64,000 bases of DNA, from positions 71,843,227-71,907,226 of the forward strand of contig NC_081556.1 of the NCBI RefSeq assembly GCF_963082655.1, in the 5' to 3' direction. Origin of the DNA: Stomoxys calcitrans (lineage: Eukaryota; Arthropoda; Insecta; Diptera; Muscidae). Under the pieces are notes generated by a model. It had not been told where the DNA came from and ran no database searches. It was given only the letters and a program-made list of their open reading frames with translations. The translations under genes and the position numbers were made by a program. Within the stretch, counting starts at the first letter, position 1. Every line of letters starts with the position of its first letter. Shown here piece by piece: positions 1-64,000 of this stretch.

Positions 1-41
1 GACTATATGAAAAATCCGCAATTACTTTTTGGGCAACCCAA
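1..41. mobile_element. mariner terminus (inverted terminal repeat), cut by window edge
   Basis: The window opens inside a mariner end that finishes TTTTTGGGCAACCCAA and is followed by TA at 42-43, the mariner target dinucleotide. The same terminal repeat bounds the near-complete mariner at 31446-32704 and the short derivative at 46641-46877. The rest of the copy lies outside the window, so its length and coding state are unknown. It sits directly against a DINE-like element. Confidence 0.85.
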
Positions 42-43
42 TA

Positions 44-1392
44 AATAAAAGCGTGCTAAGTTCGGCCGGGCCGAATCTTATATACCCTCCACCATGGAAA
101 GCATTTGTCGAGTTCTTTTCCCGGTGTCTCTTTTTAGGCAAACAAAGGAAAGGAAAGGATAAAAGAAAATAATTGCTATGCTATTGGAGCTATACCGAGT
201 TATGGTTCGAATCGGACCATAATGGAATGAATGTTGGAGACCATAGTAGAAGTCACTGTGTAAAATTTCAGCCAAATCGAATAAGAATTACGGCCTTTAG
301 GGGCTCAAAAAGTAAAATAGGGAGATCGTTTTATAGGGGAGCTATATTAGGCTATAGACCGATTTAGACCATATTTGACGCGTATGTTGAAGGTCATGGG
401 AGAAGCCGTTGTACAAAAATTTCACCCAAATCAGATAATAATTGCGCCCTATACACCTCAACAAGTCAAGATTCCAGATCGGTTTATATGCCAGCTATAT
501 CAGGTTATGGACCAATTTAAACCATACTTTGCACAGATGTTGAAAGTCATAACGAAACACGTCATGCAAAATTTCAACGAAATCGGATGGAATTTACGCC
601 CTCTTAAGGCTCAAGAAGTCAATAACCCAGATCGGTTTATATGACAGCTTTATCGGGTTATGAACCAATTTCATACATACTTAGCACAATTGTTGAAAAT
701 CAAAAAAAAACATCTCATGCCAAATATCAGCCAAATCGGTTAAGAATTGCGTGATTTAGTGGCTCAAGAAGTCAACATTCAAGATCGGTTTATATGGCAG
801 CTATATCAGGTTACGAACCGATTTGAACCATACATGGCACAGTTGTTAAAAGTCATGATGAAACACGTCGTGCAAAATTTCAGCCAAATCGGATAGGAAT
901 TGTGCCCTCTAGAGGCTCAAAAAGTCAAGACCCCAGATTGGTTTACATGACAGCTATATAGGGTTATGAACCGATTTCAACCACACTTAGCACAGTTGTT
1001 GGAAATCACAACAAAACACCTCATGCAAAATTTCAGCCAAATCGGATAAAAATTGCGCCCTGTAGTGGCTCAAGAAATCAAGATCCACGATCGGTTTATA
1101 TGGCAGCTATATCAAAACATGGACCGATATGGCCCATTTACAATCCCAAACTACACACATAAGAAGTATTTGTGCAAAATTTCAAACGGCTAGATTTACT
1201 CCTTCAAAAGTTAACGGGCTTTCGACAGACAGACGAATGGAGGGACAGACGGATGGACGCGGCTAGATCGACATAACATGTCATGACGATCAAGAATATA
1301 TATGCTATAGGGGTCTGAGATGAATATTTCGAGTAGTTACAAACAGAATGACGAAATAGGTATACCCCTATCCTATGGTGGAGGGTATATAA
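44..1392 (-). mobile_element. DINE-1/Helentron-like element, left half of an inverted pair
   Basis: On the minus strand this element runs from a TATACCCTCCACCATAGGAT head near 1392 to a GC hairpin (TTCGGCCGGGCCGAA, 61-75) at 44. Between them are several ~150-bp modules, each with an ATCGG-TTATATGGCAGCTATAT core and an AAAATTTCA-CAAATCGGATA core. A pyrimidine-rich GTCC/GTCT tract lies on the minus strand at about 1218-1255. Head, tetranucleotide tract and 3' hairpin match the layout known for non-autonomous Helentron/DINE-1 elements. The family call is inference. Open frames inside it are by-products of the modules and not genes. Confidence 0.65.
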
Positions 1393-2085
1393 ATTGTACA
1401 AATTGTGAAATTTTGCACAAATACTTCTTATAGGTGAAGGTCGGTTGAGATTGTTAATGGGCCATATCGGTCCATGTTTTGATATAGCTGCCATATAAAC
1501 CGATCATGGATCTTGACTTCATGACTTACATTTGGCATGAGATGTTTTATTATGATTTTCAACAATTGTGTCAAGTATGGATGAAATCGGTGCATAACCC
1601 GATAAAGCTGTCATATAAACCGATCTGGGATATCGACTTCTTGAGCCTTAAGAGGGCGCAAACTCCATCCGATTTCGTTGGAATTTTGCACGACGTGTTT
1701 CGTTATGACTTTCAACATCTGTGCAAAGTATGGTTTAAATTGGTCCATAACCTGATGTAGCTGGCATATAAACCGATCTGGAATCTTGACTTCTTGAGCC
1801 TCTATAGGGCGCAATTATTATTTGATTTGGGTGAAATTTTTGTACAACGGCTTCTCCCATGACCTTCAACACACGTGTCAAATATGGTCTGAATCGGTCT
1901 ATAGCCTAATATAGCTCTCCTATAAAACGATCTCCCTATTTTACTTTTTGAGCCCCTAAAGGCCGTAATTCTTATTCAATTTGGCTGAAATTTTACACAG
2001 TGACTTCTACTATGGTCTCCAACATTCATTCCATTATGGTCCGATTCGAACCATAACTCGGTATAGCTCCAATAGCAAGGCAATT
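1393..2085 (+). mobile_element. DINE-like element, inverted partner of the preceding copy
   Basis: From about 1405 the sequence is the reverse complement of the left copy and can be followed outward to about 2082, which matches about 164. It lacks the module at about 725-1080 of the left copy and has no GC hairpin end. The two copies form an imperfect inverted repeat of ~0.7-1 kb arms around a spacer at about 1190-1404 that holds the head of the left element. Confidence 0.6.
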
Positions 2086-2329
2086 TTTTTTGCTAGTCAG
2101 ATGCGCTACCAACTCAGCCAACCACTTGTTTATAATGTGTGCGGCAAAGGTAAACAAATACAATTGTCTGTTTTTAGAACAAACAGCATCGTCTTTTGCT
2201 TCCGTCGATACTGCTTTTTTTTGGCTACTCTTGGAAAGTAGTTATGAATTTGAGTTTAATTTTACTCTTTGTGGGTTGCATTCACACCCAACATATCGTT
2301 CATGTGTAGAGTATTGAGCCCATAAAAGG

Positions 2330-3370
2330 AGAATTTTTCATCCGATTTTGATGAAATTTGGAACAGGGAGTTTTGGTTTGTTGAATATAGTCTAGATTGG
2401 ACCATAATTCGTATATAGCTGCCATATTGGCCGATTTCCCGATATAGAGAGTTGAGCTCATAAATGGAGCTTTTTTTATCCTATTTCGATGAAATTTGGA
2501 ACAGTGAGCTGTTTTAAGCCTACCGTGATCCTACACGAATATGTTCCACATCGGACCATATTTAGATATTACTGCCATGTAGACCGATCTGCCGATTTAG
2601 GGTCTTAAGCCCATAATATCCTCATATATTCCCCGATTTTGAGGAAGTTAAGAACATTTAGTTGAACATTGAGGGCTCGTGTTGTTTCAACCAGCGATGG
2701 TTTAAATCGGGTAATTTTTACATATGGCTTCCAATCTGCCGATTTAGGGTCTTATGCCAATAAATGCAGGATTTATTATCCGATTTCGCTGAAATTTGAA
2801 ACACAGAGTTGTATTATGACTCTTGTTTTCTGTCCTGAATATGGTACTATATATATATTTACATATAACAGCCACAGTGAGTTTTTGTAAAACTCCCGAC
2901 CCGAATATGGTCCAGATTAGATCTTACTACATATAGCAGTTTCATATATAGGCCGATCTGCCGATTTGAGGGCTTTAGCCCACAAAAGTCACATTTATTA
3001 GCCGATTTCGGTGAAATTTGGATCAGTGAGTTGTATAAATTCTCTTGAGGAACCGAATATGAACCAAATCGGACCATATTTAGGTATTGCTGCCATACAG
3101 ATCGATCTGCCGAATTAGGGTCTCGAGGCCATAGAGGCACATTTTTACCCGATTTCACTGATTTTTTACATTGAGTTGCGTTAGGCCCTTCGATTCCGTG
3201 CCATATGGACCTATCTCCCAATTTAAGATTTTACTGGATTGGAAAATCGAATATGATCCGGACCAGTCAATATATGGATATAATAGTGGAAATTAGATTG
3301 ATGACTAATTTTCGTGGTGGTGGGTATCTAAAGTTTGACACGGCCGTACTTAATATATTTTTTTTTATGT
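2330..3370 (+). mobile_element. DINE-like element, second subfamily, degraded
   Basis: Repeated ~150-bp modules carry GACCGATCTGCCGATTTAGG and ATCCGATTTYGCTGAAATTTG. The copy ends in GGTGGTGGGTATCTAAAGTT followed by a decayed GC hairpin and ACTTAATA (about 3316-3366), the plus-strand 3' end of this subfamily. It lacks a clear 5' head. The same modules are better preserved at 34114-35526. Confidence 0.5.
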
Positions 3371-3663
3371 CAATCGTCATGCACAAGGAGATTCTGAATT
3401 AGTTTCTAAAAACAGATGTTGTTTCTGCTCAGCATTTTAGTTTTCGCATTTATGAGTAAAACCTACAAACCATTGCTTCTGGATGACGATTCACAATTTA
3501 TTTTGCTAATTTGATTAAAAATTACAATAATTCGTTTAAATGCCGTAAATGCCGTTTAAGAACAGATAGAATTCAATTTGAATTTGCATTTTCAGAAAAT
3601 TTGCAGGTTTTTCCCTTATTTTTGGAATGAATGTCATCGGCATTTAAAGAGGACTATATCGGT
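3371..3663. other. unassigned AT-rich spacer
   Basis: I see no coding potential, repeat boundary or structural RNA here. It separates a degraded DINE-like element from a SINE. Confidence 0.4.
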
Positions 3664-3915
3664 ATATCGGCAGAAGGCCACCGTAGCGCAAAGGTTAGCA
3701 TGGCCGCCTATGACGCTAAACGCCTGGGTTCGAATCCTGGAGGGAATATCAGAAAATTTTTCAGCGGTGGTTATCCCCTCCTAATGCTGGCGACATTTGT
3801 GAGATACTTAGGTACTTATCATTGAGCTTAAAATTGAATCGGACAGCACTCATTGATATGTAAGAAGTTTGCCCCAGTTCCTTAATGGAATGTTCATGGG
3901 CAAATTTGCATTTGC
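3664..3915 (+). mobile_element. tRNA-headed SINE, copy 1 (longest)
   Basis: A tRNA-like head begins near GCCACCGTAGCGCAAAGG at about 3677. It carries a box A-like TAGCGCAAAGGTTAGCATG and a box B GGTTCGAATCC at about 3728-3738, the internal RNA polymerase III promoter arrangement. A unique body follows (TCAGCGGTGGTTATCCCCTC) and continues to ATGGGCAAATTTGCATTTGC. The head lacks a proper 3' acceptor half, so it is not a tRNA gene. Related copies lie at 8174-8262, 11262-11500 and 15706-15815. Confidence 0.75.
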
Positions 3916-4110
3916 ATATCGGTATATAGATCGATTCAGATTATACTAGAGACTGATGCTGGAAGTCATAACAGATCTCGTTGTGTCAATTTTTAACCAA
4001 ATCAGGTGAGAATTGAGGCAGCTAAGAGCTTAACGCTATCGTGATTTCGACAGACAGTCTAACGAACTGCCGGTCAAGGCTAAATCGAATCAGGAGGTGA
4101 TTCTAAGCTA
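3916..4110 (-). repeat. DINE-like fragment
   Basis: It has the AATTTTTAACCAAATCAGGT module and a decayed ATTTCGACAGACAG tract in minus-strand order. Neither end is preserved. Confidence 0.4.
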
Positions 4111-5385
4111 ATCGGTATACTTTTCAATGGGTCAAGCTCTTCTCCTTCTTAGCGTCACAAACATTTGCACAAAGTTATCATACCCTCTATCACAGTGGAA
4201 GCGTAGGGTATACGAAGCAAACCAAAGAGACAAATATATAACATCTCATTCATTTAGCCATATTCTGAAAAGTTGTCGTGGAAATACTAGTGGAATTTTC
4301 ATTGACTGACAAATGCTGTGTTTAAGGCCTTGTATAATGCAATATGCCAGAAGTTGAGTGTGCATGAGCTATCTTGTAACGTCCACTTTAATTGTTATTT
4401 GGGAGAAAGGGTAATTGTTTCCCGTCGCTGGGTACCATCTGAATACCACTGCCCAAATTCATCAAATCTATTCAACCATATAATTATATCTCTAAATTTT
4501 GCCTTCCGTTTAAATAAATATTCAATTTCAAAAATATATTGATGGCAACAAGTATGAATCAAAGAGCAATGAGTAATAGGCCTTGAGAATAAAGTACCCA
4601 AATGAATCTCCGATAATTTGGAAACAATTCTTACCTAGCAGCAAAACTTTATTGTATAATTTTAAAGCTGTGAAAGTGTAACATCCATCATTCTAGAGTT
4701 TTCCATAAATGACTTGCCTAAAATAATAATTATTGTGCAACCCTGTGAAATCCTTCTTTGCCATATGTAAAAAGACATCACTATGCCACCACTGCGAAAG
4801 TCAGTCCTACCTGTTCTTTTATACTCCTTGGTAAGGACGAAATCTCTATGTATGAGAATGTGCACTTGTTGCCACGAATAGTCTACTTAAAAGCTCATGT
4901 CACTGTCAGATAAATGCCATTATGTTGGCTGGATCAAGGAAAAGGGAATCAATGCCCATGAAACAAAAGACTACAATACAAACCACTCTTGTAATTAATG
5001 ATTAAAGGAATCTGGAAAATAAACTATAATGTTCTTCTTTCGCCCTTGCTGCCAACTCTTCAAAAGAACCCACTTGTAATTTGTCTAAAAGAAAAACAAC
5101 AACACATAAGAGGCCGAAACAAAAGAAGAACTTAACGATTCTGATGCGAAACCAAGACTATTGCAACATTACAGAGTTATGGTTGTAACAACACAAATTA
5201 AATTGTTTCTGACGTTCTCTTAGTCAGACCCACATATCATCGGACCATTCTCAGCATTACAAAAATGAGTATGTATAAAAATTATACTTGGAACTTGTTA
5301 AATGAAATTAGTACGATTCATAATTGCTTAGTTTTTATACCAAAAAAATTTAATCTCGCCATTTTTTTGTAGGATGGTTTGGTTT
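4111..5385. other. unassigned low-copy stretch
   Basis: About 1.3 kb with no recognisable protein domain. The open frames here, all under 75 codons, show no family motif. A TATACCCTC...GAGGGTATA-like end near 4185-4215 may be a short DINE head remnant. I see no splice-bounded exon, RNA gene or transposon terminus. Confidence 0.35.
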
Positions 5386-6119
5386 GAAAAGAGGGTGCCC
5401 CATGTGACTATGGACATACAACTATGGCAGTAATCGGTTTGCTGTGCGCTCTAAATACTCAAAAGTAAGCTCGAAAAAGAAAATCTTGTTTTTCATACGA
5501 CGCGCCTTTAATGAATCATGTTTGGTTTTGTGTTCCCACTTAAGTACCGATGTCTGTTAGCCGTGAAAACCGGGCTATGACAAAGGATAAGCTTCAACGT
5601 CTCATCATATTCCCCACATGTCCTACATGTGTCCCGTTATGATACCGAATGATATACTGACCTTACTTACTTTCCTTTCGTCTTTCAATGACCCGACCGT
5701 TTCCCTGTTCCATAGTGTTGCATGGGCGTTCGTCGTCGTTCGTCCACGCTCTTAACTCGGAGTGCTTCGACCCAAAGGTCTTCAGGTTAACCAAGTTTGT
5801 TGACTGCAGTCCTCTGGCCTTCACTGCCAAATCGTCTTCTCTTTCATTCCCCCTAACTCCGCTTTGGCCAGGCAGCCAAAGCATGCGGATTGTGCCATCC
5901 TCAGAGAAGGTGTTAATCTCCTTCTTGCACTCCAAGATTGTACGTGAATTGGCAGTCTTGGTTGTTTTTGCCCTGATGGCCAGTTGACTGTTCTAAATAT
6001 ACTCACACTCGATGACCTCCCGTTAACACCACACCACTTCACGCATTCCGTGATCACCCGGATCTTTGCCTGCAGGATCGTATTATGGCCAGGCAGTCGA
6101 AAACAGATTTCTGTCTCTG
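5386..6119 (-). pseudogene. LINE 3' fragment with RNase H domain (family NLR-2), minus strand
   Basis: Reading leftward from 6119, frames encode the middle and end of a retrotransposon RNase H: TEICFRLPGHNTILQAKIR, an SSVSIF strand, then KKEINTFSEDGTIRMLWLPG and GVRGNEREDDLAVKARGL. Frames change near 5990 and 5935, so it is dead. The 3' untranslated end extends to about 5386 and matches the 3' end of the plus-strand copy next to it. The RNase H domain digests the RNA strand of the RNA:DNA hybrid during target-primed reverse transcription. Sequence upstream of RNase H is absent; at 6119 it abuts the opposite-strand copy. Confidence 0.75.
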
Positions 6120-7372
6120 CATGCGATGGCATAAGCAGAGCACTGGAGACTATTCTAGATATCAGACCCATTGACATACAGATTAAGTGTGAGGCAGCCA
6201 CTACGGCTATTAGACTTAAAGCGATAGGAGAATGGATTGAGGATGGGAGCAGCTCATACCATCGCGGTATAATCGAGGCGACGATAGAAAACCTGGACGG
6301 AAGGGGAGAAGTTTCCGATTGGATACCTGAGATGAACCTTAAAGTCGAGTGCGACGCACTGCTACCATCGGCACAGTCTTGGATTGGCGGAACCCTAGTA
6401 TTGCCATCTGGAAGATTATGTTACACAGATGGATCAAAACTAGAGGACAGAGTGGGCATGGGGGTTTACATTGAAAACCCAGGGACTGAGATTTGTTTAG
6501 ACTGCCTGACCATAATACGGTCCTGCAGGAGGAGATCCGGGCGATCACGAAATGCGTGAGGTGGTGTGGTGCTAACGGGAGGACATCGAGTGTGAACATC
6601 TTTACCGACAGTAAATTTGCCATAAGGGCAATAACAACCAGGACGGTAAGGTCACGAACAGTCTTGCAGTGTAAGAAGGAGATTAACGCCTTCTCTGAGG
6701 ATGGGAGAATCCGCATCGTTTGGGTGCCGGGCCATAACGGAATAAGAGGAAATTAAAGGGCAGACGATTTGGCGGTGAAGGCCAGAGGACTGCCGTCAAT
6801 AAACTTGGTTAACCCGAAGCCTTTCGGGTCGACGCAGTCCCAGTTAAGGACGTCGGCGACGAATGCGCATGCAACATTGTGGAACAGCGAAATGGTCGGT
6901 AGGGCGGCTAAAAATTCTATGGAGAGATCCAGATCGTGAGAAGACGAGGCTATTACTGAAAGGAAGCAAGAAGGAGGTCAGTATAGCTATTGGTATCATA
7001 ACGGGACACATAGGACTGCGAGGTCACTTATGTAAAATCGGTTCGGCATCTGATAGTATGTGTAGGGCATGCGGGGAAGAAGATGACACATTGGAGCATT
7101 TCCCCTGTCTGGCTTTCGCGGCTAAAACACACCGGGACATAGGTGAGGACACAATACCAGACATGAATCAACTTAGAGTAGTGGTATGGAAAACAATTAA
7201 GGATTTTGTAAGTAGCACGGAATTCCTAATTTAAAATTTTCTTTTTAGGGGTTACTTTATAGTTTTTAGAGCGCACAACAATCCGACTACTGGCTTAGAT
7301 GTATGCCCATAGTGGCATGGGGCGGATTAATATCTGCACCCTCTTTTCAACCTAATCTAACCTAACCTAACC
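6120..7372 (+). pseudogene. LINE fragment: post-RT region, RNase H, zinc-knuckle tail (NLR-2), plus strand
   Basis: The first frame (to about 6510) ends in the RNase H opening CYTDGSKLEDRVGMGVYI. After a frameshift, a second frame (to 6756) has LQEEIRAITKCVRWCGANG, VNIFTDSKFAIRAI and IRIVWVPGHNGIRGN. A TAA then interrupts the domain. A third frame (6863-7234) holds MCRACGEEDDTLEHFPC, the Cys/His cluster usual at the C-terminus of RNase H LINEs. Acidic residues for RNase H are visible (TDGS, TDSK). The element ends in CTAACCTAACCTAACC (7355-7372), a simple-repeat 3' end seen in I/Jockey-group LINEs. Two frameshifts and a stop make it inactive. Confidence 0.8.
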
Positions 7373-7824
7373 AACAGCGAAGATCACTCCGTCAGCTGAG
7401 TTGGTGCGGCAGTCATGAAATCGATTTCCACCAAACGACTGGTCTGTCGCTACTGTAGTATCACAATGGACTAAAATAGTCAAAGTAAGTCTGTTTAGAA
7501 AATATACTGCCACTGGGCCTAAAATCTATTCTTGCGGTAAGAGTACGTCTGAGTTTATAAGCCACGTTATGGTGGTCCAAATTTCAACCAAATCAAACAA
7601 CCAATGAAGCTTCTATGGGCCGTTGAAAGTTTTTTGACAGATTGGAGCTATATAACTTTCATATAGGTAATAGATCAAGGTTACCATGTTCAGTATTTTG
7701 GAAGTCGAAGCAAAACGTTACGTGAGAAATTTCAGGCAAATGGGACAACAATAGCTGCTCCTAGGGACTCAAGAAGTCAAATCGGAAGCTACATAAGGCT
7801 ATATATCAATTTCAAATGAATTTT
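7373..7824 (-). repeat. unassigned sequence plus DINE-like fragment (about 7560-7824)
   Basis: About 190 bp following the LINE tail shows nothing recognisable. From about 7560 the sequence has weak DINE module phrases (ATTTCAACCAAATCAAACAA; GACTCAAGAAGTCAAATCGG), without element ends. Confidence 0.35.
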
Positions 7825-8170
7825 CTGGCGACGAAAATCATTGACCACGCATTTTCATGGCGATCAATGATTCGTCTTGCGTTGTTGCTTTTTCGAATTT
7901 CTCCGAAGACTTGAGGCAAACAAATTGTGGTGTACCACTCAGAATTGATCGTCTTACTTTACTCAAGCGGAGCAGTCGCCTAATGCCCAGTTTTTCCGAA
8001 GAAACAGGCGACCATTGGTTCGAAGTTCTTCTTCCACAAACAACTTTCGTGTTCTCGAAGTCACACACAGGCTTTTGTTGTTTTGTTTCGGGTTCATACG
8101 CATAGATCCACGATTCGCCACCAGGGACGATCTTATAAACGTATTTTGATGCAACACGATTGTATTTTTT
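7825..8170 (-). pseudogene. decayed mariner transposase fragment (different lineage from 31446 copy)
   Basis: The minus strand encodes MLKKYNRVASKYVYKIVPGG, then ESWIYAYEPETKQQ and TKVV-GRRTSNQW, the region around the first catalytic aspartate of mariner transposases. After a frame change it continues with phrases resembling the inter-domain part (SEWYTT-like, then LPQVF-like). The family motif GDESW reads GGESW here, so the first catalytic Asp is lost. No terminal repeats, N-terminal DNA-binding domain or last catalytic residue are present. It is flanked by a SINE head and DINE fragments. Confidence 0.7.
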
Positions 8171-8173
8171 CAA

Positions 8174-8262
8174 CATTGCAAATGCAAATTTGCCCGGAAG
8201 CCACCGTAGCGCAGAGGTTAGCATGTCCGCATTTAACGATTAACGCCTGGGTGCGTCAAAAA
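8174..8262 (+). mobile_element. tRNA-headed SINE, copy 2 (head only)
   Basis: GCCACCGTAGCGCAGAGGTT starts the head. The box B region reads GGGTGCGTC and the copy stops there, passing into a DINE-like fragment. It is a truncated version of the SINE at 3664. Confidence 0.6.
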
Positions 8263-8652
8263 ATTGTTCGGATCATACTTGGCCTAGATCTTGAAAGTCA
8301 TAGCACAGGCCTTTGTTACAATTTTAGCCAAATCGGATGAAACTTGAGGCTTATAGGGACTCAAGAAGTCAAATCCGGCAATCGGTTTATTTGGTGGCTT
8401 TATCCAAGTCTGAACCGATATGACCCATCATAAGGAAGTATCCGTGCAAAATTTCAAGCGGCTAACTTTACGCGTTCGACCGATATCGTGATTTCGACAG
8501 ATGGACCGACGGGCATGGCTAGATCGATTCAGAATGCCGAGCCGATCAAGAATATTTATACTTTACGGGGCCGCAGATCAATGTTTCGAGGTGTTATAAA
8601 CTAAACGACCAGACTAGTAAACCCCCATCCTATGGTGGGGGGTATAAGAATT
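8263..8652 (-). mobile_element. DINE-like element, 5' part
   Basis: In minus orientation it contains the head CCCCCCACCATAGGATGGGG near 8640, the tract near ATTTCGACAGATGGACC, and two modules. The GC hairpin end is missing; the left side joins a SINE head. Confidence 0.55.
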
Positions 8653-9410
8653 TAGCCTCTACTTTTTAGGATGGCAATCCCCATAAACCCTCCAAATTGA
8701 CATTCAAGCCAAACAATTTAAATGGAAGGTAGCTAATTAAACACAAGCACCTGTGTACCGCCCCACCATGAGAGTCCTCCAAACGAACGTGTAGGCCGCC
8801 CAGGCCGATATGGGAATGAAATGAAAATTGTTAACGACTCGAGTTGTACACCTTGATTTGGTATAGAGGCTGTTCAACCTCTGGGATTCAAAGAGAGGAA
8901 TTTTGGTTAGAATAGGAATCTAATATTAATATCTCGGACAAAGTAGACCGACTAAACTAAGCGCGAACGTGGCCGTCTCACCAAAAAAAAAAAAAATTGA
9001 AACGGATGTGTAAGCCGACTGGACGGACATGATACTCAAATGAAAGTTTTAGGGAGAGTAGAGTGCGATTGTCAAAGCAAAATTTGAATGAAGTGTATGA
9101 AGGCCGTCCACCCCAAAAAAGAATCCCAAACGGAACCTTAGGCATATAGAGAGAATAGAGAGAAAATTAAAAGGCTGTAGAAATCTTGACACAAGAAGGA
9201 CCGTTAGTTCCTTAAAATGTTTGTATCTGAAATGGCTTGACATGAGTTTAAAAGGAGATAACATAACCGCTGTACAAATAAAATAATGTTAAGTACCCAT
9301 GGCCCTAAAGTCGCGACCCATTGAGTAGCAGTGTTAAAAAATATTTAAATAAGCACCTATTTAAAAAAGTAATTTTAGAATGTAGGGAAGCGGTCCGGGC
9401 CAGCTAGTTG
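8653..9410 (+). repeat. module-repeat family X, degraded copy with 3' tail
   Basis: It holds short phrases such as ATGATACTCAAATGAAAG and ends at AAGCGGTCCGGGCCAGCTAG (about 9386-9406). Related tails are read at 55671-55699 and, reversed, at 50037-50060. No protein is encoded. The class of this family is unknown to me. Confidence 0.4.
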
Positions 9411-10058
9411 CATTTAAGCCTACAGGTATAGTGTACTATTATTTGCAAAATCCTAATTTTCCAACAGACACCGCAAAGTCAAATGGGCATATTTCTTAAA
9501 GACTGATATAACTCAAAAACAGAGCCGAAAATTAGTATTTCGATATGTCAATTGAATATAGTGGCAAAAACTTTCGCTGAACTGAAACTTACCGCTTAAT
9601 TGAAAAAGTTTCCACACCGAAATTTTAAATTTTATATATGATTCCAATAGCATAAATGAAAGGTTATCTATTTGATAGAGATGATTTCGGCTTTGTTTTG
9701 CATCCTTTTGCGGTAGTTGGTACAAAAAGTGCTCTAAAACTTATGGTGATTTCGATTGTGCAAAAAAGTGTAGCATTTTTTCTACATGTCGCAATGAAAT
9801 CAAAATTTTGCGTTCGTTTGTCCCAAAATATGTAACCTTATCACCGGGTGTAGTTTTCGTTTGTAATGGTGTTGCCTATAGAAAGTGGAAAAATTTTGCA
9901 TTTCCTACACCGCGCCAAGTCTACGATGTACGCACTTTAAATCAGCTGCTATCATTATATAGACACCCACACGGCGTTCACTGATTATTATAAAATACAA
10001 TTATTAAAGAAGACAACATTTGTGGGATACTTGGAAAAAAGCGGCAAAATATTAAAAA
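9411..10058. other. unassigned AT-rich stretch
   Basis: No reading frame with a known motif, no terminal repeats and no repeat-family phrases are seen before the DINE-like 3' end that starts at 10059. Confidence 0.35.
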
Positions 10059-10764
10059 GAACAAGTAAAAGCGTGCTAAGTTCGGCCGGGCCGAATCTTA
10101 TATACCCTTCACTATTGATCGCATTTGTCGAGTTCTTTTCCCGGCATCTCTTCTTAGGCAAAAAAGGATATAAGAAAAGATTTGCTCTGCTATTAGAGCG
10201 ATATCAAGATATGGTCCGGTTTGGACCACAATTAAATTATATGTTGGAGACCTGTGTAAAATGTCAGCCAATTCGAATAAGAATTGCGTCCTTTGGGGGT
10301 TCAAGAAGTAAAATAGAGAGATCGATTTATATGGGAGCTGTATCGGTCTATAGACCCATTCAGACCATAATAACACGTATGTTGAGGGTCATGAGAGAAT
10401 CCGTCGTACAAAATTTCAGGCAAATCGGATAATAATTGGACCTCTACAGGCTCAAGAAGTTAAGACCCAAGATCGGTTTATATGACAGCTATATCAAAAC
10501 ATGGACCGATATGGCCCATTCACAATACCAACCGACCTACACTAATAAGAAGTAATTTTGCAAAATTTCAAGCGGCTAGCTTTACTCCTTCGGAATTTAG
10601 CGTGCTTTCGACAGACAGACGGACGGACGGACGGACGGACATGGCTAGATCGACATAAAATGTCATGACTATACTTTATGGGGTCTCAGACGAATATTTC
10701 GAGTAGTTACAAACATAATGACGAAATTAGTATACCCCCTATATCCTATGGTGGAGGCTATAAT
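10059..10764 (-). mobile_element. DINE-like element with both ends, internally short
   Basis: The minus strand runs from a CACCATAGGATATAGGGGGT head near 10760 to TTCGGCCGGGCCGAA and an ACTTGTT end at 10059. The tetranucleotide tract is GACG-rich on plus (10612-10640). It has fewer modules than the copies at 20191 or 38612, so it is an internally shortened version with intact termini. Confidence 0.7.
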
Positions 10765-11261
10765 GTATAATTTTAAGTGAAATAAGGGGAAAAAAATTTA
10801 ATGACATCAGAAAGATTGATCAACATAACTTTAACATAACTATATCTATCTTCACATCTAAACCATATTCACCAAGGAAGTAGAGAGGTCTGCTACAATT
10901 TTATCCTACAATTCAAGCGATCCCAAAAATATACCTTTTATGACCCACTTGGAAGATCGGACGTATGGCAGCTATATCCAAATATGGTCCGATCTAACCA
11001 ATGTTCTGTCCGGGTACCCAAGGGTATTTTAAAAATCACTGTACATAATAGTGACTTTTAAAAGACCCTTGGCTGCCCGGAGAGAATATTCGTTAGATTG
11101 GACCATACATGGATATAGCTGCCCCATATGGTCCAATTTTCGCATTTATCGGATGAAAAATAAGCGTTTTATAAGCTCTGGATAGTATATATATAGATAT
11201 CGGTTTCCGTAGGCCAATATTAAGATCCGATTATACATTTTCAAAGTTGTATGCTCTATAT
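10765..11261. repeat. DINE-like module remnants
   Basis: Phrases ATGGCAGCTATATCCAAATA and ATGGATATAGCTGCCCCATA show diverged modules, but no head or hairpin end can be assigned. Confidence 0.35.
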
Positions 11262-11500
11262 CCACCACCGTAGCGCAAAGATTACTATGTCCGCCAATGA
11301 CGTTGAACGCCTGGGTTCGAATCCTGGCAGGAACATCAGAAAATTTTTCAGCGGTGGTTATCACCTGCTAATGCTAGCGACATTTGTGAAGAACTTTACC
11401 ATGTAAAAACTTCTCCCCAAATAGGTGTCGCTCTGCGGCTCGCCGTTCGGTCTTGCTTATAAAAAGAAGGTACCTTATCATTGAGCCTAAAAAATTGAAT
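11262..11500 (+). mobile_element. tRNA-headed SINE, copy 3
   Basis: The head CCACCGTAGCGCAAAGATTA is followed by box B GGGTTCGAATCCTGGCAGG at about 11312-11330. The body includes TCAGCGGTGGTTATCACCTG and AGGTGTCGCTCTGCGGCTCG, extending to TTATCATTGAGCC. This copy shows a central body segment that copy 1 lacks, so copy 1 is internally deleted. Confidence 0.75.
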
Positions 11501-12519
11501 CGGTTCAATAAGTTTTTAATCAAATCAATTATTATGACCATACAGGTAAAATATGTGCAAAAAATAGTGATTCTAGTGTTAAACAACGGAAATGGAATAA
11601 ACTAAAACTTTCCCATTTTCGACTAAAAATTATGTTAAAGCTCAGCTCTATATTTCAGATTTAGCTACGCCTTTCTGAGGCACAAGATCATGCAATTATT
11701 GCATATTATTTGATAATCCTTATGCATTCATATTTTTAAGCTGTTTCGAATGATATAGTATTTTTTTTTTACATTTTTAATGGCCTATCAAACATTGTGT
11801 CCTGCTAATGTTGGTGCTATTTCTAGGATTTTTACACACATGCCTTTCCTTCAACACAGAAAAGATAATTTACTTAAAACATTTTTTGCACAGCAAAACA
11901 GCAATCAATATCCATGAAATATCATGGGGCTATTGGCCAACAGCAATTTTGGACATGATATATTGCGGTTTTTGGCTAATAATTTACTCTTCATCTTCTT
12001 GGAAGGACAAAGGTCTAATTTTATCTACAAGGATACATGATGGATTGCCAGTTAAAGCGGGGTGAATGGGAAAGGCCAGACATACCGATCACAGTTATAA
12101 ATCAATAATAAATAGAAGAAATAAAGAAGTAAAAGTTAACGAGAAAACCATAGATTTTACTAAACACAAATATTATAACCCACATTTTAAAAATAGGAAA
12201 ATTTAAGTTAACTTGCAAAGCATTGAATAATCCTTAACAGCAGTAAATAAAATATTTTAATGCGTTCCATCTAATTCGCGTTATATCAATCTTGCTCTAT
12301 TGAACTCTTAATGATATAGTCCAGTTACTTGAAATTTCGCATCTTTGTTTTTGCGTTACAATAATTCACATTATTTGCTTATGATTTACAATTAAGATTT
12401 TAAAAACAATAGCGAATAATAAAACTTATATCACTGAAACCAAATCCTTAAAACCTGCAGTATTAGGTCCAAATTTCTGCACAAATATTAACAAGAACAA
12501 GCGCAATAGGTTTCATTTG
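11501..12519. other. unassigned AT-rich stretch
   Basis: About 1 kb of very AT-rich sequence without recognisable protein, RNA or transposon structure. A poly-T run lies at about 11761. It ends where a LINE RNase H fragment begins. Confidence 0.35.
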
Positions 12520-13275
12520 CAAATTTGCGGTATAATCGAGGCAACGATAAGAATCCAGGAAGGAATGGAAGAGGTTTCCGATCGGATACCTCAGAAGACT
12601 CTAGTGGTCGAGTGCGAGGCATTGCTGCCAGCGGCATCGTTTTAGATTGACGGAATCCTGGTATTGAAATCTGGAAGATCATGCTACACCGATGAATCAA
12701 AGCTAGTGACCAGAGTTAGCTTGGGGGTCTACATTGAGAACCTAGGAACTGAGATCGGATTTAGACTGACTGACCATAATACGGTCCTGCAGGCAGAGAT
12801 CCGGGCGATCACGGAATGCGTGTAGTGGTGTGGTATTAACACGAGCACGTCGAGTGTAAACGTCTTTACGGACAGTAGACTGGCCATCAAGGGAATAACA
12901 ACCAGGACGGTGAGGTCACGAACAGTCTTGCAGTGTTAAAAGATGATTAACGCCTACTCTGAGGATGGCACAATCCGCATTGTTGATTGCCGGGTCATAG
13001 TGGAGTAAGGGGGTATGAAAGAGCAGACGATGAAGCTGGAAGGTCAGAGGACTGCCGTCAATAAACTTGGTTAACTCGAGGCCTTTTGGGGCGAGGCAGT
13101 CCGAGTTCAGCTTCAGACCGACCGTTCGTCGCTCAGGGCGTGAGAGACCCAGAATGTGAGAAAACGAGGCTTTATCTGAAAGGAAGTAAGTAGGAGGTCA
13201 GTATAGATTTCGGTATCATAACAGGACACATGCGACCCACTTATGTAAAATCGATGCGACAAGTGATAGCATGTA

Positions 13276-13882
13276 AAGGGTGATTTTTTTGAGGTTAGGA
13301 TTTTCATGCATTAGTATTTGACAGATCACGTGGGATTTCAGACATGGTGTCAAAGAGAAAGATGCTCAGTATGCTTTAACATTTCATCATGAATAGACTT
13401 ACTAACGAGCAACGCTTGCAAATCATTGAATTTTATAACCAAAATCAGTGTTCGGTTCGAAATGTGTTCAAATTTTGACAAATTTTGTTCAGCGATGAGG
13501 CTCATTTCTGGTTGAATGGCTACGTAAATAAGCAAAATTGCCGCATTTGGAGTGAAGAGCAACCAGAAGCCGTTCAAGAACTGCCCATGCATCCCGAAAA
13601 ATGCACTGTTTGGTGTGGTTTGTACGCTGGTGGAATCATTGGACCGTATTTTTTCAAAGATGCTGTTGGACGCAACGTTACGGTGAATGAACACATTTCG
13701 AACCGAACACTGATTTTGGTAATAAAATTCAATGATTTGCAAGCGTTGCTCGTTAGTAAGTCTATTCATGATGAAATGTCAAAGCATACTGAGCATCTTT
13801 CTCTTTGACACCATGTCTGAAATCCCACGTGATCTGTCAAATACTAATGCATGAAAATCCTAACCTCAAAAAAATCACCCTT
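13276..13882. mobile_element. palindromic Tc1-superfamily deletion element, copy 1, with TA duplication
   Basis: Inverted arms of ~195 bp (about 13276-13470 and 13689-13882) start AAGGGTGATTTTTTTGAGG and are flanked by TA at 13274-13275 and 13883-13884. Both arms contain the start of a transposase gene, MNRLTNEQRLQIIEFY, facing inward. Only the core (13471-13688) is single, encoding FSDEAHFWLNGYVNKQNCRI and GGIIGPYFFKDAVGRNVTVN, the catalytic-domain region with the first Asp. The rest of the transposase is missing, so the copy depends on an enzyme supplied elsewhere. It lies inside a LINE. By domain style it is a Tc1-like family, possibly the DD41D type (inference). Confidence 0.85.
13485..13687 (+). 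pseudogene. transposase core fragment, Tc1 superfamily
   Basis: This internal reading frame carries FSDEAHFWLNGY (first catalytic Asp followed by Glu), WSEEQPEAVQELPMHPEKC, VWCGLYAGGIIGPYFFKDAV. The frame then runs into the inverted arm, where the codons are antisense to the N-terminal coding segment and therefore meaningless. It lacks the DNA-binding domains and the last two catalytic residues. The identical segment lies in reverse in the second copy (38001-38503). Confidence 0.75.
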
Positions 13883-14145
13883 TATAAGATGATGAGACGT
13901 TGGAGCATTTCGTATGTCAATGCGTGGCTTTCGCAGCCACGTAGGTAGGGACACAATACCGGACATGAACCAACTTAAGAGCGTGGAATGGAAAACAATT
14001 GGGGATTTTGTAGGTAACACGGGATTCCTAACTGAGATTTTCCTTTTCGAGGTTACTTTTTAGTATTTAGAGTGCACAACAAGCCGATTTCTGGTTTAGG
14101 TGCATGTAGTAGTAGTATGGGGCGAATTAATATCAACCTTACCTA

Positions 14146-14454
14146 AGCTAGGCAAGAAATGTGAAATTGCGTACGCCATTTGTAGGCTCAAGAAATTTAG
14201 TTGACGGATGAGTTCATATAACAACAATATCGAATTGAAGCCAAATATTATCCATTTTACGTATGGATGTGAAGAGGACAATTGTGAAAACGATTTATAT
14301 GTGGGTTATATCAGAATATAGCATAATTGGTCTTCATTTGCACGTTACTTAAATACAGGGAAACCGACAAGAAGTGTTACCAAGTTCACACCGGTATATC
14401 CATCAAACTGGAACTAAGACAAAATAATTTGCTTCTGAGTTTATTTTAAAAGGG
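14146..14454. other. unassigned spacer
   Basis: Only weak DINE-like phrases (GGCTCAAGAAATTTAG; TATATCAGAATATAGC) are present; nothing else is recognised. Confidence 0.3.
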
Positions 14455-15062
14455 AAGAAGTGATTGAATTCAAGCGTAATAATGTGAGTGATTGCTTCTT
14501 ATTTGGATGGAGAATCAAAACCGGCTATTGTTGGCGAACTCAACCCTCTCAACCCTCTCAAACTGAACAAAATGTTCATGTATCGCACCATAAATCGTTT
14601 AATTGATACTGGTAGAATTGCCAAACGCCATGGTGGTGTTCCAAAAAAACTGCAATAACACCTGACATAGTTCAGCGAATTACAGCTCGAATATAAAGAA
14701 ATCCACGCCATGAAAAGAGGAAACATATATTGAAAAACGAGCTTTAAAAGTAACTAAAGACTCACGGTCTTATATAGAAGAGCAAAAGAGATGCTGCGCT
14801 TTTTCCGAATATTGTGTTCTCTGACTAGAAAAATTTCCCAGTTGAACAATTCTTAAACTTCCAAAATGTTTATTTAACCGAGCGCATGTATAAGAGGGTA
14901 TGGGCAAGTGGTGATATGGGCAACTATGAGAGCCAATAGCCGCTCCCCAATCATTTTTGTCGAACCTGGCGTCAATGTTAATGTATGGCTATCCAATTCG
15001 CCAGATGCTAATCCGATGGACCTATTATTTGGGCCATTTTAGAGAGCAAGGTAGGGACTAAA
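14455..15062 (+). pseudogene. decayed mariner/Tc1-type transposase (third lineage)
   Basis: Shifting plus-strand frames give IEFKRNNVSDCF near the start, ITARI and RNPRHEKRKHILK in the helix-turn-helix area. Near the C-terminus they give IFVEPGVNVNVWLSN and SPDANPMD, the stretch before the last catalytic Asp in mariner-type (maT-like) enzymes. Several stops and frameshifts and a large central deletion remove the middle catalytic region. No terminal repeats are seen. The right end joins a DINE-like 3' terminus. Confidence 0.6.
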
Positions 15063-15705
15063 TCAGTAAAAGCGTGCCAAGTTCGGCCGTGCCGAATCTA
15101 GGGACACCACCATAATTCAGCTAAAAGTATTTCCAAATGAATTTAGTTGAAGGACATAGTGGTACATTGTGTATCAAATTACTTCCAAACCAGGCAAAAA
15201 TTAAAGCTTCTAGAGGCCGTAGAAGGCTAAACGGGTGATCGGCTTGTTTGGAAAATACTTGCCACAGATGTTGCCATAACAACACAATACGTGCAAAATT
15301 TCATTCAAAGCGAATAACAATTGCGGCTTCCATGGACTTAAGACGTCAAATCGGGATATCGTTTTATATGGGAGTTATATCAATTTATACACCGATTTGC
15401 ACCATACTTGACATGTTCGTGGGCAGTCGTAATAGAACACTTTGTGCAAAATTTCAGTCCAATCGGAAAAAATTGCAGTCTTTATGGCCTCAAGAAGTCA
15501 AGTCGAAGGACCACTTTATAAAGGTGCTCCATCCAAATATGGTCTCATTTGCAGTCCCAAACGACCTATGTACATCAGTAAGAAGTAACTGCGCAAAATT
15601 TCAAATTGTAGCTTTGATCGCCGCAGACGGACGGGCCGACATAGCTACAACGACTTAGAATGTTAAGGCGATCACGAATATATATACTTTGTGGGATCAC
15701 AGATC
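15063..15705 (-). mobile_element. DINE-like element, 3' end and modules
   Basis: The GC hairpin (TTCGGCCGTGCCGAA, about 15082) and the CAGTAAAAGCGTGCC end lie on the left. Modules and a GACGGACGGGCC tract follow to about 15640, and the head side is interrupted at 15706 by a SINE. Confidence 0.6.
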
Positions 15706-15815
15706 AGCCAGCATTAGTAAGGGCTGAAAATTGCTCATATACCCACGCCGGGATTTGATCCCAGGCGTTCGGCGTCATAGGTGGACATGCTTACCTCTGT
15801 ATCCCGGTGGCCTCT
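15706..15815 (-). mobile_element. tRNA-headed SINE, copy 4, reverse orientation
   Basis: The minus strand reads GGCCACCGGGATACAGAGGT, a head like the other copies, with a box B changed to GGGATCAAATCCCGG and a short body (CCAGCATTAGTAAGGG reversed). It lies against the DINE head, suggesting insertion into it. Confidence 0.6.
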
Positions 15816-16170
15816 ATATTAACCACTTTTCGAAAAAATCCGATGAAAATGTACCATAAATGAACTTCTAGGCCAAACATAGCACGGGCGTATAGGGTCT
15901 AACGCAGTGAAATTTTCCAAAATTCAGCGTAACCGGGTAATCCATATGCCATTTATGGGTAAACGATCGCAAATATGCGCCGATCTGAACCATAGTCCGC
16001 ACGGAGGACGATGGTTCGAATACAGCCTACAGTGTCAGAGAAATAGGGTAACAAATGTGGCTTCTACGGGCTATAGACAATAAGTCGGGATATCCGGCTA
16101 TATAGCGACTACACCAAGATATAGTCCGATACCGCAATTAACTGCGTTAAGTTTCAGTTCATTATCTGCA
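15816..16170. repeat. DINE-like module remnants
   Basis: Diverged module phrases (AAATCCGATGAAAATG; AACCGGGTAATCCATATGCC; GGCTATATAGCG) are present with no element ends. Confidence 0.35.
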
Positions 16171-17137
16171 TTTTTATACCCACCACCGTAGGATAGGGGG
16201 TAAATCCATTAGTCATTCAGTTTACAAAAATTTTGGAAATTTTGCCAAACACATCGAAATATCAATTTCAGACCCTACAAAGTATATATATTTCGGATCG
16301 TCGTAAAATTCTAGACGATTTAACGATGTCCGTGTGTCTGTCCCTCTGTCCGTCAGTCTGTTGTAATCACTCTACAGCCTTCAAATATTGTGATATTGAG
16401 CTGAAATTTAGCACAGATATATCTTTTTGATGCACACTGGTTAAGTTCTTGAACGGGCGAAATCGGACCATATTTGAATATAGCTGCTATAAAGACCGAT
16501 TTTCCAATAAAGGGTTTAATCCCCATAAAAACCTCATTTTTCATCCGATTTTGCTTAAATTTTTTAACAGTGAGTAGTTTTAGGCCTCCCGACATCTAAC
16601 CTAAATATGGTTCAGATCGGACTTTATTTAGATATAGCTGCCGTATAGACCGATCTCTCGATAAAAGGTCTGAAGCCCATAAAAGCTTTTATTTTTAAAC
16701 CGATTTCATTAAAATTTGAATCAGTGAATAGTTTTAGGCGTCCCAATATAGGGCCCAAATATTGTTCAGATCGGTTCAGATCTCCCGATAAAGGGTCTGA
16801 AGCCCATAAAAACCCTATTTATTACTCGATTTCGCTGAAATTTGCAACAGTGGGTAGTATTAGGTCTCCCGACATCCGCCCTAAATATGGTAAAAATAGG
16901 ACTGTATTTATATATAGCTGTCATAAAGACCGATATGCCGGTTAAGGGTCTGAAGCTCATAAAAGCTTTATTTATTACCCGATTGTGTTAGTGACAACAG
17001 TGATTTGTATTTATAAGACCACCCAATCTCAATAGCGAATTTGTGTGCATAAGTTATCCAATTTTCATCGGATTAGGACGAAAGGTGGTGCGTATTCAAA
17101 GTTCGGACCGGCCGAACTTAATGCCTTTTTAATTGTT
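16171..17137 (+). mobile_element. DINE-like element, second subfamily, both ends
   Basis: The head TTTTTATACCCACCACCGTA is at 16171. A GTCCGTGTGTCTGTCCCTCT tract follows at about 16328-16360, then modules with GACCGATYT and GGGTCTGAAGCCCATAAAA. The 3' hairpin TTCGGACCGGCCGAA is at 17102-17116, followed by CTTAATGCCTTTTTAATTG. It is the same subfamily as 34114-35526 but more decayed. Confidence 0.7.
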
Positions 17138-17290
17138 AAATACTGCAGTGTGATTACCACAGACAGACAGACGGACGGACATGGCTAAATCGTATCCGAA
17201 TTTTACGACTAAAATATATTTTTATACTTTGTGGGTTCGGAAATGGATATTTCGATATTTTACAGGGACGACAAAATTCGTCTTCGATAC
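17138..17290 (-). repeat. DINE-like 5' fragment
   Basis: A GACAGACAGACGGACGGACA tract and the ATGGCTAAATCG-to-GACAAAATTCG segment match the 5' region of DINE-like elements in minus orientation. It is truncated at both ends. Confidence 0.5.
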
Positions 17291-20190
<2,900 letters not shown>

Positions 20191-21436
20191 AAAAACAAGT
20201 AAAAGCGTGCTAAGTTCGACCGGGCCGAATCTTATATACCCTCCACCATGGATCGCATTTGTCGAGTTCTTTTCCAGGCATCTCTTCTTAGGCAAAAAAA
20301 GGATATAAGAAAAGATTTGCTCTGATATTAGAGCGATATCAAGATATGGTCCGGTTTGGACCACAATTAAATTATATGTTGGAGACCTGTGTAAAATGTC
20401 AGCCAATTCGAATAAGAATTGCGCCCTTTGTGGGCTCAAGAAGTAAAATAGAGAGATCGATTTATATGGGAGCTGTATCGGGCTACATACCAATTCAGAC
20501 CATAATAAACTCGTATGTTAATGGTCATGAGAGAATCCGTCGTACAAAATTTCAGGCAAATCGGATAATAATTGCGACCTCTAGAGGCTCAAGAAGTCAA
20601 GATCCCAGATCGGTTTATATGGCAGCTATATCAGGTTATGAACCGATTTGAACCATATTTGGCACAGTTGTTGGATATCATAACAAAATGCTACGTGCCA
20701 AAATTCATTCAAATTGGATAAGAATTGCGCCCTCTAGAGGCTCAAGAAGTCAAGACCCAAGATCGGTTTATATGACAGCTATATAAGGTTATGAACCGAT
20801 TTGAACCATACTTAGCGCAGTTGTTGGATATCATAACAAAACACGTCGTGCAAAATTTCATTCCAATCGGATAAGAATTGCGCACTCTAGAGGCTTAAGA
20901 AGTCAAAACCCCAGATCGGTGTATATGGCAGCTATATCAGGTTATGGACCGATTTGAACCATACTTGGCACAGTTGTTGGATATCATAACAAAACATGTC
21001 GTGCAAAATTTCATTCCAATCGGATAAGAATTGCGCACTCTAGAGGCTCAAGAAGTCAAGACCGAAGATCGGTTTATATGGCAGCTATATCAGGTTATAA
21101 ATTGATTTGAACCATACTTGGCACAGTTGTTGGATGTCATAACAAAACACGTCGTGCAAAATTTCATCCCAATCGGATAAGAATTGCGCACTCTAGAGGC
21201 TCAAAAAGTCAAGACCCAAGATCGGTTTATATGGCAGCTATATCAAAACATGGACCGATATGGCCCATTTACAATACCAACCGACCTACACTAATAAGAA
21301 GTATTTGTGCAAAATTTCAAGCGGCTAGCTTTACTCCTTCGGAAGTTAGCGTGCTTTCGACAGACAGACGGACGGACGGACGGACATGGCTAGATCGACA
21401 TAAAATTTCACGACGATCAAGAATATATATATTCTT
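20191..21436 (-). mobile_element. DINE-like element with about five tandem modules
   Basis: The 3' end (AACAAGTAAAAGCGTGCT, hairpin TTCGACCGGGCCGAA) is at 20191-20229. Modules with ATCGGTTTATATGGCAGCTA repeat at about 20610, 20763, 20918, 21070 and 21225, a spacing of about 153 bp. The GACGGACGGACGGACATGG tract follows, and the copy stops at about 21436 without its head, directly against the truncated 3' end of a LINE. Confidence 0.7.
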
Positions 21437-22656
21437 CTCACAGCTTCTGCAAAAGTCGTTGCTGGCAACCTTCAGTCCGTCAGCATGTTTTCCGATTAGA
21501 CACAATGACTGAGACGTCTGTTCTAGCCAATGACAGCAAAGCAGTAGATCTCTTCAAATCTAGATTAGACCTCGTAGTTTTGGATTGCTCACAGCCCCTT
21601 CTTTGTGACCATCTATCATTCGTTGTCCTTCGGGCCTGGTCCTGAAAACTTAGTTTACATGTCGCTAAAGCATTCCCACAGATTCTACTAGTCTCGCAAG
21701 CTCGTCCGCTTTACAATTCCCTGGCACCCAGAACATGAAGTTTGACTTGTTCAGCCATCTCGAGATCTGCGACAGTTGAGGGCCTGGAACATCGGATATT
21801 GTATTAAGGATAACACAGTGTCCGTAGCTGCCACATGACCTAAGAGAAAGCTCCCTTTGCCTCATGGCAGTGGTCACTGCAATTTGGATAGCCACAATAT
21901 CCAGGGGCATATGATGTAGCATTAAATTCAGTGCATCAGATGGTGTCGTCCTCAGACCGGCTGTGATGCACAAACAAGCCATCCTTTGGATCCGATTAAG
22001 TATTGAGCAGTAGGTGCACTTTTGAAGCGCCGTCCACCAGACCAAAACACCATATAGTATTATATGTCTGACAACTGCAATATATACCCAATGCATGGCA
22101 CGCGGTCTAAACCCCCAACTTTTGCCTATGGCTCTCTTCCAGGTGTATAGGGCAAGAGTTGCCTTTCTTACTCTTTCCAAAATGTTGGATTTAAAGTTCA
22201 ATTTCCTGTCCAGCAAAATACCCAGGTATTTTGCGCTTTCTGTAAATGGAACATTCTCTCCACCCAATGAGACAGGTTCCACTGTAGGCAACTTTTATCT
22301 CCTGTTGAAAAGAACTACTTCTGTCTTGCACGGATTTATACCCAGACCACTTTCGGTAGCCCACTTTGCTATTGCACGTAGAGCTTCCTGAAGTATATCT
22401 CTTAGAGTGCGGGGAAACTTTCCCCTAACCGCAATTCCCAAGACATCAGCATACGCGACCACTTTTACGCCTGTTTCTTCCAGAGACAATTATAAATTGT
22501 TAATGGCTATATTCCAAAGTAGAGGAGACAGTACACCTCCTTGAGGTGTTCCTCTGCTGACCCATCTTTTTAGTTCCACAGATCCCAAGCCTACCGTAAT
22601 GCATCTTTTAGTAAGTAAGTTATTAATAAACCTTCTTCCTTCATGATTGACGTCGC
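21437..22656 (-). pseudogene. LINE (NLR-1): RT fingers-to-thumb and remnant RNase H, 3' part of a split copy
   Basis: The minus strand carries RT motifs. At 22490-22675 is GRRFINNLL then GTPQGGVLSPLLWN. At 22295-22489 is VVAYADVLGIAV, where the second Asp of the catalytic YADD is Val. At 21665-22291 is the RT tail (AKYLGILLDRKLNFKSNI; LYGVLVWWTALQK) followed by GNCKADELARL, an RNase H remnant with most of that domain deleted. A Cys cluster (NDFCRSC) ends at 21437, where it joins a DINE-like element. The RT copies element RNA at the nick. The YADV change and stops make it dead. Its 5' half resumes at 27471 beyond the Transib insertion. Confidence 0.85.
22652..22656. repeat. 5-bp target-site duplication CGTCG (left)
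   Basis: CGTCG immediately precedes the CACAGTG terminus. The same CGTCG follows the opposite terminus at 27471-27475. Transib elements are known to make 5-bp GC-rich duplications. Confidence 0.85.
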
Positions 22657-24852
22657 ACAGTGGGCCAAATGGCAAAAAAATTGGAAATAAGTCTACAACT
22701 TTTTATCTGTTGATTTTAGCCATACAAAATGTTCTAGACATTTGTAGAGGAGGACATAGGCTTTCAGAAAAGTGCTGTTGTTGGTCCATATCTTTAATAC
22801 AGGGTGAGCTACAGGGTGTGAAAGTTGACCACTTTTGACTTCTCCAAGCTTCTGGGGGCCATAACTTTTGATCTACTCAACCGATTTACATGATTTAGGA
22901 CTCTAGAGAAAGAGCTTGACAAGATCTAAAAAACTTATGCATAAAGTACCATGCCATCGTGTACTGTTAAGGAGTTATGAATTGTTTAATTTTAAAATAT
23001 GAAAATTTGGCCTTGGTTTTTTTCAGTGTTTTTTAAATAACTCCGTCAATTTTAAAGCTATAAACTTCATACTTCACACAAATTATGCCAGCATATGTGT
23101 GCATAAAATACAAAAGGAATCACGTGAATATCTTTGGCGGTTTAAAAATGGCATCGTTTTCAATATGAAAAATATTTTTTTTGTCAAAAAATTGCAAAAT
23201 TTTTCAAAAAAGATACTCCCATTTCCTTTAAGTTTTCGCAAACTTTGGCCGTCAAAGCATTATCATTTCTTTCCATTTTCACAAAGTCGAGGTATTAAGA
23301 AAAGTTTTAAGTGCTAATTTGGCTAATTTCGATATCAAACAACACCGTTATCTTAAGACCAAAATGGCCAATTTTTTTACTAAACTTCAAAAGTTTCTCA
23401 CTGGAAAAAAAGTTCCACGGGGATTTTTTCGCTTTTTTTGAACTTAAATGAAAGCTTAAAATGTTCCCAACATTTTAAGGTATGTCTCGCCATATCCTAG
23501 CCATAAATGAGATCGTAGCGATCAAAATACTGAAAAAAGTCAATTTTCAAGTAGTGCTATATTCATTGCTAAAAAACAAGTATTACGTCACATTTTATTG
23601 CAAAGATGTTAAATAAACTTTTATTTGGTAACACTTCTTCTACAAAACACAAAAAGAATCATGGAAATATCTCTATTCTATTCCATTTTATGGAACCGGC
23701 AATAAAAAAGTCAATTTTTCAAAAAAGTCGAATTTCCCAAATTTTGTTTTTGTTGTCCTAATTGCACATGACACACTATAGCCATATTTACGCAACATAC
23801 CTTATCGTAAAGGAAATTTTCATACCTTTCCAACGATGTATAAAACATTTCTCAACTCGGATTCTATCTACTCTAAAATTCATTTACACTTCATTAAACT
23901 CTATATAAAAATGTCTATTTGTGAAATGGAACCTTATATGGGGCCTACACTAAAACATTGATAGATTTGCCCAGGGTTTACAATACAAATGTGTTAGAAT
24001 AAAAAAAGGTCTCCTGCCAAAGTTTAAAAAAATTGGAATAAAAATATGTGTTTTAGAGCGAAAACACTTCGCATCGGCGTGCGTTTATATGTATATTAGC
24101 TACTCCCAAAATAAAAAAGCATTTTAGTTTTGTATTATTTGATTTTATTCTCTACCAAATAATCTAAGGTATCAAAATTTAAAAGCTCTTTAATTTGAAT
24201 GGCATCGGGATCGTCCTTATCTATATCGTCACATATTTTTGGTAGCCATTTAGTTCTGATGCTGTATAGTACCGGATCAGACGATAACAATAAATATTGA
24301 AGTAAATCATAATTTTGGTTAAATTTGGTGCTCTTTCGGGTATTGAAAAGCCGGAACTGTTTAACATCTCTATTACGGGATTCCTGAGCTTCTTCTGTAA
24401 GTTCTCCTAACGGAAGTATGTTGTATTCCACAATTTCCTTGCCATGATGTAAGACTTTATGTACTGTCGGTGTTAAAGCTTTCCACGAATATAAATCAGA
24501 TAAAATGTTTTTTGTGTCATTACTATAAGCTTCAAATTTGGTTGAATTTATCATCTTTTTGCTATTGATTACAGCCAAAATCACTTTGAATCGTCTTAGC
24601 AAGTGTTCATCAAGACCGGTTATTTTAGATGTCGATACGGGGTCCTCAAAAAACCGCCTTGCCGAGTTGCCATCATTTGTGCTTCCGTATCCGTAAAGAG
24701 GTTTATCTATTATAAGTCCCTTTTGTTTAAACTCCAACTGGATTCGATTCTTCTCTTCCTGCCTCATTTTGTGAAGATCTTGGTTGTTTCTAGCAGAGAC
24801 ATCGCGGTTTCCAGGGCTAGTCCGATATTTAAGGTCATACGATAAATGCAAA
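22657..24852 (-). repeat. left arm of Transib inverted repeat
   Basis: This arm is in the original element orientation on the minus strand: transposase C-terminus (24135 upward), stop codon, then ~1478 bp of AT-rich noncoding sequence to the CACAGTG end at 22657. The homology to the right arm stops exactly at 24852/25274. Confidence 0.9.
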
Positions 24853-25280
24853 CAATACTCCATGAATCGAATTCTACAGTGCAGGGGCGAAATACCGAAA
24901 TTGAGCGCATTTTCGTTTACTAAATTTTCATCAGACTTGTCCTCGAATTGCCCATTCTTCTTGCCACAAATATTGCATCTCCAATTGGACATAACGCCAG
25001 TTAATGCGTTTGCCACCTTTCCATCGATCATAGTGAGTTGTAGTTGAAACGAAACTTTTATATTTCTTCCCAATTGGTTTATAACAATCATGGGTAATGC
25101 AGCAATTTCTTCCTTTATTTCGTTCACCAAAGATCGTGTTGTGTTCCGGTCTTCCTTTGTATACTCAAACCGAATTGGGCGACATAAATATTTTGACCCA
25201 GGTGTTCTATTTATCCATATATCTTGAAATGCATTTTCTTTCGATGATGAAGATTGGTCCTTGTACAATCTCATTTGCAT
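24135..25280 (-). CDS. Transib transposase, C-terminal part (N-terminus missing)
   Basis: An uninterrupted 381-residue frame. Residues 78-90 (SFQLQLTMIDGKV) contain D86, which fits the second catalytic Asp of the RAG1/Transib DDE enzymes. Residues 102-105 (CNIC) start a zinc-binding element. GYGSTNDGNSARRFF (197-211), VHKVLHHGKEIVEYN (273-287) and LPLGELTEEAQESRNRD (289-305) are Transib signatures; E300 aligns with the third catalytic residue. Family enzymes cut at CACWRTG ends by hairpin formation and insert with 5-bp duplications. The ATG at 25280 is accidental: its first codons lie in the right inverted arm, so the true N-terminal part, with the first catalytic Asp, has been lost. As it stands it should be catalytically inactive. 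Confidence 0.85.
   Translation of the reverse strand: MQMRLYKDQSSSSKENAFQDIWINRTPGSKYLCRPIRFEYTKEDRNTTRSLVNEIKEEIAALPMIVINQLGRNIKVSFQLQLTMIDGKVANALTGVMSNWRCNICGKKNGQFEDKSDENLVNENALNFGISPLHCRIRFMEYCLHLSYDLKYRTSPGNRDVSARNNQDLHKMRQEEKNRIQLEFKQKGLIIDKPLYGYGSTNDGNSARRFFEDPVSTSKITGLDEHLLRRFKVILAVINSKKMINSTKFEAYSNDTKNILSDLYSWKALTPTVHKVLHHGKEIVEYNILPLGELTEEAQESRNRDVKQFRLFNTRKSTKFNQNYDLLQYLLLSSDPVLYSIRTKWLPKICDDIDKDDPDAIQIKELLNFDTLDYLVENKIK
24853..25273 (-). other. unique loop of the Transib palindrome
   Basis: The only single-copy segment of the element, coding on the minus strand for about residues 3-143 of the truncated transposase (second catalytic Asp and the CNIC zinc element). It separates the two arms and would be the loop of a hairpin transcript. 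Confidence 0.85.
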
Positions 25281-25991
25281 TTATCGTATGACCTTAAATA
25301 TCGGACTAGCCCTGGAAACCGCGATGTCTCTGCTAGAAACAACCAAGATCTTCACAAAATGAGGCAGGAAGAGAAGAATCGAATCCAGTTGGAGTTTAAA
25401 CAAAAGGGACTTATAATAGATAAACCTCTTTACGGATACGGAAGCACAAATGATGGCAACTCGGCAAGGCGGTTTTTTGAGGACCCCGTATCGACATCTA
25501 AAATAACCGGTCTTGATGAACACTTGCTAAGACGATTCAAAGTGATTTTGGCTGTAATCAATAGCAAAAAGATGATAAATTCAACCAAATTTGAAGCTTA
25601 TAGTAATGACACAAAAAACATTTTATCTGATTTATATTCGTGGAAAGCTTTAACACCGACAGTACATAAAGTCTTACATCATGGCAAGGAAATTGTGGAA
25701 TACAACATACTTCCGTTAGGAGAACTTACAGAAGAAGCTCAGGAATCCCGTAATAGAGATGTTAAACAGTTCCGGCTTTTCAATACCCGAAAGAGCACCA
25801 AATTTAACCAAAATTATGATTTACTTCAATATTTATTGTTATCGTCTGATCCGGTACTATACAGCATCAGAACTAAATGGCTACCAAAAATATGTGACGA
25901 TATAGATAAGGACGATCCCGATGCCATTCAAATTAAAGAGCTTTTAAATTTTGATACCTTAGATTATTTGGTAGAGAATAAAATCAAATAA
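25254..25991 (+). pseudogene. duplicated Transib transposase C-terminal fragment
   Basis: The open frame of 245 codons is a byproduct of the inverted duplication: the first seven codons read loop sequence in the wrong strand and the remaining residues repeat the C-terminal domain of the minus-strand frame with no amino-acid change. It holds the third catalytic residue region (EEAQESRNRD) but neither Asp, so it cannot act as a transposase alone. Confidence 0.85.
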
Positions 25992-27470
25992 TACAAAACT
26001 AAAATGCTTTTTTATTTTGGGAGTAGCTAATATACATATAAACGCACGCCGATGCGAAGTGTTTTCGCTCTAAAACACATATTTTTATTCCAATTTTTTT
26101 AAACTTTGGCAGGAGACCTTTTTTTATTCTAACACATTTGTATTGTAAACCCTGGGCAAATCTATCAATGTTTTAGTGTAGGCCCCATATAAGGTTCCAT
26201 TTCACAAATAGACATTTTTATATAGAGTTTAATGAAGTGTAAATGAATTTTAGAGTAGATAGAATCCGAGTTGAGAAATGTTTTATACATCGTTGGAAAG
26301 GTATGAAAATTTCCTTTACGATAAGGTATGTTGCGTAAATATGGCTATAGTGTGTCATGTGCAATTAGGACAACAAAAACAAAATTTGGGAAATTCGACT
26401 TTTTTGAAAAATTGACTTTTTTATTGCCGGTTCCATAAAATGGAATAGAATAGAGATATTTCCATGATTCTTTTTGTGTTTTGTAGAAGAAGTGTTACCA
26501 AATAAAAGTTTATTTAACATCTTTGCAATAAAATGTGACGTAATACTTGTTTTTTAGCAATGAATATAGCACTACTTGAAAATTGACTTTTTTCAGTATT
26601 TTGATCGCTACGATCTCATTTATGGCTAGGATATGGCGAGACATACCTTAAAATGTTGGGAACATTTTAAGCTTTCATTTAAGTTCAAAAAAAGCGAAAA
26701 AATCCCCGTGGAACTTTTTTTCCAGTGAGAAACTTTTGAAGTTTAGTAAAAAAATTGGCCATTTTGGTCTTAAGATAACGGTGTTGTTTGATATCGAAAT
26801 TAGCCAAATTAGCACTTAAAACTTTTCTTAATACCTCGACTTTGTGAAAATGGAAAGAAATGATAATGCTTTGATGGCCAAAGTTTGCGAAAACTTAAAG
26901 GAAATGGGAGTATCTTTTTTGAAAAATTTTGCAATTTTTTGACAAAAAAAATATTTTTCATATTGAAAACGATGCCATTTTTAAACCGCCAAAGATATTC
27001 ACGTGATTCCTTTTGTATTTTATGCACACATATGCTGGCATAATTTGTGTGAAGTATGAAGTTTATAGCTTTAAAATTGACGGAGTTATTTAAAAAACAC
27101 TGAAAAAAACCAAGGCCAAATTTTCATATTTTAAAATTAAACAATTCATAACTCCTTAACAGTACACGATGGCATGGTACTTTATGCATAAGTTTTTTAG
27201 ATCTTGTCAAGCTCTTTCTCTAGAGTCCTAAATCATGTAAATCGGTTGAGTAGATCAAAAGTTATGGCCCCCAGAAGCTTGGAGAAGTCAAAAGTGGTCA
27301 ACTTTCACACCCTGTAGCTCACCCTGTATTAAAGATATGGACCAACAACAGCACTTTTCTGAAAGCCTATGTCCTCCTCTACAAATGTCTAGAACATTTT
27401 GTATGGCTAAAATCAACAGATAAAAAGTTGTAGACTTATTTCCAATTTTTTTGCCATTTGGCCCACTGTG
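25274..27470 (+). repeat. right arm of Transib inverted repeat, with duplicated transposase C-terminus
   Basis: The reverse-complement copy of the left arm. Its coding part (25274-25991, plus) gives the same C-terminal ~237 residues, from LHLSYDLKYRTSPGNRD to the stop after YLVENKIK, including GSTNDGNSARRFF and the EEAQESRNRD glutamate. An accidental upstream ATG at 25254 lies in the loop. About 1.48 kb of noncoding sequence follows to the terminus CCCACTGTG at 27470. Confidence 0.9.
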
Positions 27471-27475
27471 CGTCG
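27471..27475. repeat. 5-bp target-site duplication CGTCG (right)
   Basis: The direct copy of 22652-22656, immediately outside the second CACAGTG terminus. Beyond it the LINE RT coding sequence resumes. Confidence 0.85.
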
Positions 27476-29172
27476 GTTTAACATTATTGGAAGCACCTTC
27501 AATGTCAAGAAATGCTGTCATTGTATATTCCTTGACAGCGAGAGAGCCCTCTATGTAGCAGACGCTGTTTCAGTGGATTTGCCCTTACCATATACCCTCT
27601 ATGTAGCAGACCCTGTCGTGAAGGGCTGTTTCAGTGGATTTGCCCTTGCCAAATGCATGCTGCTGCCCCGACAGGCGGTCTACAGGGATCTTTGCCCCAT
27701 GATATGTTTCTTCAGCTTAAAGGATGACAGACTAATATGACGAAAATCTCTCGCCTTCGTGTGGTAGGGTTTTCCTGCTTTCGGAATGAAAATTACCTTC
27801 ATGTCCCTCCATTCCACAGGTATATATAATTCGTTCTGATACAAGCAGAGTATATCTTCCTACGCCAGGGAACCAGTCTATCAGACACAGCTTGTAATTC
27901 AACCGGTGATACATTATCAGGGCCTGGCGAATTAAAGGTGTCGAAACTTCTCATCGTCCAAAGAATTTTTGGCTCAGACCCAATTTCTCTAATAGCCTCC
28001 GACGAATGCATACCAGTGACAACCTCTTCTGGCGCCACGTTGTCCGTTGAAGAATTTCCCAGAAAATGTGTATCAACGAGTAGTTAGTGTTTCCTCACTA
28101 AACATTGTCCATACATTCTGTGACTTGTGAACATACCCCACTGTAATTGGTCTCGCGGACAGAATCTTTCTTAGTCTAGAGACCACAGATTTATCCTCTA
28201 CGGAGCTGCAGAATTCTACCAAGGATTTGTTCTGAGCATTTCTATAGCCCTTATATTTTCCCAGCTCAGCCTTATAGATGTCCGAATCGTGTGGTGCTCT
28301 TGTAGCTTTTGCTCTGTTGGCGATCGCTGTTTGCCTCTTGGCTTGGCACTAGGGCATGCACGCTGACACAAGCGAGTGGTCCGCTTGGCCACTATATCTA
28401 TATCCTCCGTAGTTTCCACTTCCTTTTCTGGTCTAGAAGGGGGAAACGTGCAGAATTTGTGCCGAAATTTATCCCAATCCGCCTTTTTTCTGCTGAACCG
28501 AGGGACCACTACTCCAGTATTTCCTCCAAGGCTGAAACTAGCATAACGATGATCAGAGAAGCTGTGGTCATCCAACACTTCCCAGTCGCATATTCTTCCA
28601 CTTATATCTTCCGATACAAAGGTAAAATCTAGTACCTCCTGTCTGTTCCTGGTAATAAAGGTCGGTTTATCCCCTTTATTACAAATCACCAGATAACAAC
28701 TTACAATATATTCAACCCCTTTCGTTGATATCCGAACTTCCCCATATCTGGTTATGTGCAGTAGCATCACTTTCACAATGAGTCTTTTCGTCCCTACAGA
28801 AGCAGCTTTAACCAGCGACTTAAAGTTTGAAGGCGGCATCTGTGAATCTTGTGTCATATATAGGGAAGACAGCCAGTAATGAGACTTGTTTATTTCAAGG
28901 CTGGCTACTACTAAATCTTCAGTGCTTAGCGACGGAAGAAGAAAAACATTTAGACTACTCTTTGCAAGAAAACAGGCTCAGTGTCTCCCATTCCCCGTAC
29001 TCTTGAGAAGTTTAAATCCCGAAATTCTTAGTCCACGAACCATTCCACCCCACACCCATGGTTCCTGGATAAGAACCACGTCAAATCCCCCTGCCATCAG
29101 GAGGACCTTTAGTGCCGCGGAAACGGCCTTACAATGGTGGGGATTTATCTGTAGAAACCTGACCATAGTCAA
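27471..29172 (-). pseudogene. LINE (NLR-1) ORF2: endonuclease and start of RT, 5' part of split copy
   Basis: ORF2 begins at the ATG at 29172 with MVRFLQINPHHCKAVSAALK and DVVLIQEPWVWGG, the N-terminus of an apurinic-type endonuclease that nicks target DNA. The domain continues through 28857-28216 (NRQEVLDFTFVSEDIS; DDHSFSDHRYASFSLGG, the catalytic SDH region). RT follows with GPDNVSPVELQAVSDRL near 27900 and AFLDIEGASNNVKP at the Transib junction. Frames shift several times, and a partial ~50-bp tandem duplication lies at about 27547-27649. The best family fit is the I/LOA/R1 group with RNase H (inference). Confidence 0.8.
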
Positions 29173-30504
29173 GATTCAGAACTTCAACCACTATTGTGGT
29201 AGCCTCGTCTTCTGATTCCACCAGGAGTTCATACTCACAAGATTCGTTAGAACTTGTCATGATGAGCTTCCGCACGCATTCAGGGGCAGGTGAGATAGCT
29301 GTGGAACCACTCTTCCTCACAACACTGAACACTTGCGGTGTGGACGATTTCTCCTTAGATGCTTCACTAACAGCTGCTGTCAAAGTACTTTCTGAGTTCC
29401 GTGCTTCCCCGCTGACGCACACTTTGAGCCTAGTCCAATTTTGCGACCCATCCGCATAGGGCTTTTCGGGTCCCGTTTCGATGCCATTCCCTCCTGTCTC
29501 GACCGTGGTAGGGGGATTTTCACTCTCCTGCAATCCGTCAGACTTTAGCGATGTGGTCGGTAGTTCCTCAGGCAAGTGTTCAGTAACAACTGCTGAATCG
29601 TCTTCTGATTCCCCAAACCCACAGCTTCTATAGACCTTCAGTTTTAACTTGTTGAATCCGTAGAATTCAACCCCTTCAGACATGTTGAGGTCTGCGACAC
29701 AGCCGGAGTTTAGTACGAATACTGCATGTCTCCGGTCGCCATCAGCCTTATCCAATCTTCCAGTCAGTAGTTGAAAGATTGGGATTACATTCCCTTAGTC
29801 TTCCAAGTATGGATTCAGGACCGAGGGAATCATTGGTATGCAATCATGCGCCATTGGTCGAGAAGGAATATCTTTCTTCTTGAATCTAGACGTGTAGTCT
29901 TTGGGGTAGCCTGTGGAACGAATTCCTGAGCCCACTCCCTAAATCGGTCCACTACCTATTAATGAAAGTCTTAGGATCATTCGCGTCAAGCCTCTCAATA
30001 AACCTGAGAGCAATGCGTCTACTATTATTTCAACCTTTTAAAGAGCGTGTTGGTTTGCCGGGGAAGGCCGATGGCCTAGACAAATTGTAGACATGCAAAG
30101 AAAGAATAGGTTCGGCTTTGTCCTTGAAGCTCGAACCAGGTGTCTTCGTCAAAAGCCCCTGCTGACCAGTCGTCTGTCCGCTAGTGGAGCCTGGAGCAGC
30201 CGCTCCAACAGTCGAGGTTACATTAGCAGACAGCGTGCTACGGCCTGATACCACCACCGCAGCTGTTGGGTCTTTGGCCTAAATTCGGAAGACTACTCAG
30301 AAGAAGACTTGGGCAAGATAATTTAGATTGTCTAAGCACAGAAGACATTGACAACAGTGTCAACAGGATTACGACTGCAATAGTAGAATCTTTAAAATAT
30401 AGCTTTACTCTTTGATAAAGGAAATCAGCCCATGAATAACCCTGGATGACTGGGAAGATTCGATGCATTGGCAAAGAAGTCCGCTTTAGAACAGAGCACG
30501 TCAT
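29129..30504 (-). pseudogene. LINE (NLR-1) ORF1
   Basis: The minus strand upstream of ORF2 encodes a low-complexity, Ser/Thr/Glu-rich protein. The better part is 29755-29129 (VFVLNSGCVADLNMSEGVEF; NWTRLKVCVSGEARNSE; YELLVESEDEATTIVVEV). A more N-terminal piece at 30257-30030 has TSGQTTGQQGLLTKTPGSSF, and further frames run up to 30504. It ends at 29129, overlapping the ORF2 start by about 44 bp, as is common in LINEs. ORF1 proteins bind element RNA. Several frame changes make it inactive. The 5' untranslated part may extend to about 30680. Confidence 0.65.
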
Positions 30505-30685
30505 AAAAAGCGGAAATTTATTGGGATGTGTATTGTATCAAAGAATACAATAAAATTATCAGAACGGCCAGCACGAGCCGCCTGAAAGCTTTTCTGCGAA
30601 CAGGTCGATAACTTAGGCGATGCCGCCAAGATGAAGAATTTTCTCTTAAAACCCAAAGTTCAATCTGAAACGTAAGTAGGCGCCA

Positions 30686-31320
30686 CACAGTGGTATGGGG
30701 AAAAAAATTAGTGGAGGTAATTCTGTCATCTGTGTTGGGATAGAGATATCTAAACTTATGTGGTTAGAGCTGAAGTGTTATTTAGACTGTATGCCCATTG
30801 CCCATAAAATTTGGACACCTTGGCCTTACAAAATTTTGTTTGGGCGGCCAAAAGCGCATTTATGATCCGATTTTCTAAATATTGTATTTTATTTGCTGGA
30901 AAGAATATATATCTCCTACTAGAGTCAATACAAATTATGAAAATTTTATTAATACACATCTTCTTACAGCATAATAAGCAAAATTTAAAGCTTTACGTCA
31001 AATTTGACAAAAAATGCCTTTTTACATTTTTTGATTCGTAACTTGCATAACTTTTGACTAAAGAATCAAATTTTACCATAAATGCGGCAATAGCAAATTT
31101 TGTCAGCTTTCAAAACGGCTATCCGAAAATTGAAAACCGGTTAAGAAATGCCTTCACAAACAAATGTTTGTGAGTCGAATGTTTTGGACACTATAAAGAA
31201 TATCCCGCAGATAAAAGCATGTTTTTTGTAGGATTTTTGAGCACTTTCCAGCAAAAATTTGCAAGCTTCCCCGCACAGAAGCTTGCCAACACTCATCATG
31301 ACAAGATGGAAAGAATTTTG
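30686..31320. mobile_element. probable Transib-like fragment with CACAGTGG end
   Basis: CACAGTGGTATGGGGAAAAA begins at 30686 after CGCCA, close to the CGTCG target seen at other Transib ends. The following ~600 bp is AT-rich noncoding with ATAACTTTTGACTAAAG near 31050, a phrase resembling the arm sequence ATAACTTTTGATCTAC of the large Transib. No transposase frame and no second terminus were found. This is a tentative call. Confidence 0.4.
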
Positions 31321-31445
31321 TGATGATGAACACTTGGCGGACTCAGAAGGTGAAGCTAAGAGTGGTGGAAATTCTGAATCTTGACTTTAGTTCGGTTTCT
31401 GCAGATAAATCTCTACCATTGTAAGGCCGCTCCTACGGCATTATA

Positions 31446-32704
31446 TTGGGTTGCCCAAAAAGCAATTGCGGATTTTTCATATAGTTTTTTAACGGCTTGT
31501 GACTCTGTAATTGCATTCTTTCTTATGCCAGTTATCAGCTGTTACTTTAAGCTTTCTTTAGAAAAAAGTGCGCGAAATTTTATTTACATTTGTTTGTTTG
31601 GCGTCAATTTTAATATGGAGCCCACAAAGAAGCATTTTCGTCATATTTTACTTTATTATTTTCGTAAGGAAAAAACGCGGAGCAGGTTGCTAAACAGTTA
31701 CAAGATGTGTATGGTGATAAAGCCTTAAAAGGAAGACAGTGTCAAAATTGGTTTCGCAAATTCCGTTCACTTAAAGATGAGCCACGTTCAGGTCGGCCAA
31801 ATGAAGTTGATGATGACCAAATCAAAGCATTAATCGAATTGGATCGTCATGTAACTGAGCGTGAGATAGGAGAGAAGTTAAATATACCAAAATCAACCGT
31901 TCATTATCACATTAAAAGTCTTGGACTGGTGAAAAAGCTTGATATTTGGGTACCACATGTATTGAAAGCAATTCATTTAACAAACCGAATCAACGCTTGT
32001 GATATGCACCTTAAACGCAATGAATTCGATCCGTTTTTAAAACGAATCATAACTGAAGATGAAAAATGGATTATTTACAACAACGTTAGTCGAAAACGAT
32101 CATGGTCCAAGCATGGTGAACCAGCTCAAACCACTTCAAAGGCTGATATCCACCAAAAGAAGGTTATGCTGTCTGTTTGGTGGGATTGGAAGGGTGTGGT
32201 ATATTTTGAGCTGCTTCCAAGGAACCAAAATATTAATTCAGATGTTTGCTGTCAACAATTGGACATATTGAATACAGCCATCAAGGAGAAGCGACCAGAA
32301 TTGGTCAATCGTAAAGGTGTCATATTCCACCAGGACAACGCTAGACCGCACACATCTTTGGTCACTCGCAAAAAACTGAGTGAGCTTGGCTGGGAACTTT
32401 TGATGCATCCACCATATAGCCCTGACCTTGCACCATCAGACTACCATTTATTTCGATCTTTGCAGAACTCCTTAAATGATAAAACTTTCGGCAATGATGA
32501 GGCTATAAAATCGCACTTGGTTCAGTTTTTTGCAGATAAAGGCCAGAAGTTCTATGAGCGTGGAATACTAAATTTGCCAAGAAGATGGCAAAAGGTTATC
32601 GAACAAAATGGCAATTATATATTTGATTAAAGTTCTTTCTAAGTTTTAATAAAAATGCATTTACTTTCTTTTAAAAAATCCGCAATCACCTTTTGGGCAA
32701 CCAA
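31446..32704 (+). mobile_element. near-complete mariner transposon
   Basis: It is bounded by inverted repeats starting TTGGGTTGCCCAAAAAGC (31446) and ending TTTTGGGCAACCAA (32704, one C short), with TA on each side (31444-31445, 32705-32706). It is ~1.26 kb, the usual mariner size. It lies in the endonuclease-coding start of a LINE, whose sequence continues on both sides. Confidence 0.92.
31615..32630 (+). pseudogene. mariner transposase, one frameshift near the N-terminus
   Basis: The ATG at 31615 opens MEPTKKHFRHILLYYFRK. In the A-run at 31670-31675 the frame is lost by one base and continues in the frame open to 32630 (307 codons from 31707). Helix-turn-helix sequence VTEREIGEKLNIPKSTVHYH is followed by WVPHVL. 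Catalytic residues are visible in the 307-codon frame: D118 (ITEDEKW), D210 (FHQDNARPH) and D245 (SPDLAPSD), a DD34D spacing typical of mariner. The enzyme cuts the element out and reinserts it at TA. Apart from the single frameshift all domains are open, so inactivation looks recent. Confidence 0.9.
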
Positions 32705-33046
32705 TAGGTCCTTCTAGTGGAGGTGCAGAGGAATGGTTCGTGGACTAAGAATTCCTGAATTTAAACTACTCAATGGTACGGAGAATGGGTGGCACAGAGC
32801 TTGTATTCTTGCAAATAGTAATCGAAATGCTTTTCTTCTTCCGTCGCTAAACACAGAAGATTCGGTAGTAGCCAGCCTTGAAATTAATAGGTCTCATTAC
32901 TGGACTTTTCCGCATATGGCAAAACATTCAGAGATGCCGCTTTCAAGCCTTGTGTTGCCGGTTGAAGCCGCTTCTGCAGGGAAAAGAGCCTCATTGAAGA
33001 AAGTGATGCGAATGCGCATAATCAGGTATGGGGAAGTTCGGATAGG

Positions 33047-34113
33047 GATGAATTTGTGTTTGTTTGTAGGTTTGTTTGTGTGTTCCTTATAGACTCAAAA
33101 ACGGCTGAACCGATTTTCTTGACATTTTTACTAATGGTGCATAATGATCCCGTGGTGAAAATAGGGTACTACATTTTTTGATATCTGAAGGGGGAGCGGA
33201 CCCTCTCCCTTACATTAATTTTCAGAAACGCCAGATCTCGGAGGTGGGTGGTGCGATTTAAGCAAAATTTTGTGTGCTCCCTTATAGCAACCTACAAAGA
33301 AAAATTTTATATCCAATATTGGATGGGGTGCCTAGGGGGGTGGGGGTGCCCCCCACCCCCCTAGACAAATTTATTACCATAGCAATATGGGGCTCAAATG
33401 CAAGGTCTTTGGAAGTTAAGCACGAATCTGATATCAATGTTCGGGAAAAATATCTATGGGGACACCCCACCCCCATAACACCACCCAAATAGGAAGTATT
33501 TGATGACCATTGCAATATGAGGCTCAAATAAGAGGTATTTTAGAGTAGAACACAAATCTGATATATATTTTCAAAGCCAAGTCACTGAGTGGCCGCCCCA
33601 TCCCCTAAAACACTCCTCAAGTCGGTCATGCTTGCCGACTATGGAAAAATGGAGCTCAAATGAAATTTATTTGGGAGTAGACCATGAATCTGACATCAAT
33701 ATTCGGGACCAACTGTCTAGAGGACGTCCCACCACCATAACAACCCCCAAGACAATTTGGGTCTTCAAGACAGCGGAACTCGATATTCATAGTTTTTAGG
33801 GCCCATACTCCAAACCGGACACATTTGCTGGCTTTTTCAATAAGAGGTTTAAGTGAATGGTATTTGAGATTAGAAAACTAATTTGATATCCAATTTTGAG
33901 GCCAATGGCAATATGGGGTTCAAATATATGAGAATAAAGCACGTTACTGATATATTTTCAGGGCTTAGTGATTGGGGGACCACCCCACTCCGACTGACCA
34001 AGTCAATGTGGGGCTTTAATGAAAGGAATTAGGGGTAGAGCAAGAATTGATACCCACTTTCGGGACCAATTTTCTGGGGGTCTACCTTTTTCCCAAAATG
34101 CCCCACAAACAGC
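33047..34113 (+). repeat. module-repeat family X, 5' part
   Basis: It starts with TGTTTGTTTGTAGGTTTGTT and AAAACGGCTGAACCGATTTT. It then has tandem degenerate ~130-bp modules with ATATGGGGCTCAAATG, AGGTATTTGGGAGTAGA and GAATCTGATATC, separated by C-rich CCACCCCC. It is inserted in a LINE and itself interrupted at 34114 by a DINE-like element. No protein is encoded. Confidence 0.55.
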
Positions 34114-35526
34114 TTTTTTATACCCACCACCGACGGATGGGGGTATATTCATTTTGTCATTCCGTTTGCAACACATAGAAATATCCATTTCCGACCCTAT
34201 AAAGTATATATATTCTTGATCAGCGTAAAAATCTAAGACGATCTAGACATGTCCGTCCGTCTGTCCGTCCGCCTGTCCGTCCGTCTGTTGAAATCACGCT
34301 ACAGTCTTCAAAAATAGAGATATTGAGCTGAAATTTTGCACAGGTTCTTTTTTTGTCCATAAGCAGGTTAAGTTCGAAGATGGGCTATATCGGACTATAT
34401 CTTGATATAGCCCCCATATAGACCGATCCGCTGATTTAGGGTTTTAGGCCAATAAAGGCCACATTTAATATCCGATTTTGCTGAAATTTGAGACAGTGAG
34501 TTGTGTAAGGCCCTTCGACATCCTCCGTCAATTTGGCCCAGATCGGTCCAGATTTGGATATAGCTGCCATATAGACCGATCCTCCAATTTAGGGTCTTAG
34601 GCCCATAAAAGCCACATTTATTTTCCGATTTTGCTGAAATTCGGGACAGTGAGTTGTCTTAGGCCCTTCCACATCTTCCGTCAATATGGCTCAGATCGGT
34701 TTAGATTTTGATATAGCTGCCATATAGACCGATCCTCCGATTTAGGGTCTTAGGCCCATAAAAGCCACATTTATTATCGGATTTTGCTGAAATTCGGGAC
34801 AGTGAGTTGTGTTAGGCCCTTCGACATCATCCGTCAATTTGGCCCAGATCGGTTTAGATTTGGATATAGCTGCCATATAGACCGATCCTCCGATTTAGGG
34901 TCATAGGCCCATAAAACATTACCCGATTTTGCTGAAATTCGGGACAGTGAGTTGTCTTAGGCCCTTCAACGTCCTCCGTCAATACGGCTCAGATCGGTCC
35001 AGATTTGGATATAGCTGCCATATAAGCCGATTCTCCAATTTAGGATCTTAAAAGCCACATTTATTATCCGATTTTGAGAAAATTTGGGACAGTGAGTTAT
35101 ATTAGGCCCTTCAACATACTTCGTTAATTTGGCTCAGATCGGTCCAGATTTGGATATAGCTGCCATATAGACCGATCTCTCTGTTTTAGGTTTTGGGGCC
35201 ATAAAAAGCGCATTTATTGTCCAATGTTGCCGAAATTTGGGACAAGGAGTTAAGTTAAGTCCCTCCACATATTTCTGCAATTTGGTCTAGATCGATCAAG
35301 ATTTGCATATAGCTGCCATATAAACCGATCTCTCGATTTAAAGTCTTGGCCCCATAAAGGCGCATTTTTAATCCGATTGCACTGAAATTTGTGTGGTATA
35401 TAGTTCAGGTCGGTTTATTTTTATATATAATTATTAAAAAGACCAATATTTCGTTATATATATATCCGAGGTGGTGGGTTTCCAAAGTTCGGCCCGGCCG
35501 AACTTAACGCCTTTTTACTTGTTTTT
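34114..35526 (+). mobile_element. complete DINE-like element, second subfamily
   Basis: The head TTTTTTATACCCACCACCGA is at 34114. The tract TGTCCGTCCGTCTGTCCGTC lies at about 34249-34290. Modules with GCCATATAGACCGAT repeat at about 34415, 34566, 34719, 34872, 35017, 35162 and 35315 (145-153 bp spacing). The hairpin TTCGGCCCGGCCGAA is at 35488-35502 and the end is CGCCTTTTTACTTGTTTTT. Family X sequence continues on both sides, so it landed there without an obvious target duplication, as expected of Helitron-type insertion. It encodes no protein and would need a Rep/helicase in trans. Confidence 0.8.
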
Positions 35527-35860
35527 ACTGACCATCGCATTATGGGGCTAAAATAATGGTATTTGGGAGTAGAATACGATATGGGCCAAGTGTTTGGGGG
35601 CCACCTCGCCCCCGATAACACCCCTGAATCAGACATCATGAGAATATCGGGCTGAAATAAAGTATTTTAGGAAAGGAGTACACCTTACATTCAAACTTAA
35701 ATTCGTAGACCAATTAAAATCATATGGTATTCAGATAATTACAATATATTGTTAAACTGTTTATCAAGCGATATACTATTTTCGTAGCATGGTATTTCAT
35801 AAGCTCTTATATTGTCGAAAATAAATATTCCAAGGAAAATGTTGTTCTATATAAAGTAAA
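35527..35860 (+). repeat. module-repeat family X, 3' part
   Basis: GCATTATGGGGCTAAAATAA and GGTATTTGGGAGTAGAATAC continue the modules seen before 34114. Beyond 35700 the sequence loses resemblance and meets LINE sequence at about 35861; the exact boundary is uncertain. Confidence 0.45.
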
Positions 35861-35941
35861 AGAAGGCGCAACTTGTATATTATAAGTTACAATCTAGCGA
35901 TTTGTCATATAGGAAATAAACCGACCTTTACTACCAGGAAC

Positions 35942-36989
35942 TAGAGATGTGCATGTGAGTTTTTTTCACTCAGGCTCACGAGAAAAAATTTTACTCACGC
36001 GCGACTGATGAGAAACACTGAAGGCTAACGAGGCAATAACGACTCACGAGACGAATAACGACTATTTTAACGTAGGAATATTAATGTAAAATTAATCAGC
36101 CTTGCACAACCACTTTCTTGCTTTTTTCATTTTTATGTATTTGGAGACAGAAATTGTTTTTACTCCTTTCATACTTTTCCAATAGTGACAGTGTGCCTGA
36201 ATTTATACATTAAAATACCGTATATTCAAAAAATTGTTTTTTTTTTTTTTTTGTTATTTTCTTAACCGTTAAGCCTAGTCAAAACGCATTATAAAAAAAT
36301 GGTAACGAACAAAATGCGAACACATTCTGTAGAAGTGTTACTGAGTTCTTTAAACAAAATGTAAGCGACATGCCGATGCGCCATCACAAATTTCGCTTCA
36401 ATTAATTGCCAATGTAAATAAATGCTTACGAAATGGGCACCAATCTACTCTGTTTCAATGATGTTGCCGTTGTTGTGTTGCTGTTTAACTTTTGTTTATG
36501 TTTCAGAAAAGAATAGAGACCTTCGGATTTCACAATAATTTAATAGGCATTTTCGCTGCAAATAAAGTCAGTACTAGGCTTTAGTCGTAATTTTCTCGTA
36601 AGTCGAGAGTGTCACCTGAGTAGTGAACGGCTCGTGAGTGCCCCATGAGTAGTGATTTTCTCATGAGTTATGATTTCTCTCGTGAGTCGTGATTAGTGTC
36701 GTGAACGGAGACTTCTATTTCAAGCCGTTTGCGGGAACGAATTTCGATCTCACTCAAAAAAGTGAGTGTCTTGTGAACCATGAATGTCTCGTGAGTCGCG
36801 AGTGTCACGTGGGTTGTGAATATCCCGTGAGCCGTGATTTTCTCTTGAGTCATTATTTTTCTTGTAAGTCTTGACTAGTAAAAGGCTCAAGCACGAAAAA
36901 TTCTATTTCAATCACGGTAACGCAAGATCACATGATTGGATTTCGATCTCAATTCATGTGTAACACGGCAACTCAAGTGCACATCTCTA
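35942..36989. mobile_element. hAT-type non-autonomous element (MITE), 1.05 kb
   Basis: Terminal inverted repeats TAGAGATGTGCA (35942; reverse at 36989) extend ~20 bp with two mismatches. Flanks are CCAGGAAC (35934-35941) and TCAGGAAC (36990-36997), an 8-bp duplication with one mismatch, and LINE coding sequence continues outside it. The interior has no transposase but carries clustered CTCGTGAGT and GTGAGTCGTGA motifs at 36600-36870 and their inverse (CTCACGAG) at 35965-36065. Such subterminal motif clusters are known transposase-binding sites in hAT elements. Confidence 0.75.
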
Positions 36990-38000
36990 TCAGGAACAGG
37001 CAGGGTGTACTGATGTTATCTTTATATCAGAGGATATAAGCGGAAGGGTATACGACTGGGAAGTGTGGGATGACCACAGCTTCTCTGATAATCGTTATAT
37101 TTGTATCAGTCTTGGAGAGGATTCTGCAGGATTCCGCTAAACAAAAAAATGGCGGATTGGAATAAATATCGGCACAAATTCTGCACAGCTATCTCTTCTA
37201 GACCAGAAAAGGAAGCGGAAAGTACGAAGGACACCGACATAATGGTCACGAAGGCACTGAATGACTCGCTTGTGCCTGCACGTCCTACAGACAAAGCAAG
37301 GGGCAAACAGAGCCATGTTGGACCACAAAACTGGTTGTAAGGGCTGCAGAAAACTCTTTAACAGGGCGAAAACCACAAGGGCTCCCCACAATTAGCACAT
37401 CTTTAAGACTGAGATAGGAAAATTCAAGGGCGAGCTTCAGCTCAGTGGAGACTACATCTGAGGCCTCTAGGCTTAAGAAGATCCTATCCTCGAAACCTAT
37501 TACAGTGGAATATATTCTGAAGTAAGAGAATGTATGGACAATGTCTGGTGTGGAAACACTAAAACTACTCGTCGATACCCGGGAAACTCTCCAACGGACA
37601 ACGTGGTGCAAGAAGAGATTGACGTTAATGTGCATTCGTTGGAGGTGTTATCCTGTCTAAGTCGAAAATCCTTTGGGCGATAAAGAGTTTCGACTCTTTT
37701 ACGTCGCCAGGCCTTGATGATATATCACAGGTTGAATTACAAGCTGTGTCCGACAGACTGGCTACTTGGTTTAGCGAGATATACACGGCTTGTATCAGCA
37801 TGTCGTATATATTTGTGGGATGGAGGGACACGAAGGTAATTTTCATTCTGAAAGTTGCAAAACCTTACCACACAAAGTCGAAGATTTTCGTCCTATTAGT
37901 CTGTCATCCTTTATGCAGAAGACTCTTGAGAGGTTGATAGAAACATACATTATGGCAAAGATCCATGGAGATCGACTGTTGCGGTATCAGCATGCATATA

Positions 38001-38503
38001 AAGGGTGATTTTTTTGAGGTTAGGATTTTCATGCATTAGTATTTGACAGATCACGTGGGATTTCAGACATGGTGTCAAAGAGAAAGATGCTCAGTATGCT
38101 TTGACATTTCATCATGAATAGACTTACTAACGAGCAACGCTTGCAAATCATTGAATTTTATTACCAAAATCAGTGTTCGGTTCGAAATGTGTTCATTCAC
38201 CGTAACGTTGCGTCCAACAGCATCTTTGAAAAAATACGGTCCAATGATTCCACCAGCGTACAAACCACACCAAACAGTGCATTTTTCGGGATGCATGGGC
38301 AGTTCTTGAACGGCTTCTGGTTGCTCTTCACTCCAAATGCGGCAATTTTGCTTATTTACGTAGCCATTCAACCAGAAATGAGCCTCATCGCTGAACGGTG
38401 AATGAACACATTTCGAACCGAACACTGATTTTGGTAATAAAATTCAATGATTTGCAAGCGTTGCTCGTTAGTAAGTCTATTCATGATGAAATGTCAAAGC
38501 ATA
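38001..38503. mobile_element. palindromic Tc1-superfamily deletion element, copy 2, right arm truncated
   Basis: After TA (37999-38000) the left arm starts AAGGGTGATTTTTTTGAGG and carries the inward-facing MNRLTNEQRLQIIEFY start. The transposase core follows in the opposite orientation to copy 1, with FSDEAHFWLNGY read on the minus strand near 38400-38360. The right arm stops at CATGATGAAATGTCAAAGCA (about 38503), having lost the outer ~105 bp and terminal repeat. The shared internal structure with 13276-13882 shows that both come from one amplified deletion derivative. Confidence 0.85.
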
Positions 38504-38611
38504 ATCTGTAGGAAGTGTACTATCTTTTCTACTTTGGAATATGGCCTTTAACAATATTTTACAAATATCCCCAAAATGTCTCTTTCGGCAAAGATGGTCG
38601 CAAAATCGGCA

Positions 38612-39899
38612 TTTTTATACCCCCCACCATAGGGTGGGGGTATACTAATTTCGTCATTCTGTTTGTAACTACTCGAAATATTCGTCTGAAGCCCCATAAA
38701 GTATATATATTCTTGATCGTCGTGATATTTTATATCGATCTAGCCATGTCCGTCCGTCTGTCTGTCGAAAGCACGCTAACTTTCGAAGGAGTAAAAATAG
38801 CCGCTTGAAATTTTGCACAAATACTTTTTATTAGTGTAGGTCGGTTGGGATTGTAAATGGGCCATATCAGTCCATGTTTTGATATATCTGCCATATAAAC
38901 CGATCTTGGGTCTTGACTTCTTGAGTCTCTAGGGCGCAATTCTCATCCGATTTGACTGAAATTTTGCACGACGTGTTTTGTTATGATATCCAACAACTGT
39001 GCCAAGTATGGTTCAAATCGGTTCATAAACTGATATAGCAGTCAAATAAACAGATCTTGGGTTTTGACTTCTTGAGCGTCTAGAGTGCGCAATTCTTATC
39101 CGATTGGAATGAAATCCAACAACTGTGCAAAGTATGGTTCAAATCGGTCCATAACATGATGTAGTGTCATATAAACCGATCTTGGGTCTTGACTTCTTGA
39201 GCCTCTAGAGGGCGCAATTATTATCCGATATGAATGAAATTTTGCACGAAGTATTTTGTTATGACATCCAACAACTGTGCGAAGTATGGTTCAATTCGGT
39301 CCTTAACCTGATATAGCTGTCATGTAAACAGATCTGGGGACTTAACTTCTTGAGCTTTTAGAGGGCGCAATTCCTATCCGATTTGCCTGAAATTTTGCTT
39401 GACCTATCTAATTCTTACTTTCAACAACTGTGTCATATAGGGTTCAAATCGGTTCATAACCTGATATAGCTGCCATATCAACCGATTTGGGATCTTGACT
39501 TCTTGAGTCTCTAGAGATCGCAATTATTATCCGATTTGCCTGAAATTTTGTACCACGGATCCTCTCATGACCATCAACATACGTGGTTATTATGGTCTGA
39601 ATCGATATATAGCCCGATACAGCTCCCATATAAATCGATCTCTCTATTTTACTTCTTGAGCCCCCAAAGGACGCAATTCTTATTCGATTTGGCTGACATT
39701 TTACACAGGTCTCCAACATATAATTTAATTGTGGTCCAAACCGGACCATATCTTGATATCGCTCTAATAGCAGAGCAAATCTCTTATATCCTGTTTTGCC
39801 TAAGAAGAGATGCCGGGAAAAGAACTCGACAAATGTGATCCATGGTGACGGGTATATAAGATTCGGCCCGGTCGAACTTAGTACGCTTTTACTTGTTTT
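38612..39899 (+). mobile_element. complete DINE-like element, first subfamily
   Basis: The head TTTTTATACCCCCCACCATA is followed by the GTCCGTCCGTCTGTCTGTCG tract at about 38748. Modules (GCTGCCATATAAACCGATCT; TATCCGATTTG-TGAAATTTTG) lie on plus. The 3' part CACAGGTCTCCAACATATAA leads to the hairpin TTCGGCCCGGTCGAA at 39872-39886 and the end ACGCTTTTACTTGTTTTA. It is the opposite orientation of the 20191-21436 copy and keeps both termini. Confidence 0.75.
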
Positions 39900-39900
39900 A

Positions 39901-40502
39901 GTAAATTTGCTGTGCTATGTGGATACAAATATTGTTAGGTGGAAACATTTTTTGCATAGGTTAGGGGACATATGATGCCGAAAGAGCATGTGCCCAATTG
40001 GGGTATCTGGGCTTTGGTATTTGAGAACTCGAGAGGTTTATCCAATTTTTTAATATAAAAAATTCCCGATTTTAAAGCACATATAGTACTTGTTTAAGTC
40101 AACTTAAACAAGTACTATATGTGCTATATCTTGTGCAAATTTATTTTCAACGCATCTTTACTATGTCCTCTTCGCAAAAACAGAAAAATTAAGGTATCAA
40201 AGTAAGTTGTTTTTAATAAAGACAAATCAACGAAAATAATTTGTTTGACCAAGCATAATTTGTAAGGATTTTTAGCACTATCCAAAAAAATGTTGGAAAT
40301 CGGAACACAAACGAAGATGTGGCAGCCCCAACAAATTTTCGAAATACGAAGGTGAACAACTTTAGGGGCCTGCCATTTGGCGCCCAAACAACAAAGGACC
40401 TTTAAATTTTGCTCACGATCTTGCTAACACCTCAACCAACTTACTGCCCGTTCTCACACAGCATATTTTTTACTGACTATTTTTTGATTTTCTCCCACTA
40501 TG
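39901..40502 (-). mobile_element. Transib-like terminal fragment, minus orientation
   Basis: Read on the minus strand from 40502, CATAGTGGGAGAAAATCAAA follows CGTCA (40503-40507 reversed), one base off the CGTCG target. The next ~400 bp align by eye with 46166-46560 (GTTGGTTGAGG; GGCAGGCCCCTAAAG; TATTTCGAAAA; AAGAGGACATA). It contains a perfect 24-bp-arm hairpin at 40076-40125. The inner end is lost at the DINE-like element at 39899. It is inserted in an NLR-1-like RT. Confidence 0.6.
40076..40125. repeat. perfect hairpin, 24-bp arms, 2-nt loop
   Basis: Left arm 40076-40099 begins AGCACATATAGTACTTG. The CA loop is 40100-40101. Right arm 40102-40125 is its exact reverse complement, ending CAAGTACTATATGTGCT. 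Pairing stops at both outer flanks. Confidence 0.95.
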
Positions 40503-40790
40503 TGACGTAGCTGAACGTTTAGGGGATATAGGAGAAAAAGATATACTTCAAAGTCGTGTAGGCGTAAATCCGTGTAAGACAAAAATAGTTAATATTTATC
40601 CGTGGGAGGAGACAGAGTTCCATTTACTGAAAGCGTGAAATAACTGGCTGTTTTGCCGAACAGGAAACTGAACTTCAAATCAACCATTGTAGAAAGGGCA
40701 AGACAGTCAACGTTTGTCCTATACACCTGAAAGAGAGCTATTGGCAAAAGTTGGGGGCTTAAACCAGGACTGTGGTGTAAAGCAATTTTT
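40503..40790 (+). pseudogene. LINE RT fragment (NLR-1-like)
   Basis: Broken plus-strand frames give a GVNPCKTKIV motif (compare GINPCKTEVV at 22295-22489), then an altered FLLDRKLNFKSN region (ATTGAACTTCAAATCAACC-like). GACGTAGCTGAAC at the left edge fits the YADDVA region, where the Transib-like fragment is inserted. Frameshifts are frequent. Confidence 0.55.
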
Positions 40791-41770
40791 GCTCTACTCC
40801 AACTCTAGGAAGATTACTCAACTCCGTTCAATTATTTTTTTTTTTTTAAACTTTTTTAATTAAGCAAAATTTAAAAATTAAAAAATTATTTTTTTCCTTA
40901 TCCCATATGCTTTTATAACAAAAAAAAACTATCTTTTTAATATTTAATAACCATTTAGAGAATAAATGTGAATTTTTGTGGAGCTATTAAAATTATTATT
41001 TTCGACAAGCCAATTTTCGCCCCTAAAATGACCTTACATTACGGGACAATTTTGTTAATTAGTTTCCTTCATCCACTTTACGCCAATCCAAATTTCATCA
41101 GATTACCTCTTTTCTAACTTGAGACAGAAAATTTCTAGTTCTACTCTTGGGTATATTTCCAACTATTCGTCGTTAATTTTGTCTACCCATATTCGTTCAT
41201 CCGTTCAACAGATAACCAAAATCACGCGTTCGAACGAAAGAGGCTATCAGCATGGAATTTTTCATTAATACTTCTTATTGATGTATGTCGTCGACCGTTA
41301 CAAATGGGTCATTTGGCCCAGATTTTCTTTAGTTTATAATACCAAACAATTTTAAAACACTTAAAAATTGTTACATACTACGTTTCAAACTGTTCGAAAA
41401 CTGAGCTCATTCAAACAACGGGCGCAAGTTTTTAATATTTTTATACCCTATACCAGTACTGTCGCACAAAGAAGAGAGGTAGACCCATTAGCAAGCATAT
41501 CGATCGATTCAGAATCACTTTCTGATTTGATTTAGCTATGTTCGTCTGTCTGTCTCTCTTGCTTTGTGTCCATGTTAATTTATGTACAAATTTATTACAG
41601 GCATCTTTTTGGCCTACAGAAGAAGCGCAGTGTGAAATTGAAAGAAATCGGTTCAGATTTAGATATAGCTCCCATATGTGGACTAATACTGAAATAATAT
41701 CGTCATTTGTCAACCGATCCTCGCGAAATTATGCACTGAGATTTTGTAAATTTCATAGGAGAATGTATTT
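40791..41770. other. unassigned AT-rich stretch with a diverged DINE-like piece
   Basis: Poly-T and AT-rich sequence (40830-40990) with no coding signal. From about 41435 a TTTTTATACCCTATACCAGT head, a GTCTGTCTGTCTCTCTTGC tract and ATAGCTCCCATATG indicate a third DINE-like subfamily fragment to about 41765. The rest is unassigned. Confidence 0.4.
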
Positions 41771-42425
41771 CTGACTTCAAAAACCGCCCTCGACTGTCGC
41801 AGATTGCTGAATAGTTTAAAATTCACCTATTCAGGGTACTGGGGATTTGTAGAGCAGACGAGCTGCTAAACTAGAAACTACATAACACATTCCAGGGGAA
41901 CTAGAATTTGTGGATATGCCTCTAGCGACATGTAAGATAAGTCTTCAGGACCACGACCGAAGCCCAACGAATGATAGATGGACATTCCAAAATTATGAGG
42001 TCTGGTGTAGACTTGAAGAGGTCTACCGCTTTGCTGTGGCTGGCTAGTTCATATGTCTCAGTCATTGTGCCCGCCATGAAAGGTCACTGTCTGACCGGAA
42101 AACATGTTGAGAAGCTAAAGGTTGCAAGTAACGACTTCTGAAGAAGCTGTGAAGACGATGGAGGAAAAAGCTACTAAAGAACATCTGTCCTGCCTGCGTC
42201 CCACACAGGCAGTCAGAAGGAGTTTCACTTTAGGTTCTCATTTCTTTGCGAACTTGTCTAATTTAGCGGATGTGAACATTCACAAGTTGTTGGGATTTTA
42301 AGGCAATCTGGATGGTTCAACGGTAGAATCTAGAAGGCATTTGCCCTCTCCTGTTCCTGTTGTATCAAAATGGACGGAAACGCCTAAGTGAGTCTGATGG
42401 CAGACTGTCACCTAAACCTAACCAT
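41771..42425 (+). pseudogene. LINE RNase H/C-terminal remnant (NLR-1-like)
   Basis: Highly decayed plus-strand frames resemble the C-terminal part at 58270-59283. Shared nucleotide phrases include CTAGTTCATATGTCTCAGTC, CACTGTCTGACCGG-AAACAT and AAGCTGTGAAGACG, before the cysteine-rich tail (ACAGGCAGTCAGAAGGAGTT). The 3' end is near CACCTAAACCTAACCATCC (42410-42427). No frame is intact. Confidence 0.55.
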
Positions 42426-43797
42426 CCCCGCTCGTTACCAATATTTTCAATAACTCCTGTTTATGTTGATGACATTATTGGTGCGTGATGTTCCAACATA
42501 ATTTTTCTACCGGCATAGTCGTCAAAAGCGTTACATGAGCTGGCAATGTAGATTTATGAATTGGTAATGCCATTGAACATATTGGACCCAGCTTACCAAC
42601 CATTTGACCATTAATTTATTAAAATCGTTTTATCGACTTAAATATTGACATCATATACATACATATTATTTTTTAATTCCAGAGTTCTTTGAAAATAGGT
42701 ATTTATTAATGAAAAATTGATTGCAATGAAATGCAATTATATCCGCAAATCCCCTCAAAAATGGAGGTCCATGAAGATTAAGCGATGTAATATCTACTAA
42801 AAGAACTATCAATATCAAAATATGTATGGGAATTGGAGGACATTAACATAATTCAGACAAAGAGGATAAAAATACAGTCTTTCAGAAAATAACTACGAAG
42901 ATAGGTTTATATGTGAACAATATCCAAATATCCATGTGAAATCGCCACTGACATCCACAAATAAGAAGTATCTGCGCAAGTTCAAGCGGATAGCTTCATT
43001 CGTTTGAGCGCGTTCTAGATTTCGGCAGACGGACGAATGACGAGATTAGTACACCCCATAAGAATCAACTGCTATGCTCACGCGGAGTCAATAACAAGAT
43101 AGTGTTTTTCGTATTTGACAAAAAGGTTTAACATTTTATATTAGTAATGAAATAGGCGTTTCATCGAAATCCTACGTCTGTCGACATGATGGTAATCTAA
43201 AAACTCTGCATGTTTAAATAGTTATTTGAAATAAGCAAGAATTGTCTTATATAAGACTGGGGGAAGAATTTCTTTACTATTTAATGTTCAAATAAATTAT
43301 ACAATACTCCACGTGTTGTGTACTTTTTAATGGAGTCTACAGCCACTTTCCATTGAGTTTATCTTGGCTACAATTTGTTTTAGCTTTCATTGTAACCAAC
43401 CACTAGGAAAAGCGCAAAATGACAAAAATCCACAATGAATTACTGGCATGTATCTTCGAACGAAGAAAAGACACGTTCCGTTCTCCAGCATCTCTTAGTG
43501 AGGCTTATGTGCGTATGTGCCTTGCATTTCCTTCCCACCAACGCGAAATACATCAGTAGTTGTGAACCATTAGGGATTGTTGTATTTTTCCTTTAGCATG
43601 TAGGATCTGCTACTCTTCTTATTACTTCTCAGCAATAAATTCCATACGATGAAAACGCATGCATGCAAGGATATCGAGTAGGAGCGCTACCCATTGCCGC
43701 AAGCTCTCGGCATGCGGCAAATGTGAGACGTGTACTTTTCACACATTCTCAAGATGGTTTAAGAAATATCCCTATGAACTTCAACTGCCATTGACGC
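42426..43797. other. mostly unassigned; DINE-like fragment at about 42890-43070
   Basis: I recognise only a minus-oriented DINE remnant (AAATAAGAAGTATCTGCGCA; TTCGGCAGACGGACG). The remaining AT-rich sequence shows no gene, RNA or transposon end. Confidence 0.35.
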
Positions 43798-43820
43798 GCA
43801 CACACACACACACACACACT
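43798..43820. repeat. (CA)n microsatellite
   Basis: GCGCACACACACACACACAC, about 11 CA units. Confidence 0.9.
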
Positions 43821-44385
43821 CAAATGTAGCTTTATGAGTACACCCTGCAAACATTTTTGATCGCCAAACAATCCTTCGCGAATCTTCTAAATGAAGGTTA
43901 CGATCGCGGACGAGCTCGTCTAAGAGTGTCCTCAAGACGACTGTTGTGGAAGAGTGTTCCGCAAATCTTCCATATGAGTTGCTTAAGAGTAAGTCAGAAG
44001 AGTCTTGGATGATTTTAGAATCGCGCAAGTGTCGTGTGGACGAGTAACAAATAAGTGTTTTGAATGATTTATAAAACACCCTTCTAGAAGAGTTGCGCAT
44101 TAGTCGCCTGGACGTGTAACAGATATGAAATTTGGAATATGTATTAAATATAGCTCTAAAAATTAGTTGTTAATCGAAAACGTAACATTTACGAGAAAAA
44201 CTTAATTTTTTGTATTGCTCGTCATACTAAGTGAGAATTATATTTGGTGTTGTGGAAGATGCCCATTCAAAACAAAACATGGAATAAAATAATTCAATAC
44301 AAGTCCTTAACGCACTAAACATGAAAATAAAAAGAATCTCGAAAAGTTAACTAGGGCGATTTATAAACAAATCTTCAGGGCAATT

Positions 44386-44735
44386 ATAACGCAATGGGTT
44401 GCGTATTAATCGTCGCGGGGAGTTGTTAAAACTTCCGCACACGCAATTTTGTGTCCAATGATAAACCAGAAGAGTGTTTCACGACTCATACGGAAGATTA
44501 TAAGGCAATGGGTTGTAAGAGAAACTTCGGTAAGTGTTGCTAAAACTTCCGCACACACAATGAATTGTCCAATGTTAACCTAGAAGAGTGTTTCACGACT
44601 CATACGAATGATTATAACGCAATGGGTTGTAAAAGAATCGTCTCGAAAAGTTGCTAAACTAGCCGCAAACGCAATGGATTGCCCAATGATAACTTAGAAG
44701 AGTGCTTCGCGACTCATACGGAAGAACAAATGCGT
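44386..44735. repeat. tandem array, three units of about 114 bp
   Basis: Units start at about 44386, 44500 and 44613 with ATAAYGCAATGGGTTG. Each contains TTGCTAAAACTTCCGCA-like, ATG-TAACC(T)AGAAGAGTG and TTTCACGACTCATACGGAAG phrases. Units are similar but not identical. Shorter related phrases (AGAGTGTTCCGCAAATCTTC; AAGAGTCTTGG) occur at 43900-44100, suggesting an older, decayed extension. No coding function is seen. Confidence 0.75.
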
Positions 44736-45171
44736 AAAATTTTTCTAGAACATTGTTTATTTTTCATCGCGGAAACGAACGCTATTCCAAAATTGTGAAA
44801 AATGTTTGTAGGGCATGTGCATATTACAAGTAAGCATGTTTGTGGTGTGTGTCTGTCTTAATTCATGGATTTGTAGCGCACAAGTGCTAAAACACAATTG
44901 TACCTCAATTGCCTTTGTGCTTGTTTTCATTACTTCTGAAGAGGATGGTGTTGTTACAGCCAACTGTTGCAATTTGTTAAATGTTAAGGATATTCTCACA
45001 CTTACGTTGGTAGATTTTGTAGGTATGTAGCAACCTAAGGGTGTGTCGAAAATAACGTTAATAAATAAAAACACGTCTATGGTTGGCCTGGTTGAACTTT
45101 CGATACCAATCACCGCCACAGATATATTTCGAATTCTCATCTGTACCAAATTCAGAGAAATCAGATAAAAG
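44736..45171. other. unassigned stretch
   Basis: Short open frames on both strands (for example 44757-45149, minus) have no recognised motif. No repeat-family phrases are seen until the DINE end at 45172. Confidence 0.3.
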
Positions 45172-45726
45172 CAAGTAAAAGCGTGCTAAGTTCGGCCGGG
45201 CCGAACCTTATATACCCTCAACCATGGATCGCTTTTGTCGAGTTCTTCTCCTGGTATCTCTTCTTGGGCTAACAAAGGATAGAAGAAAAGAAATGCTACG
45301 GTATTGTAGCCATATCAAGCTATGGTCCGATTCGGAGCATAATTGAATTGAATGTTGGAGACCTTAGTAAACGTAATTGTGTAAAATTTCAAACAATTCG
45401 GATAAGAATTCCGCCCTTTAGGGGCTAAAGAAGTAAAATAGGGATATCGGATTATATGGGAGCTGTATCAGGCTATAACAGATACAAATCATACTTGACA
45501 CGTATGTTGAAGGATATGAGAGAAGCCGTTATACAAAATTGGATAAGAATTGCGGTTTATATGGCAGCTATATCGGGTTATGGACCGGTTTAAATAGATA
45601 GATCGACATAAAATGTCATGACGATCAAGAATATATATACTTTATAGGGTCTCAGAGGAATATCTCGAGGAGTTACAAACAGAATGACGAAATTAGTATA
45701 CCGCCATCCTATGGTGGAGGGTAAAA
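45172..45726 (-). mobile_element. DINE-like element, short, both ends
   Basis: The hairpin TTCGGCCGGGCCGAA is at about 45192-45206 next to GCAAGTAAAAGCGTGCT. The head CCTCCACCATAGGATGGCGG is on the right near 45720. Internal modules are largely deleted, and the tetranucleotide tract is gone. Confidence 0.7.
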
Positions 45727-46160
45727 AAATTGCATTTTAAGATATAAACCTATTTTATAATTCTGTTTCTTCTTATGGTATCTTCGATTTGAAATCTAGA
45801 GGGAAATACATTAGAACACAAGGAAATCGATTGGGACATGATCGTTTGATAACCTAAAGACTGCAAATCATGAAGTCGGTTTATATAGGGCAAAAAGTCT
45901 GCTGATAAGTCTGTCATGCGTGACCAGCAAAACACACCAAGATTCAAGAGCCCCATTAGCCGAAATTTTGTAGTTTTCTAGGCAACTCGATCTTCTTTGA
46001 TACCAAGTTTCGAGATGTCTTCAACAACTTGATCTTTCCATCGGAGTTTAGGTTGTCCCGGTTTTTGTGTACCACAGCGATTGCCTCCAAAAGACTTTTT
46101 TGCTGGAGCTTCTTATTTCATTCGGATAACATGATCTAGCCAACGCAACCGTAAGGTTAA
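45727..46160 (-). pseudogene. RTE-like LINE, C-terminal coding remnant
   Basis: The minus strand at about 46160-45960 has LRWLDHVIRM-like, then PAKKSFGGNRCGTQKPGQPK and a RWKDQVVEDISKLG-like stretch. This is the conserved C-terminal motif of a widespread insect RTE/craniofacial-type LINE. The sequence below 45960 may be its 3' untranslated part. Its RT and endonuclease pieces lie at 46880-48010. The intervening coding part is missing at the insertion site. Confidence 0.55.
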
Positions 46161-46165
46161 CGTCG

Positions 46166-46640
46166 CACAGTGGGATTGAATCGAAAAAAGTAGTAAACAA
46201 ATTTGCCATATGAGAGAAGGGATAAAGATAACTGTTTAAAATGGTTGGTTGAGGAGCTAACGAGATCATGTGCAAAATTTAAAGCCCTAGGTGGGCCATG
46301 CGCCTCCTGGCAGGCCCCTAAAGGTCGTCACCTCGGCATTTCGAAAAAACGTAATTGTTTTGCATTTTTTGCCAAAAAAAACAGTAGTTTCATTGATTAG
46401 TCCTTATTAAAAAATGAATACCTTTACTTTTTCTTCTTCGTTTTTAAAGAGGACATATTGCAGATGCTTTTTAAGTGAAATTTAAACAAGATATGTCAAT
46501 TGAAACGGGTACAATATGTAATATCAAATAGACTTTTTTTAATTGAAAGAACTCCTCAAAGTAGCACCTGTTTGCCAATGTTATCTTCAATTTATTTCAA
46601 AACTGGTATCATTCGTTTCGGTTACGGCGGTGCCGAAGTA
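46166..46640 (+). mobile_element. Transib-like terminal fragment
   Basis: CACAGTGGGATTGAATCGAA begins exactly after CGTCG (46161-46165) inside LINE coding sequence. The following ~390 bp aligns with the reverse of 40110-40502, so two copies of this noncoding family exist. No opposite terminus is seen before the mariner derivative at 46641, so the fragment is truncated or its other half is deleted. No transposase frame is present. Confidence 0.65.
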
Positions 46641-46877
46641 TTGGGTTGCCCAAAAAGTAATTGCGGATTTTTCTTATATAGTCGGCGTTGAAAAATTTTT
46701 TCACAGCTTGTGACTCTGTAATTGCATTCTTTCTTCTGTCAGTTATCAGCTGTAGCTTTTAGCTTGCTTTAGAAAAAAGTGTAAAAAAGTATATTTGATT
46801 AAAGTTCATTCTAAGTTTTATTAAAAATGCATTTACTTTCTTTTAAAAAATCCGCAATTACTTTTTGGGCAACCCAA
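46641..46877. mobile_element. mariner deletion derivative (237 bp), both ends and TA
   Basis: The terminal repeats TTGGGTTGCCCAAAAAGTAA and its inverse end at 46877, with TA at 46639-46640 and 46878-46879. The left ~140 bp and right ~90 bp match the ends of the mariner at 31446-32704, but the transposase gene is deleted. It is a MITE-like copy mobile only in trans. Confidence 0.9.
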
Positions 46878-46879
46878 TA

Positions 46880-48010
46880 GATAAGGTTGCTGACTATTCC
46901 AAAGTTGTGGTTCCCAACTTGCTTCATTTACTACCAGAATCAATATCGATGTCGTCGGCATAGGTGAATAACATGTGTTCTTTTATGAGTCATGTGCCAT
47001 ATATATTGACATCTGCATCTCGTGTTAAAAAATATTAAAGAGATCTCACGATGTCTGAAAACTAGTTTGGTGTTTAATGATTCGGAGAGATCCTTTCCTA
47101 TTCCCACTGGAGAATGTGTATCAGCAAGCGTCATCCTGAAAATTCTTATTAATTTTGCAGGGATATCAAACTCAGACGTGGCTTGAACGTATAGTGCTGT
47201 CGAAAGCAGCTTTATAGTCAACTACCAGATCGTAGGAGTTGACTTGTTCTTCTCGGGCCTTTTCTAGGACTTTGCGCAGTGTGACTATCTGGTCTATAAT
47301 GGGTTTACCAGGCCTAAAGCCACTTAGATAGGGTCCAATTATCTAATTGGCTTTAGGTTTCAATCTTTCACACAGGACGCTCTGTATGTCACATTCTTGA
47401 CTTCAATTGCATTTCAACACTCTTGGTCGTACCATGAATTTCTTGGGTGGGGCTTCACCCCATGAAGGATTTTGCGGCATTTTCCATGGAGAGGGCAATG
47501 GTTTGTCACTGCCCCGTCATATCATCGGGATAAGGAATGCTTTCATCAAGCAGTTGTGTTTGTCGAGTGGAGTATGCTTTCCAACTTTTAGCTTCCGTAC
47601 AGTGTCAGATAGAAATTTTTCGCCACGTTCAAACGGCTGCGAAACTTTGCTGCAACAGGGTAATGATCCGAGTCTATATTCGCTCCACGGATCGATCGTA
47701 CATATAACAGGGTGGAGGATTGCCTTCCATCTATTATAACGTGATCGATTTGAATCCTTCCTTCTTGAACTGGGTACAACCATCTGATGCTAACAACTAC
47801 CATACTTTTGCCACGGCGAAGTCTATTTTATCGGGCGTTATCTCGTGGAGCCTAAATTTTCCCAATGTTGGACCGAACATACTTTCTATCTATCTTCACA
47901 TTAAAATCTCACAGAAGAATTTTAATATTCTGGACAGGGTAGAAGTCGTACTCTGTCCGATCGCAAAAAATATCCTTGTTAATCCATTACACATAAGTAA
48001 TGAGAAGCAG
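46880..48010 (-). pseudogene. RTE-like LINE: endonuclease and RT pieces
   Basis: On the minus strand, 48010-47580 carries the end of an endonuclease domain (RIQIDHVIIDGRQSST; VRSIRGANIDSDHYPVAAKF), where SDH is the catalytic motif. From 47345 to 46940 the RT core follows (EFDIPAKLIRIFRMTLAD; ESLNTKLVFRHREISLIFFN; then YADDIDID near 46955). In this family the RHREISL region would normally be a RQGD-type motif, so it is altered. Frame changes and loss of the RT C-terminal half show it is inactive. Confidence 0.7.
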
Positions 48011-48029
48011 TGAATAGAAAGCAAGATAC

Positions 48030-48480
48030 AAATTATGTTGTTGCAGTTAAGCATTGCTCACCGACATACATAGATAGCCCAAAAATGGAATAAATGTTGG
48101 CACAGGCAGATTTAAAGAAGCGGGCAAACTGTTGTTGTAACCACATTTATATGTGAATTTCGTGTTCCATAGGTGAGCAAGCTGCTAATAACTCTCCTTG
48201 TCATATCGAGTATCATAGACAAACATTATTTAAATAGCCGCCGGTGCTGGTCGGCCACTCACTGAGACTCTAAACCGATTGTCCGCGACTGAAGCTGCAG
48301 CTACTCCCACGGAGCAATCCGCTATCCTCTACATGGTGACTCGCCCGGTAGCTATAATCTGAGCTCTTGTGATGACGCATATGGGAGGTCAGAGTTCCAA
48401 CCCGTGTGGTGCTCATAGTCAACCTGTGTCAGGCACGGTAGTAGCGGATGTTCAACGCATTGTACACATAGTACAAAAAA
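48030..48480. repeat. dispersed repeat Y, copy 1
   Basis: It shares GAATAAATGTTGGCACAGGC-like entry, AGGTGAGCAAGCT, CTTGTCATATCGAGTATCAT, CACTCACTGAGACT and GATTGTCCGCGACTG with 52680-53470. There is no coding potential and no clear termini. Confidence 0.6.
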
Positions 48481-48884
48481 AAAAGAATTTATATGGGCAC
48501 AGGTAGATTTAAGGAAATTTAATGACTTAGTATTGAACAGTAGGCAAGTAGAGATTTGTGCCCTAGTAGATGTGCACATTACATAATTTCTCATGTGCAT
48601 TAGTTCTACTTCCTTAGGAAAAAATTCACAAAGTAATCAAAACACATTAACGGCCTTAAAAGGCAAACATAAATAATAGCATACAATAAAACAAGAGGAA
48701 ATTTTTATGTCAGTTCAGCAGTAATACGTTTTCAATATCTTATCACATTTTTATGTTAAAAACAGCAGGTTTTGTTAGTTGAAATAGTATACGAAAATGT
48801 TTGCTTATAATAATTATTTAATTTTCTATTAAATTTTTAATATATCCAATTTACCCAAAATAATTAAAATATTTTAAAATTCCC
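48481..48884. other. unassigned AT-rich stretch
   Basis: No gene or element is recognised. Confidence 0.3.
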
Positions 48885-49383
48885 ACTTAAATTTCAACAA
48901 AGTCGGATAAGAATTATGACCTCTAGAGGCTCAAGAAGTAAAATCAGGAAATCGGTTATATAGGAGCTTTATTAGGTTTTGAACCGACCAAACTTAGCAC
49001 AGTTATAGGAAGCGGCATCAAAACAATTTATGCAAAATTTCAACCAAATCGCTTAATAATTGCGAACTCTAGCGGCGCAAGAAGTCAAGATCCAAGATCG
49101 GTTTACAAGGCAGCTATATCAAAATATCGACCGATAAGGCTCATTTAAAATCCCAACTGACCTACATTAATAGGAAGAATTTGTGCAAAATTTCAAGCGC
49201 CTGGCTGTATTCCTTCGAAAGTTTGCGTGCTTTCGACCGACGGACGGACATTGCTAAATTGACTTAGAATGACAAGACGATCAAGAATACAAATACCTTG
49301 TTGGCTCTTAGATGGAAATTTCTATGTGTTACAAACGGATTGACGAAATTAGTATACCCCCATCCTATGTTGGAGGGTATAAA
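48885..49383 (-). mobile_element. DINE-like element, 5' half
   Basis: The head (CCTCCAACATAGGATGGGGG reversed, near 49375), a GACCGACGGACGGACATTG tract and two modules are present. The hairpin end is missing. Confidence 0.6.
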
Positions 49384-50036
49384 AATGTTCAGACTCAGTT
49401 AAAACAAATAATAGAATGGCTTTCATAATTGAATAATTTTTTATTTTCAATTGAAAATATTTTCGCGATGTTTTTTTTTTTGTGTAAGGTCAACTTATTA
49501 TAGTCTTGGCGAACGGCGGATCGTAGAGCGAACTGTTTTAAAGGGCAATTGTTTCATGCTGAACTCTCATAAATGTCGTTGCCGATAAAATTAATCTGTC
49601 GATAGTTTCGAATTTAGCAAATATTTAAGGAAAATCGATATACTAATGCCTTGTTAATATAAAAAAGATATAACATTAATTTCTATATACCCTAATGTTC
49701 CTTTGAATTGAGCTTTGCATTGAAACAAGAATGACTGATTGTAAAGAATGGAACAATAACTGTAGAGTAGCCCTGAGAAAACCAAACAATAAAACATTCA
49801 ATAATGGTGTGCTTCAACTTCGGCTACTGTGATCATTCGTTGCAGGCACCTTGGCTTCGGTATGTTTCATCTGGGCTTATTGCAAATTGCAAATTTTGCC
49901 CATGAACATTCCACTAAGGAACAGGAGCAAACTTCTGGGCTTATAGCAAATTAAAAGCATAACAAAAACAAAAAAATGTCTGCAGCCACATTTTACTACA
50001 ATGTTTGCATTATATATGCAAAATCGAAACAATATT
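49384..50036. other. unassigned AT-rich stretch
   Basis: No recognised coding or repeat structure before the tail of the family X copy. Confidence 0.3.
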
Positions 50037-51190
50037 TGACAAGCTGTACCCGGCCCACTCGGCTGTTCCTTCATTAACACCACAGGAAAAGTTTCTTATT
50101 TACTACCACATGTATCTCCTCCGTACAATTTTCTTTATCTACTACCAAATACCTTTTATTGAACCCCATATGGCTATGATTAACAAATATTCACATTTTA
50201 GAAGGTGTTTTGAGGCGTGGGCATTCTCCTAGTACTTGAACCTGATGTCTAATACCATATTCATACTCTACTCCCGAATACCTTTCATTGGAGTCCTATA
50301 TTGTCTCGATCGGTCCGCTTTTTATTTTGGGCGGTACTCTTGGGACGACGCCCTAGGTACTTGTATCCAATTTTTGACACCATATTCGTCTTTTACTCCC
50401 GAAACCCTTTCATTTGAGTCCCATATTGTCCCGATCGGTCCACCTTGATTTTTGACAGAACTTTTGGGGACCCAATTTTAAATAATATATTCATACTCGA
50501 CTCTAAAATACCTATCATTTGAGTCCCACATTGCCCCGATCGGTCCATTTTTGGCTTTGGTCGGTTTCGGGTCTGGGGCGGCCTCCTAGGTACTTGGAAC
50601 CAATGGTTAATGCCATATTCGTATACCTTTTCATTTGGGTCCCATATTGTCCCAATTGGTAAATAAATTCTGCTGGGGGTTATTAGGGGTGGAGAGCCCT
50701 CAGACACTAAGGAGAACATCTTTATGTCAGATGTATACTCTACTTTTAAATACCTTTCATTTGATACCCATATTGCCCAACGCGGTTCAAGTGTCCTGTT
50801 GGGTGGTGTTTTTGGGGGTGGGAGACCCCTCGACACTTATGGTGATATTTTTATGACAAGTTCGTGCTCTGCTTTAAATACCTTTCATTTGATACCCATA
50901 TTGTCCCAATCGGTAAATATGTCCGTTCGGTTGGGTTTTGGGATGGGGCGTCCCCGAAGTTATTTGAACTCAAAGTTTTATACCAATTTCGTGTTTTTGT
51001 ACCATAAAGTGCAGAGATCTGGCGTTTTTGAAAATTGGGATAATGGGGAGGGTCCGCCCCACCTGCGGATATCAAAAAATGTAGCACCATATTTTCACCG
51101 GGGGCTGAAACTCTACCATCTGTGAAAATTTCATTAAATTCAGTTCAGCCATGGTCTATACGGAACAAACAAGCAAATTAACAAACAAAG
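50037..51190 (-). repeat. module-repeat family X, copy with both ends
   Basis: On the minus strand it starts near 51190 with TTTGTTTGTTAATTTGCTTG and a diverged AACTGAATTTAATGAAATTT. It then has modules of GGTATTTAAAAGTAGAGTAT and CAAATGAAAGGTATT type about every 120-130 bp. It ends GAGTGGGCCGGGTACAGCTT at about 50037-50060, matching tails at 9386-9406 and 55671-55699. The open frames on it are by-products of the modules. Confidence 0.6.
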
Positions 51191-51601
51191 CGCAACAATT
51201 TCATTATTATATAATAGAATGCTGGAAACTCGATTCCGCGTGTATATTTTTTTCTAAATACATGCTATAATGGTAAACGAATTATTGTTTTATGTTATTT
51301 TGCATAAAAATTCTGTTTGCGCCAACTTGAAAACGGCTGAATCGATTATCTCGCAGACGGTCTGAGTGTAGTTAAAGGCCATACAATTTTAGGTTATCGG
51401 AAGGGTACCGACCGATAAGTCCCGGTCAAGAATTATCAAAGTTTGAGGCCAAACCTAGGGAGGCCCGCCTAATGAACCTCCCAAAAACCCCCGGATTAGG
51501 AGACCGATCGCTACCATATGAACTCAAACTGAAGGTATTTGGGAGAACGGAACAATATTGGGCTCAAATAAAAGGTATTTGGAAGCAGAATAAGAAACTG
51601 A
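51191..51601 (+). repeat. module-repeat family X fragment
   Basis: AAAACGGCTGAATCGATTAT near 51329 is the family head on the plus strand. GGTATTTGGGAGAACGGAAC and CTCAAATAAAAGGTATTTGG follow. Similar phrases resume at 52250 (CAAATGAAAGACATTTGAGA), so the RTE fragment between is an insertion or a rearrangement. Confidence 0.5.
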
Positions 51602-52250
51602 GTAGTAACTGCAGCCTTTGAAAGAATCGAAAGTGAATCATTGAAAATGGGACTGGCAGTAAATGGAGACAAGACCAAAGAGATGGTATCAACTCCCAAA
51701 ACGTCTTGTACAACCGAGCAGATAAAGAAAATGTGGAAAGCTGAAAACAACAACTTTGAGATAATCAGAATTTTTATCTACCACGGCAACGCCGTAACCG
51801 AAACGAATCACACCCGTTTTGAAAAAAAACGAAGAATACGAAGATTACACTATACAAGACACTGATACTACCCGTGTTGTCATATGGTTCCGAGGCATGG
51901 GAACTTGTGAAAGCAGACGAGGCAGTGCTTGGAATGATTCTTCGTAAAAGGTATGGACCAATTTCCATTGATGGAGAGTATCGGCGCCGTATGAATTACT
52001 ACTGTATGACGACCTAAGTAACTGACACAGATAACATACTGAGGATATGGAAAAAAACATTTTACCCAACTGCTAGTGACCGACGTTGGCGGTGAAGAGG
52101 ATACCGCACAACCAATCAATGATGATGGTATAAAATGATTACCTCCTTATCAGAATGAAGTCCAGGTAGCAGTGACCTGACTAAAGAACAACAAGGCAGC
52201 AGGAGCCGACGGGTTAGCTGCCGCAACAAAAACACCCACAAAAGAACTTG
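51602..52250 (+). pseudogene. RTE-like LINE RT fragments, out of normal order
   Basis: First comes the late RT region: SLKMGLAVNGDKTKEMVS, NNFEIIRIFIYHGNAVTETN, then (after a frameshift) YGSEAWELVKADEAVLGM and YGPISIDGEYRRRMNYY. Only after that comes LKNNKAAGADGLAA-like coding, which belongs near the N-terminal side of RT. The order is therefore permuted, meaning two fragments are joined or an internal rearrangement occurred. Confidence 0.6.
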
Positions 52251-52679
52251 GAGGGATTCAAATGAAAGACATTTGAGAATAGAATACAATTTTGATATCA
52301 AAATATGGCACCAAGAGGGTCATCGCTGTTGCCGTTACAGCGCAGTAGTTTTTGCTGTTATAGCAAAATGTTTGCAGTTTCAGGACAGCAGTCTCACTGC
52401 TAAAAATGACTGCTGCTTATGTTTTTGATTTGTGGAAGCAGCAAGACTTAAATAAAATGAAGTGATAAAGAAGACTTAAGTTATCAAGACACATGACCGA
52501 CTCTAGCAGGCAAATATAAGTACTAGCATAAGATTCCACAGCTTACGCATGATCTGCAAAACAAAACATTATTCAAGTGATGCTGTTGTTGTGCTGTTTT
52601 GAAGAAAAATAGCAATAAAACAGCGGGATTCAATTAACAAATAACAACATCTAACAGCAATGGATAGGAAGAAAGGTAC
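52251..52679. other. family X remnant then unassigned GCTGTT-rich sequence
   Basis: A short family X phrase at 52255-52310 is followed by sequence with several GCTGTTATAG/GCTGTTTTG words and no clear structure. Confidence 0.3.
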
Positions 52680-53470
52680 AAAACATTGTTGTTGCATTGT
52701 ACACAATTGATGTGGGTGCTGTTGTTATTGTGCTTAATATAATCGAAGGATAGTAAGCAGGGGACAAATGATTTTATTGCAGCCAATGTATTACTCGTAC
52801 ATACATAGGTAGGCTAAAAGTGGAATAATTGGGGGTGTTTTATTTACCCATAAAGCGGATTTTCTCACTTAGTTTGTATGGAGAAAAATGTTAACCCCGG
52901 TGCTATTGGCAAAATTTTAATAAAATCACATTTATGAACATTTATTTAAAATAAGAATGACTTATTTTGTTTGTTTGTTAAAGAACACAGCATTTAGAGA
53001 GACTAAATTAAACATACATACATACAGACTATAATAAACATACATACATACACATGCCGCATATAGAATCCGTTTTTAAATAGTTGTTGTGTTTGTAGCC
53101 ATATTTTCATGTGGAGGTGGCTATCCTCGTTAAGCTTCTGTAGGTGAGCAAGCTCGTTCCAGTTCAAAGGACCGATCGCCGTGGGAACAGAGTGGCTATT
53201 GATTTTTTGAAGGCGTCAATATCCCACCTTGTCATATTGAGCATCATAGGCACTCCATATTTGTGCAAGAGCCGGTGCCGCCCGGCCTCTCACTGAGACT
53301 TTCGCTGATTGTCCGCGACTGCAGCTGCAGCTACTCCGTATGGAGCATTCCACTATCCCCAACCTGTAGACGTCCCCGCTAGCTCGCAGCTAAGCTTCTC
53401 GTGACAGCGATGAACACCACACAGATCGAACCTCAAAGTGTCAGCCTGTATGGGGCTCTCAGCTATCCCG
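52680..53470. repeat. dispersed repeat Y, copy 2 (longer)
   Basis: Phrases AGGTGAGCAAGCTCGTTCCA, CACCTTGTCATATTGAGCAT, GGCCTCTCACTGAGACT, CGCGACTGCAGCTGCAGCTA and GTGTCGGGCGTCTTTAAG are seen. It includes (CATA)n at about 53010-53050. It matches copy 1 over its right two thirds. The class is not recognised. Confidence 0.6.
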
Positions 53471-55440
53471 TGTCGGGCGTCTTTAAGTGGAGTATAATTT
53501 TCCTTTTCAATGAAAATCCATTTTCGGAAAGATGAATTATGTCATGATACTGATAAAAAAACTTAATAACGACGTCATTATTAGCAAAATCTCTCTGAAA
53601 ATCACTAATAACTAGTAGTATAAAATTTCTCATTGATCTAGAAGGAATGTTAATATGAAATCGGCTCAATAGAAATTCGGACTTCTAATTTTCATATAAA
53701 ACATTCGATATGAAGGCAATGTTCAACATTTTCTTGCGGCTACTAAGAGTAGGAAGCTCTATCAAATTTAATCTAAATGTATAGCAAGGATATGTTTGAT
53801 AATCCTACCCCTATTACGAAGATAAAACAAGATGAATTGTTTGTGGAATGGATCAATTTTATCAATTTGAATCTTATAAACCGGATCCCAAACAACAGAT
53901 CCATACTCAAGTGTACTTCGAACAAGAGAAATGTATGAAGTTTTAGTAACTTTGGGATTATTACATTCTTTATTTCATCTTCTCTTGAAACCAAGAGAAC
54001 TAAGTGATTTATTGACCATCATAGATATATGTTGCCTAAAATTCAATTTACGATCTAAAAGGATATCAAGGTCAAGAAAGAATTCTACATTATCAATCTA
54101 TCGATCATCTAGATAATAACTTCTAGACAAATATTGTACTCTATGAATACACATTAATTTACATTTCGAAATGTTTAGTTGTAAAAGATTTACATTACAC
54201 CACCAACAGATATTATCTAGGTCAAACTATAGCAGATCTGGCTTATGAGGGTCACAGACCATTCGGACATTTTGACAACATCCGCGTGTATTAAAATAGA
54301 AGAATATTTCATAACTAGAGGTAAATCATAAATGAATACATTGAAAAGAACTGGGCCCAGATGACTGTCCTGAGGAACACCAAATTGCACAAAAATTGGC
54401 GTGGAAAAAGTATCACCGAATTGTACATTCTGAACACGTCTACATAAATAGGATTTTATCCAATTTATCATGGTAGGTCAATACCCAATCTTGTCTAGTT
54501 TAAATAAAAGTAGACCGTGTTTGACTTTATCGAACGTTTTGTTAAAGGCGGTACATATAGCATCAGCCTTCATTCCATGACTGAGACCATCTTTAACAAG
54601 AGCTACCAACTCAAAAATGTTCATAACAGTCGATCAAGCTTCACGAAAACCATGCCGCACATCCAAGTAAATTTAAGAAGAATGGTCTCAGTCAACATCT
54701 TTTCAAGAAGTTTCGGAATAACACTCAACTTTACGATACGTTCATAATTAGAAACTTCAAATCAACGTCCTGATTTAAACAAGGGAATAATGTAGGATTG
54801 CTTCCACAGTACAGGAATTAGGTCTAAACTTAGTGATCTATTGAAAATTTCAGTATCCGATCTAGAAATTGTATACATGGAAAAATCTATAGGGGAACCA
54901 GACTGCTTATAACTATTAAAAAACATATTCTTCATATTCTTAAGTTTGGCAGGCCTTGGTGTATTCCAAGAAGATCCAGTTGAGGTCGGGTTTGAAATTT
55001 TGGGAACAGATTTACAAAAACAGATAAATAATGCATATAATTTTCGAATAACATCATCTACACCACTTAATACATCCACCCAGATGGCATTATTCAGGAT
55101 TATTTAATTAATTTTATTTAAATTAACTTTATCGGTTCTCGCTTTTTTGTTTCCTAGTTTTGTGAAGAGATGGAAGAAACACTTTTGTGTAAATAGTAGG
55201 GTGAAACTTGTCCTCAAGTAGCACCAAGGGATTACAAAAATCAACGCAAACATCGCAAGACTGGTTAATAAAAAACAAGATCCAAAAGTTTGTTACGATT
55301 ATTGTATATACAATTCACTAGAAACATACCATAATTAAGCAATGGATCAATTTTATCATCATTATTATCATTTTCCGAAACAGGGATAAGTATATTATTG
55401 TCATCAGTTTGATTCCACGAAATTGGTACAACTAGGAAAA
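53471..55440 (-). pseudogene. CR1/Jockey-like LINE: endonuclease end, RT and C-terminus
   Basis: The minus strand reads from the endonuclease end near 55440 (WNQTDDNNILIPVS; NNRNKLLDLVFY), through PRPAKLKNMKNMFFNSYKQS and IPVLWKQSYIIPLFKSG (54762-55079). RT motifs follow at 54471-54217: WIKSYLCRRVQNVQFG, GVPQDSHLGPVLFNVFIYDL, then HADVVK, where the catalytic ADD is altered. After that come KCKLMCIHR, DILLDRKLNFRQHISMM and LVRSTLEYGSVVWDPVY near 53880, and IPSRSMRNFILL at 53463-53669. No RNase H is present. Stops and frameshifts make it inactive. Confidence 0.75.
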
Positions 55441-55700
55441 ATATGATGGATGACTATGATCTTCTTACAATTCGCACATTTTGGTACCAATATTGGTACC
55501 ATTTGGTTCATTTTCTGCAGATGGAGCTAGAGGTCCGAAATTTGGCATGTAGGTACAATTTAGAAATATATGATGGATGAGTAAATGATCCATTCAGATT
55601 TTGGTACCAAAATCGGTGACTACCTAGAATTCTGGAAATGCTACACTAAAAAGGTGATGTTATAAAAAAGCGCAGCGAAGCGGACCACCGGGATGCTAGT
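55441..55700 (+). repeat. module-repeat family X tail fragment
   Basis: TTTGGTACC-containing modules lead to GCGCAGCGAAGCGGACCACC and end GGGATGCTAGT at 55699, the family X tail. Confidence 0.4.
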
Positions 55701-56239
55701 CATATATATTAGAGCTAGAACTTGGCGGGATGTAAGAGAATATACTAAACCAAAAGGGTTTGTTTTTTAAATGCATGACATTGTACATTACAAATGTCGC
55801 CATATTAGAGGAGATAATTACCGCCAAGAATTTGTTTCTGAAATTCTCGCCAGGATTCGGACACGATAACATCTGAGCTACGTTGGACCTCCCAAGAATA
55901 CGTTGATTTGCAGAGCAATTAATTGACGAGCGAGTTCAGTAGTTATAGCTACTCTTGTTTACACTATGTTAAAGTGCATAGTTACATATTTAAATTTTTA
56001 AAATTTAACGTGATGGAAACACAATCAACGTGGATTTTGACGTTGGTACGTCAATTGTGAAGAAGTAAAAAAGAAGAACCTAAGAACATATGTAGATGAA
56101 TAAGCCAATAGGCTTCAACATACAAATGTGTAATGCGGAATATTTGTAGGCCATATTTCCTCCGTTTGAAATATAATATAATAATAAATTTATAAAAATA
56201 ACATAAGAAAGTTAAAAGAGAGTGTTTCTTATTATCCTA

Positions 56240-56390
56240 ATTATTTTTATAAAATGGTTTATTCCTTAAGGTATATTCTACCCTTAATAAATAAACAAGA
56301 TGGGAAAAAAAAAACATATTTCCAAGCTTCCATATCAATTTCAAAAGTTACCGCAAATTGGCTACTAAAAAACATTTCTGAACCACTGTG
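56240..56390 (-). mobile_element. Transib-like terminus
   Basis: The terminus reads CACAGTGGTTCAGAAATG on the minus strand from 56390 and is followed on plus by CGTCG (56391-56395). Adjacent AT-rich noncoding sequence extends leftward for an unknown distance. It has landed in the 5' part of a DINE-like element (GGAGATGGATATTTCGATG...). Sequence differs from the other Transib-like ends beyond the first eight bases, so it is another family. Confidence 0.5.
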
Positions 56391-56395
56391 CGTCG

Positions 56396-57299
56396 GAGAT
56401 GGATATTTCGATGTATTTCAAATGGAATGACAAAATTAGTAAACCTTCCTTCCTATGTTCTCACATATATAATGAAAATGTATACTAGAGAATTTATTGT
56501 TGTAGAATACATTGCTTTGAAACGCAAATTGAAGAGGGTTTCATATATACAAAATTGGCGCTTTAAATTGTTGTCCACTGAGAATGCTTCACATTGTGGA
56601 AATAACAAAAATACCGCCAACAAAGGCAAAAAATTAAAGTTTATAAGGGGACTCCCAACTTTCAATTGCGTATAAAGGAATTGCTGGCTGGCATTCAAGT
56701 GATTATACACATCCACAATAGTGGTTATTAACAAGCGCATTCACCGGAACGCATATATATTTGAAAATGTAAGTTCTACTAAACTTATCCCAAATGCCAG
56801 GAGAAAGTGATTAAAATAAACTAAGGTACTTAACCCATTGCAGGTTGTTATGCTCGTATTTATGCATCCGTAAAACAACAACAAATTAATACACATGACT
56901 TCGTGCGATTTAGAAATGTATATTGAACGCAAAGTCTCACACGAGAGACCTCATGAAAATAGGTCATCGATTATGTTGTGCTACCAACCGGTTATGAATG
57001 CTCAGATTATTTCAAAGTTTGAGAAATTTATTATATAAATGTTATTTACTTTTTACTATCTTAATAAAATTGTATTGTGAAATATTCGAACGAAAACAGT
57101 GAATGAAGTACGAGTTAAAGCGGATGGAATTTCCACCAAAATTGGAACGCATTGATGGTATTAATGTTCCTCCCATAGCAAGATAGGCTAGGTTGATGAA
57201 AGGGTGAAGATTTCAACCACGACTCTATGGGTATACTTCGCAACAAGTAATCGGCTTGTTATGCTCATTAAGTAATGAAAAATTATCACGAAAATGACT
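56396..57299. other. short DINE head fragment then unassigned sequence
   Basis: 56396-56460 is a minus-oriented DINE head remnant (AATGGAATGACAAAATTAGT). The rest (to 57299) has no recognised feature. The small open frames on both strands lack motifs. Confidence 0.35.
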
Positions 57300-59283
57300 T
57301 AGCTTATTAAGGGCTTGAAGGCGAAGAACCAGGTGATGGTGCGGTGGTATGGTGTTAACACTGTACTTCAGAAAGACTTACCTATCACCGGGAATTGGTT
57401 GACCGAAAGTGGATTAAGCGTAAATCTGTCTAAGGCGGAAGTTATTCTTTTCAACAAGTGATACAAGTTACACACCATGGCATATGTTTCCTTTGGGAGG
57501 TGAGAATTTTCGATCTACTGAAAGCGCACAATGCCTAGATTTTTTGCTGGACAGGAAATTGAACTTCAAATCAAACATTTTAGAAAGCATAAAAAAGCTT
57601 ACTCTTGCCCTATACTCTTGCAAGAAGGCAATTGCCAAAAGGGGGGTTTCAGCCGCGTGTTAATGATAGTTCCTCCCTTTTATGATCTCATGTTGTCATT
57701 ATTAAATAAATTATTGATTTTCTCATCATCCTCTCTTGGTTTTATCCTAATGCTAGTTCTAAGTTAAAATCGAATTAAATTAAACCATGAATTACAAAAC
57801 TATCGTGAATTAACTGACCGTTTTAATAGATTAATGTCTTTATTGTAATCGATTAGAGAAAGAATGTATCGTTCAAACCGCTATTGTTACAATTAGATGG
57901 CAATACCATTTCCTTCTTCCTTTTCTTATGAGGGAGCCTGCGAGGCCAACTCAACAACAACTTACTCTTTCTGGATTTAGCCGTCGACGACAACACACCT
58001 TCTCGTGTCTCACTCTCGTCAGTAAAACCACATTGGAAACCAAAACCTCCGTCTCGTTATTTGGCCCATTTAATCCATGTAAGTATGAACGACGAATGCA
58101 GCTATTATGCATGACTGCTGGTAAAAGGAACCTAAGTTCCCAGTTTGGCGAAATCCCTTTTTTTCTGTCGGAATCTGAGTCCCGATTTTTCACCCATCCC
58201 AGGGAGTTTTCTTCAATTGATCGCTAATTCGAACAGCTAAGGCATTAAACACCACGTGTCTTTCACTGGGTGTATACTGAAGTTGTTAGATTTGCAAATT
58301 TATATGGTGTTGTATTCTGGTGGACGGCGCTTCACGGCGTCCACCCACTGTTCAATACTCAACCAGATCCAAAGGATTGTACATCACATCAGCACTAAAG
58401 ATGACACCATCTGATGCCTTGAATTTAATGCTACACCTAATGCCTCTGGACATTGTGGCTAGACAAAAAATGGTTGCTAGCACTGCTGTGAGGACAAGGG
58501 AGTTTTCTCTTTGATCATGTGGTGGCTAAGGACACTGTGTTATCCTTGATGCAATGCCCGATGTTCCAGGCAATATGAATTACATCCTGCCTGAACCGCT
58601 TTTTGATAAAAAGTATTGTACCACTATTCCGGATAGAACCGATTGGAACAACGATATTCCTGGTAATAGAAGTAACGTTGACTTCAATAAGGTTGGTTTC
58701 ACACTAGACGACCAGGTGGGCTTCGAGGTGTATTCTGAAGAACTAGAACTGGTTATATCGAGAAGGTTGACGGACCACTGTCTTCTCAGACAGACAGGAG
58801 AACTTAATTCTGAATTCAAAAACCTCCCGACTGTCGCAGATCTCTCAACGAGATAGCTGAAAAGTGCAGTGTGAAAACTCCAAAATTATGTGGCCCAATC
58901 TAGACATAAAGAGGTCTACACCTTTACTGACGCTAGCTAGAACATACGTCGCAGTCATTGTGTCCATCCCGAGAGATCACTCTCTGATCATAAAACATGC
59001 TGACAGACTGAACAGACTGAAGGTTTCTAGCAACCACTTTTGCAGAAGCTGTCAGGACGTCGGGAGGAAGAGACTATGAAACATCTGCTATGTGTGTGTC
59101 CCACACTGGCAGTCAGAATGAGTTCCACTTTAGGTTCTCATTTCTGTAAGAACTTGTCTAATTTAGTGAATTTGAATATTCGCAAGTTTTTGGGCTTTTT
59201 AAAGCGATCAGAATGGTCCAACGATATTAACTAGAAGGCATCTTCCTTCTCTTATTCCTGTGGCGCCTAAACCTAACCTAACC
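57300..59283 (+). pseudogene. LINE (NLR-1-like): RT tail and RNase H region, with a 600-bp insertion
   Basis: RT pieces (NWLTESGLSVNLSKAEVILF-like around 57390; FLLDRKLNFKSN-like around 57545) stop near 57665. They resume near 58290 with YGVVFWWTALHGVH-like coding, then TPSDALNLMLHLMPLDIVAR. The 58554-58856 frame (VGFTLDDQVGFEVYSEELEL) is the RNase H domain start. The tail has EETMKHLLCVCPTLAVRMSS. The copy ends AAACCTAACCTAACC (59268-59283). The intervening ~57670-58270 is an unidentified insertion. Frameshifts and stops are frequent. Confidence 0.7.
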
Positions 59284-59545
59284 ATGGTGTTAACGCGAAG
59301 ACATCGAGTTTAAACATATTAACTGGTAAAAACCAAACCATGATCGTAAAGTCACAAACGGTTTTGGAGTGTAAGAAGGAAATTAACGTCTTCCCTGAGC
59401 ACGGCACGATTCGCATCGTTTGGGTGCCAGGCTATAGAGAAGTAAGGGGAATGAAAGAACAAACAAATTGGCGAGGAGGACTGCCACCAGTAAATTTGGT
59501 TAATCCTTTTTAGGCGCCGCGGTCCGAGTTTAAGGCATGTGCATC
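59284..59545 (+). pseudogene. LINE RNase H fragment (NLR-2)
   Basis: Decayed plus-strand coding similar to 6590-6830: ACATCGAGTTTAAACAT, GTGTAAGAAGGAAATTAACG, GGCACGATTCGCATCGTTTG and GTAAATTTGGTTAATCC. It follows directly on the TAACC tail of the preceding LINE. No frame is intact. Confidence 0.55.
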
Positions 59546-60559
59546 GAACGCAATGGGCGTTAAATTTCATTCAATTCAGTTGTTTCTTTATTTTCATACT
59601 AGGTGCTTCGTGGCGCTGTTATCTACTTTGAAAATTATATCACAAAGCTACACATGTTCAAAGATCCACTGGTCCTCTCTGTGTCAACGCAAATATGAAG
59701 GCAAAAGTTTTACTCTATCACAAAAAACGTTTCATTTAAGTCCTTTTTCGACCCCAACGGCCTAAATTAGATGTGTGTGTTGTTGTTTTATTTAAACATA
59801 TAAATAGGGGTTCTCCTTTTTTCAGCCAAATGCGAACGACGTGCCGCTGAGCTGCATCTAATCGTTGTGAAGTTTTATGGTGCTAGGACCTCACAAATGA
59901 CGTCGGTATTGTAATTGGCCAGTACTGGATATGTTAACCTTGACAATACTCTGCTCATATTGCCTCGTGATCTATTTGTCTGTGTGGACTACATTTCATT
60001 CGACGGTTGCAAACCGATTGAACGGGTGCAGGTCAAATCAACTAGAGCCAGTATTATCGAAAAATATTTTCACGTTTTTTGTTTTTTCTTTCAGCTGTGC
60101 TGCGTAGTGTGGTTGGCAGCTTGAACAAGGAAGCTCAATGAATGCACTGCAAAGTTTCGCAAATGATTATGATAATATTGTGGATCAATAAAGTACAGAT
60201 TGCAAACAATCAGCTTTTTTTAATTGAGAAACTTTTCACCACAATGGCATTCAAGAGAACTATAAGTATGTAAGAGAACTCCTTCATTTTAAGGATATCG
60301 AAATGATTATTATTTGCATTTCACGTTGAACATCTTATGTGGGTTTACTATTTAGAAGTAGCATAAAAATTGTTTTTCGTATATATTAATGTTATAGCGA
60401 AATTAAAAAAAAAATCGATCAAATTGTAAGAAACTGGGCAGTCAGCCATAGTTGTGCGTCGATGATGACATGACGCCTATCACATATAATTATTAACATT
60501 AATATACATATTTTTTTTACATTTATATACATAAATCCAGATGATTGATCATCTAAACA
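59546..60559. other. unassigned stretch
   Basis: Contains GCCAAATGCGAACGACGTGC near 59826 and short motif-free frames. I can assign neither a gene nor a transposon. Confidence 0.3.
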
Positions 60560-60893
60560 AATTCAAATAAGTTCGATAGGGCTGAACCTTGGGTACCTAC
60601 CACCATGGAAAAATACATATGATTTATTTAACTTAATATGTGACATACTTGGGCGGTTGATTATTTATTTCTATTTATGTATGCTAAAAGAAAAAATAAA
60701 GCCGTTTATGTGGAGGCTATTTGGAGCTATCTGCACCATATTACGGAGGTCACGGTAATGTGGAATTATAATGACAAAACGATCATGAAAATATATACTT
60801 TATGTGGTCCAATGTAGCTATTTTGAAGCGTATGGAGTATATGATGAGATTAGTTTCCTTCCAATCCATAGTGATGGGTATACACAATTTTAA
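60560..60893 (-). mobile_element. DINE-like element, internally deleted
   Basis: A decayed hairpin end (AAATAAGTTCGATAGGGCTG, with CCTACCACCATGG after it) lies on the left. The ATGACAAAACGATCATGAAA region and head (CATAGTGATGGGTATACAC) lie on the right. Modules between are deleted. Confidence 0.5.
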
Positions 60894-61116
60894 ATATTTT
60901 TCACATTCAAGTTACAGTTTTTTAAATGAGGATATTGAGCTTAAGCTTGTCACAGATATGTTTTATACCATAGACAGGTTGAGTTCTGTTTTGGTGCCTA
61001 ACAGAACGACCTCCCGTGTTTATACCCTCCACCATAAGATGGGTGGATCGTCAATCTGTTCGATGTATTACTACATCGAAACTTTGAACTAATACCCAAC
61101 AAAGTATATATATTCT
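60894..61116 (+). repeat. DINE-like fragments
   Basis: AATGAGGATATTGAGCTTAA and CATAGACAGGTTGAGTTCTG belong to the region after the tract in the second subfamily. A separate head (TATACCCTCCACCATAAGAT) starts at 61020 and is cut at about 61116. Confidence 0.5.
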
Positions 61117-61903
61117 TTTTATACCTACCACTATAGGATGGGGGTATACTAATCTAGTCATTCCGTTCGTCACACCTCGAAATTTTGATCTACGACCGCA
61201 TTAAGTATCAATATTTTTGATCATCTCGACATTCTGAGTCGATCTAGCCCTGTATGTACATCTTTCGAAATCACGATAGCGGTCGATCGCGTAAAGATAG
61301 CCGCTTGAAATTATGCACAGAAACTTAATATTAATGTAGGTCATTGGGGATGGCAAATGAGCCAAATAGGTTCAGATTTTTATATAGCTCCCGTATGAAC
61401 CGATCTCCCGATTTGACTTCTTGAGCCCCTAGTAGCAGCAATTTTCATCCGATTTGGCTGAAATTTTACACATAGTGTTCTGTTATGACTTTCAACAACT
61501 GTGCCAAGTACGGTTTCAATCAGTCTATAACCTGATATAGATCCCATATAAATCGATCTCCCGATTTGACTTCTTGAGCCCTTACAAGTCGCGATTTGAC
61601 TAAAATTTTGCACATAGTGTTCTGTTGTGACTTCCAACAACTGTTCTAAGTACAGTTGAATTCGGTCTATAACATGATATAGCTCCCATATAAACCTATC
61701 TCCGAATTTTATTTCCTGAGCCCTTACAAGCCGCGATTTTTATCCGATTTGGCTGAAATTTTTCATAAAATGTTCTATTTTAACTTCCAACAACTGTGCC
61801 TAGTACGGTCCAAATCAGTCTATAACCAGATGTAGCTCCCATATTTTAGCAGGTGGTTCCCAAGTTTCCGCCCGGCCGAACTAAGGACGCTTTTACTTGT
61901 TTA
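61117..61903 (+). mobile_element. DINE-like element, both ends
   Basis: The head TTTTTATACCTACCACTATA is followed by modules with ATAGCTCCCATATAAAYCGA and ATCCGATTTGGCTGAAATTT on plus. The end has TTCCGCCCGGCCGAACTAAG and ACGCTTTTACTTGTTTA. The tetranucleotide tract is degraded. Confidence 0.65.
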
Positions 61904-62545
61904 TTTTCAAGAATTTTTTGCCTGTTAGGGCGGGATTCGAACAATAGCTAGAGCTGTTGCCGTTGTCTAGCCTTCCAAGCCATCAATACATCTTCCAAAA
62001 GATGCAGAGTCATTTCTATGTCATCGGAGTAGTATGATGGTGTAGACAAGAAATCTGCCATTACACAAATACATGCATTGAGAAAAGAACAGCTAACAGA
62101 CAGGGTTGTCGAGCGTAGTAAAGTAAGAGCATTGTACATCATGTCAATGGCGGGCCTTCAAGCCTACACTACTAATATGGCCGATGAGTTATTTTAACCA
62201 TCTCGCGATGGTGGTCGCAATCTCTGGCTTTTCCTTTCCAGATCGTTGAGCTCGTCTCGAAAGAGAAACAAACAAAAATTTTAAAGTAAATGAACTACTC
62301 CCTAACAGGCAAAAAAATCTTGAAAATAAAAATTCGGCAGAGCCCGGCCGGGATTCGAACCTGGGCACAAGGAACAATGAGAGCCGTTGCCGTTGTCTAG
62401 CGTTCGAAGCCATCAATACATCTTCCAAAAGATGCACAGAGTCATGTGTTTGTCAGGGAATAATGTAATTGAGTGGACAAGAAATCTGCTTTTGTACAAA
62501 AAATGCATTGAGAAAAAAACAGCTAACAGACAGGGTTGTCGAGCG
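61904..62545 (-). repeat. pair of tRNA-like B-box repeats (possible second SINE family)
   Basis: Two similar units in minus orientation are at about 61930-62130 and 62349-62540. Each has a box B-like AGGTTCGAATCCC (62349-62361 reversed; decayed at 61932), then GGCAACGGC, GAAGCCATCAATACATCTTC and AAAAGATGCA on plus, and ends ACAGCTAACAGACAGGGTTG. An inverted ~30-bp segment (TTTTTTGCCTGTTAGGG at about 61914-61931 and CCCTAACAGGCAAAAAAA at about 62301-62318) brackets the interval. A convincing box A was not found, so SINE status is tentative. Confidence 0.45.
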
Positions 62546-62887
62546 TGTCGAAAGCACGCTAACTTCCGAAGGGGTAAAGCTAGCCGCTTGAAATTTTGTA
62601 CAAATACCCGATACAGCTCCCATATGAATCGGTCTCTCTATTTTAATTCTAAAGCCTCCAAAGGGCGCAATTCTTATTCGATTTGGCTGATATTTTACAC
62701 AGGTCTCCAACATATATTTCAATTGTGGTCCAAACCGGACCATATCATGATATCGCTCTAATAGCAGAGCAAATCTTTTCTTATATCCTTTTTTGCCTAA
62801 AAAGAGATGCCGGGAAAAGAACTCGACAAATGCGATCCATGGTGGAGGGTATATAAGATTCGGCCCGGCACGCTTTTACTTGTTTTT
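62546..62887 (+). mobile_element. DINE-like element, 3' half
   Basis: It begins within the post-tract region (TCGAAAGCACGCTAACTTCC). It continues through TTTGTACAAATACCCGATAC and CACAGGTCTCCAACATATAT to GGTGGAGGGTATATAAGATT. The hairpin is truncated (TTCGGCCCGGCACGC) before CTTTTACTTGTTTTT. The GC hairpin has lost its right arm. Confidence 0.65.
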
Positions 62888-63489
62888 ATTATTATATATT
62901 TTTTTTTTACTATCGTCCAAAAATTTTGCACAAGCCATTTTTTGGCCCCAAGACGAACGCTTTTGGTTCAGATAGATATGACTCCCATATCAATTTCCAT
63001 CCGATAGAGCTTTTATGCACTTAAAAAAATTCTGTCCTAATTTTAAAAAGGGTTTATTTTACCATATCAATCTGGCATCCCTGCATCTAGAGCATTAAAA
63101 TGCGTCCACTATACTTTTTCTCTTTTATGAGCTCTTTGGCGGAAAAAATCTCCACTTTGAAAGAGAAACTGCAAAAACCCAAAACAAAACAGAGAAAAGA
63201 TTGGCTTACGTCTCAGAGGCGGAAATAATATCTTGCTTAGTAGGCCCCATAGTGAACACAAGGCTCAAATGTGGCTTTACAAACAAGGCCCTAAACTATT
63301 TGGATAAGTTGTCTCGTAGTTTCTTCACGTAGAGAAATGTCAAATATAGCGTGTTTCAGCAATCAAGGTTAATATCTCATTTGTTATCCAATCGTTACGA
63401 TTTTTAAAAGATATCACTTTTTTGCCTCACGATGAACTCGATGGCTTTTGCTGAAATAATACATCACCCGATTTACACTTATCAATTGT
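62888..63489. other. unassigned stretch
   Basis: No gene or element is recognised. Confidence 0.3.
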
Positions 63490-64000
63490 GTTGGTTTATT
63501 TGTTTTTGTTTGGGTTTGTTATACATTCACAAGCGACTAAACCGATTTTCTTGAAACATTCACAGATGGTGTAGAATAATCCCCTGGGTAATATAGGTTA
63601 AATTTCTTTTTTTTCGATATTTTAAGTAGAAGAACATTCCTCTTCAAGGATGGGAAAGCGATTTAAGCATATTTTTCTTTGGACCGTTATGTAAATAGAT
63701 CAAAAAGACAATATGAAATCACATTAAAGGTATATAGGAATAAGTACTAATATGAAATTCCGATATGTACTAATATGAAATTCTGATATGTACTAATATG
63801 AAATTTCAATCGTTGCAATACGGGATTTATATTAAATGAAATGGAGAGTATAGTACAACAATATGGAACGTAAAATAGCGGGTTCTAAGGAATACAGTAC
63901 ATCTCAAAATCCGACTGAGGCCCATTTGGACCAAATAATATTCAAATAAAGGCATATTGGAGTAAAAAACTGCTGTCGAAAAAACATGCGGAATAGTAGA
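63490..64000 (+). repeat. module-repeat family X, cut by window edge
   Basis: The head TTGGTTTATTTGTTTTTGTT and GCGACTAAACCGATTTTCTT are followed by AGATGGTGTAGAATAATCCC and later AAATAAAGGCATATTGGAGT. A short TACTAATATGAAATTCYGAT direct repeat (about 63745-63805) is internal. The copy continues beyond the window. Confidence 0.5.

Follow-up and report, generated by a model that had tools for sequence, protein, structure and literature searches.

The window analysed here, a 64,000-nucleotide stretch of the Stomoxys calcitrans genome (contig NC_081556.1, positions 71,843,227 to 71,907,226), contains a single-copy, rearranged Transib derivative that is likely to have formed in place, through excision of a normal copy, repair of the gap, a template switch in the terminal inverted repeats (TIRs), and end joining. 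The element proper occupies 22656-27470 (4815 bp) and is palindromic (Table 1). The window has an inverted repeat, 22651-24852 and 25274-27475, with 421 bp separating the arms, and the arm-loop-arm architecture reported in a preliminary description is real in the assembly. The apparent arms exceed the element by 5 bp at each outer side because the CGTCG target duplication is itself near-palindromic. The true arms, each 2197 bp in length, differ at a single position (23251 G versus 26875 T), and an identity of 2196/2197 cannot be chance. The element's termini read CACAGTG...CACTGTG, with CGTCG directly outside each of them, as first described; the start originally given, 22652, is one base off.

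Table 1. Features of the palindromic element and its flanks (window coordinates).
Feature	Position	Strand	Remarks
Left flank	21665..22650	-	Continuation of the degenerate non-LTR retrotransposon of the right flank, reverse-transcriptase region
Target-site duplication CGTCG, left copy	22651..22655	.	CGNCG-like 5-bp class, as in 19 full parental copies
Left arm	22656..24852	.	2197 bp; corresponds to 3153-5349, the 3' end, of the parent (5349 bp)
Parental 3' TIR within left arm	22656..24093	.	1438 bp; limits from self-comparison of copy L010 and end alignment of 19 copies
Sole arm difference	23251	.	G here, A in the right arm (26875) when read on the same arm strand; site polymorphic among parental copies
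Truncated transposase ORF	24135..25280	-	381 aa; corresponds to the C-terminal part of the parental transposase (680 aa), beginning at about residue 302
Loop	24853..25273	-	421 bp; parental 2732-3152, transposase coding; once in the element
Rearrangement junction	25273..25274	.	Ambiguous by 2 bp (TT common to both sides)
Right arm	25274..27470	.	2197 bp; parental 3' end again, in inverted orientation
Recruited inverted segment	25274..26032	.	759 bp; parental 3153-3911, in place of parental 1440-2731
TIR part of right arm	26033..27470	.	Occupies the place of the parental 5' TIR
Target-site duplication CGTCG, right copy	27471..27475	.	Same 5 bp as the left copy
Right flank	27476..28857	-	Degenerate non-LTR retrotransposon, 5' part, with its endonuclease ORF at 28216-28857; split by the element

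The original assignment to Transib was borne out by the element's truncated ORF, which matches the HzTransib transposase (PDB 6pqn) with an E value of 5.4e-63, while the transposase of the parental element aligns to HzTransib over residues 165-643 (E 6.8e-84); both are of the RAG1-like, Transib type. The window ORF begins after the KWGCDGSSG region, and the window copy has no complete D-D-E core in one ORF. In the parent, the KWGCDGSSG region aligns to SCDGMGDVSE of RAG1, where we take the aligned residues to be catalytic, and all three aligned regions are kept. The window element is a defective, non-autonomous derivative lacking transposase residues 1-301, and it could be mobile solely with transposase supplied by intact copies.

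The intact parent that the preliminary description had proposed to look for is present in the source genome. All 20 wholly retrieved copies are of the parental type, and 19 of them possess matching 5-bp duplications and measure 5348-5431 bp; copy L011 is the one that has no matching duplication. Among the 19 full copies, 12 are exactly 5349 bp, 17 encode an intact 680-aa ORF, and the mean pairwise difference is 0.11%. A 33-mer spanning the parental junction has 709 exact matches in the 1.07-Gb genome. The loop sequence is found elsewhere at 100% identity in at least 40 copies (40 scored of 779 candidates), and every one of these (20 whole copies and 20 short pieces) is parental at the junction. 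The parent family is young and very abundant. The heptamer CACAGTG, resembling the CAC-starting, RSS-heptamer-like ends of Transib, forms both termini in the window element as well as in the 19 parental copies. Their duplications have C first and G last in 19/19, G second in 13/19, and C fourth in 16/19, such that the CGTCG of the window belongs to the same GC-rich, CGNCG-like class that is typical of Transib.

The preliminary description assumed that a normal Transib has different 5' and 3' halves, which does not hold for this family. The TIRs of copy L010 measure 1439 and 1438 bp and are 99.8% identical, and an alignment of the 19 copies revealed no fixed difference between 5' and 3' TIRs over 1431 bp. 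Like ends are consequently the norm of the family, and the palindrome is less odd than it first appeared because the normal element already has nearly identical 1.4-kb inverted ends. Moreover, the view that the whole 5' half had been rebuilt from the 3' half was too broad. Relative to the parent, only 1292 bp of interior (the 5' interior together with the codons for residues 1-301) are missing, and in their place lies a second, inverted copy of 759 bp from the 3' interior, which codes for transposase over its first 718 bp. The net effect is a growth of the TIRs from 1.44 to 2.20 kb, now including those 718 bp. Uniqueness refers to the 25273/25274 junction, as judged by exact matching of a 33-mer, and the recommended genome search for this junction found no exact match besides the window locus (1 match in 1.07 Gb). 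A rearranged form with one exact copy does not have the many copies that characterize a MITE or foldback family; it does agree with the TIR-extended (Galileo-type) class, in which the TIR has grown inward over coding sequence and both ends are nearly identical. Plasmid, prokaryote-genome, and viral collections, when searched for relatives, gave either no match or pattern matches, none of which was confirmed.

When joined, the flanks of the element form one reverse-transcriptase domain that the element splits: residues 5-137 match Pfam RVT_1 (E 2.8e-17), in a reading that passes through a single frame change and a single stop codon in the degenerate retrotransposon. A Pfam scan of a 44-aa joined piece detected no domain. 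The two flanks differ from each other, and a mirrored-flank read artefact was rejected for that reason. More generally, an assembly or library artefact, in which a chimeric molecule or a mis-joined repeat path turned a normal 5349-bp copy into a palindrome, is quite improbable. Hundreds of family copies with nearly identical 1.4-kb TIRs do invite wrong joins, and the palindrome junction is present once in the assembly. However, a wrong path through the TIRs accounts for the TIR switch only, whereas the 25273/25274 joint, situated within the transposase gene, needs a chimeric molecule; a missed-adapter palindrome would have a mirrored flank as well; and the junction is of the parental form in all 40 of the other loop copies that were examined. 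A second Transib nested in the inverse orientation was likewise disfavoured, as the inner junction possesses neither a TIR end nor a duplication.

Variation among parental TIRs sheds light on the origin of the two arms. The two TIRs of one copy are on average 1.00 substitution apart, as compared to 2.35 for TIRs of different copies, and the within-copy closeness was reached by none of 10,000 random pairings. The two TIRs of a copy must therefore have a common history or be subject to sequence exchange. Agreement between TIRs at eight chosen sites was seen in 14/19 copies, a count flattered by the omission of most one-sided singletons; over all columns, 6/19 copies have no substitution between their own TIRs (5/19 counting gaps), yet the mean remains lower than for random pairings. 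In having a single difference, the two arms resemble the TIR pair of a normal copy. At this site, arm position 596, the A allele is carried by 3/19 parental 5' ends and 2/19 parental 3' ends, and since the arm difference is an allele known in other copies, the arms were probably copied from two templates; 596 A may also be a new mutation that recreated a family allele. A second site, arm position 165, has a G in both arms that is rare in the family (1/38 parental ends), implying that the templates were related, that the resident parent had 165 G at both ends, or that one arm was copied from the other.

The last of these options touches on a fold-back or sister-chromatid fusion, in which a broken 3' half was copied onto itself, through a hairpin or a fusion, to give two identical arms. 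The near-complete identity of the arms, the short, asymmetric loop, and the rare allele common to both arms are all compatible with such an event. It is nevertheless very improbable: the arm difference is an existing family polymorphism, pointing to two templates rather than to a new mutation, and a fusion would leave mirrored flanks, such that a second step of transposition would be needed for a normal duplication and two different flanks.

Gap repair in place, the favoured origin, would have proceeded as follows. A full parent inserted at the CGTCG site would later have been excised by the family's transposase, and repair synthesis on a sister or homologous copy would have restored the element, starting at both flanks. 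The strand growing from the left flank would have copied 2618 bp inward from the 3' end. Its counterpart on the right would first have copied or kept the 5' TIR and then, because this TIR is practically identical to the 3' TIR, changed over to a 3' end at some point from arm position 597 to 1431, after which it would have run into the transposase gene as far as 2197 bp. Finally, the two unfinished ends would have been joined with a 2-bp overlap. With no fixed difference between the parental TIRs, the switch would be a homologous one. The joint falls outside the TIRs, and its 2-bp overlap is not significant (an overlap of at least 2 bp has a probability of 0.19 at a random joint); as 19% of random joints would show it, end joining is not proven. 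Breakpoints of animal Pack-TIR elements are reported to show microhomology with a median of 2 bp (PMC8277862).

A further possibility is that the same rearrangement arose elsewhere and that the family transposase, using the two like ends, then brought the complete palindrome to this site. Formation elsewhere followed by one transposition would yield the identical sequence, and this alternative, which we regard as unlikely, draws on intact CACAGTG ends that are the same as the parental ends, a perfect CGTCG duplication, and a possible supply of transposase from many parental copies. On the other hand, a junction with one exact match means that donor or sister copies have been lost, altered within the 33-mer, or are absent from the assembly, and the flanks are already explained by the parental duplication alone. 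The preliminary description had allowed for insertion as a unit or formation in place; insertion as a unit is not required, and formation in place better fits a single copy with arms separated by a family polymorphism.

Two systems from other superfamilies offer precedents. In Drosophila willistoni, copy 147 of Galileo (P superfamily) has TIRs of 1575 and 1608 bp that have taken in at least 545 bp of sequence coding for the transposase, along with identical flanking duplications (PMC4168063). The window element's TIRs similarly grew inward over coding sequence. Unlike copy 147, whose centre is an 872-bp gap of Ns and in whose genome no functional Galileo was found (PMC4168063), the window element belongs to the Transib superfamily, full-ORF parents are abundant, and its breakpoints can be read exactly. 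Mu killer, a MuDR derivative of maize, is internally deleted and partly duplicated, with both TIRs from the transposase-adjacent end; it contains an inverted duplication in which two incomplete copies of the transposase abut, and it silences its family in trans (PMC3440606). The window element likewise has both ends from the same element end and an inverted partial duplication of the transposase, in a different superfamily and host kingdom. Its like ends are already a property of its parent. A design thought to be undescribed for Transib is thus described in another superfamily, and no palindromic, truncated Transib of this kind appeared among the literature matches listed, as given by titles and abstract openings. 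A looser parallel is found in the long-TIR variants of Bari1 in Drosophila rhopaloa, with two identical long TIRs previously unreported in the Bari1 subfamily (PMC4877112). Long TIRs occupy both ends in each case, identical in Bari1 and nearly identical in the window element, but those of Bari are roughly 250 nt in length and belong to Tc1-mariner, with no coding sequence mentioned in them in the excerpt available.

As a single copy, the palindrome looks like an ordinary repair product. It is an unusually readable case, with parent, breakpoints, likely templates, and target duplication all visible, and it makes TIR growth by aberrant gap repair testable within the RAG1-related superfamily. It is conceivable, as a long shot by analogy with Mu killer, that the locus is a newborn counterpart in an animal, where read-through transcription would produce a 2.2-kb dsRNA with 718 bp of transposase sequence, and small RNAs derived from it could hold in check a Transib burst of about 700 copies. 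Folded in silico as RNA, the central 1421 nt gave -1008.5 kcal/mol, a value that stands without a shuffle control at that length. Were this reading true, the locus would also represent a dated snapshot of long-TIR growth in RAG-related transposons.

The parent is of more use than the palindrome, given its 709 junction copies, full ORFs in 17 of 19, and nearly identical 1.4-kb ends. The closest known system is Hztransib of Helicoverpa zea, described as a 3518-bp element that has long TIRs and is flanked by a duplication of 5 bp, GCTCG (PMC1852546). The two have related transposases, CAC-starting, heptamer-like ends, and GC-rich 5-bp duplications in common, whereas the parent described here is 5349 bp with 1.44-kb TIRs and hundreds of exact internal-junction copies, and the window copy is truncated and palindromic. 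The youth and full ORFs of the parent are circumstantial with regard to transposition activity, and its sequences make it a candidate recently active Transib alongside HzTransib.

The arm-loop-arm palindrome claimed in the preliminary description is borne out in the assembly, where the halves of an inverted repeat (22651-24852 and 25274-27475) are separated by 421 bp. Once the 5-bp CGTCG is taken off either side, the element proper measures 4815 bp (22656-27470), and a single base (23251 versus 26875) distinguishes its two arms; the target duplication first proposed is likewise present on both sides. The 381-aa ORF that it retains matches HzTransib (PDB 6pqn, E 5.4e-63) and is 68% identical to its nearest relative, lacks the N-terminal part present in relatives, and has a weak Pfam RAG1 match (E 7.8e-5, below the RAG1 cut-off).

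Features of the palindromic element, its host retrotransposon and the tandem repeats
Feature	Position	Strand or orientation	Detail
Arms	22656-24852 and 25274-27470		2197 bp each
Loop	between the arms		421 bp
Target-site duplication CGTCG	directly outside each element end		5 bp
Truncated transposase ORF	24135-25280	minus	381 aa
Retrotransposon endonuclease ORF	28216-28857		Exo_endo_phos_2 match, E 1e-7
153-bp unit arrays	1-2100, 20300-21370, 34290-35400, 38850-39700, 61300-61900	both	

A parent was sought in the same genome (1.071 Gb, 297 contigs) and found. Scoring 40 of 779 candidates gave at least 40 copies identical to the loop, and all the scored ones lie on contig C1 and not on C5, the contig of the window. 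Twenty copies fetched whole (L009-L028) were all parent-type at the junction, as were the remaining 20, taken as 541-base pieces, and 19 of the 20 whole copies, the exception being L011, carry CACAGTG ends and matching 5-bp duplications. Among these 19, the length is 5349 bp in 12 (full range 5348-5431 bp), the full 680-aa ORF is present in 17, every duplication begins with C and ends with G, and pairs of copies differ by 0.107% in substitutions on average (gaps excluded). The 5431-bp copy, L016, has its longest ORF cut to 646 residues and is presumably the bearer of the ~80-bp insertion that one of the copies shows at arm position 1610, counted inward from the element end. The family is a young, high-copy Transib and a candidate for a recently active one. 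By exact 33-mer matching, the genome contains 709 parental junctions (364 on the forward strand and 345 on the reverse; 0 for the same sequence read backwards as a control) and a single palindrome junction, that of the window element. It is possible that the palindrome is an assembly chimera.

The premise that a normal element has unlike halves, with the 5' half here replaced by an inverted 3' half, did not hold, as the parental TIRs are 1439 and 1438 bp long and 99.8% identical (measured in L010, a single copy). Across 19 copies, no fixed 5'/3' difference occurs within the first 1431 bp, and fixed differences start at arm position 1432, which indicates that like ends are the normal state of the family. 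Over those 1431 bp, the TIRs within a single copy lie on average 1.00 substitution apart (range 0-3; zero in 6 of 19 copies), as against 2.35 for TIRs from different copies, and none of 10,000 random pairings was as close as the true pairs; the TIRs of one copy are alike as if they shared a history or converted each other.

Relative to the parent, the window copy lacks positions 1440-2731 (1292 bp), including the codons for residues 1-301, and has gained an inverted 3153-3911 (759 bp, 718 bp of these coding). At the joint, both parental sequences have 2 bp (TT) in common, an overlap of at least 2 bp being expected at 19% of random joints. The most likely course is excision followed by incomplete two-sided repair: a full parental copy would have left the site, repair synthesis from both flanks would have switched template between TIRs and been left incomplete, and the two strands would have been joined after running in to different depths (2618 bp from the left flank, 2197 bp from the right). 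Template switching at short microhomologies is reported for animal Pack-TIRs (PMC8277862). Possibly the palindrome formed at another site and reached this one by a single transposition, although this requires a donor copy that has been lost or has escaped detection.

The arms can be read in terms of excision and repair in place. Their sole difference, at arm position 596, is G on the left and A on the right; since A is known among parental ends (3/19 5' ends, 2/19 3' ends), the simplest view is that it came as an allele from a second template or from the 5' TIR already in place, and did not arise by new mutation. At arm position 165, both arms carry a G found in 1 of 38 parental ends. Because normal copies differ by about one substitution between their own TIRs, the outer part of the right arm may be the old 5' TIR, simply retained. 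A template change somewhere in arm positions 597-1431, from the 5' TIR to a 3' template and within nearly identical sequence, fits all the arm data.

The two flanks are pieces of the same degenerate non-LTR retrotransposon, which lies on the minus strand and keeps its frame at the insertion point itself (frame 0). Joined across the insertion, with one retrotransposon frame change and one stop codon read through, they score 63.5 bits against RVT_1 (residues 5-137), versus 55.3 bits for a 94-aa piece purely of the left flank; the 44-aa joined piece alone has no match in Pfam. The element thus interrupts one single target, and its duplication belongs to the family's usual class. In the adjoining host retrotransposon, a short local duplication at 27530-27660 repeats TCTATGTAGCAGAC...GCTGTTTCAGTGGATTTGCCCTT.

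With the stretch that aligns to RAG1's first catalytic Asp missing, the window copy can only be a passive, cross-mobilised element. Folded as RNA, its central 1421 nt give a very stable predicted hairpin (-1008.5 kcal/mol, no shuffle control), which makes Mu killer-like silencing conceivable.

In maize, both TIRs of Mu killer derive from the transposase-adjacent end, with an inverted partial duplication of the transposase (PMC3440606). The nearest structural match found is Galileo copy 147 (PMC4168063), whose TIRs of 1575 and 1608 bp include transposase sequence (at least 545 bp) and which has identical duplications at both flanks and a central 872-bp gap of Ns. The general design had thus already been described, in superfamilies other than Transib. 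No palindromic Transib appears in titles or abstract openings among the matches listed, the subscription literature lying mostly outside the search, and no paper among those listed combines Transib with Stomoxys. Nor are long similar ends alien to Transib, given the long TIRs described for Hztransib (PMC1852546) and the symmetric TIRs described for most Transib families (PMC8289069).

Elsewhere in the window, two similar short repeats (13269-13895 and 37994-38503) each have their own inverted arms, those of the first (13274-13470 and 13688-13884) being 197 bp long and 99% identical; both have the appearance of a MITE-type element whose TIRs measure ~200 bp. A 153-bp unit also recurs across the window in many scattered tandem copies, at least 60% alike.
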